From NCBI GenBank assembly GCA_029262115.1, contig JAJCZZ010000069.1, forward strand, positions 1 through 39,587: a stretch of DNA of 39,587 nt. The letters are read 5' to 3'. Position 1 is the stretch's first letter, and each line of letters opens with the position of its first letter. A program made the translations under genes and the position numbers. Below, one piece after another: positions 1-39,587 of the stretch. The stretch comes from Gemmatimonadota bacterium (GTDB taxonomy: Bacteria > Gemmatimonadota > Gemmatimonadetes > Longimicrobiales > Gaopeijiaceae). The notes below the pieces were generated by a model. It was not told the DNA's origin and did not search any database. It was given only the letters and a program-made list of their open reading frames with translations.

Positions 1-58
1 GTTGCGAAAGTTCGCGAGCCACCGAGAGGGTCGAGGCGCGACCCAAGTCCTGCGGACT

Positions 59-97
59 CGGGTACCCCCGAGGAATAGCACCGCTATGGGGTACCCG
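59..97. other. Long imperfect hairpin upstream of the LuxR gene
   Basis: Arms cgggtacccc (59-68) and ggggtacccg (88-97) are perfect reverse complements. Inside them atagc (75-79) and gctat (83-87) form a second stem with a 3-nt loop, leaving a 6-nt bulge (69-74). Smaller gggtcg/cgaccc hairpins flank it at 28-44 and 110-129. There is no T-tract. It could be a terminator of a gene before the window or part of a structured intergenic repeat; its function is unknown. Confidence 0.5.
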
Positions 98-143
98 CGC
101 CGAAGGCGTGGGTCGAGGAGCAACGACCCAGGGCCGGATGCGG

Positions 144-187
144 GCACCGCGCGAAGCGTGGTCCTCTCGAATGGCCGAGACACTTTC
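144..187 (+). repeat. 44-bp dispersed repeat, copy 1
   Basis: This 44-nt segment recurs in inverted orientation at 22505-22548 with 42 of 44 positions identical (differences at element positions 22 and 39). It contains two small potential hairpins: accgcgc-gaa-gcgtggt (one G-T pair) and ctcg-aatggc-cgag. Copy 1 lies about 70 nt before the start of the LuxR-type gene; copy 2 lies just before the start of a permease gene and points the same way relative to it. No reading frame in it is convincing, so it is best treated as a dispersed intergenic element of unknown role. Confidence 0.7.
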
Positions 188-258
188 GTAGCACCACACT
201 AGGCCGGAGTTCGCACCTTCCGGCGTGCCTGTGCGTGTGATCCCCGAAAGGATGAGCG

Positions 259-1827
259 GTGGAGTCGACGAGCGACGAGAGCGGCAGGACGGACGACGAC
301 GTGGAAACGGTTCTCCGGCTCCTGAGTACCGGAGACGTACCGGAAGCGAAAACCGCCCTGACGGCCGCCTTCGAGAACGAACCGGAGCCACCGGACATCG
401 CGCTCGGTGCCCCCCGGCGCGCATGCTACCTGCTGCACTGGCTGCTGAACCGACCGATGGAGCCGGTGAACGGACAGCCCTGGCCTCTCCCGTCCGAGGA
501 CGCCGCGACCGGGGCCGAGGCGCACGACCATGGTTCGATCATCCGAACGTTGGAATGTGCGATCGCGGCTGGCGTCGCGCTCCGAGCGGGCCGAACGCAC
601 GACCTCCTCGACTCGACCGGCCGGGCGCTCGACGCGCTCCCACCGAATCGGCCGTGGATCACGTTCTACGTCGGGAGCCTCCTCCAGGCGACCTACCGCT
701 TCACCGGGCGGGAAGACGCTCGTACCACGGCCCTGGAGGTGTGTGGCCGAGTGGCCGATCGGACGGACCTTCCCCATTTGGCGGTGCAGGCTCGCGGACT
801 GATGGGCAACATCCACATGATGCGCGGTGCGCTCCACCGAGCGATCGCACTGTGCGACGGCGCGCTCGAACTCGCCGATGCGACCGGACTGAGTGACAGC
901 CCCGCGGCGGCTATGGCTTGGCAGTTTCGGGGGTACGTGCTGTTCGAGTGGAATCGCCTGGACGAAGCGGCAGAATCGCTCGAGCGTGCGTGGCACCTCG
1001 CGGGGATGTCCCGCGGCGTGGGAACCGGGGTCGCGAGGATGATGGCCCGACTGAGTGCCGCGCGGGATCGCGCGGACCAGGCGGATCTTTGGATGGACCG
1101 CCTGGAAGGTCTGATGGTTGGGCCCGTCAGCCTCCGCAACCGTGAGTGGCTCACGTCCGTCCGGGTGGGGCACACACTCGGTGCCGGCGCGCTCCGCCAT
1201 GTCGAGGCATGGATGAAGGAGTACGACTACCGGCCGGACACCATCGAGACGATGCCCGACGATCACATCCTGGCCCGTCTGCACGAGTTCGACCACGTCC
1301 TGGCTCTGCTGGAGGCCACGCGCCAGTGGACTGATATCCTGCGTCTGGCTCCGGTGATCGAGCGCCTCACCGAGTCCGACCGACGCTGGTTCGCCGTGCG
1401 GGCGGCCACCACCACGGCAGTGGCGCTGGAGGCGGTCGGCCGACCCGACGAAGCCGATGTCGTCTTCGACCGGGCACTGGTACTCGGCGCGGAGGGCGGA
1501 ATGGTCCGAGCGTTCGTGGAGGGCTCAACGCTTCGGGGGCGCCTCCTCGATCGTTCCGGATCGGGTGGGCAAGGCGGAGAGGCGCGAAGGGTGCTCGGCG
1601 CGACGTCGGGATCTCACCGACGGGGCCGGACGCGTCTCACCCCCGCCCAGCGCACCGTGCTCGGGCGCCTCGCGGCAGGGGAGTCCAACAAGGCGATCGC
1701 CGAGCATATCGGCGTGACCGTCAGCACCGTCAAGACACACCTGCGGGCGATCTACGCGGAACTCGAAGTGCGGTCGCGCACGCACGCGGTCGCGCGCGCC
1801 AGAGCGGCAGGGCTGGTCGACGACTGA
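259..1827 (+). CDS. LuxR-type regulator with TPR-like helical body
   Basis: This 522-residue protein ends in a LuxR/GerE helix-turn-helix (about residues 456-522) with the typical LTPAQRTVLGRLAAGESNKA start and the VSTVKTHLRAIYAEL recognition region. The preceding ~440 residues are alpha-helical and Ala/Leu/Arg-rich with TPR-like repeats, as in the MalT/LAL group. No Walker A motif is visible, so the usual N-terminal ATPase of that family is absent and no receiver domain replaces it. It is probably a DNA-binding regulator whose helical body senses a protein or ligand; the target is unknown. The GTG at 259 is the assigned start, without a strong ribosome binding site. A dispersed repeat and hairpins lie upstream. 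It is not in an operon with the next gene, which is on the other strand. Confidence 0.85.
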   Translation: MESTSDESGRTDDDVETVLRLLSTGDVPEAKTALTAAFENEPEPPDIALGAPRRACYLLHWLLNRPMEPVNGQPWPLPSEDAATGAEAHDHGSIIRTLECAIAAGVALRAGRTHDLLDSTGRALDALPPNRPWITFYVGSLLQATYRFTGREDARTTALEVCGRVADRTDLPHLAVQARGLMGNIHMMRGALHRAIALCDGALELADATGLSDSPAAAMAWQFRGYVLFEWNRLDEAAESLERAWHLAGMSRGVGTGVARMMARLSAARDRADQADLWMDRLEGLMVGPVSLRNREWLTSVRVGHTLGAGALRHVEAWMKEYDYRPDTIETMPDDHILARLHEFDHVLALLEATRQWTDILRLAPVIERLTESDRRWFAVRAATTTAVALEAVGRPDEADVVFDRALVLGAEGGMVRAFVEGSTLRGRLLDRSGSGGQGGEARRVLGATSGSHRRGRTRLTPAQRTVLGRLAAGESNKAIAEHIGVTVSTVKTHLRAIYAELEVRSRTHAVARARAAGLVDD

Positions 1828-1845
1828 CCCGCCATGACCACGAGA

Positions 1846-2136
1846 CTACGGCGCCTGCGTCTCGACGAACGGTGGCTCCGACTCCGCGTCCGCTCGCTCG
1901 AACGCCGCTTCGTAGAACTCGGGCGAGAGCCCGCTGGCCCAATGCTCCAGGTCGTCGTACTCCCTCTGGGTCGTTTCCGAGCCAGTGAAGAGGGTCGGGC
2001 CGCCCGCCGCCGGAATGAACTCCAACCAACCATGCCACAGCCCCGAGTCATCCTTGGCGCCGCGTACCCAGACGTGGTAGTGAGCGTCGCTATCCCCTAC
2101 TACAGGATCGGCATGTCGGTGCACGAGCTTTACCAT
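1846..2136 (-). CDS. Small conserved-looking hypothetical protein
   Basis: A 96-residue soluble protein without signal peptide or membrane segment. The ATG at 2136 was chosen because GGGAGAG lies about 4 nt upstream on this strand and the sequence before it looks non-coding. The N-terminal half is rich in His and aromatic residues (motifs YHVWVRG, WHGWLEFIP) and the C-terminal half is acidic (YDDLEHWASGLSPEFYEAAF). Compositional coherence and the clear start support a real gene. The function is not recognised. It is convergent with the LuxR gene (18 nt between stops) and divergent from the TPM pseudogene. Confidence 0.7.
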   Translation of the reverse strand: MVKLVHRHADPVVGDSDAHYHVWVRGAKDDSGLWHGWLEFIPAAGGPTLFTGSETTQREYDDLEHWASGLSPEFYEAAFERADAESEPPFVETQAP

Positions 2137-2247
2137 TGACTCTCCCGGGGGGTAATTTCCACCCCGTATGGTCGCAACGTCCGTGCCCAAATTCCAGCGC
2201 CGGACGCGACGACCCATCGGCACGCTTCGTGCGTCCAGCTTGGCCCG

Positions 2248-2931
2248 ATGACGACCTTTCCTGATGCGGGTTCTCGGCGATCTGGCGTGCCGAGTTGCGG
2301 CTCTCTTCTTTCCGTCGTCGCGGCAATCCTCGTGCTGTGGGTGGCACCCGCGCATGGACAGGAACTCCCGGCTCCTCGCGGGTGGGTCAACGATTACGCC
2401 GATATCCTTTCGCCGGAGACGGAAAGACGTCTGGACGAACTGGCCCGTGAGGTCAGAGCACGATCCGGAGGCGAAATCGTCGTGGTCACGCTGCCGGACC
2501 TCGGCGGGGGTTCCATCGACGACATCGCCCTGCGTATCGGTCGTGAGTGACGGACTACGACAGTGGAGTCCTTTCCACCGCGACCGCCCTGGCCCTGATC
2601 TACGCCGACGAATTCGGTTTCGAGATCACCGGGCAGGCGCCGCTGGAGCCTCTTGCCTCGGAGGAGGACGGCGGAGGCATTCCGATTATCCTCATCGTCG
2701 TAGTGATCTTCGTGGTGATGAGGATGATGAGTGGAGGGGGTCGTCGCGGCCCCCCCCGGAGGACCCTTCGGCGGGGGGCGGCGTGGCCGGGGCCTGCCCG
2801 TTCCTGTCATCATTCCGTTCCCGCCCGGCGGTGGGCGCGGAGGCTTCGGTGGAGGCCTGGGGGGGGGCGGCTTCGGCGGCTTCGGCGGTGGGGGGGGTTT
2901 CGGTGGTGGTGGGGTGGGAGGGAGTTGGTGA
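2248..2931 (+). pseudogene. Broken TPM-domain (YgcG-like) gene
   Basis: The 5' part encodes a signal peptide (hydrophobic core then APAHGQ) and the start of a TPM domain (VNDYADILSPETERRLDEL through SIDDIALRIGRE), then stops at 2548-2550. The frame beginning at 2547 resumes with the end of the TPM domain (DYDSGVLSTATALALIYADEF) and a membrane segment (IILIVVVIFVVM). About 50 residues normally found between these parts are missing. A second frame change occurs near a run of eight C at about 2750-2757, after which the typical glycine-rich FGGG tail ending in GGSW is read to 2931. Intact TPM proteins are membrane-anchored extracytoplasmic proteins, often paired with LemA. Two lesions make this a likely pseudogene; the C-run shift alone could be a sequencing error. 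Confidence 0.8.
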
Positions 2932-2950
2932 CCCGGAGGAGAGGAATGCG

Positions 2951-3670
2951 ATGAGTTGGAACCCGGAGGCCGAGATCGCGGACTTCGTGCGCGGCCTGAG
3001 CGACACATACGGCGGCGACCTTGCGAGCGTGGTCTTACACGGATCGGTGGCGCGAGGCGACGCCCAGCACGACGTGAGTGACGTGAATCTGCTGGTTCTC
3101 GTGCGTGACGTATCTCCCGACGGCCTCATCCGCGGGTCGGATCTGGTACGCCATTGGCACGAGTCTGGGCACGGCGCGCCGCTGCTCTTCACGCCGAGTG
3201 AGTGGGCGCGCGCGATCGATGTCTTTCCGGTGGAGATCGCCGACATGGCGGACACACGACGGGTCCTTTACGGTGACGATCCCGTCGAGGGGCGTCAGGT
3301 ATCACTTCGTCACCTTCGCCTCCAGACCGAGCGGGAACTCCGCGGCCGCCTCGTGGTTCTTCGCGAAGGTATGGTGCTGGCCGGCGGGCGACCCGACGAA
3401 CTCGGTCGGCTCCTGCTGGTGGCTGCGCCGGCGGTTGCCGCCTACATGCGAGCCCTCCTTCGCCTGCTCCGATCCGAGGTGCCGAATGACACGTCGGCGG
3501 TCGTTCGCGCCGCCGCCGACCGGCTCGACGCCGACCCCGAACCGTTTCTGGATGTCTGGCGTGCCCGGCGGGCGCCCGGCTCTCTGCGCCCCACGTTGAG
3601 CCAGACCGCAGGCGTGTTCGATCTGCTTCTGGCCACCGCCAACCACGTCGACACTTTGGGGGAACGATGA
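2951..3670 (+). CDS. Nucleotidyltransferase-fold protein
   Basis: A 239-residue soluble protein. Residues 30-50 carry the signature of the polymerase-beta/MNT nucleotidyltransferase fold: HGSVARGDAQHDVSDVNLL, with Gly31-Ser32 and Asp44. The second acidic residue of the usual D-x-D metal pair is Asn46, so catalysis may be weakened or lost; proteins reading SDVN exist elsewhere in this superfamily. The C-terminal half is helical. The ATG at 2951 has GGAGGAGAGG just upstream. It lies between two genes with large internal deletions (TPM and lemA) and its stop overlaps the lemA start by 4 nt. The substrate is unknown; it resembles minimal MNT proteins but no HEPN partner is adjacent. Confidence 0.8.
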   Translation: MSWNPEAEIADFVRGLSDTYGGDLASVVLHGSVARGDAQHDVSDVNLLVLVRDVSPDGLIRGSDLVRHWHESGHGAPLLFTPSEWARAIDVFPVEIADMADTRRVLYGDDPVEGRQVSLRHLRLQTERELRGRLVVLREGMVLAGGRPDELGRLLLVAAPAVAAYMRALLRLLRSEVPNDTSAVVRAAADRLDADPEPFLDVWRARRAPGSLRPTLSQTAGVFDLLLATANHVDTLGER

Positions 3671-3915
3671 ATATCAGACCCGTGCTGCTGGCCCTGACGC
3701 TTTCGCTCTCGTTGTCCGGGTGCGGATACAACCAGATCCAGACGCTGGATGAGCGTACCGAAGCGCTCGAGGCCAACGTCGACACCGAACTCCTTCGACG
3801 GAACGACCAGGCCATCACCGCGAAAGTCATCGGAGCGGACGGGAAGGAGACCTTCCAGGCGCCGGCCAGCGCGCGCGAGGCACCGCATGTGGACTTCGGG
3901 CGAGACGGAAATTGA
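3667..3915 (+). pseudogene. lemA: lemA with in-frame internal deletion
   Basis: The 82-residue product starts like LemA: a lipoprotein signal ending LSGCGYNQIQTLDERTEAL, then TELLRRND, where LemA normally continues LIPNLV. Instead it jumps to ITAKVIGADGKETFQ and HVDFGRDGN, which matches the far C-terminus of LemA proteins. Roughly 100 central residues forming the helical bundle are therefore missing while the frame is kept. The product could be made as a short lipoprotein but cannot have the LemA fold. The ATG overlaps the upstream nucleotidyltransferase stop (ATGA), and its own stop overlaps the next start. The adjacent TPM gene, a common genomic partner of lemA, has also lost its middle. 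Confidence 0.65.
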
Positions 3916-4904
3916 ATACCGAGGCGGTCGGCACAGCGCGGCGTCGGTGGACGGTTCTGGGTGCGCTCGTGATCACGGCGGCGTGCGCACCGGCGGACGC
4001 TCCGCGGGAAGTTGAGGAGTCGATGGCCCCGCCCTGGCTCTGGAGCGAGGAACGCGTGCGCAGCGCGGTCGAGCAGGTCCGTGCGGGACGCGACCTGACG
4101 CCCGAGGAGTGGCCTGGAGGGACTCGGGTGGCCGTTCTGCTCTCCTTCGACGTGGACAACGAAACGGTGCATGGCCTCCGCGACGGCGAGGTCAGCGTCG
4201 GCCCGCTCTCGGAGGGGCAATATGGGGCGCGGAGAGCGCTCCCTCGCATCCTCGATCTCCTCGACCGGACGGACGTCCCGGCCACCTTCTTCTTCCCGGC
4301 GTGGAGCCTGAAACTCGCCCCGGAGCAGGCCGGCCTTATCCAGGAATCCGGGCGCCACGAGATCGCCGTGCACGGGTGGATCCACGAACGCAACACGACG
4401 CTGGACGGACCCACCGAGCGTAGGCTCCTCGAGCAGGCAGTGGCTTCCCTCACTGAGATCACGGGTCAGCGCCCCAGAGGATACCGCGCTCCCTCATGGA
4501 ACTTCAGCCCGAACACGCTGTCGATCGTGCGAGAGATGGGCTTCCTGTACGAGAGTTCTCTCATGGCCGACGACCGGCCGTACGAACTGCTCGCCTCCGG
4601 AGAACCCACCGGACTGGTGGAGCTGCCGGTCAGTTGGATTCTCGACGACGCGCCGCTCCTCAGTCCCCTGGGCGACCGATACTCGACCCCGCGCGACCTC
4701 ATGCAGGTGTGGATCGACGAGTTCGACAAGGCGTGGGAGGAGGGCACGATGTTCCTGCTCACCATGCATCCCCACCGGATCGGGGCGCGATCTCGAATTC
4801 TGGCGCTCGAAGGTTTGATTCAGCACATGAAAAGCCGCGAGGATGTGTGGTTTTCCACGCATGAGGAGGCCGCCCGCTACGTGCGCGCGTCAGCCGGAAT
4901 GTGA
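3912..4904 (+). CDS. Polysaccharide deacetylase, HpPgdA-like (CE4)
   Basis: A 330-residue protein of the carbohydrate esterase 4 / NodB family. Motifs: SFDVDNE (Asp80, Asp82) in place of the usual TFDDG, HGWIHER (His154, His158) for metal binding, YRAPSWNFSP (Arg192, Pro194), and LTMHPHRIG near residue 286 for the catalytic His. The SFDVDNE form is typical of the H. pylori PgdA-like subgroup, which also includes enzymes acting on cyclic imides and related amides, so the substrate is not certain. An N-terminal hydrophobic stretch ending ITAACAP suggests an exported protein or lipoprotein (Cys25). The TTG at 3912 overlaps the lemA stop; a GTG further in is an alternative start. It seems to be the last gene of the run beginning at the TPM remnant. 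Confidence 0.85.
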   Translation: MNTEAVGTARRRWTVLGALVITAACAPADAPREVEESMAPPWLWSEERVRSAVEQVRAGRDLTPEEWPGGTRVAVLLSFDVDNETVHGLRDGEVSVGPLSEGQYGARRALPRILDLLDRTDVPATFFFPAWSLKLAPEQAGLIQESGRHEIAVHGWIHERNTTLDGPTERRLLEQAVASLTEITGQRPRGYRAPSWNFSPNTLSIVREMGFLYESSLMADDRPYELLASGEPTGLVELPVSWILDDAPLLSPLGDRYSTPRDLMQVWIDEFDKAWEEGTMFLLTMHPHRIGARSRILALEGLIQHMKSREDVWFSTHEEAARYVRASAGM

Positions 4905-5043
4905 AGGGCCACAACGATTCTCTGCCGTCTCCGATCGGCGAGGCCCGGCCCTGAAGTGTGGCACGTCGTTTGCACAGTACGATGGCCAGAAATCAGTTCG
5001 AAGATCGGCGCCGTATGCGCTTGACATACAATCGGAGACCATC

Positions 5044-5220
5044 ATGAAGAACTCGACCCGCGTAAAGGCTCTGCTCCTGGCCATGGCATCCTTCATGGCC
5101 GCCGGCTGCGGCACTTCGGACGACACCCTGGTGATCTCCTTCGACGAGACGACGTCGCAGGCGACGGTCGTAGCGGCCACGACCTCGAAAACGCCTTCGC
5201 TGGCTCTGGCCTTCAAGTAG
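5044..5220 (+). CDS. Small lipoprotein, unknown function
   Basis: A 58-residue product with a basic N-terminus (MKNSTRVK), a hydrophobic core and lipobox MAAGC, leaving a mature peptide of about 36 residues rich in Thr, Ser, Ala and Asp. The ATG at 5044 follows CGGAG at 5034-5038. A TTGACATACAAT string at about 5023-5034 looks promoter-like, but the boxes are not correctly spaced. The convincing signal sequence supports a real gene. Its function is unknown. Confidence 0.6.
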   Translation: MKNSTRVKALLLAMASFMAAGCGTSDDTLVISFDETTSQATVVAATTSKTPSLALAFK

Positions 5221-5291
5221 CTTCCAAGCGCTCCGTTTATGGAGCGCACCCATAATCGGCGCCCGACCTCGTCAGGGTCAGCGGGACGACT

Positions 5292-6152
5292 TCACATCCG
5301 AGGGGCCGACGGGTCGGGTCGGTCGGCAACATTCCGGTCGATACGCAGCCGGGTGCCTCCCCACGACTCCTGCGCGTCGAGAACGCCCTGCCAGATGTCG
5401 GCTTCGCTGATGCCCGACTCCCCGGGTGCGGCGGACAGATCGAAGCCTCCCGTCCCCGCCACCCAAAGGCTGGGAGAACCGACCGCCTCGGCCGCTCGGT
5501 ATGCGCGTTCGGCGACGGCCAGGAGGGCGGCGGCGTTGGACCGATGCACGTAAAGGCCGGGCCGGACGCGGCCGTCGGCGACGACGGCCTCCAGCCATCC
5601 TTGCACGTATTCGGACAACGCGACCGACACGGCGCCGACACGCTCCACGTCGAGGAAGACGATGGAACCCAGGGGAAAACCCTCGTCCACCACAGCGGCC
5701 GCGGCCGCGGCCCCGTGTGATCTCCCGGTGGCCTCATCCAGGTTGGCCCGAGTGCACCGCGGGTTCGGGGCGGCGACCGCAGTGGAGTCGACCGCACCGT
5801 TCAGGGAACCCCCGGCGCTCGATACGCCCATGGCCGCCCAATCCTGCTCTCCGACGTACAGGACCGCCATCCCCCACCCCTGCCGGCGGAGTTCGGCGTG
5901 TCGACCGCTCCATGTGGTGCCTGTATAGCATGGGGACGGCAGGTAGTACCCGACCCAACCGTACGGAGATTCGGCTCGCCATGCCGCCATGACCGCGTCG
6001 CCGGGGTAGTCCCGCGTGTCGAACCCGGGATGCCCACGGAACTCGGGGGGTACGGCCGGGCCGGGCGGAGCTTCGACCATCGCCGGTCCGCCGCACGCGA
6101 TGGAGACCACCAGACCGAAGGACACGGTCGCCAGGAGACGGAGTCGGTACAT
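5292..6152 (-). CDS. DUF1906 glycoside-hydrolase-like lipoprotein
   Basis: A 286-residue exported protein. The start at 6152 begins MYRLRLLATVSFGLVV and runs into a lipobox-like VSIACG. The remainder matches the DUF1906/Rv2525c-like domain: GFDTRDYPGD at the start of a TIM-barrel-like fold, WVGYYLP, WGMAVLYVGEQDW, IVFLDVERVG with conserved acidic residues, then GLYVHRS and IWQG. Family members are related to GH25-type hydrolases and are thought to act on cell-envelope polymers, though enzymatic activity is often undemonstrated. The segment around residues 85-120 carries extra Gly/Ser/Ala-rich sequence. The preceding GGTGGGGTTAGG is a plausible ribosome binding site. It is convergent with the small lipoprotein and divergent from the DUF937 gene. 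Confidence 0.8.
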   Translation of the reverse strand: MYRLRLLATVSFGLVVSIACGGPAMVEAPPGPAVPPEFRGHPGFDTRDYPGDAVMAAWRAESPYGWVGYYLPSPCYTGTTWSGRHAELRRQGWGMAVLYVGEQDWAAMGVSSAGGSLNGAVDSTAVAAPNPRCTRANLDEATGRSHGAAAAAAVVDEGFPLGSIVFLDVERVGAVSVALSEYVQGWLEAVVADGRVRPGLYVHRSNAAALLAVAERAYRAAEAVGSPSLWVAGTGGFDLSAAPGESGISEADIWQGVLDAQESWGGTRLRIDRNVADRPDPSAPRM

Positions 6153-6295
6153 CAAGTACCTAACCCCACCGGGAGCGCCGGTTCCTGAGGCAGATCGGGC
6201 GGGCGGGCGCCGGCCGAATCCGCCGCTCGCCCATCGCCCGCAAGGCACGCGCCTTGCTCTTGTGGAGGAAGACTACTTCCAAAGACGGAGAACCT

Positions 6296-7000
6296 ATGAG
6301 CAACCTCTTGGACATCCTCTCCCAGCGCCTCGAGAACGGCGGTGTACAGGACTTCGCCACACAGCTTCGGACCGATGAAACGGCCACCGCCAAAGCGCTC
6401 GGCGCCGCCGTGCCCGCAATGCTCGCAGCCCTTGGTCGGCAAGGAAGCCGGGACGGCCAGGGCCTCTTCGATACGATCGCGCGGGATCACGACGGCTCGA
6501 TCCTCGACGGCGCCGCGCCCACCTACGGGGGTCACCCTCAAGCCTTCCGGGGTGCGGGCACCGTGGAGCATCTGTTCGGCGCCCGTCAGCGCGCGGTGGC
6601 CCAGGGCGTCAGCCGCGCGAGTGGCCTCAGCATGTCGAAGGTGATGCAGTTGATGGTCATGCTGGCTCCCATGGTCATGGGCGCGGTCGGAAAGGCTCGC
6701 TCGAAGAACAACGTGGAGTCGCCTGGAGGCCTCGGGGATCTGCTCGGCGGAGTCCTCGGTCGCCTCGGAGAGGCACTCGGTGGTGGTGGCGGCGCCCCCG
6801 GTGGGGGAGCACAGGCCAATCCCGCGCCGCCGCAGACCTTCCCGGGCAACGCGGCACCCACGCAGAGCCGGTCCGGCGGGAGTATCTTCGCCGACCTTCT
6901 CGATCGCGACGACGACGGACAGATCGCGGACGACGTGGCCAACATCGGAGCCGCCGTGCTCGGTAAGGGGCTCCTCGGTCGGTTGGCGTCTCGCGCCTGA
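6296..7000 (+). CDS. DUF937 domain protein
   Basis: A 234-residue protein beginning MSNLLDILSQRLENGGVQDF. The ATG at 6296 is chosen because GGAG lies 5 nt upstream; earlier in-frame starts lack a ribosome binding site. The DUF937 helical domain covers about residues 1-135 (AAVPAMLAALGRQ, GLFDTIARDHDGSIL, GAGTVEHLFG, VMQLMVMLAPMVMGAVG). A flexible Gly/Pro-rich linker of about 50 residues follows, then a short C-terminal repeat of the theme (IFADLLDRDDDGQIADDVANIG). Family members are small bacterial proteins of undefined role, sometimes called YidB-like. No signal peptide is seen. It is convergent with the kinase operon, with a strong hairpin between them. Confidence 0.8.
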   Translation: MSNLLDILSQRLENGGVQDFATQLRTDETATAKALGAAVPAMLAALGRQGSRDGQGLFDTIARDHDGSILDGAAPTYGGHPQAFRGAGTVEHLFGARQRAVAQGVSRASGLSMSKVMQLMVMLAPMVMGAVGKARSKNNVESPGGLGDLLGGVLGRLGEALGGGGGAPGGGAQANPAPPQTFPGNAAPTQSRSGGSIFADLLDRDDDGQIADDVANIGAAVLGKGLLGRLASRA

Positions 7001-7020
7001 CGCGTATCTCAGCCCTCGTG

Positions 7021-7059
7021 GTGGGAGTCCCCGCTGGAAATGCCGGCGGGAGCTCCCAC
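7021..7059. terminator. Bidirectional hairpin between convergent genes
   Basis: A 17-nt stem (7021-7037 with 7043-7059) closes over the 5-nt loop aaatg, with one mismatch and two G-T pairs. It lies between the DUF937 stop at 7000 and the convergent kinase stop at 7084. Neither side has a clear T-tract, so it may be a hairpin-only or Rho-assisted terminator. Confidence 0.6.
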
Positions 7060-7083
7060 TCCGGGGCTCCGCGCACCGATCTT

Positions 7084-8781
7084 CTACCCGACAACCTCGG
7101 CCGCCTCCACCGTCGCGGGCAATTCGAGCGTAAACGTACTCCCCATGCCCAGCTCCGACTCCAGGGTCAGCGCTCCTCCGAGCACTCGCGCGAGCCGCCT
7201 GGAGATCGACAGGCCCAGGCCGGTGCCCATCTCGCCGTCCGGGCGAAGTTGAACGAACTCGTCGAACACCTTCTGGAGATTTTCCTCGGCAATGCCGGGG
7301 CCCTCGTCGATGACGTCGACGGCGGCACCTCCGTCCGCGCCCGCACGGCAGACGACCCGCACCGGATGACCCTTCCCGAACTTCACCGCGTTGGACAGAA
7401 GGTTCAGAAGGATCTGGCCGACCCGCCGATTGTCCGTTCGTAGTGGGAGGTGGTCCGGGGCTTCGAGTTCGAGCGTGGCCCCATTGTCGTCGGCCAACGG
7501 ACGGACCGTGTGGAAGAGCTCCTTCACCAGATCCGTGAGGTTCACGTCCGTGGGTGCCAACTCGAACTTGCCCGATTCGATCTTCGACAGATCGAGGATG
7601 TCGCTCACCAGTCCCAGGAGGTGATTGCTGACCGTCTGCACTCGCTCCAGGCTGGAACGCTGTGAGCCCGAAACCTCGCCGTATATCCCTTCGAGGATCA
7701 GCGCGTTGTAACCCAGGATGGCGTTGATCGGGGTCCTCAGTTCGTGGCTCATTGCCGAATAGAATCGACTCCGTTCCGCCATCGCCTCTTCCAACTGCGA
7801 CTGCCGGTCCTTCAACTTGGTGTGTACAGCCTCCAACTCCGTGAGCGAAGCGCGCAGAGCCTCCGCCTGGTCGCGCAGTTCCCGCTCGGTCTTCACCCGA
7901 TCGGAGATGTCGCGACCGATCAGCGTATACGTGTTCTCGGAGGGAAGCGGCACACCGGAAAGGGACGCCTCCACCGGGAAGGTGTCGCCATCCGGCCGGA
8001 GGGCCGTCAGAATGCGAGGGGCTCGAGCGGACTCCTCGTCCTCAGTGCCGTGCTCGGCACCGACCTGGACGCTGTCGATCCAGCTACGCAGGTCGTCGCG
8101 CGAGGTCGGATGGAAGAGCTCCTCGATGGCCCGGTCGTGGGCCTCCGACGATGGTATCCCGAAAACCCGGGACGCTTCCGTATTGAAAAAATCCACGACC
8201 CGGGACTCGCCAAACGTAATGATGGCCTCGGTCGCGGAGTCCACGACCAGCCGGAAGCGCGCTTCGGACTCGAACAACTCGTCCCGATGACGGATCTCGC
8301 GAGCCAGCACCTCCGCCTCATGGAGGGCCTCTTCCTGACGGCGAATTTGCTCGCCCTTTTGGAACAGGTCGACGAAAACGGCGACTTTGCCCCTCAGGAT
8401 GTCGGGCTGGAACGGCTTGAAGATGTAGTCCACCGCGCCCACGTCGTAGCCCCGGTACACATACTCATCGTCCTTGCTGATTGCCGTCAGGAAGATGATG
8501 GGCGTGGCCTTCGAGCGCTCGCGCGACTTGATGTACTCGGTGGCCTCGAAGCCGTCCATCCCCGGCATCTGGACATCCATGAGGATGACCGCGAAGTCGT
8601 TGGTGAGAACGGCCTTGAGCGCGTCGTCTCCCGACTCGGCCCGCGTGATCTGCAGGTCGAGTGGCTCGAGGACCGACTCGAGCGCGAGGAGATTCTCCGG
8701 ACGGTCGTCCACGATCAGAACATGGGGACGTGGGAGATCGACAGGCTCCGCGGGTTCCTCCAACGGACGGTCAGTATCCAT
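7084..8781 (-). CDS. Response regulator / PAS / histidine kinase
   Basis: A 565-residue cytoplasmic protein with an N-terminal receiver (about 20-135; phospho-acceptor Asp69 in LMDVQMPGMDG, Lys in IFKPFQP), a coiled coil (138-172), a PAS domain (174-300), a second coiled coil, HisKA with His346 in [13 protein letters not shown], and a HATPase domain with NLLSNAVKFGKG, DEGPGIAEE and [10 protein letters not shown]. It has no membrane segment. It can receive a phosphoryl group and also autophosphorylate, so it may act downstream of the giant kinase. The ATG at 8781 follows GAGGAG and overlaps the cheB end by 11 nt; a TTG at 8787 is an alternative. It is the last gene of the four-gene operon. No DNA-binding output domain is present. 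Confidence 0.9.
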   Translation of the reverse strand: MDTDRPLEEPAEPVDLPRPHVLIVDDRPENLLALESVLEPLDLQITRAESGDDALKAVLTNDFAVILMDVQMPGMDGFEATEYIKSRERSKATPIIFLTAISKDDEYVYRGYDVGAVDYIFKPFQPDILRGKVAVFVDLFQKGEQIRRQEEALHEAEVLAREIRHRDELFESEARFRLVVDSATEAIITFGESRVVDFFNTEASRVFGIPSSEAHDRAIEELFHPTSRDDLRSWIDSVQVGAEHGTEDEESARAPRILTALRPDGDTFPVEASLSGVPLPSENTYTLIGRDISDRVKTERELRDQAEALRASLTELEAVHTKLKDRQSQLEEAMAERSRFYSAMSHELRTPINAILGYNALILEGIYGEVSGSQRSSLERVQTVSNHLLGLVSDILDLSKIESGKFELAPTDVNLTDLVKELFHTVRPLADDNGATLELEAPDHLPLRTDNRRVGQILLNLLSNAVKFGKGHPVRVVCRAGADGGAAVDVIDEGPGIAEENLQKVFDEFVQLRPDGEMGTGLGLSISRRLARVLGGALTLESELGMGSTFTLELPATVEAAEVVG

Positions 8782-9355
8782 GGGCAAACTCCTCGGAGGG
8801 TGCGAACGCTCTCAGGACCTGCCCGATCTCGGCCAGGGACAGGACCTGCGCGTTCGGAACGGCGTCCAGTGCGGCCTCGGGCATGACGCGCGACTCGGCG
8901 GTAGTGGGATCCTGGATCAGAGCGGTGCCTCCCTCCGCTGCGACGCGGGCGAGCCCGCGTGACCCATCGCGATTGCCTCCCGTCAGGATGATGCCGGTCG
9001 TGCGGGCGCCGTAGGCGTCGGCAGCCGTTTCGAACAGAACATCGATGGAGGGGCGGCTGAAGCGCACCGGATCGTCGACCGACAGCGAAACGACGGGGCC
9101 GTCCACGAGGAGGTGGTATCCCGCGGGCGCGAGGTAGACTCTTCCCGCCAGCAGAGCGTCCTTGTCGTCGACGTCCCGGACGCCGCCGCCCAAGGCGGCT
9201 GCCAGGCCATGAGAGTCGTCACTTCGGTGAAGGGCGATGATCATGGCGAAGGGCCACTCCGCATCGCCTGGACCGAGGATCTTCCGCACCGCCTTGAGGC
9301 CACCCGTAGACGCCCCCACAACCACGAGGTGCGGAGCGGGGTGAGGAGCCCTCAT
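8771..9355 (-). CDS. cheB: CheB-type methylesterase, no receiver domain
   Basis: A 194-residue protein consisting only of the CheB catalytic domain. The triad is visible: Ser16 in VVVGASTGG, His43 in IIALHRS and Asp130 in IILTGGNRDGSRGL. CheB removes methyl groups from glutamyl methyl esters and deamidates glutamines in chemoreceptors. Here the usual N-terminal receiver is absent, so control must come from elsewhere, perhaps from the flanking kinases. Its ATG overlaps the cheR stop (ATGA, 9352-9355) and its 3' end overlaps the following kinase gene, implying translational coupling. No chemoreceptor, CheA or CheW gene is nearby. Confidence 0.9.
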   Translation of the reverse strand: MRAPHPAPHLVVVGASTGGLKAVRKILGPGDAEWPFAMIIALHRSDDSHGLAAALGGGVRDVDDKDALLAGRVYLAPAGYHLLVDGPVVSLSVDDPVRFSRPSIDVLFETAADAYGARTTGIILTGGNRDGSRGLARVAAEGGTALIQDPTTAESRVMPEAALDAVPNAQVLSLAEIGQVLRAFAPSEEFAHGY

Positions 9356-10203
9356 GCCACCACCTTCCGGTAGATGCGCTGCTCCGCATCGAGGGACTCG
9401 TAGCGGGGCTCCGAGCGGTGCGTACGCAGCGACTCGCGCGTCCCCAGCGCGAGCACGCCCAGTCGCACGAGGCTCTCGTCGAACAGCTTGTGAACGCGGT
9501 CCTGCAGGGAGCGATCGAAATAGATCATGACGTTGCGGCAGACGATGGCCGTGAACTCGGCGAACGCCCCATCCATCGCGAGGTTGTGACGCGTGAAGAG
9601 CGCCCTCTCACCGAGAAAGCCCCTCAGGCGCGCGCTCTCGTAGGCCGCCGTATAGTAGTCCGAGAGGGAGCCATTGCCTCCCGCTGCCAGATAACCCCGT
9701 GAATAGTCCTTCATCTTGTGAAGCGGATAGATCCCCTCCCGGGCGAGAGCGAGCGCGTCCTCATCGATGTCCGTGGCGTAGATCCGGGTTCGAGCCAGCA
9801 GCCCCTCCTCGTGGAGCAGGATCGCCATCGAATAGACTTCCTCCCCTGTAGAGCATCCGGCGTGCCAGATCCGAACATACGGGTACGTCCGTAGAAGCGG
9901 CGCGACGTGGGTACGGAAGGACCGGTAGAAGCCCGGGTCGCGAAACATCGACGTGACGTTGACCGTCAGCGTCGACAGTAGTCGCTGCATGGCAGCCTCT
10001 TCGTGGAGCACCCGGTCCTGCACACCGCTGACCGTCCGGACGCCCTCTTCGTCCACGAACTTCCGCACGCGCCTCGTCAACGACGCCCGGGCGTAGGAGC
10101 GGAAGTCCAGGCCGTAGTGTCGGAACACAGCCTCGAGCAGTGCGTCGATCTCGATCTGCTCGAGAACGGTATTCACGGAGTCCACGGCCGCCACAGTCGT
10201 CAC
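9352..10203 (-). CDS. cheR: CheR-type protein-glutamate methyltransferase
   Basis: A 283-residue SAM-dependent methyltransferase of the CheR family. The N-terminal helical domain spans about 12-90 ([26 protein letters not shown]). The catalytic domain shows [15 protein letters not shown] (112-126) for SAM binding, [10 protein letters not shown] (142-151) and [11 protein letters not shown] (220-230). The product in classical systems is glutamate methyl ester on receptor helices. No TPR tail is fused. The GTG at 10203 is chosen because it overlaps the TGA of the giant kinase gene as GTGA, a typical coupling arrangement; the frame stays open further upstream inside that gene. The methylation target is unknown; the poly-HAMP kinase made from the same transcript is one candidate. 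Confidence 0.9.
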
Positions 10204-13200
10204 GCGTGCAGCCACACACGCATGAGCTCCAATAGCTGGTCCGTGTCGACCGGTTTGGTAACGTACTCCGAACAGCCAGCCTCCAGGCACGCTTCCCGAT
10301 CCGCCTTGGTCGCTCGAGCGGTGACCGCAATGATCGGGAGCGACCGCAGATCTGGGAGCTCCCGGATAGCCATGGTGGTCTCGAAGCCGTCCATCCCCGG
10401 CATCATGATGTCCATCAGAACCATGTGAAATGCGCTGTCCTCTCGAAGCTTGTCGACGGCCTCCCGCCCGCTCTCGGCGAACTCGACCGTCATCCCCCTG
10501 CTCTCCAACAGGCTACTGAGCGCAAAGATGTTTCGGACGTCGTCGTCCACGATCAACACGCGCTTGCCGCTGAAGACCGCGTCGGCACCGTGGAACTGCC
10601 GAAGCAGCGCCTGTTGTGGAGGCGACAGTTGTGCTTCGACCCGATGGAGGAACAGGGCGGTCTCATCCAGCAGGCGCTCCGGACTCCGCGCGTCCTTGAG
10701 AATGATCGTCTCGGCGTATCTCCGCAGAGAGGTCTCCTCCTCCTCGGAGAGTTCCCGACCCGTGTAGATGACGACCGGCAAGTTCACAATATCGGGCGCT
10801 TCGTCGAGGCGTCGCAGCACCTCCAGCCCGTCGAGATCCTTCAGACCGAGATCCAGGACCATACAGTGGAAGGTCTCCTCCCCGAGCGCCGCCAGCGCCT
10901 CCTCACCGGAGGTCGCGACACGGATCTCCAGGTCCTCGTGGCCGAGCAGTTCGACGATGCTGTCGGCCTGAGCGGCGTCGTCCTCCACCACGAGCAAGCG
11001 CCGAATCGGCTCCAGCGTGAAGGCGGTCATGCGATCGAACGCCTCGTCCAGCGCCTCCCGACTGATCGGCTTTTCGAGGTGGGCGAGGGCCCCCCGCTCG
11101 AGCACCGCACGCGACTCGTCCCAGACGGACACGACGTGCACGGGGATGTGCCGCGTGTCAGGATGGCTCTTCAGTCGGTCCAGAATGGTCCACCCGTCGG
11201 CGCCAGGAAGTTCGATGTCCAGTGTGATGGCATCCGGACGGTACGCGTGCGCCAGGTGAAGCCCCGATTCGCCGTCGATGGCTACGATGCCCTTGAAGCC
11301 CTTCGCTCGAGCCGTATCGAGGAGGATCCGAGCGAATTTTCGATCGTCTTCCACGATGAGAACCGTCTTGTCCTCGGGCGTGATATCCTCCCGGTCGTCC
11401 GGGATCGGGCTCGCCTTCAGTTCCGAATCGGTGGGGGTACGCACCGGGCGGGATGCCGTGGAACCAGGCACGCGTTTCGGTGACGTCTGGCGCGCGGTCG
11501 TGCTCCTGGCATTGTCCCAGGTCTCGGGCAGGAAGAGCGTGAAGGTGCTACCCTCTCCCGGGGTGCTGGACAGAGCCAACTCGCCCCCGAGAAGATCTGC
11601 CAACTCGCGGGAGATCGAGAGGCCGAGCCCCGTGCCGCCGAACTCGCGGCTGGTGGTCCCGTCTTCCTGTTGGAACGCCTCGAAGACGAGGCGCTGCTTA
11701 TCCGGAGCAATACCGATTCCGGTGTCGTGTACATCGAAGGCGATGACCGACTCAGCGTTGTTCAACGACGCGTGCCGGTAAGGGCCACGGTCCTTCGCGC
11801 GGTCGATGGCGAGTTCGACGCTTCCCTCGCGGGTGAACTTGAACGAGTTGGACAGGAGGTTCTTGAGGATCTGCTGAAGCCGCTTCCCGTCCGTGTGGAT
11901 CGACTCGGGCAACGACTCACCGAAGGAGACCGAGAACTCGAGCCCTTCCTCTTCGGCAACCGGCTCGAAGCTGCGCATCATCGAGTCGCGAAGCTCCTCC
12001 ATCAGCACGTCGGAGACCCGAATCTCGAGCTTGCCCGCCTCGACCTTCGCCAGGTCGAGGACATCGTTGATCAGGGTGATCAGGTCCTTGCCCGAGGCCA
12101 TGATGGTCTGGGCGTATTCAAGCTGCTTGTCGGTGAGGTTGCCCTGCTCGTTGTCCTGGAGTCGGCCGGCCAGGATCAACAGGCTGTTGAGCGGCGTCCG
12201 CAACTCGTGCGACATGTTCGCGAGGAATTCGCTCTTGTACTTGGAGGTCAGCGCCAGTTGGCTGGCCTTCTCCTCCAGTTCCACCCGAGCCGTTTCCACT
12301 TCCCTGTTCTTCTGCTCGACCTTGTCGTTCTGCTCAGCCAGCAGGTTCGCCTTCTCCTCCAGCTCCTCGTTCACCTGCTGCAACTCCTCCTGCTGCTCCT
12401 TCAGGAGTTCCTCCGAGGCGCGTAGGCTCTCCGCCTGCTGCTCCAGATCCGAATTCGAGCGGCGGAGTTCTTCCTGCTGCTGCTGGAGTTCCTGCGACTG
12501 GCTCTGGAGCTCCTCCGTGAGGGACCGTGACTGACGCAGCAGCATTTCCGTGCGCGTGTTGGCCTGGATCATGTTGATGACCACGCCCACCGTCTCCGCA
12601 AGCTGGTCGAGCAGGGTCAGGTGGTTGTCGCTGAACTCCGAGAAGGAGGCCAGCTCGACGACTGCCTTGACCTGATCCTCGAACAGGACGGGCATGACCA
12701 GAATGTTGCGAGGCGGTGCCTCGCCGAGCCCGGAACTGATCTGGATGTAGTCGTCCGGTACCTTCGTCAACAGGATCGATTTTTTCTCGAGCGCGGCCTG
12801 CCCGACCAGCCCTTCGCCGGGTGAGAACCTGTTGGCGACGTGCTTCCGCTTCTGGTACCCGTAGGACGCCAGGAGCTGAAGTGCCTCGGAGTCGGTTCCC
12901 GTGGTGACCGCCGTCGACTCCTCGCCAGACCGTGACGCACTCCCCTGGCTGACGAAGAAGGCCCCGTGCTGGGCCTCCACGAGAGGCGTCAACTCCGACA
13001 TGAGCAAGGAGGTCACCGACTCCAGGTCTTTGTGGCCCTGCATCATGCGGGAGAACTGGGCGAGATTCGTCTTCAACCAGTCCTGCTCTTCGTTCTTTTC
13101 GGTGGTCTCCCGGAGGTTCGAGATCATCACGTTCAAGCTGCGGCGAAGCTCGTCGACTTCTCCCTGGGCCTCGACCGTAATCGACCGGGTCAGGTCTCCC

Positions 13201-16200
13201 TGCGTGACCGCGGCGGCCACCTCAGCAATGGCCCGGACCTGAATCGTGAGGTTGTTGGCGAGCTGGTTCACGTTGTCCGTGAGCGCCCTCCACGTGCCAT
13301 CGGCGTCCGGCACGTTCGCCTGCCCGCCCAGCTTCCCTTCCGTGCCCACCTCCCGGGCTACCCGCGTGACCTCGGACGCGAACGCACCGAGCTGGTCGAC
13401 CATGGCGTTGATCACCTCCTTGATCTGGAGGATCTCGCCCTTGGCGTCGACCATGATCTTCTGGCTCAAGTCGCCGTTGGCAACCGCCGTCGCGACCGTC
13501 GAAACGTCGCGAAGCTGAACCGTCAGGTTCCCCGCCATGGCGTTTACGCTTTCGGTCAGATCTTTCCATGTGCCACCGACATCCGGCACGTGCGCCTGGC
13601 CGCCGAGTTGGCCTTCCGTGCCCACCTCTCGCGCCACGCGCGTGACCTCGTCACCGAAGACGCGCAGCCGGTCGACCATGGCGTTGATGACGTTTTTGAT
13701 CTGGAGGATCTCGCCCTGCGCGTCCACCTTGATCTTCTGGCTCAGGTCACCGTTTGCGACCGCGGTCGCAACGGACGAGACATCGCGTAGCTGAACGGTC
13801 AGGTTGCCCGCCATCGCGTTCACATTGTCGGTCAGATCCTTCCACGTACCCGCGACCCCGGGCACCTCGGCCTGTCCGCCCAGGATCCCTTCGGTTCCGA
13901 CCTCCCGGGCCACTCGGGTCACCTCGTCGGCGAAGACGCCGAGCCGGTCCACCATGGCGTTGATCACGTCCTTGATCTGGAGGATCTCGCCGCGTGCGTC
14001 GACGGTGATCTTCTGGCTCAGGTCGCCGTTGGCCACCGCGGTAGCGACGTACGAGACGTCGCGGAGCTGGACGGTCAGGTTGCCCGCCATCGCGTTGACG
14101 TTGTCGGTCAGATCCTTCCACGTGCCCGCGACGCCCGGCACTTCCGCCTGACCGCCGAGGATTCCCTCGGTACCGACCTCGCGTGCCACCCTCGTCACCT
14201 CGTCACCGAAGACGCCGAGCTGATCGACCATCGTGTTGATGGTGTTTTTCAGCTCCAGGATCTCTCCCTGGGCGTCGACCGTGATCTTCTGGCTCAGGTC
14301 GCCGGTCGCGACCGCCGTGGTCACCAGGGCGATGTTGCGCACCTGATCCGTCAGATTCGTGGCGAGCGCGTTTACGCTCTCGGTCAGATCCTTCCACGTG
14401 CCGTCCACCCCCGGCACCTCCGCCTGCCCACCGAGCTGGCCCTCGCTCCCGACCTCCCGGGCCACGCGCGTGACCTCGTCTCCGAAGAGGCCGAGCTGAT
14501 CCACCATCGCGTTGATCACATTCTTGATCTGGAGGATTTCGCCCTGCGCGTCGACCGTGATCTTCTGGCTCAGGTCTCCCGCGGCCACCGCAGTGGCGAC
14601 GTACGAGACGTCACGGAGCTGAACGGTCAGGTTGCCCGCCATCGCGTTGACGTTGTCGGTCAGATCCTTCCAGGTACCGGCGACGCCCGGCACCTCGGCC
14701 TGTCCGCCGAGCTGGCCTTCCGTGCCCACTTCTCGAGCCACCCGCGTTACCTCGTCGGCAAAGACGCCGAGTCGGTCCACCATGGCGTTGATCACGTCCT
14801 TGATCTGGAGGATCTCGCCCTGTGCGTCGACGGTGATCTTCTGACTCAGATCTCCGTTCGCCACGGCGGTCGCCACCGAAGACACGTCGCGGAGCTGAAC
14901 GGTCAGGTTGCCCGCCATCGCGTTCACGTTGTCGGTCAGGTCCTTCCACGTTCCCGCGACCCCCGGTACGGCCGCCTGGCCACCGAGGATCCCCTCGGTC
15001 CCCACCTCGCGGGCGACTCGAGTCACCTCGTCGCCGAAGGTGCCGAGCTGATCCACCATCGTATTGATGGTGTCCTTGAGCTCCAGGATCTCTCCCTGGG
15101 CGTCTACGGTGATCTTCTGACTCAGGTCACCGGTCGCGACCGCCGTCGTGACCAGGGCGATGTTGCGCACCTGATCCGTCAGATTGGTCGCAAGCGCGTT
15201 CACGCTGTCGGTCAGATCCTTCCAGGTACCCGCAACACCCGGAACCTCGGCCTGGCCGCCGAGCTGCCCTTCGCTCCCGACTTCCCGGGCCACACGCGTC
15301 ACCTCGTCTCCGAAGATCCCGAGCTGATCCACCATCGCGTTGATCACGTTCTTGATCTGCAGGATCTCACCCTGCGCATCGACCGTGATCTTCTGACTGA
15401 GGTCTCCGTTCGCCACCGCCGTTGCCACGGACGACACGTCACGGAGCTGCACGGTGAGGTTGCCCGCCATCGCATTCACGTTGTCGGTCAGGTCCTTCCA
15501 CGTTCCCGCGACCCCAGGTACGGCCGCCTGGCCGCCCAGGATCCCTTCCGTCCCCACTTCGCGCGCGACCCGCGTCACCTCGTCGCCGAACACACCGAGC
15601 TGGTCGACCATCGTGTTGATGGTGTCCTTGAGCTCCAGAATCTCTCCCTGGGCGTCGACGGTGATGGTCTGGCTCAGGTCCCCGTTCGCCACGGCCGTCG
15701 TCACGAGGGCGATGTTACGGACCTGATCCGTCAGATTGGTCGCGAGCGCGTTTACGCTGTCGGTCAGGTCCTTCCACGTACCGGCCACGCCCGGCACCTC
15801 GGCCTGGCCGCCGAGCTTACCCTCCGTGCCCACCTCCTGCGCCACCCGGGTGACCTCATCGCCGAACAGGCCGAGCTGGTCCACCATGGCGTTGATCACG
15901 TTCTTGATCTGCAGGATCTCGCCACGAGCATCCACGGTGATCTTCTGGCTCAGGTCTCCGTTGGCGACCGCCGTCGCTACCGAGGAGACATCGCGGAGCT
16001 GGACGGTCAGGTTACCCGCCATCGCGTTCACGTTGTCGGTCAAATCTTTCCAGGTTCCCGCGACGCCCGGGACATCCGCCTGTCCGCCCAGGATGCCTTC
16101 CGTACCCACCTCGCGCGCCATTCGCGTGACCTCGTCACCGAACACGCCGAGCTGATCGACCATGGTGTTGATTGTGTTCTTCAGCTCCAGGATCTCGCCC

Positions 16201-17291
16201 TGTGCGTCGACCGTGATCTTCTGGCTCAGGTCGCCGGTGGCAACCGCCGTGGTCACCAGGGCAATGTTGCGGACCTGATCCGTGAGGTTGGCCGCCATGG
16301 CGTTCACGCTCTCGGTCAGGTCCTGCCAGATGCCCGCCATGCCAGGGACGTCGGCCTGTCCCCCCAGCACACCCTCGGTGCCGACTTCGCGGGCCACACG
16401 CGTGACCTCGTCGGCGAACAGGGCAAGCTGGTCGAGCATCTTGTTGACCGTGGTCGAGACCCGCAGGAACTCGCCCTCGAGCGGCTGGCCGTCCCGCTCC
16501 TCGGGCATCTGCGAGCTCAGGTCGCCGGACACCACGGCCGCGAGCACTCGCGACACTTCGATGGTCGGATGCGCCATGTCGTCGATCAACCGGTTGACCG
16601 CGCTGACCGTCTCCTCCCACCCACCGGACACGCCGGCGATGACCGCACGATCCGTCAAGTGGCCATGCTCCCCCACCGACTCGGCAACCCGGCGCAGTTC
16701 ATACGAGACCGACTCGTCCTGCTCCGCGAGCCGGTTGAAGGCGCGGGCGAGTTCTCCGTGGACACCCTCGGCGTCCTCGGACAGGCGCGTCTCGAACTGC
16801 CCGACGTGGAGCGACCGGAGACCTTCCAAAAGGTCGGCGAGTGGATCGCCCGACTTCACAACGCGACGCGGGGGAAGCTGGACCTGCGAGCCCCTCCGCC
16901 TCTGGCGGCGGCGCTTGGGGGCCTTGCCTGAAGCGGGCGCCGGCGGCGCGGCCTCGACTTGGTCCGACGCCCGGGCCCTGGCGGCATCCCTAGCCTTGAC
17001 CGCCTTCTTGGCGGCGGACTTCCTCGCGGCGGGCTTCTTGTCCGCCGACTTCTTCGCCGCGGGCTTCTTGGCGGCCGACTTCTTCGCCGCCGTATTGGCC
17101 GCCGATTTCTTCGCGACAGGCTTCTTGGTCGCGGATTTCTTGGCCGCAGACTTCCTGGTCGCAGACTTCTTGGCAGCCGGCTTTTCGCCCGTCGACTTCC
17201 CAGTCGTCGCGTCCGTCGCCTGAGCTACGGGATCGGTCGACCCCTTTCCATTTTTGGTATCGGTTGGCTTCGAGTCGCGTTCGTCTGCCAT
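10200..17291 (-). CDS. Giant poly-HAMP (Nik1-like) hybrid histidine kinase
   Basis: A 2363-residue protein without membrane segments. Order: Lys/Ala/Ser-rich histone H1-like tail with AAKKSA-type repeats (37-100) and a basic patch KRRRQRRR (126-133); divergent HAMP-like segments (150-288); twelve tandem 92-residue HAMP units (289-1392); GAF (about 1425-1575); Gln/Glu-rich coiled coil (1580-1685); HisKA with His1695 in [11 protein letters not shown]; HATPase (about 1795-1922; [30 protein letters not shown]); and three receivers with Asp2025, Asp2147 and Asp2294. The HAMP units closely resemble the 90-residue repeats of fungal group III kinases (Nik1/Os-1), which sense osmotic and envelope stress from the cytoplasm. 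A His-Asp relay through several receivers is expected; no Hpt domain is seen. The ATG at 17291 has only a weak, distant GAGG. It is the first gene of an overlapping operon with cheR, cheB and a second kinase. Confidence 0.93.
13116..16427 (-). repeat. Twelve tandem 276-bp repeats encoding HAMP units
   Basis: Twelve in-frame units of 92 codons encode residues 289-1392 of the giant kinase, each starting near L-x-x-F-x-D-E-V-T-R and ending INAMVDQ or INTMVDQ. Two versions occur. Type A has [15 protein letters not shown] and ELKNTINTM; type B has [15 protein letters not shown] and QIKNVINAM. The order is A-B-A-B-A-B-B-A-B-B-B followed by a divergent last unit. Units 3-4 and 5-6 are near copies of each other, pointing to duplication of 184-codon A-B pairs. 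DNA identity between units is high, so copy number could vary by recombination or be miscounted by short-read assembly. Confidence 0.9.
16992..17183 (-). other. Coding repeat for histone H1-like Lys/Ala tail
   Basis: Codons 37-100 of the giant kinase encode about a dozen degenerate copies of a 4-6 residue motif of the AAKKSA/AAKKPA type, resembling bacterial and eukaryotic H1 C-terminal tails. The segment is strongly basic, probably disordered, and is followed by a second basic cluster (126-133). Such tails bind DNA or other polyanions. Tethering a sensor kinase to the nucleoid is an inference. Confidence 0.8.
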
Positions 17292-17370
17292 CGGGTCGTC
17301 AGCCTCGTGGGGGCGGGTGACGCAGCGACGTTCACCCTGGGTCGGATTTGGGCCTGAAGTTCATACAGCA

Positions 17371-17393
17371 TAAAAGGGACCGTTTCTCGTCCC
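17371..17393 (-). terminator. Candidate intrinsic terminator after hydrolase gene
   Basis: Read on the minus strand, gggac-N8-gtccc is followed directly by TTTTA, about 10 nt after the hydrolase stop. The stem is only 5 bp but GC-rich. It would separate the hydrolase transcript from the kinase operon that starts at 17291 on the same strand. Confidence 0.45.
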
Positions 17394-17402
17394 GAGGACG
17401 AA

Positions 17403-18365
17403 TCAATAACCGCGGACCCGGCGAAGAAAGGCCCGGTGGGCGCTCTGGAATCCTACCGGTCGCTCCATGAAGGAGAAGTGACCGGCGCCTGGAACGAGTT
17501 GGAATGTCACGTCGGGAATCGCGTCGGCCAACGCCGCCCCTCCGAGGCCGACTCCTACCTCGGCATCTCCATACAAAACGAGGGTCGGGACGTCGAGCGA
17601 GCGGAGACCTTCCAGGAGGTCGTAGGACGCGAGGTCGGCAGCCATCCGGTTCAACTGTCGGCTACGCGCTGTGTAATCCGCGGGGATCTCAAAGTGGAGT
17701 GCGTCGGCGGACGTAGGGTCGTCGAACTGCGAGCGGAAGGTAAGCCGGAGGAGTGCCTCGATGACCTCGGGATCTCCCTGTTTCATGGCTTCGGACGTCC
17801 TGAGCGCTCCCATCCCGGACGTATCAGCGGAGGTGATCGCCGCCGCGTTCTCCGCCGTTTCGGCCTGCCAGAGGGTGGAAGTCGGCGCGATGGGGCTCAC
17901 AAGCGTCAGCGATATCAGGCGCTCTGGGTGAGCGAGCGCGTACTCCATGGCGAGGAGTCCGCCCCACGAATGCCCGAGGAGATGAACCCGGGGGAAGCCG
18001 AGGTGCTCGCGGAGCGACTCGATGTCCTGCACGAAGGTGCTGAGGCTCACGGACGAACTGTCCACAACGCCGGCCGAGCGGCCGCTCAGTCGCTGGTCGT
18101 AGAAGACGAGCTCGTACTCGTCCGTCAGGGGCCGGAAGGGACGAACGAGGTAACCGTGATCGAGCAGCGGACCCCCGTGAACCAGGATCATCGGCTGGCC
18201 CGACCCCTCCTGGTACACGAACAGCTTGGTGCCGTTGACCTCCAAAAGCGCGCCCGCGCCCGGGTCTTCCCTGGCGGGCGGCGCAGCGTCGGGGGCCGCG
18301 GCGGAGCACCCCCAGACCAGCATGAGGGCCCCGACCGCCCCCCCTGGTCGTCGCCAACCCTCCAT
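17403..18365 (-). CDS. Alpha/beta hydrolase lipoprotein (proline iminopeptidase-like)
   Basis: A 320-residue exported protein with signal sequence and lipobox LVWGC (Cys20). The alpha/beta-hydrolase fold carries ILVHGGPLLDHG (oxyanion region as in proline iminopeptidases), YDQRLSGRS, the nucleophile elbow GHSWGG, Asp in LVLYGDAEVG and His in PGAGHFSFMERP. The HGGP and DQR features are typical of the prolyl aminopeptidase-like S33 group, but the substrate cannot be assigned. The ATG at 18365 follows AGGAGG at a 7-nt spacing; the frame is open further upstream but without such a site. It is divergent from the exported protein gene at 18579, sharing a 213-nt region. Confidence 0.85.
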   Translation of the reverse strand: MEGWRRPGGAVGALMLVWGCSAAAPDAAPPAREDPGAGALLEVNGTKLFVYQEGSGQPMILVHGGPLLDHGYLVRPFRPLTDEYELVFYDQRLSGRSAGVVDSSSVSLSTFVQDIESLREHLGFPRVHLLGHSWGGLLAMEYALAHPERLISLTLVSPIAPTSTLWQAETAENAAAITSADTSGMGALRTSEAMKQGDPEVIEALLRLTFRSQFDDPTSADALHFEIPADYTARSRQLNRMAADLASYDLLEGLRSLDVPTLVLYGDAEVGVGLGGAALADAIPDVTFQLVPGAGHFSFMERPVGFQSAHRAFLRRVRGY

Positions 18366-18578
18366 CAAAAGCCTCCTGTAGTAAGCCTGTCGGGAATGCC
18401 CGCGGTCGGCGGATTGGCCCCGCCTCCCGGGGAGAGACAGTCGCCCGTGTCCGCACAGGGTAGGTCGGGCTATAGGCCCCTGTCCACAACGCCCACGGAG
18501 CACATCAGGGGTCAACGGCGTAGCTTCGTAAGGTTCGAGACCGATTCTTTCGAACACCCGACTCGAGGAGATACACGA

Positions 18579-19379
18579 ATGCGAACGACCACTCCGTTGA
18601 GCGCACGACGCCGCGCCCCTGCTCCGAGCGTGCCCCGCGCTCTTTGGGCCGCCGTTACAGCCTTGCTGTTCGCCTTCGCCTCGGTGGCGCCCGCGTCGGC
18701 GCAAGCCGAGGGCGATTACCTCTACAACGTGACGATGCTGCGGGCGGCGCCAGGCCACTACACCGATCTGGTCGACGCCCTCGACGAGAGCCTGCAGCTC
18801 CATCGCGATGCGGGGGACGAGCCGCCCTTCTGGATCCGGCACTCCCAGGGTGACCAGTGGGACTTCATGCTGATCCTTCCGATGGGGTCGCACCAGGAGT
18901 ACTTCGAGGAGGACCGGATCGCACGGAGGGAGCGGGTGTGGAGAGCGTCGGACGTCGCAGAGCGTTTCGAGGCATACACGTCCTATGCGGAGGAGTGGTT
19001 CTCGCGCTCAGCCCCCTTGAGCGAGATGCGGCGCCGCTTCGAGGGGATGGGGATGTTTCATGTCGAGATGTTCGCAGGCCTTCCCGGCAAGCGAGCGGAG
19101 CTTACGGAGCAACGACGCATGGAGAACCGGTATTACGCGGCACTGGGACGGCAGTTGAACGTCATCTTCACGCGTGACTCCGGACCCAATTGGGACGCGA
19201 TGACGATCGGATTCTACCCCGACCTCCAGACGTATGCCGCAGCTGGCGTGCGCTATTCCGAGGAGGAGCAGGACCGGGCGGCGCGGACCGCTGGCTTCGA
19301 GGGCGTGGGACAGATCAGCCCGTATCTACGGTCTCTGTTGAGCTACCACCACGATACCATCGCGGTGCGCATGCGGTAG
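18579..19379 (+). CDS. Exported protein of unknown function
   Basis: A 266-residue protein with a clear Sec signal peptide (hydrophobic core then SVAPASAQA, cleavage near residue 43). The mature part has two similar halves, the first beginning NVTMLRAAPGHYTDLVDAL and the second MFHVEMFAGLPGKRAELTE. This suggests two tandem ferredoxin-like or dimeric-alpha/beta-barrel modules, comparable to NIPSNAP/EthD-like proteins, though that is only a structural guess. The ATG at 18579 has CGAGGAG about 8 nt upstream. A 6-bp inverted repeat (gttcga 18533-18538, tcgaac 18550-18555) lies in the leader. It is divergent from the hydrolase lipoprotein gene. Confidence 0.75.
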   Translation: MRTTTPLSARRRAPAPSVPRALWAAVTALLFAFASVAPASAQAEGDYLYNVTMLRAAPGHYTDLVDALDESLQLHRDAGDEPPFWIRHSQGDQWDFMLILPMGSHQEYFEEDRIARRERVWRASDVAERFEAYTSYAEEWFSRSAPLSEMRRRFEGMGMFHVEMFAGLPGKRAELTEQRRMENRYYAALGRQLNVIFTRDSGPNWDAMTIGFYPDLQTYAAAGVRYSEEEQDRAARTAGFEGVGQISPYLRSLLSYHHDTIAVRMR

Positions 19380-19404
19380 TCGTGGGCCGGGGTTCGCGTA
19401 GTGG

Positions 19405-19421
19405 GTCGCCTGGCTGGCGAC
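19405..19421. terminator. Small hairpin between convergent genes
   Basis: gtcgcc-tggct-ggcgac forms a perfect 6-bp stem with a 5-nt loop in the 66-nt gap between the convergent genes ending at 19379 and 19446. There is no T-tract, so this is only a terminator candidate. Confidence 0.35.
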
Positions 19422-19445
19422 GGATCCCGACACGACTCTTCGGTG

Positions 19446-19874
19446 CTATCGGACCGCTACCCGACGCACATACCTGCGCTCCTGGCCGGAAGGTTCCTCC
19501 ATCCCGCGTATCACCACCGTGAGGTCGCCGGCGGAAGGCCAGGAGAGTGTTATGGAATGGTCGAATAACCTGAGAATAGCAGTGCACTCGGTGCCCACGC
19601 CCCGCGTCGTGAAGTCATAGGGCGCCACGAAGATCGTGTCGGCCCGCGTCTCAGACTCGGTCGGACCGATGCGCTCGCAGCCTCCCCCGTAGGTGCGAAC
19701 CGTGACCACGAAGTCCTCAGCCCGATGAACACTGTCAGGAACTTCGATGACGACCGGGTCACTGTAGAATTGGACAGTTCCCAAGACCCTTGATTCGCCG
19801 CCGTCGAGGATTCCCGTACATCCGGCGGACGCGAGCGCGGCGACGAGGCCGATCCGGAGAGGGCGCGATCCCAT
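19446..19874 (-). CDS. Small lipoprotein of unknown function
   Basis: A 142-residue protein with a basic start (MGSRPLR), hydrophobic core and lipobox LASAGC. The mature part looks beta-rich: alternating hydrophobic stretches such as VVIEVPDSV, DFVVTVRTYGGGC, TAILRLFDHSITLSW and DLTVVIRG, compatible with an immunoglobulin-like or beta-sandwich domain. Two further cysteines (in GGGCER and GTECTA) could form a disulphide. The ATG at 19874 has GGGGAG about 6 nt upstream. No family is recognised. It lies downstream of the ADOP permease gene on the same strand, with 117 nt between them. Confidence 0.7.
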   Translation of the reverse strand: MGSRPLRIGLVAALASAGCTGILDGGESRVLGTVQFYSDPVVIEVPDSVHRAEDFVVTVRTYGGGCERIGPTESETRADTIFVAPYDFTTRGVGTECTAILRLFDHSITLSWPSAGDLTVVIRGMEEPSGQERRYVRRVAVR

Positions 19875-19991
19875 TCTAAGCTCCCCAGCACGAGTGACTC
19901 ATGCTGAGCGTACGACCGAGTCGATCCAGTTGTGACGTGGAGTCGTGCGCCGGTCTGAGGTCCTGAGTGACTCCGTCAGTACCAAGGGCGC

Positions 19992-22493
19992 CTATCCCTC
20001 CCGTAGTGCCTCAACGGGATCGACGCGCGCGGCTCGCCGCGCTGGCAGGTACGTGCAGGTCGCCGCGAGGGTGAGTAATCCCACGAAAGCGGCGAGATAC
20101 GTCGCCGGGTCGGTCGGGCTGACGCCAAAGACCACCGCACCCGTCACGCGATTCAACGCGAGAGCGCCGACCAGGCCGATGGCCGCCCCGGCGGCAGCCA
20201 CCTTGGTGCCGTCGCGAACCACCATCAACACCACTTGCGAAGCAGTCGCACCAAGCGCCATACGCACCCCGATCTCACCGGTCCGTCGGCCGACCGTCTG
20301 CGCAACGACACCAAAGACGCCGACGAGCCCCAACAGGAGGGCCGCGGAAGCGCCGATGACCACCAAACTCATGAAGAAAGCCATCGGAGCCCGCGCCTCC
20401 CTGACATACTCCTTCATGGTCGCGACTCGATCGATGGGCAGATCGGAGTCGACGGTCCATACGGTCTCTCTCACCGCACCTACGAGATCCAATGGAGGGA
20501 TGGCACTCCGTAGGACCAACGTCATCGTCCGCAGGTCGGCGGCCATGGCGCTGGGCGGGAAGTAGACGACGCGTGTCAGCTCGGACGGCAGCGGCCCCAG
20601 ATTCATGCTCACCGGTAGATCGCCGACGACTCCGACCACTGTATACCAGCGAGAAGGCTCAGGATCTGACCAATCGCCGAGCGACACGACTCGACCGATT
20701 GGATCCTCTCCGGGCCAGCGGTCATGAGCGAGCGAGGCACTCAAGATGACGGATAGGCTGTCGTCTGCGCCCGGCATGAAGGGGCGCCCCTGCAGCAGGG
20801 GCACCCGCATGGCTTCGAAATATCCGGGCGTCACCGTTGCTCGCGCGGAGGGAATGACGGGAGGAGGATCCAGGAGTGCAACGACGCGTCGCTCCCGAAG
20901 ATTGGTCCCCCCCGAACAACGATCCCGGAGCGGGATGCAGGACGCCGCAGCGACGCGCGAGACACTCGGCAGCCCTGAGAGGCGCTCCGTCAGCGCGTTC
21001 TGAAGCGAGACCTGGTTGGCGCGGCCCGGGTAGCTGGAGTCGAGTCGCACGTCGAACGTCAGCACATTCGTCGCGTCGAATCCCGGATCCACGTTCGTCA
21101 AGTTCCGGAAGCTCCGCACCATGAGGCCTGCTCCGATCAACAAGACCAAGGCAAACGCCATCTGGCTTGCCACCATGGCGCGACTGATGCGTGCTCGACC
21201 CGCAGATCCTCCCAGCCCCCTCGCCGATAGAATATCCGCCGTAGCTGACGACCTGAACCCGAGGCCGGCTAGTCCGAACGCGCTCCCACTGATCAGCGTC
21301 ACCATCACAGCGAACGCAACGACCGTTGAGTCGACACCCACTTCCGGAAGACGCGGCAGTTCGACGGGTCCGAAGTGCCGTACGAACTCGACCGCCACGA
21401 TACACACGGCCATGCCAATTAACCCGCCAACGGAGGCGAGCGTGACTCCCTCGGCGAGGAGGTGCCTCGCAAGACGTTCGTTCCCGGCCCCCAATGCGGA
21501 GCGGACGGCCATCTCGTGTCGACGAGCCTCTCCCCTTGCCAGGAAAAGGCCAACCACGTTGACGCATGCCATGAGCAGGACGAACGCCATGGCCCCGAAC
21601 ACGATCCAGAGAACCCGTCGGAGAGAATCAAAGACGATGACGCGCTTCAGGGGGATCACATGTAAACGCGTCTCCCGGTCGACGGCACTCCGAGCGATGC
21701 GCGATTCCGGGAACAACGCCGGAAGTCGAGGTACCATGCCGTTGAGGCGGGCCTCGGCTTCCTGAAGGTGCACGTCACTGTGGAGCCGTGCGATACCCTT
21801 CCATCCATATCCGCCGTAGCGGTCGCTCAATGGCAACGCTGACCACGCCTCCACCTCGGGGCCCGGAAACGTGAAGGCCTGGGGCATCACCCCGATCACC
21901 ACATACGGTCGTTCATCAAGGACGATCGTCCGACCAATCACCCTGGGGTCGGCTCCGAACCGGCGTGCCCAGAACGCGTGACTCAGGACAAGCACGGCGC
22001 CGTCGCTCGAGTCCGGATCGACATCTGAGATGGCGAACGCCCGGCCTGCCACCGGCGACACGCCCAGAACCCTGAAGAAGTCCCCCGAAGCGGGCTGCAC
22101 AGTGACACGCTCCGGATCACCCTGGCCGGTCAGGGTACGCCGTCGCGGCTGGGTGGAGTAGATGGCGGCGTGGTCGAGAACGTCCGGCATGGCCTGGGCG
22201 CGCGTGAGCATGCCCGGCGACAACCCCATCTGCGCATCCGGGAAGATGTTCACGGAGACAGCCAGCCAGACCAACCGCTCCGAATCCGGAAACGGCAGAG
22301 GCTTCAGAACGACGCCGTTGACCACCGCGAAGATGGTCGAGCTGCCAGCGATGCCGAGAGCAAAGGTGAGGACTGCCGCGAGGGCAAAGCCTCGCGCCCG
22401 CCGGAATGAACCCAGAGCGAATTTGAGGTCAGCGCGCAGGGCGTCGATGGTGAGATCCTCCGTTCGATGTGTCGCTTTGGCAGTGAGGGGCAA
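19992..22493 (-). CDS. ADOP-family FtsX/MacB permease, no PadR partner
   Basis: An 833-residue ABC-transporter permease of the duplicated orphan type: first membrane helix about 36-62 (FALAAVLTFALGIAGSSTIF), a large MacB periplasmic domain, an FtsX block with three helices (WIVFGAMAFVLLMACVNVVG and RRHEMAVRSALGAG), then a second helix/periplasmic/FtsX set ending RRTGEIGVRMALGAT and the C-terminal PARRAARVDPVEALREG. Such proteins work with a separate ATPase, probably in efflux or extraction of substrates from the membrane. No ATPase is encoded nearby. The TTG at 22493 is the most upstream start and is uncertain; GGAGG lies in-frame 12 codons further on without a good start after it. Unlike the other three permeases here it has no adjacent padR and no N-terminal prefix domain; a dispersed repeat lies immediately upstream. 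Confidence 0.88.
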   Translation of the reverse strand: MPLTAKATHRTEDLTIDALRADLKFALGSFRRARGFALAAVLTFALGIAGSSTIFAVVNGVVLKPLPFPDSERLVWLAVSVNIFPDAQMGLSPGMLTRAQAMPDVLDHAAIYSTQPRRRTLTGQGDPERVTVQPASGDFFRVLGVSPVAGRAFAISDVDPDSSDGAVLVLSHAFWARRFGADPRVIGRTIVLDERPYVVIGVMPQAFTFPGPEVEAWSALPLSDRYGGYGWKGIARLHSDVHLQEAEARLNGMVPRLPALFPESRIARSAVDRETRLHVIPLKRVIVFDSLRRVLWIVFGAMAFVLLMACVNVVGLFLARGEARRHEMAVRSALGAGNERLARHLLAEGVTLASVGGLIGMAVCIVAVEFVRHFGPVELPRLPEVGVDSTVVAFAVMVTLISGSAFGLAGLGFRSSATADILSARGLGGSAGRARISRAMVASQMAFALVLLIGAGLMVRSFRNLTNVDPGFDATNVLTFDVRLDSSYPGRANQVSLQNALTERLSGLPSVSRVAAASCIPLRDRCSGGTNLRERRVVALLDPPPVIPSARATVTPGYFEAMRVPLLQGRPFMPGADDSLSVILSASLAHDRWPGEDPIGRVVSLGDWSDPEPSRWYTVVGVVGDLPVSMNLGPLPSELTRVVYFPPSAMAADLRTMTLVLRSAIPPLDLVGAVRETVWTVDSDLPIDRVATMKEYVREARAPMAFFMSLVVIGASAALLLGLVGVFGVVAQTVGRRTGEIGVRMALGATASQVVLMVVRDGTKVAAAGAAIGLVGALALNRVTGAVVFGVSPTDPATYLAAFVGLLTLAATCTYLPARRAARVDPVEALREG

Positions 22494-22504
22494 TGTGATG
22501 TCAT

Positions 22505-22548
22505 GAAAGCGTCTCGGCCATTCGAGCGGACCACGCTTCGCGCGGTGC
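22505..22548 (-). repeat. 44-bp dispersed repeat, copy 2
   Basis: Reverse-complement copy of the element at 144-187 with 42 of 44 identical positions. On the minus strand it sits about 11 nt before the permease start and points towards it, as copy 1 points to the LuxR gene. The matching sequence ends abruptly on both sides, and flanking DNA is unrelated apart from scattered identities over the next dozen bases on the gene-proximal side. Confidence 0.7.
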
Positions 22549-22678
22549 GCGAAAGAAGGCCTCTGAAGAGCCCCACCCGGGCGCGTTCCGCCAACTCGGC
22601 GACGACGAAGGCGGCAAGGTATCCGGAATGACCGACGGGAGGCCCGCGGGCCTCACCCACTCATCGGAGAGCCGCGCC

Positions 22679-22737
22679 TTGCAGCAGCCCCTCTGAACGG
22701 CGTATGCTTGCAGCAGTCCCTCTGAACGGCGTATACT
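22679..22737 (+). promoter_or_regulatory. Tandemly duplicated promoter-like sequence
   Basis: A 29-bp unit is repeated directly: copy 1 starts at 22681 and copy 2 at 22710, with about four differences. Each copy brings a TTGCAG (22679-22684; 22708-22713) and, 18 nt later, a -10-like hexamer: TATGCT (22703-22708) and TATACT (22732-22737). The second is the better match to TATAAT. This places two potential start sites about 95 and 65 nt upstream of the secreted beta-propeller gene. The -35 match is weak. Confidence 0.5.
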
Positions 22738-22787
22738 GGTGTAGTCACGTCACATCACTCCAAGGCGGTTATTGGAGCGGAGTCACC

Positions 22788-23843
22788 ATGCTCTCGACTT
22801 CCATTTTCGTGGGCGCGATCATCGCGACGCTACAGGCGTCGCACGCCGTCCAGCCCTGTTCGAGTGACTGCCAAATAACGGTGAGAGCATCTGTGACGCT
22901 CGACGGGGTTGGGGGGACATCGAAGGTCCTTCGGTTGGAGGATGGGTCGATCGTTCTCACCCACATTTACAACTCCGACCGGCTGGAACTGTACAGCCCC
23001 CAAGGTCGCCTACTGAACCAGTGGGGTGGGCCTGGAGACGGTCCTGGGGAATACAAACATATCGTCGACCTCGCACGGTCCCCCGATGGACTCCTGATGG
23101 TCTTTGATAGTCGCGGCCGCATCACTCTTCTTGACCAGCAGGGGCACGTGGTGGACACGGAGAGACACCCGGGGGATCTGTTTCCAGGTGGTGCGACACC
23201 CCTCCCAGATGGTCGCATCGCGCTGAATCGGCGGGCTCGCGAAGCCGAACTCTTCGGATACTGGATGTTCACCTTCGACCCTGAGTCAAATGAAGTCACG
23301 CCGTTTGGCCAGCGGTTCAACAATCTCCCGTTCGGCCTGGGCGCGACCAATGTTGGAGCGCGGCACATAATCTCTCACGGCAACGCCATCTGGGCGGTCC
23401 ACTTCTTTGCTTATGAGGCTGAGAAATTCGGACAAGGTGGGGAGCGTGTCACGTCTTGGCGGGCCTCCGATACCGCCTTCCCCTCTTACGACTATCAGAA
23501 CTGGGGTGACGACGCCCGGAATGGTAGGCTGGGGCGGATGCCCGACGGCGGGGTGAGACCTAATATCGCCGGTGCCTCCATTGATCAGCATGATCGCCTT
23601 TGGGTGGCTCTAAATATGCCAGAGCCTAACGCGGAGGAGTTGGTCGAGCAGGGTCGAGTGTCCGATGCGTTTCACGGCATCATAGATGTCCGAGATCTAG
23701 AGACAGGCACACTGTTAGCTAGCCGTCGAGTCGAAGATTACTTATGGGGCTTCGCCGATAGTGGCGAACTCATTTCCTACATAGAAACCCCCCACGTCGT
23801 GGCCCTACGGCTCTGGAACGTCTCACTGGAGGAGGAACGATGA
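22788..23843 (+). CDS. Secreted six-bladed beta-propeller protein
   Basis: A 351-residue protein with a short N-terminal signal (MLSTSIFVGAIIATLQASHA). The rest is made of repeated beta-propeller blades: KVLRLEDGSIVLTH, LELYSPQGRLLNQWGG followed by the GPGEYKHI motif, SPDGLLMVFDSRGRITLLD, LPDGRIALN and IDQHDRLWVAL. This is the NHL-like '6-bladed beta-propeller' group common in Gemmatimonadota and Bacteroidetes; its ligand is unknown. The ATG at 22788 follows TTGGAGCGGAG. Codon use is visibly more A/T-rich than in neighbours (TTA, AAT and ATA codons near the end), suggesting recent acquisition. The stop overlaps the next start by 4 nt. Compared with the propeller at 27977 it is shorter and not lipidated. 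Confidence 0.82.
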   Translation: MLSTSIFVGAIIATLQASHAVQPCSSDCQITVRASVTLDGVGGTSKVLRLEDGSIVLTHIYNSDRLELYSPQGRLLNQWGGPGDGPGEYKHIVDLARSPDGLLMVFDSRGRITLLDQQGHVVDTERHPGDLFPGGATPLPDGRIALNRRAREAELFGYWMFTFDPESNEVTPFGQRFNNLPFGLGATNVGARHIISHGNAIWAVHFFAYEAEKFGQGGERVTSWRASDTAFPSYDYQNWGDDARNGRLGRMPDGGVRPNIAGASIDQHDRLWVALNMPEPNAEELVEQGRVSDAFHGIIDVRDLETGTLLASRRVEDYLWGFADSGELISYIETPHVVALRLWNVSLEEER

Positions 23844-24334
23844 ATATGAAGAGTCTACTTATAGCCGCCAGCCTAGCGCTCATAATTTTCGTTTCGCCTA
23901 AGCCGGCGGTCGCACAGAACGAGTGTGGTCCCGGCGAGGAGTGCGAAGTGTGCGAGGCACTCGACAACAATTGGCATCGCATGACGTGCGGGACGGTTTT
24001 CCTCGCATGGACAGGTTCTTTCCACCCCTACAAGGCCCTTGCCTCCTGCAATGCTCACGGGCACTGGGAAACCCGAATCTGCGAGTACTACTCGTCGATG
24101 TCGGACGAGAAGATGGAGGAGTTTTTCGAGGATTTTTTGCAACTCGACACATTCACGCCCCGTGATCTAGTGGCGTTCGCAACGGAATACACGGGCGCGT
24201 TGCGCCTAGATACGAACCAACGGCTACTTCAGGTTCGTGGTTGTCAAGAGGGGACGGTCGTCGCACAGGTGGAGCTTTCACAGTCACAGCTTGACGCTAT
24301 TAGGCGGTCTCATCTCTCCGCTCTTCTAGAGTAG
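23840..24334 (+). CDS. Secreted cysteine-containing protein, unknown
   Basis: A 164-residue protein with a clear signal peptide ending AVAQ (cleavage near residue 25). The mature part has seven cysteines (residues 29, 35, 38, 50, 70, 81 and 135) with CGPGEECEVC at the start, so disulphides or metal binding are likely. The C-terminal half has two regular helical-looking segments (DEKMEEFFEDFLQL, QSQLDAIRRSHLSALL). No family is recognised. The ATG overlaps the upstream propeller stop (ATGA) with a strong GGAGGAGG site before it, so the two proteins are co-translated and may work together outside the cytoplasm. Base composition is A/T-richer than the surroundings, as in its partner. Confidence 0.75.
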   Translation: MNMKSLLIAASLALIIFVSPKPAVAQNECGPGEECEVCEALDNNWHRMTCGTVFLAWTGSFHPYKALASCNAHGHWETRICEYYSSMSDEKMEEFFEDFLQLDTFTPRDLVAFATEYTGALRLDTNQRLLQVRGCQEGTVVAQVELSQSQLDAIRRSHLSALLE

Positions 24335-24354
24335 AAGAAGACCCCGTTGAGGCC

Positions 24355-24392
24355 CCCCGCCCGGCGATGCCAGGGCCCTTCGCCGGGCGGGG
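24355..24392. terminator. Strong perfect hairpin after the secreted-protein pair
   Basis: A perfect 13-bp GC-rich stem (24355-24367 with 24380-24392) encloses a 12-nt loop that itself contains the palindrome agggccct. It lies 20 nt after the stop at 24334. No T-tract follows, so it is a hairpin terminator candidate or an mRNA 3'-end stabiliser. Confidence 0.6.
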
Positions 24393-24437
24393 AAGGTAAT
24401 CCTCACGCCGCCCGCCAAGCCCTCTCCCCGGCACCCC

Positions 24438-24774
24438 TTGTCACCCGACTGCAGGCTGGTCGCCCACACGGCCGAGTCACGCGCTCGGGAATTCGGCATC
24501 AGGATGGCCCTCGGAGCAGGGCGACGGCACGTCGTGAGCGCGGTGCTCGCTGGCTCAACGCGTGTCGGTGCGCTGGGTGTCGCCGGGGGACTGCCTCTTC
24601 ACGCTGGCGGCCGACCGATTTCTGGCGTCAGTCGCCTTCGGTGTCGAGGCGACGGATCCGCCGGTCTTGGCGGCAGCAGCGATGGTTCTTTTGGCGATTG
24701 TACTCCTGGCCGGCTCCCTACCGGCCCTTGAGTCGGCGGCGGCCGATCCGGCCGCCGCGCTTCAGGACGAATGA
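24438..24774 (+). pseudogene. C-terminal remnant of an ADOP/FtsX permease
   Basis: One frame (from 24438) reads VAHTAESRAREFGIRMALGAGRRH and VGALGVAGG, the hallmark of the last FtsX domain. The frame then shifts by one near 24590, and the next frame continues FTLAADRFLASVAFGVEATDP, a hydrophobic helix and the typical end PALESAAADPAAALQDE, stopping at 24774. Everything N-terminal (about 700 residues in intact homologues) is missing. It lies directly upstream of the first PadR-permease module and is probably the relic of a duplicated or replaced permease. Confidence 0.75.
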
Positions 24775-24824
24775 CTGATGTTCTTCTGACCGACACACCC
24801 CGACTTGCGTGCGCCGATCCGCAC

Positions 24825-24847
24825 CGATAACTAAAATGTTGTTATCG
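24825..24847 (+). promoter_or_regulatory. Palindrome upstream of padR 1 (candidate operator)
   Basis: Arms cgataac (24825-24831) and gttatcg (24841-24847) are perfect inverted repeats with a 9-nt spacer, ending about 22 nt before the padR start. PadR proteins normally repress their own gene through such palindromes, so autoregulation is likely. The sequence differs from the palindromes before the other two padR genes in this window. Confidence 0.55.
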
Positions 24848-24869
24848 CGTCCGCCGACCGGAGATGAGG

Positions 24870-25205
24870 ATGGCACTGGGGAAGCTCGAACAGGTGATTC
24901 TTCTCGCACTGGCGCACCTGGGAGGAGAGGGCCACGGGGCCCAGATCGCAGCTGTCATCGAGGAACAGACTGGACGAACTGCCTCGCCGGGCGGTCTGTA
25001 CACCGTGCTCGACCGCCTCCAGGACAAGGGCTACGTGGAGGGGTGGATCGGGGACGGCACGCCGGAGCGAGGCGGTCGCCGCCGTAAGGTCTACCGCATG
25101 CTCCCTGCAGGGGCGAGGGCCATCCGGAGCTGGTACGACGGGATCCGTCAACTGGGTGATAGCGCGCGCGCCTGCATGGACGCCCTCGCGGATGGCGCGG
25201 GATGA
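24870..25205 (+). CDS. PadR-family transcriptional regulator 1
   Basis: A 111-residue winged-helix protein: MALGKLEQVILLALAHLG at the start, GAQIAAVIEEQTGRTASPGG with the recognition helix, LYTVLDRLQDKGYVEG and a wing around GGRRRKVYRML, then a short dimerisation helix. This is the short PadR form typical of ADOP modules. The ATG at 24870 is preferred over 24864 because CGGAG is then 6 nt upstream. Its stop overlaps the permease start by 4 nt (ATGA), so the regulator and transporter are co-translated. It probably represses this operon through the palindrome at 24825-24847; the inducer is unknown. Confidence 0.88.
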   Translation: MALGKLEQVILLALAHLGGEGHGAQIAAVIEEQTGRTASPGGLYTVLDRLQDKGYVEGWIGDGTPERGGRRRKVYRMLPAGARAIRSWYDGIRQLGDSARACMDALADGAG

Positions 25206-27892
25206 ACCGGGCGCCCCGACCCCCGCTCTACCTTCGACTCCTCGCCCGCCTCCTCCCAGCGCGGGACCGGGAGTTCATCGTCGGCGATCTGGACGAGCGC
25301 TTCTCGCGAGACTCGCAACGGATGCCCGTGAGTCGCGCCAGACTGCGGTACGTTCGCGACCTTCTCGCGTCGGCCATTGTCCGAGCCGCGATCCGACTGC
25401 GTCCAGGGCTGGGCCGCACACCGCGAGGCCAACTGCAGCGCCCGCAGGTCCTGGAAGACTTCCTTCAGGACGTGCGACTGGGGCTTCGACAGATACGCCG
25501 TTCACCCGGCTTTGCGGGGGTCGCCGCGTTGACGCTGGCGCTGGCGCTGGGTGCCACTGCCTCGGTGTTCGGCGTCCTCGAGGGGGTCCTTCTCCGGCCC
25601 CTGCCGTATTCGCAACCCGACCGTCTCGTGGCGATATGGCAGCGGTTCCTCCCGGAGTCCGGATACGATTCGCCGAAGGCGACGCTGACCGGACCGGAGG
25701 CGTTGGACCTTGAAGAGGCCACGGAGACCCTGTCGTCCGTGGGCATCATACAGGGAGGCGCAGCGGTCGCACTGACGGGCGACGGGGCGGACGCCCGGGA
25801 GCTTTCCGTGTGGCTGGGAAGCGCATCGCTACGGCCGACGTTGGGCGTTGATCCGCTCCTGGGCAGGTGGTTCACCAGCGACGAGGATGTGCCGGGCGGG
25901 GCCGCCGTGGCCGTGATTACGCACTCGCTGTGGTCAGAACGCTACGGAGCGGATCCCGACGTTGTCGGGCGGGTCGTCATGATGAGCGGCACACCGACCG
26001 AGTTGGTCGGCGTCCTCCCTGCCGGGTTCACGCTCGGACTTTGGCGCGACGTCGGCGCATACCTCCCGTTACGTCTGACCCGAGCCAGCATCGCATCGGG
26101 GCATGCCTACGGCGTGGTCGGGCGCCTTGCTCCCGGATACGAAAGGGCTGACCTCGACGCGGAACTCGGGGTCGTGAATGAGCGATGGATGCAGGAGGGT
26201 CGCAGCCACGGGGACGAATTGTGGGCGCAGCCTCTGAAGGAGGATCGTCTCGGTGGGGCGGCGGAGCCCCTCGCCCTGATAACCGTTGCAGTCGGACTAG
26301 TGCTTCTCGTCGCATGCGTGAACATGGCGGGCCTTCTTCTCGCCCGCGGGGAGCGCCGGCAGGGCGAGGTAGCTATCCGCACCGCATTGGGCGCGAGTCG
26401 TTGGCGGGTGGTCCGCCAACTGCTCACCGAGTCCTCGGTACTGGCCGTCGGGGGCCTCCTACTCGCGATACCCCTGGCCTGGCTGGCCACCAGGGCGGTG
26501 ATCGACCTCGACCCCACGGCCCTTCCAAGATTGGGGGATGTCGCGCTTGGACGACGGGCACTCGCGGTCACAGCGGCCGGTACCGTGCTGACGACTCTAC
26601 TCTTCGGGCTTGCGCCCGCGCTTGTCATGCTCCGAAAGGCCGGTCCTACCTCAGGTTCAGCGCGTGGCCCGACAAGCGGCAGGGCTGCCGGCCGGTTACG
26701 CGGATTGCTTGTCACCACCGAGGTGACGGTCAGTATGGCCGTGGTGATCATAGCCGGGCTTCTGGTTCGGAGCTTCTGGGAACGCGCGTCGGCCGATCCC
26801 GGGTTCCGGGTGGAGAGCCTGGTTGCCTTCGACCTGACGCTGTCCGCAGAGCGTTATCCGGATGACCCGAGTGTCCCAGTGGCCGTAGAGAACGTGTTGG
26901 ACCGAGTCCGGTCGCTGCCTGGAGTGAGCTCCGCCAGCGCGGCTTCTGCAGTCCCCTTCGGCCAGCATATGCTGGTTTTCCCCTTCCGGCTCGATGGACA
27001 GCTCCCACGTGGGGCGAACGAGCCGGCCCGCGCAGCGGTCACGAACTTCGTGATGCCCGGCTACTTCACGACGATGGAGGTCCCCGTCAAGAACGGACGG
27101 GGACTCACCGAATCGGATCGCGCCGGTGCCACCGCTGTCGGCATCATCAATGAAACGATGGCCGACACCTTTTGGCCGGGAGAGAGCGCGGTCGGGAGAA
27201 GGTGGGCCTACGGTTCCGAGGACACCGGCGGCCCCTGGATCACCGTCGTGGGGGTCGTTCCCGACCAACTCCGAGGAAATGTGGGAGAGGATGCGTTCCC
27301 TCAGGTCTATCTCCCGCAATCCCAGTCGGAGCAGGTGATTCAACGCACAGCCCGATCCGTAACCGTGGTGTTTCGCGCAGCCACGGACCCGTCCTTACCT
27401 GCCCCGGCCATTCGAGCCACCGTGCGAGAGTTCGATGCGGCGTTACCGGTAGGGAATCTCCGGCTCATGACCGACGTCTTCTCGAGATCCATGGCCCGAC
27501 CACGCCTCATCACGTACCTGCTTGGCGTCTTCGCGGGAATCACCCTGATGCTGGCGCTGGTGGGGCTCTACGGAGTGGTCTCATATTCCGTGATGGGCCG
27601 GACAAGGGAGATCGGCGTCCGTGCGGCTCTCGGAGCCACCCGCATCCGCATTCTGCGCATGATTGTCGCCGAAGGGGCGGCGCCTCTCGTGCTGGGTATC
27701 GTCCTGGGCGTAGCCGCGGGATGGTACTCGGCCCGGTTCGTGGGTGACCTCTTGTACGTGGTCTCCGCGTCCGACCCCGCGACGTTCGTCACAGGTGCGC
27801 TTGCCTTCTTCGCAGTGGGTATTGGTGCAACGCTCGTCCCTGCGCTCCGTGCTACCGGCATCGCCCCCACCGTCGCGCTACGAGAGGAGTGA
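25202..27892 (+). CDS. ADOP-family FtsX/MacB permease 1
   Basis: An 896-residue permease. Residues about 1-70 form the permease prefix domain (LLARLLPARDREFIVGDLDE), a cytoplasmic segment frequent in ADOP proteins. Then come QDVRLGLRQIRRSPGFAG, the first helix, a MacB periplasmic domain (ARELSVWLGSASLRPTLGV, LWSERYGADPDVVGR), an FtsX block with ERRQGEVAIRTALGASRWR, a second periplasmic domain, and the final FtsX block with [18 protein letters not shown] and the end RATGIAPTVALREE. It would form a transporter with an unlinked ATPase; the substrate is unknown. It overlaps padR 1 by 4 nt and is convergent with the propeller lipoprotein gene at 27977. Confidence 0.92.
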   Translation: MNRAPRPPLYLRLLARLLPARDREFIVGDLDERFSRDSQRMPVSRARLRYVRDLLASAIVRAAIRLRPGLGRTPRGQLQRPQVLEDFLQDVRLGLRQIRRSPGFAGVAALTLALALGATASVFGVLEGVLLRPLPYSQPDRLVAIWQRFLPESGYDSPKATLTGPEALDLEEATETLSSVGIIQGGAAVALTGDGADARELSVWLGSASLRPTLGVDPLLGRWFTSDEDVPGGAAVAVITHSLWSERYGADPDVVGRVVMMSGTPTELVGVLPAGFTLGLWRDVGAYLPLRLTRASIASGHAYGVVGRLAPGYERADLDAELGVVNERWMQEGRSHGDELWAQPLKEDRLGGAAEPLALITVAVGLVLLVACVNMAGLLLARGERRQGEVAIRTALGASRWRVVRQLLTESSVLAVGGLLLAIPLAWLATRAVIDLDPTALPRLGDVALGRRALAVTAAGTVLTTLLFGLAPALVMLRKAGPTSGSARGPTSGRAAGRLRGLLVTTEVTVSMAVVIIAGLLVRSFWERASADPGFRVESLVAFDLTLSAERYPDDPSVPVAVENVLDRVRSLPGVSSASAASAVPFGQHMLVFPFRLDGQLPRGANEPARAAVTNFVMPGYFTTMEVPVKNGRGLTESDRAGATAVGIINETMADTFWPGESAVGRRWAYGSEDTGGPWITVVGVVPDQLRGNVGEDAFPQVYLPQSQSEQVIQRTARSVTVVFRAATDPSLPAPAIRATVREFDAALPVGNLRLMTDVFSRSMARPRLITYLLGVFAGITLMLALVGLYGVVSYSVMGRTREIGVRAALGATRIRILRMIVAEGAAPLVLGIVLGVAAGWYSARFVGDLLYVVSASDPATFVTGALAFFAVGIGATLVPALRATGIAPTVALREE

Positions 27893-27895
27893 CAT

Positions 27896-27910
27896 GCGCC
27901 GGAACGGCGC
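27896..27910. terminator. Short hairpin between convergent genes
   Basis: gcgccg-gaa-cggcgc forms a perfect 6-bp GC stem with a 3-nt loop, starting 4 nt after the permease stop in the 84-nt convergent gap. There is no T-tract on either side. Confidence 0.4.
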
Positions 27911-27976
27911 GAAGCTCAGGCGGCGCGCGACGTTGGCGTTTGCGTGCCAGGCGACGCGTGCTCTTCCCGCCCGGCG

Positions 27977-29215
27977 CTATCCAGCCGTGAGATCGATCCA
28001 GGCGATCGAGGCCACGTCGAAGTCGTCTCGCTGGACACCCCAGATGCGATCGGCGACGAACCGGAGGGGATCGAAACGCGGGGGGAGGGTCACCCTTCGC
28101 GTCGCCCCGTCCGGCGCGATCCGAAGCCAGGTGCTACCGCCCTGGAGGCCTCCCGCCGCGATGTCGATCGGCTGTAGCCACATGACCCCCGCGTCGGAGC
28201 AGGCGAAGTCCACGTAACGCGGCAGGTAAACAGCCAGTTCGTGGGGCTCGCCGGTAAGCCGCTGCGCCATTTCGGTGATGATCCGCAAGCTGTCCTGCTC
28301 TGTGAGCCTGCTCCCGACGCCTCCAGTGACCTCGGCCTGCCGGAGGGGGAAGACCGCACGAGCAAACTCCTGTGACGTCACCGCAGTGAGCGTGACGGGC
28401 GGCAGATCGATGGCCTCGATCTCCTGGCCGGACGGCACGAATCCGCGGAGCTGGTTTCGGACCCGGTCGTGGACTCGCAGGTGGTCGCCGCAGACGGCCC
28501 ACAGGCGATACCAGAGAGGAAAACCCCCATCCGTGGCGACGAAGCCGGCTGATGGATCGTCCAGGACATCGCCAAGTGACACGACTGTCCGGACGCCTCC
28601 CGTTCGCGGGTCAACGGCAGCGAGGTCAGCGAGCATGAGGCCCGAGTGGTACGCCGGGAGTCCGTCCTGAAGTGTCGCTGTCGACGACGGAATGACCAGT
28701 TCGTCGCCCAGACGGGCCGTGCGCACCGTCTGACTCATGAGGCTCCGCCCGCCGCGCACGCTCCCGGCCGGAACCTGGTCGCGCGGCAGGTCGAGCTGGG
28801 TCCAGGGCTCCTCCGGTTCGGAGATCCGGATGAACGCGTGACGGATGTAGTCGAAGGCCCAGGCCTCGCCGTTGAGGCCGCCCGCTAGAAGTCCGACCGG
28901 CGTTCGGAACTCGTTGGGCCCTCCGCCCGCCTCACCGTGCCGCGCGGCAATGCTCCCGTCTGGACGGAAGCCGATGAAGTACGGCTCAAGCGAGTTGAGC
29001 AGCCAGACGGATCCATCCGGGAGCACTTCGAGGTCCTTTACCGAGGCGATGGCATCGGAGGTGCCCAGGATCTGTACGTCGGCCCCCGCAAGCGTCACCG
29101 GACCCGTCCGATCGGTCGCCGCAGTGGGCTCGCAACTCCCAAGAACCACCGCGCTGATGACGAGCGCGGGGTGAACCAGACCGCGCGGAAGGGCCCTACG
29201 GTCTCCTGGTATCAC
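27977..29215 (-). CDS. Beta-propeller lipoprotein
   Basis: A 412-residue lipoprotein with basic N-terminus and lipobox VLGSC (Cys28). The mature part shows six-bladed beta-propeller blades: VKDLEVLPDGSVWLLN, FIGFRPDGSIAARHGEAGGGPNEF with the characteristic G-x-G-P-x-E-F, GEAWAFDYIRHAFIRIS, and the late blades DAGVMWLQPIDIA, STWLRIAPDG and DRIWGVQRDDFDVASI. The GTG at 29215 is chosen because AGGAGC lies about 8 nt upstream and the signal peptide starts there. It is 185 nt downstream of permease 2 on the same strand and may be co-transcribed with it. It is the lipid-anchored counterpart of the secreted propeller at 22788; its ligand is unknown. Confidence 0.85.
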   Translation of the reverse strand: MIPGDRRALPRGLVHPALVISAVVLGSCEPTAATDRTGPVTLAGADVQILGTSDAIASVKDLEVLPDGSVWLLNSLEPYFIGFRPDGSIAARHGEAGGGPNEFRTPVGLLAGGLNGEAWAFDYIRHAFIRISEPEEPWTQLDLPRDQVPAGSVRGGRSLMSQTVRTARLGDELVIPSSTATLQDGLPAYHSGLMLADLAAVDPRTGGVRTVVSLGDVLDDPSAGFVATDGGFPLWYRLWAVCGDHLRVHDRVRNQLRGFVPSGQEIEAIDLPPVTLTAVTSQEFARAVFPLRQAEVTGGVGSRLTEQDSLRIITEMAQRLTGEPHELAVYLPRYVDFACSDAGVMWLQPIDIAAGGLQGGSTWLRIAPDGATRRVTLPPRFDPLRFVADRIWGVQRDDFDVASIAWIDLTAG

Positions 29216-29400
29216 AGGGCTGCTCCTGGCTGACGGATCGACGGTCGTTGTTTAGCGGCCGAATCTCAACCGCGCTTCAAGGTGAGAAACGAGCGCCGGA
29301 GGCGCGAGCCCTTGGGTTCGGCGCGTCCTCCTCAGCCCCTTGCCCGATCCCCACATACTCTGCTCCGATACGCATCGGTACCGAAGGCTCCCGCCCTCCC

Positions 29401-32172
29401 TCAAGCCTCTGACTGAAGCGTCTCCGACGGCATTACCCTCAACGCCCTCACGATGGGGCCGGTGCAGGCCAGCGCCGCCACGACGAGCGCGACGCCGCAA
29501 GCGAGGACGACGGCGACGACCAGGCGCGATCCTCCCAGCCCCGGCACCTCGGCCCCCCGCAGAATCCACCATGCCAAAGGCGCACCCAGCACGGACCCGA
29601 CTCCGAGCTGCCCGATGGCACGCCGTGCGACAAGCCCGGTGATATCGTTCGCCTGTGCACCCAGCGCCGTTCGGATCCCGATCTCACGCCGACGCTGGCT
29701 GACGGTCAGGGACATGAGCGCGTGCGTACCCGCAGCCGCCAACACCACGAGGAATCCCGTTAGGAGGATGGCCGCCTTGATGGGGGCGGTAGCTCGGAAT
29801 TCGCTGGACGCGACGACGGTCCGGAGGGGTTGGGGCTCCGATACGATGTAGGTCGGATCGATCTCCGCGATGAGTCTACGTAGGCGTGGGGCGAACGACC
29901 CTGGATTCGCTTCGAGGCGTACGATGAGATCAAAGGAACGCGTCTCGTCGGCAAGAGGGAAATACAAGCCGCCCTCAGCTCGGTCCTCACCAATCCCTCC
30001 AATCCCTTGCCCTCCCTCCAATCCCGTGTCGTCCACGACGCCCACGATCTCGTACCATGGGCCGGCCGGCTCACCTCGCCCGTCGGTGTAGCGCAGACGC
30101 CGCCCGAGGGGATTTCGTTCTCCCAGTACTCGCCTGGCGAAGGTGGATCCTGCGATGACCGATGTCGCAGTCGCCTCAAGATTAACCGCACCAAATTCGC
30201 TGCCCGTCAGGAACGGTCGACCGATCGCCTCGAAGAAGCCCGGATGGACGTGGGTAACCCGCGCTCGCCGTGACCCGAGAGCGCCAGCGCTCGCGACTGC
30301 CTCGATTTCCACGTACCGCGTGTTTGGCGGGCTTCCCGGGAGCACATCGGCGATGGATACGTCGACGATCTCGGCCTGTGTCTTGAGCCGTCGAACAAGC
30401 TCGACCCGCAAGGCGAGGACCTTATCGGTATAGGCTCTGACCCAATCCTCCACGGAGATGTCGTCGGTGATGGGACCCTGGCGCACGGAACGATTTGGGA
30501 TGGCCACCTCGGCCACGACGAGCCTGGGTGATAGCTCGGCTGAAGTCGCGAGCTCGGGGCGCGCAAGCCAGAGGAACGCTCCAGCGCCGACGGTCGCGAC
30601 TGCCAGCGCCACGTTGGTCACTGTCAGAACGCCGTATAACCCGCCGAAACGAAGGGGTGCGCCTGTCGTAGCCCGCCCCAGTCGGATGCGGAGTCCGGCT
30701 CCCGTGACGCGCAACGCCGGAATCGTCCCGGCGATGACCGCGCTCCCTGTCGCGAGGGCCAGTGCCCAGAGCATCGTCTCCAGGGAGATGCCGTAGTCGA
30801 GCCAGTACGGCTGCGCCTCCTGGTACGCTTCCAGGAGCTGGCTCACCGCGCCCTGGGCAACGAGGAGGCCGACACCGGTGGCGATCAGGGCGATCACCAG
30901 AGCCTCGACGAACAGCTGGAAGACGATCCGCCGACGGCTGGCGCCGAGCGCGGTTCGCACCGCCAGCTCCGAAGTGCGCGCCGCCGTCCTGGCGAAGATC
31001 AACATCCCAACGTTGGCGCAGGCGACCACCAAGACGAGGAGCCCAAGGAGCTGGGCGAGGACCGCCGGGCCCGATGGAGCACCCGCGGGCTTGGCAAAGA
31101 GGCCCGTAAGGAATCCGACGACCTGCGGCTTCAGGCTGGCATAGTCCACCCCGGGCGCCGCCCGGATGGGCTCCGTGCGTTGGGCAACCCAGTGGTTTCG
31201 GACGGCCGCGAGCTCATCTTCGGCCTGCTCTGTTGAGACCCCGTCCCGGAGACGTCCGAATACCAGAGAACTGGCCCTGCGAAACGGCACCGGCTCTCCA
31301 GCACTTACGCTGACATCGTTCGACTGGAGGGGCAGCCAGAGCTCGTCGCGGTAGGGGAAGCGGAAGTCTTCCGGCATGACGCCCACGACCGTGCGCTGCA
31401 CGCCGCCGACGCGCACCTGACGTCCGACCACGTCGGGATCGGCGCCAAATCGGCTTCGCCACAGGGCGTGCCCGATAACGACCACGTGCGGGGCATCCGG
31501 TACATCGTCGGAGGCCACCAAGGGCCGGCCCAGGAGCGGCGGGACCTCCAGGATCTCAAAGAACGAGGGGGTCACCGCCGCACCCTGCACGGGCTCACTC
31601 CGGCCATCGCGGGTGACGACGTTGTAGCGGCGCTGGAGTGACGTGAAGGCCACGCTTCTCCAAGACGACAGGTTGTCTCGCCAATCCCTGAACTCGTCGA
31701 TGAATGGCGTATGCAGGCGTCCTGAGGTGGTATCCAGATACCGGAGCACCTTGATCCTGTCTGCCTCGCGGACGGGGAGAGCGGTCTGTTCCACACGCGC
31801 GACGTGCCCCGGCGCGAGGCCGGCGGGGATTCCGACACCCAAGGCGAGGGTGGCGACGATTGTGAGCCCAGGATGTTTGACGAGCATCCGAACACCGAGG
31901 CGGAGGTCGAGCCAGGAGATCCGGAGCGGGTAGCGGCGGGGGGTCAGCCTCCCGTCCTCGGCGCGCCGGATGACACGGGCGAGCTGCCAGGTATCGGGAC
32001 GAAGGAGTTGTGTGAAGTACCAGATGCCGGCGATGGCTGATCCGCGGCGTCCACGTACGATGCGATATTCGCTGTCGACGTCTTCCAAGGCGTCCGCGCC
32101 TTTGCCCATGCCGAGGATCCGACGGAGCATTCTCCGGGTCCACCGCGGAGGTTCGTTCAGCGAGTCGGTCAT
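29401..32172 (-). CDS. ADOP-family FtsX/MacB permease 2, divergent
   Basis: A 923-residue permease starting MTDSLNEPPRW. The N-terminal ~95 residues are a basic cytoplasmic prefix, followed by LDLRLGVRMLVKHPGLTIVA and a first helix. The usual ANTAIFSVV segment after it is replaced by PAGLAPGHVARVEQ, so the first helix is atypical. MacB periplasmic domains (PSFFEILEVPPLLGRPL; PGFFEAIGRPFLTGSEF) and two FtsX blocks (ARTSELAVRTALGASRRR; QRRREIGIRTALGAQAND) follow, ending RVMPSETLQSEA. The ATG at 32172 overlaps the padR 2 stop by 4 nt; the open frame further upstream lies inside padR. It probably functions as an efflux or membrane-extraction permease with an unlinked ATPase. Confidence 0.9.
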   Translation of the reverse strand: MTDSLNEPPRWTRRMLRRILGMGKGADALEDVDSEYRIVRGRRGSAIAGIWYFTQLLRPDTWQLARVIRRAEDGRLTPRRYPLRISWLDLRLGVRMLVKHPGLTIVATLALGVGIPAGLAPGHVARVEQTALPVREADRIKVLRYLDTTSGRLHTPFIDEFRDWRDNLSSWRSVAFTSLQRRYNVVTRDGRSEPVQGAAVTPSFFEILEVPPLLGRPLVASDDVPDAPHVVVIGHALWRSRFGADPDVVGRQVRVGGVQRTVVGVMPEDFRFPYRDELWLPLQSNDVSVSAGEPVPFRRASSLVFGRLRDGVSTEQAEDELAAVRNHWVAQRTEPIRAAPGVDYASLKPQVVGFLTGLFAKPAGAPSGPAVLAQLLGLLVLVVACANVGMLIFARTAARTSELAVRTALGASRRRIVFQLFVEALVIALIATGVGLLVAQGAVSQLLEAYQEAQPYWLDYGISLETMLWALALATGSAVIAGTIPALRVTGAGLRIRLGRATTGAPLRFGGLYGVLTVTNVALAVATVGAGAFLWLARPELATSAELSPRLVVAEVAIPNRSVRQGPITDDISVEDWVRAYTDKVLALRVELVRRLKTQAEIVDVSIADVLPGSPPNTRYVEIEAVASAGALGSRRARVTHVHPGFFEAIGRPFLTGSEFGAVNLEATATSVIAGSTFARRVLGERNPLGRRLRYTDGRGEPAGPWYEIVGVVDDTGLEGGQGIGGIGEDRAEGGLYFPLADETRSFDLIVRLEANPGSFAPRLRRLIAEIDPTYIVSEPQPLRTVVASSEFRATAPIKAAILLTGFLVVLAAAGTHALMSLTVSQRRREIGIRTALGAQANDITGLVARRAIGQLGVGSVLGAPLAWWILRGAEVPGLGGSRLVVAVVLACGVALVVAALACTGPIVRALRVMPSETLQSEA

Positions 32173-32471
32173 GGGACGACCACGCCCTCCCACATACGCG
32201 CCATGGATGCGCGAGCGGCCTGAAGGGCTTGCCATCCCGAGGGAGTGAGACTGAAAATTCGGCGCGCCCGGCCGCCACCCGGCCTCGGAACCTGAATCGA
32301 CTCGGCAAGGCCCTGCTCTTCCAGACGAACCAGAGTGACCCAGACGGTTTGAACGGAGACGTTTCGGCCGGCAATGCCGCGGAGTTCCTCCCGGATGGCG
32401 GCGCCGTAGGCGTCTTCTCCCAGGCGGGCCACGGCGAGCATGCTGAGTTGCTGGAGGTCACCGAGCGACAT
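32169..32471 (-). CDS. PadR-family transcriptional regulator 2
   Basis: A 100-residue winged-helix protein: MSLGDLQQLSMLAVARLGEDAYGAAIREEL, then VSVQTVWVTLVRLEEQGLAES in the recognition-helix region and a wing at PGGGRARRIFSLTPSG. The C-terminal dimerisation helix is short. PadR regulators usually read LYxxLxRLexkG; here the Tyr is replaced by Trp (VWVTLVRLEEQG). The ATG at 32471 follows AGGGAG. It overlaps permease 2 by 4 nt and has a long palindrome 12 nt upstream of its start, so it is likely the autorepressor of a padR-permease operon, possibly including the downstream propeller lipoprotein. Confidence 0.87.
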   Translation of the reverse strand: MSLGDLQQLSMLAVARLGEDAYGAAIREELRGIAGRNVSVQTVWVTLVRLEEQGLAESIQVPRPGGGRARRIFSLTPSGWQALQAARASMARMWEGVVVP

Positions 32472-32482
32472 GATGGATCTCC

Positions 32483-32509
32483 CTTGATTTCGACAATGTC
32501 GGAATCAAG
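32483..32509 (-). promoter_or_regulatory. 27-bp palindrome upstream of padR 2 (operator)
   Basis: Arms of 12 nt (32483-32494 and 32498-32509) match at 11 positions with a 3-nt centre. The core reads CGACA-A-TGTCG and the ends read CTTGA/TCAAG. The TGT/ACA core agrees with the type of site used by PadR repressors. A second perfect palindrome, cttgcg-ga-cgcaag, lies at 32522-32535 and might be a secondary site. Confidence 0.65.
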
Positions 32510-32551
32510 TGTTCGCTGCGGCTTGCGGACGCAAGTGTCGGAGCGCGGTGT

Positions 32552-32572
32552 GAGCAGGACGGTCGCCTGCTC
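32552..32572. terminator. Hairpin downstream of the SDR gene
   Basis: gagcagg-N7-cctgctc is a perfect 7-bp stem with a 7-nt loop, about 80 nt after the SDR stop on the minus strand. There is no T-tract in that direction. It could terminate SDR transcription before padR 2. Confidence 0.35.
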
Positions 32573-32650
32573 TTGATGGAGGTCCCGTTCTCACCCATAC
32601 AGGTGTAGCAGATCGGTCCGGCCGGCGACCCGCGGTATGGGAATACCCCC

Positions 32651-34207
32651 CTACCAATCGGTCGGCATATAGTCCTTCAGGAACTGCCCCCATACGTGCT
32701 CGCCGCTGTTCATGCCACTGATGATCGGATCCACGATGCGCGCGGCGCCGTCGACGATGTCCAACGGCGGATGGAAACCGTGGATGTCGGTCTTCCGCGC
32801 CGCGAGCGCCGCCGGGTCTTCATCGGTCACCCAGCCGGTGTCTACGGCATTCATGTGGATCCCGTCGTTGCGGTAGTCGGTCGCTGAGGTCCGTGTCATC
32901 ATGTTCAACGCCGCCTTGGCCATGTTCGTGTGCGGGTGCCGTGTGGTCTTGGCGTTTCGATAGAACTGACCCTCCACCGCCGACACATTCACGATGTGCT
33001 TGTCCCGGTTGTCCGTGCGCAGCATGAGCGGCTTGAGACGGGCGTTCAGGACGAAGGGAGCGACGGCGTTGACCAGATGCACCTCGAGAAGCTCCACGGT
33101 CGGCACATCCGCCATCAGCATACGCCAGGAGTTCGTCTGGCGTAGGTCGACTTGCTGTAGGTCCTGATCCAGCTCGCCCACCGGGAAGAGCTCGCGGCGT
33201 GTCTGCCGTTCCTCCGGGAGCAGCGGGAGCTGAGACAGCTCGGCGGCGTGGGTCAGGCCGGGGACATCGGTTCGTTGGGGGGCAACGAGTGTGTTATGGA
33301 CGTGCGGCGGTAGTGCGTCCAGCGCAGCGGCTTCCGCCGTCATCATGTGTGCGTAGAACTCGGGCGGACGGCGCACGGTTTGACACGCGTTGTTGATGAT
33401 GATGTCGAGGCGGTCCCGCGTCTCCATCAATCGGGCACAGAACGCCTCGACACTCGGGGTGTGCCGTAGATCCAACCCGTGGATCTGGAGGCGATGACCC
33501 CAGTCTGCGAAGTCGTCTTCCTCGGCATAACGGGCGGCAGCGTCCCCAGGAAACCGGGTCGTCACGATCAGATCGGCCCCACACCTGAGCAGCTTGATGC
33601 CTGCCTGATAGCCGATCTTCACCCGCCCCCCGGTCAGGAGCGCGACCCGACCCCTCAGATCCGCCAGCTCTCCCCTCTTCCGAAAATTCAACTCGGCGCA
33701 GGGCCGGCACATTTGGTCGTAGAAGTGATGGAGCTCTGTGAACGGCGCCTTGCACCCGTAGCAGTGTTGCCGCCCGACGCCCTCAGCGGAGGCGTGGGGC
33801 CCGGCCTCCGCCTCCTCCGCCGTCGCGTTCCGCGCGGGCTCCGCCTCATTGGGTAGCGCCGGTGGGTAGACGTTGGGCGTCGTGTAAGTGGGCCGACGCC
33901 GAAGAGTCCGGATCCCGGTGCTGTTCAGGGCCTCCTCTGTGCGACGCCTGGCCTCGGCCTTGCGCTTCTTGGCCAACGCCCTGGTCAGCTGGCGCCGCCG
34001 CGTCTCGTCAGGGGCCCAGACCTTACCTGCGGCCTGGGTCAGGCGGCGCTGGTCGGTCGGGTCAACGTGAGCCAGGACAGATCGATCTTCACCGATCTGT
34101 TCGAGAATCTCGACAGCGGCACGAATCCTGGCATGGAGGAGTTGATCGTCAGTGGACTCCTCCGGCAGGGCGCACTCCGTGTCGGTGGGATCGTGGGTAG
34201 TTGGCAT
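32651..34207 (-). CDS. Atypical SDR-like protein with zinc ribbon
   Basis: A 518-residue protein. The N-terminal ~145 residues are helical and charged. A four-cysteine zinc-ribbon-like element follows (Cys149, Cys152, Cys167, Cys170), then an SDR Rossmann domain from about 185: LTGGRVKIGYQAG (192-203, a variant of TGxxxGxG), GLDLRHT, and INNACQTVRRPPEFYAH (271-287). A long stretch of about 90 residues precedes HIVNVSAVEGQF (Ser409). The position of the catalytic Tyr of YxxxK is Thr427 (PHTNMAKAALNMM, Lys431). NNACQTVRRPP and PHTNMAKAALNM look like the signatures of a distinct SDR subfamily. Classical SDR chemistry is doubtful, so the role may be binding NAD(P) or an unusual reaction. The ATG at 34207 lacks a strong ribosome binding site. 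Confidence 0.8.
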   Translation of the reverse strand: MPTTHDPTDTECALPEESTDDQLLHARIRAAVEILEQIGEDRSVLAHVDPTDQRRLTQAAGKVWAPDETRRRQLTRALAKKRKAEARRRTEEALNSTGIRTLRRRPTYTTPNVYPPALPNEAEPARNATAEEAEAGPHASAEGVGRQHCYGCKAPFTELHHFYDQMCRPCAELNFRKRGELADLRGRVALLTGGRVKIGYQAGIKLLRCGADLIVTTRFPGDAAARYAEEDDFADWGHRLQIHGLDLRHTPSVEAFCARLMETRDRLDIIINNACQTVRRPPEFYAHMMTAEAAALDALPPHVHNTLVAPQRTDVPGLTHAAELSQLPLLPEERQTRRELFPVGELDQDLQQVDLRQTNSWRMLMADVPTVELLEVHLVNAVAPFVLNARLKPLMLRTDNRDKHIVNVSAVEGQFYRNAKTTRHPHTNMAKAALNMMTRTSATDYRNDGIHMNAVDTGWVTDEDPAALAARKTDIHGFHPPLDIVDGAARIVDPIISGMNSGEHVWGQFLKDYMPTDW

Positions 34208-34257
34208 CGCAGGAAGCTAGAAGAGTCTCGAGATAGGCCAAGGGATCCCGAGTCTGG

Positions 34258-34431
34258 CTAGCAGCCCTCCGCAGCACGTCGATCGAGTGCGAGACCGCCG
34301 AGTGACTCCAAGCCGTCCTCAACCTCATGGCGGAACGCAACAAGGTCGAGGGCGATCTCGACGGTCTCTCGCTCGGTCTCGACTCCGAGCAAGGCCTGAG
34401 CCTCCGGTGAATCGGTCGGCTCGGAGTCCAA
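34258..34431 (-). pseudogene. Orphan VapB-like antitoxin remnant
   Basis: The minus-strand frame ending at 34258 reads SPEAQALLGVETERETVEIA, LDLVAFRHEVEDGLESLGGL and then a short tail. This resembles the RHH-type antitoxin pattern with E/T-x-x-V-x-x-A-L-D-L-V-x-F-R seen in some VapB proteins. A TTG at 34431 could begin a product of 57 residues, but no good ribosome binding site or full DNA-binding strand is present before it. No PIN-domain toxin is adjacent. It is therefore either a tiny orphan antitoxin gene or the end of a decayed one. The 314-nt gap it lies in otherwise holds the padR 3 promoter region. Confidence 0.4.
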
Positions 34432-34484
34432 TCCAACCGGCGCGACTCTCCCCGCTCGACGCCTTGACTCGGAAACCGTACTCT

Positions 34485-34507
34485 AATACATGTAAAATAC
34501 ATGTATT
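34485..34507 (+). promoter_or_regulatory. Perfect 23-bp palindrome upstream of padR 3
   Basis: Arms aatacatgta (34485-34494) and tacatgtatt (34498-34507) with centre aaa are perfect inverted repeats containing ATGT/ACAT, the known PadR/LmrR-type core. A TTGACT at 34464-34469 followed after 17 nt by TACATG (34487-34492) places the operator over the likely -10 box, so a bound repressor would block RNA polymerase. This is the clearest operator in the window. Confidence 0.75.
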
Positions 34508-34521
34508 CATCCAAGGGCACT

Positions 34522-34875
34522 ATGTCCGACATCCCGCATCTCCCTCTTAGCCCTCTCGACTACCACGTCCTCGTTGCGCTGGCCGAGGAGGATTTGTACG
34601 GCTACGCGATCATGAAAGCGATAGAGAAGGAGTCAGGGGGGGCGCTGACACCCGAGATCGGCTCACTCTATCGCGTGCTCGCGCGGCTCCAGGACCAGGG
34701 CCTCCTCACCGAGGCCGATGCGCCCGAGGACGCCCCGGACACCCAACGTGGCCGGCCCCGCCGCTACTATCGCTCTACCCCGCTGGCGCTGAAGGTCCTG
34801 CGTGCTGAAACGGAGCGGGTAGGCCGGGTGGTCGACCGGGCTCGCTCGCTCCTCGTGGGAGAGGGTCGCCCGTGA
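34522..34875 (+). CDS. PadR-family transcriptional regulator 3
   Basis: A 117-residue winged-helix protein: [58 protein letters not shown] (recognition helix and turn), a wing at [14 protein letters not shown], and the C-terminal helix [18 protein letters not shown] for dimerisation. It matches the classic PadR layout. The ATG at 34522 follows AAGGGC; an upstream ATG at 34501 lies inside the operator and would matter only for a near-leaderless transcript. Its stop overlaps the permease start by 4 nt (GTGA). The palindrome immediately upstream strongly suggests autorepression of the padR-permease operon. Confidence 0.9.
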
Positions 34876-37535
34876 GAGGGCCGTCTCGCCTTGTGCTCAC
34901 CCTGGTGCGCATCGCGCTGAGGGCGTACCCGCAAGACTTCAGGCACAGCTTCGGTCTCGATATGGAGCAGGCGTTCAGCGACGGCTGGCTGGACACCCGC
35001 TCGCGTGGACGCGTTTCCACCGCGCGCTTCCTCTTTCGCACGCTGGTGAACACCACCGCCATGGGGATCGCTGAGCGTGTCCAGCCATCCCGGTCTTCCA
35101 ACGACGAACCCGAGCTCGGCCCACCCATGGATGCCATCCTACAAGATTTCCGCCACACGGTTCGGGCCCTCCGCCGTCGCCCCGGTTTCACGTTCATCGC
35201 CGTTCTGACACTGGCTCTGGGGGTTGGCGCCAACACGGCCATCTTCAGCGTGGTGCACGGCGTGCTGCTGACGCCGTTGCCCTACGAGGACGCCGACCGC
35301 CTCGTGACCGTTTGGGCGGCGAACGAGGCCGACCCGGACGCGCGGGGCAACATGTCCTCACCGGACATCGAGGATCTTGCGGCGAGCGCGTCCTTCGAAT
35401 CACTCGTGGCTTACGCCGAAGACGATTTCGCGCTGACCGGACTCGGGGAGGCGGAAGTGGTCGAAGGTGCCAGGGCGGTCGGTAGCCTCCTGCAGGTCTT
35501 CGGCTTGGCACCCCAGTTGGGCCGCGATATCGAGAGCGGGGACGCCCGGGAGGGTGCGGCCAGCGTCGTGGTTGTGAGCAACGCCTTCTGGCAGGAGCGC
35601 TTCGCCGCCGACCCGGATGTCCTGGGCCGCATCTTGGAACTGGATGGACGGCGCTATGAGATCGTTGGTGTGGCGCCACCCGGCTTCAATTTCCCCGGCT
35701 CATCCAACCTGTGGCACTCGCACGAACTCGACCCGGGGTGCGGCCGGGGTTGCCATATCTTCGCGAGCATCGGGCGGCTAGCCTCCGGTGCGACCCTGGA
35801 GCAGGCCCTCCAGGAGGCAAACGCTAAAGCCCAAAGCCTCCAGGAGACCTTCCCCGACTCGAACCACGAGAAGCTCTTCGCTCTCGTTCCCTTGCTGGAC
35901 CTCGTCGTGGGCGATGTCCGTACCGGTCTCTGGGTGCTCCTGGGCGCGGTGGGCCTCGTCCTTCTCATCGCCTGTGCGAACGTCGCAAACCTTCTCCTCG
36001 TCCGGGCACAAACGCGGTCAGGAGAAGTCGCGGTGCGGGCTGCCCTGGGCGCCAGTGGACGTCGCCTGGCTGCTCAGGTGATGGTGGAGAGCCTTGTCCT
36101 CTCGACGGCCGGGGGCGCGGCCGGCCTGCTGCTGGCCTGGGCAGGCGTGGAGGCGCTCCGCCGAATGGCCCCCGCCGATCTCCCCCGGCTCGACCAGGTA
36201 GCGGTCGACAGCACGGTACTTCTCTTCACGTTGGCGCTGGTCGTGTCAGTGGCCCTCCTGTTCGGCGCAGTCCCGGCCGTCCGCTCCGCCCGAACGTCCC
36301 TGGCTTCAAGCCTCGGGAGCGCGGGGCCGCGAAGCGGGGGGCACCGGGACGCCCGCACCCGGTCTCTCCTCCTGGCCGGTGAAGTGGCCCTCTCCCTGGT
36401 GCTCCTCGTAGGGGCGGGGCTCCTTCTCAAGAGCTTCGAGCGGTTGATGGCGGTCGAACTCGGGTACGAGCCCCAGAACGTGGTCCGGTTCTCGCTCTTC
36501 CTCCCGGCCAGCCGCTATCCAGATCTCGGAGAAATCGGCGGCTTTTTCGACCGGCTCGAGGAACGGCTCCTCGCGACGCCCGGCGTCGACGCAGCCGGCT
36601 CCACCCTAGGCGCTCCACTCGGAACGACGAGGGTGGTGGCCAATCTACAGGTCGCCGGCCGGCCGGAGGCCGGCCCTGGGCGGAAGCGAGAGGCCCGTTT
36701 CAACACCGCAACGCCTGGGTACTTCGAGGCCGTGGGGATCCCGATTCTGCGGGGCCGCGGTATCCTTCCGTCCGACAGGGTCGACGCGGTCCCTGTTGCA
36801 GTGGTGAGCCAGCGCTTCGTGGAGCAGAACTTCCCCGGCGAGGAGCCACTGGGACAGGCGGTCACCATGTCCGTCGACTTCGGCCATGGAAAGCCCACGT
36901 TTACCATCGTCGGGGTCGTCCCGAATGTCGTCTCCTCGTCCCTCACGAGCGAGGCGCACGCGGCAATCTATGTGCCTCTCGCTCAGATGGGGCCAGGGTT
37001 TGCCACCGTTCACGTCCGTGCGAGAGAGGGGGTGGCGCCCGTACTGCCAACCCTCCGGCGGGTCGTCCAAGACCTGGACCCGGACCTCCCACTTCGGGAC
37101 GTAGAGACCATGCGGGACGCGGTTCAGGGCAAGCTCGCCCCGACGCGCTTCTACTTGACCCTGATCGCCCTTTTCGCCGGACTCGCTTTGGTCCTGGCGG
37201 CAGTGGGCCTCTACGGCGTCGTAGCGTACCTCGCCTCACGGCGCACCCGGGAGATCGGCGTGCGCATTGCCCTCGGCGCCGACCGGAGATCAATCGCCGG
37301 CCTGGTCCTGCGCGAGGGGGTGCAGCCCGCGCTCCTAGGCGTGAGCGTCGGGCTCCTCGCGGCGTGGGCCGGCGCTCGGCTACTGGACAATCTCCTCTTC
37401 CAGGTGGCGCCTACTGACCCCTTGATCTTCGCAGGCGTGACCGCGCTCCTCCTCATAGTGGTCGTCGCCGCTACGCTCCTGCCCGCGCGGAACGCGGCCC
37501 GCCTAGATCCGATGGAGGCGCTCAGGGCCGAGTGA
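34872..37535 (+). CDS. ADOP-family FtsX/MacB permease 3
   Basis: An 887-residue permease starting with GTG at 34872, overlapping padR 3. The N-terminal prefix (about 1-70; [21 protein letters not shown]) is the other common ADOP prefix type, different from that of permease 1. Then come [19 protein letters not shown], the canonical first helix with [17 protein letters not shown], a MacB domain, FtsX block 1 ([18 protein letters not shown]), a second helix/periplasmic domain, and FtsX block 2 ([18 protein letters not shown]) ending [17 protein letters not shown]. It is the most canonical of the four. Export or extraction of a hydrophobic compound with an unlinked ATPase is likely; the substrate is unknown. 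Confidence 0.93.
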
Positions 37536-37713
37536 CGTGGGCCAGCGCAGCGGCCACAGCCTCGGAAGCCGCAGTGCCGCCGATGGTGGGACCTCCCCAA
37601 GTTGCTTGCGGGAGCGCAGGGATTTCTGGATGACCCTGACAGCGAGGAGGATCTCCGAACCCTCTTGGCTCCCGGGTCGTCGTTGGGGGGAGCCCGAACG
37701 GCGTGCGACAACC

Positions 37714-39177
37714 TCAAGAGTCCGGCCAGAGGTCTCGAGCCGACTTGAGGAGGACTGGTCTTTCCTCGGCCTCCTTGGCCGCGGCGCGTTGAAACGCATC
37801 GGTGAAGCCGGCCATGGAGAAGAACAGCATGGGCGCCTTGGGCTTGAGGGCGGCTCTGGCCCACCCTTGACCGGCGTGGGCGATGGCCGTGAGGTGCTCC
37901 CGATGCGCCCTCAGGTCAGTCGCGCCCATCGCCCTACCCCGAGCCCTCACCGACCCGGTTGCGATCTGTCCGTGCAGCGTCTCGCCGACGAGGTCGACCT
38001 CACGATTGATACGCTCGCGGTCCGTTCCCTCCCAGGTACTCCACCCCATGACGGCTGGCATATCGGCCCAGCGCCGGGTTGCCTGTGCAACAACCCGCTC
38101 TGTAATCAGTCCCATGTAGGTGGGGAAGACCTGATTGACAAGCCGCTCTCGCCAGACCCGTTCCGGGCCGACAAAGTCGATCGCAGACGCGTTGGGAAGG
38201 ACGAGGCCGTAATAGAAGCGCAGCGCAGGGTCCACGACTCGGTAGCGTCGTGTGGTGTCCCCGTAGGTGTCGGCGGCTTCGAGGAGACCGAGTTCGTCTT
38301 CAAGACGGTCGATCTTGAACCGCAGGGCTCCGTCATTCTTGATGTTGAGGGCTGCTGCGATCTCGCGTCGGCTGAGGCGCCCGTTCTTTCCGCCGTTGGC
38401 GACGGCGGTCAGAATGGCCTGGTAGGCAGCAACGTCTCGAAGCCCCTCCTCCTGGGCCAGCACCGTTTCGAGTTGCAGGCGGACCTCCCCGCTCGGGGAG
38501 AGGAGGTGTTCGATGATGTTCTCCTCGACCGACCGATCGGGATCCACGGTCGCCAGGTACCGCGGAACCCCACCGAAGGCTGCGTAGATCCGGAGTCTAT
38601 CTGCTGTACCATAGGAGGCCACCATCTCTCCAGCGTAGAAATAGTCGAAGGGCTCCATCGGGTGGACCCAGTTGAGCCGTCCGTAGAGAGGCGAACCGCC
38701 AGTTGTGAGCGACGCGAGCGTTTGGACTGCAGAGCCGGAGAGGGCCAGCAGGACGCCACCAGTTCGATAGCGTTCGCTTTGCTCCCAGATGGCGTTGAGC
38801 TCGGACGCGACCTCGGCCAGTCCTGCACTGCCATCGGCGAGATACTGGAACTCATCGATGACCAGCACGATGTCCTTGCTCGGCTTTAGCTCCAGCAGCG
38901 CACGAAAGACGGTCCGCCAAGTGGGATGGTCCTCCGGTTCCAGGGGGACGCCGGCCCACGCAGCAGCTTCTGTGATCAGGGTGCGCCGGTTGATCTCTGG
39001 GCCGGTCGCCGAGGCGACGAAGTAGAACACCCGAACCTCTGGCCAGAGGTTCGTGAGTAGATATGTCTTGCCTATGCGCCGGCGCCCGTAGATGAGCGCC
39101 AGTTTGGCCATTCCGGAGTCCGCCAGGTCGAGGAGCCGTTCGCTTTCTTCTTCCCGATCGATGAGCAGATTTGGCAT
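37714..39177 (-). CDS. AAA ATPase with DUF234-like C-terminus
   Basis: A 487-residue protein of the archaeal-type ATPase/DUF234 group. Walker A is YGRRRIGKTYL (Lys37, Thr38) and Walker B is IVLVIDEFQYL (Asp108, Glu109). LLALSGSAV is the sensor region, followed by GGVPRYL. A winged-helix segment lies at about 255-315 (LSRREIAAALNI, FKIDRLEDELGLLE). The C-terminal DUF234 nuclease-like region keeps NREVDLVGE (Asp395), but the usual G-E-x-K motif is replaced by GSVRAR, so nuclease activity is probably lost. The ATG at 39177 is preferred on family alignment; an upstream ATG at 39222 lies in a tandem repeat. Members often occur in accessory islands; their role is poorly defined. Confidence 0.85.
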   Translation of the reverse strand: MPNLLIDREEESERLLDLADSGMAKLALIYGRRRIGKTYLLTNLWPEVRVFYFVASATGPEINRRTLITEAAAWAGVPLEPEDHPTWRTVFRALLELKPSKDIVLVIDEFQYLADGSAGLAEVASELNAIWEQSERYRTGGVLLALSGSAVQTLASLTTGGSPLYGRLNWVHPMEPFDYFYAGEMVASYGTADRLRIYAAFGGVPRYLATVDPDRSVEENIIEHLLSPSGEVRLQLETVLAQEEGLRDVAAYQAILTAVANGGKNGRLSRREIAAALNIKNDGALRFKIDRLEDELGLLEAADTYGDTTRRYRVVDPALRFYYGLVLPNASAIDFVGPERVWRERLVNQVFPTYMGLITERVVAQATRRWADMPAVMGWSTWEGTDRERINREVDLVGETLHGQIATGSVRARGRAMGATDLRAHREHLTAIAHAGQGWARAALKPKAPMLFFSMAGFTDAFQRAAAKEAEERPVLLKSARDLWPDS

Positions 39178-39192
39178 ACTGCCCCGTGGCAC

Positions 39193-39224
39193 AAGTACAG
39201 TGGCATGCAAGTACAGTGGCATGC
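39193..39224. repeat. Perfect 16-bp tandem duplication
   Basis: aagtacagtggcatgc occurs twice in direct succession (39193-39208 and 39209-39224), just upstream of the ATPase start, and a partial third copy (gtggcac) precedes it. Each unit ends in the palindrome gcatgc. Tandem sites before a start may be protein-binding iterons, or they may be a slippage product. A further palindrome, cttga-g-tcaag, lies at 39241-39251. Confidence 0.75.
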
Positions 39225-39362
39225 TATTGTACCTGCACCTCTTGAGTCAAGGGTCGGCATAACGTGCTTACATGGCCTGGACGAGACGACCGACGCTATG
39301 GGAGACCTGTTTATTCGGTGGGCCTCAATCCCATTCGACCGGGCGTCGATCAGCGCCACTAG

Positions 39363-39587
39363 TCTGCGGTGCTCCTGGGTGGGCTCCGGCAGTACGGGCG
39401 GTGCTACAAGCCTGCGGGCTGGCTCTTCGAGGGTAGGGATCGGGCGAAGCCGTTGGGAGCCTCGACGATCCAGCGCGCCATCAAGGCAGCCCGTCTGAGG
39501 GCGGGGATCGCGAAGCCGGCCACCGCGCATTCTCTACGGCACAGCTTTGCGACCCATCTGCTGGAGTCGGGCACGGACCTGCGCATC
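39363..39587 (+). pseudogene. Tyrosine recombinase, N-terminus missing, runs off window
   Basis: The frame from 39363 (first possible start GTG at 39369) reads [40 protein letters not shown] and [21 protein letters not shown]. This is the C-terminal catalytic part of a XerC/D-like phage-type integrase with the conserved H-x-x-R box (HSLR). An in-frame TAG at 39360-39362 closes the frame upstream, and no frame before it encodes the N-terminal DNA-binding domain or the first catalytic Arg. The gene is therefore 5'-truncated; the remaining His and the Tyr nucleophile would lie beyond 39587. Together with the adjacent ATPase it suggests an island edge. Confidence 0.75.

Follow-up and report, generated by a model that had tools for sequence, protein, structure and literature searches.

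Gene content of the locus

The window – the whole stretch of DNA that was analysed, 39,587 nucleotides in length – is the entire contig C69 of a genome assembly (G000) of 5.45 Mb in 110 contigs that is 95.66% complete. G000 denotes the window's own genome, f1 its own family, and f2 and f3 two sister families in the same order. On the forward strand the window encodes the pieces of a TPM gene (2248–2931), a nucleotidyltransferase (NT, 2951–3670) and a short lemA gene (3667–3915). The features of the locus are:

2248–2550, forward strand: N-terminal part of TPM, with a signal segment and the first part of the TPM domain (PF04536, alignment)
2548–2552, forward strand: TPM deletion junction with a change of frame (alignment to intact TPMs)
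2553–2749, forward strand: C-terminal part of the TPM domain and a membrane segment, in another frame (C-side HSPs)
2750–2757, forward strand: run of eight C, second TPM frame change (ORFs in two frames on either side)
2758–2931, forward strand: Gly-rich TPM tail, in the same frame as the N-terminal part (ORF 2731–2931)
2951–3670, forward strand: NT, NTP_transf_2 (PF01909, alignment of relatives)
3667–3915, forward strand: lemA with an in-frame internal deletion, an 82-amino acid lipoprotein-like ORF (alignment)
3807–3808, forward strand: lemA deletion junction, RRND/QAIT (alignment to full LemA)
3912–4904: polysaccharide deacetylase, the gene directly after lemA (Pfam)

The TPM gene is broken. 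Its N-terminal part stops at a TGA (2548–2550) at the deletion junction and matches positions 1–53 of the 125 in the PF04536 profile with 41.8 bits (1–54 in another search). When three intact relatives were used as queries, the gene aligned as two pieces in different frames, one from 2353, 2365 or 2380 to 2547 and the other from 2553 to 2666, 2672 or 2675. The N-side alignment of intact TPMs stops at 2547, and in the three queries that show both pieces 66–67 query residues are missing, with 5 nt between the pieces. No single frame contains a complete TPM domain. The start of the profile, a later DY...ADEFGFE, the membrane segment and the Gly-rich tail are all recognisable, as in other TPM domain proteins (PF04536); the ORF 2731–2931 ends in GGGGVGGSW, resembling the tails of intact TPMs. 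Unlike those proteins, the TPM of the window lacks its centre and has two frame changes. The first-pass annotation had proposed an internal loss of about 50 residues and a frameshift. The loss is real, but alignment to intact relatives puts it at 66–67 residues, and the frame does change, both at the 2548–2552 junction and at the run of eight C (2750–2757).

The lemA gene has also lost its centre, with the frame retained as had been described. The first half of the short protein is the LemA N-terminus with its lipobox and the second half is the LemA C-terminus, and both ends are homologous by alignment to 10 full LemA proteins, which bears out the description of an 82-residue lipoprotein-like ORF joining the two termini. 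The protein does not match the LemA profile (PF04011, 149 positions) and is without any Pfam family. At the RRND/QAIT junction, the 13 full-length loci hold 108–125 extra residues (116–117 in f2), so the loss was put at about 117 residues, not the approximately 100 first suggested. The N-terminal lipobox segment and the C-terminal ITAKVIGA...VDFG are thus shared with the LemA family, and what the short LemA lacks is the ca. 117 central residues, presumably the long helical part. Some full lemA genes have RR on both sides of the part lost in the window, and some TPM genes have R-E. Deletion by way of short direct repeats was considered; the junctions share at most a few bases, and no mechanism is claimed.

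The gene between the two was described as intact, and it is: the NT frame is open along its whole length (2951–3670), can be aligned from one end to the other with nine relatives, and matches PF01909 with 23.4 bits against a cut-off of 21. Its identity to ten loci is 39–46% among the pairs listed. The canonical metal-binding motif of NTP_transf_2 proteins is GS-x(9-13)-D-h-[DE]. The NT of the window has SDVN at that site and so departs from the motif, as do its relatives – Asn occupies the last motif position in all 11 of those seen (L073–L080, L082, L138 and L139). With Asn in place of the last acidic residue throughout, the whole NT subfamily may be catalytically unusual. A scan of genome contigs with NT found one relative, with 38% identity, in a MAG titled Gemmatimonadales.

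Full-length clusters in the sister families

A search of 59 genomes (the window's own included) with the short LemA matched 21 others, all of them in f2 or f3 and each in two pieces that make up a full LemA. Full-length TPM is present in 21 of the 24 f2/f3 genomes, and cluster-type lemA, which the short query matches in two separate parts, likewise in 21 of 24. TPM and lemA are within ca. 2 kb on the same contig in 16 of the 24, and on different contigs in four more. The order TPM-NT-lemA was found in nine of the ten loci read out (L073–L082), L081 having lemA only. Aligned with these loci, as the first-pass annotation had advised, the window lacks the centres of genes that are full-length in the relatives. 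One of the loci, L073 (contig C191 of genome G057), has a tandem pair of TPM genes before NT and lemA.

The search with the short LemA was extended to 154 genomes of the order, the window's own included. Thirty-two others were matched, 29 as two pieces and three with the N-terminal piece only. A one-piece short LemA was found in none of the 153 other genomes, in a search that would miss a strongly diverged form. A conserved short LemA was therefore rejected, and the possibility that the short form represents a new family of small lipoproteins is not supported within the order.

The first-pass annotation had also advised looking for another intact pair in the genome. For LemA there is one full copy, a protein at 21314–21760 of contig C50 (L083; 207 bits), which is the sole match to the LemA profile in G000, but no second TPM was found anywhere in the assembly. 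With no further TPM match and only this different LemA, relocation of the lost centres within G000 was rejected. The C50 protein shares 39% identity with the LemA of L081, which is of the cluster type, and itself apparently belongs to a different branch.

Near-absence of the cluster in the own family

Within the window's own family, 121 genomes were searched, the window's included, of which 73 reach 90% completeness or more with contamination of no more than 5%. TPM was found in six, NT in six, and one or the other in nine; 112 of the 121 have neither at E ≤ 0.001. The congener G001, which is 89% complete, is among those with no match to TPM or NT.

The few matches in other members differ in what remains. 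In G117 all three frames – TPM, NT and LemA – are open and in that order. In G104, TPM and NT are followed by the beginning of lemA, at which the contig ends, and the TPM of G007 is cut by a contig end. G103 and G141 hold remnants. The TPM of G103 runs from ...YVNDFAG straight into VVLLLKPG..., in a changed frame, and lacks the Gly-rich tail; neither NT nor lemA was matched on the two 5.4 kb contig ends that were read. In G141, an NT remnant with one TAG (query residues 148–235; 197–235 in a second search) lies ahead of a lemA that is full-length, and this genome, which is 73% complete, gave no match to TPM. Both remnants were read from fragmented assemblies (120 contigs for G103, 280 for G141), and the G103 break adjoins contig ends. 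These ends, of contigs C32 and C54 (L136 and L137), fall in one broken TPM gene and overlap, by eye, with a few base differences, which suggests a mixture of strains there. G091 has NT, with no match to TPM or lemA within 11 kb. A distant TPM in G107 (32%) and a short NT-like match in G027 may be unrelated.

Across the remnant loci, then, TPM is damaged or gone in G000, G103 and G141, NT is open in G000 and G091, and lemA is intact in G141. Different genes broken in different members are as expected if the entire cluster lost its use. The first-pass annotation had offered loss of a shared pathway as one explanation of the window; in the sense of cluster loss, this agrees with the 112 of 121 genomes without TPM or NT and with the differently broken remnants elsewhere. 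Full homologues in relatives together with loss in the own lineage, which is the pattern of a pseudogene, were both found.

Origin of the contig

The distribution of NT raises the question of whether the contig came from a sister family and was put into G000 by binning, as a contaminant. Among the pairs listed, the NT of the window is roughly as close to f2 (39–46%) and f3 (39–43%) as to G117 of its own family (39%), and NT is absent from nearly all genomes of that family. The adjoining deacetylase gene, however, is an own-family gene: it is 76% identical in DNA to that of the congener G001 across 782 bases, and some match to it is present in 89 of the 121 family genomes, many of them distant and the closest with 72–76% protein identity. 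The GC content of the contig (65.4%) also fits that of the G000 sample (66.4%), and contamination would in any case leave the short LemA unexplained. Contamination was accordingly rejected as largely refuted, and is hardly credible.

Beside the deacetylase in six relatives (L197 and L203–L207), the cluster queries had no match except a chance-level one to NT (E 0.09), so that no ancestral empty site can be read there.

Codon use and sequence divergence

The pieces of TPM and LemA keep gene-like codon use. The codon score is 0.243 for LemA (0.246 for the mature part) and 0.292 for the C-terminal part of TPM over 2550–2744, compared with a median of 0.222 and a 5th percentile of 0.077 in 66-codon windows of G000 genes. 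The N-terminal part of TPM scores 0.102 (0.177 without the signal segment) and the Gly-rich tail −0.053. Such codon use points to recent breaks, to retention of the short LemA, or to a local fault of assembly.

Identities between loci rest on 36 of the 55 locus pairs, with TPM left out for L080 and L082; the NT of relatives was taken from stop to stop, and some NT alignments extend into upstream sequence. Among the pairs listed, the window is 58–71% identical to f2 in the LemA ends, 50–56% in the TPM parts and 39–46% in NT. Between f2 and L079 of f3 the values are 53–58%, 61–66% and 39–47%, and between f2 and the intact own-family locus of G117 (L139) they are 49–55%, 42–48% and 34–43%, again among the pairs listed. 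A TPM identity of 50–56% to f2 was considered as a sign of decay and rejected, because the intact TPM of G117 has 42–48%. As judged from these alignments, neither remnant appears to show clear excess change: the LemA remnant seems as conserved as intact LemA, and the TPM remnant at least as close to f2 as the intact TPM of G117. Remnants so conserved and gene-like are equally compatible with decay, with a break of very recent date, with retention of the short protein and with a fault in the assembly. The result for TPM lowered the probability of decay very slightly, in favour of an artefact.

One reading of the conserved ends is that the 82-residue LemA functions as a mini-lipoprotein, which kept its lipobox and conserved C-terminal segment without the central part; a single in-frame deletion would have created it from LemA. 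The frame is kept over the junction and the lipobox is kept, the remnant is 58–71% identical to f2 LemA among the pairs listed, and its codon score is 0.243. Against this, none of the 32 other matched genomes of the order has the short form in one piece, TPM, its partner in the locus, is itself broken, and the frame would be expected to survive about one-third of random deletions. A working mini-lipoprotein is thus improbable, and its stronger form, a new lipid-anchored peptide consisting of only the conserved LemA ends and retained with NT after the loss of TPM, is very doubtful.

Scan for assembly artefacts

The first-pass annotation had also raised the possibility of a recurrent artefact. 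Bearing on this is a comparison of 958 kb of G000 with 800 kb of G005, a genome in a single contig. A region was any stretch of G000 with a match to a predicted G005 protein 150 or more residues long, and together the regions gave 28,811 aligned residues. No frame change or deletion of more than 30 residues was found in any of the 90 G000 regions, and 3 of 130 G005 regions were flagged in the reverse comparison. A stricter first scan required 80-residue matches, so that fragments as short as the TPM and LemA pieces could escape it; it flagged 1 of 85 G000 regions (an 830-base overlap of pieces, repeat-like) and 4 of 126 G005 regions. The second scan used looser match limits and barred large overlaps.

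Deletions of 205, 210 and 351 nt, planted only where matches were long enough (69, 69 and 63 of the 90 regions), were recovered in 51 of 69, 45 of 69 and 41 of 63 cases, a sensitivity of 65–74%. The real lesions were flagged by three of ten TPM queries and five of ten LemA queries, which also indicates moderate sensitivity. With none of the 90 regions affected, a general fault of the G000 assembly is unlikely, and the recurrent artefact finds no support in this sample.

A local artefact is a different matter. Mixed strains or hard GC-rich sequence could have led the assembly to skip two stretches and to slip at the run of C, the genes of the living organism being full-length. The undamaged codon use of the pieces and the lack of excess protein change in them (among the pairs listed) speak for this; the second TPM frame change sits in a homopolymer, the assembly is in many contigs, and the overlapping contig ends of G103 indicate that the gene can be awkward to assemble. 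On the other hand, the 90 sampled regions are clean, the assembly has no other TPM match and no match to a cluster-type LemA, and the cluster has been nearly discarded by the family, with broken copies that have different breakpoints in two other members. A local artefact is possible, but on balance unlikely.

Probable decay of the TPM-NT-lemA cluster

The locus is probably a TPM-NT-LemA cluster decaying by internal deletion in a family that has mostly lost it. The assembly contains the lesions, relatives have the full genes, the family is nearly without the cluster, and two other members have different breaks. A net loss of ca. 195 nt would remove the centre of TPM and shift its frame, and a further frame change would arise at the run of C. 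A separate loss of ca. 350 nt would remove the centre of LemA and leave the frame unshifted. The NT would still be open because it serves a use of its own or has escaped damage so far. The lesions would then be present in the living genome, the breaks would be recent, and neither remnant is likely to work as a TPM or LemA protein. Further points count against decay – all of the lesions in the window rest on one assembly, and two deletions across three adjacent genes are unusual for a genome that is clean in the sample.

Like bacterial pseudogenes in general, the locus has genes without their centres and changes of frame, is patchily absent among relatives, and leaves remnants that differ from one relative to the next. 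It differs from them in the codon use of its pieces, which still resembles that of genes and would make the break a recent one. An ordinary case of gene decay is most likely. Provided that it is real, the locus offers a clear if small example of a gene cluster, itself of poorly known function, being dismantled piecewise in one bacterial family, in which the first gene struck differs among members; no general view is altered.

Within the accessible part of one paper library, no literature on the TPM-NT-LemA cluster or its decay was found. A study of a Flavobacterium columnare sppA mutant describes LemA and TPM domain genes as up-regulated, each reported separately (PMC13236525).

Other genes in the window

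Beyond the deacetylase, a 58-amino acid ORF at 5044–5220 begins like a lipoprotein (MKNSTRVKALLLAMASFMAAGCGTS...) and matches no Pfam family; it could be a further lipoprotein that is small or has been shortened. Three PadR regulators (Pfam) are encoded further along the contig, in the regions 24864–27892 (forward strand), 29401–32471 (reverse strand) and 34501–37535 (forward strand). Each is directly followed, with a slight overlap, by a gene for a large MacB_PCD/FtsX permease (Pfam).
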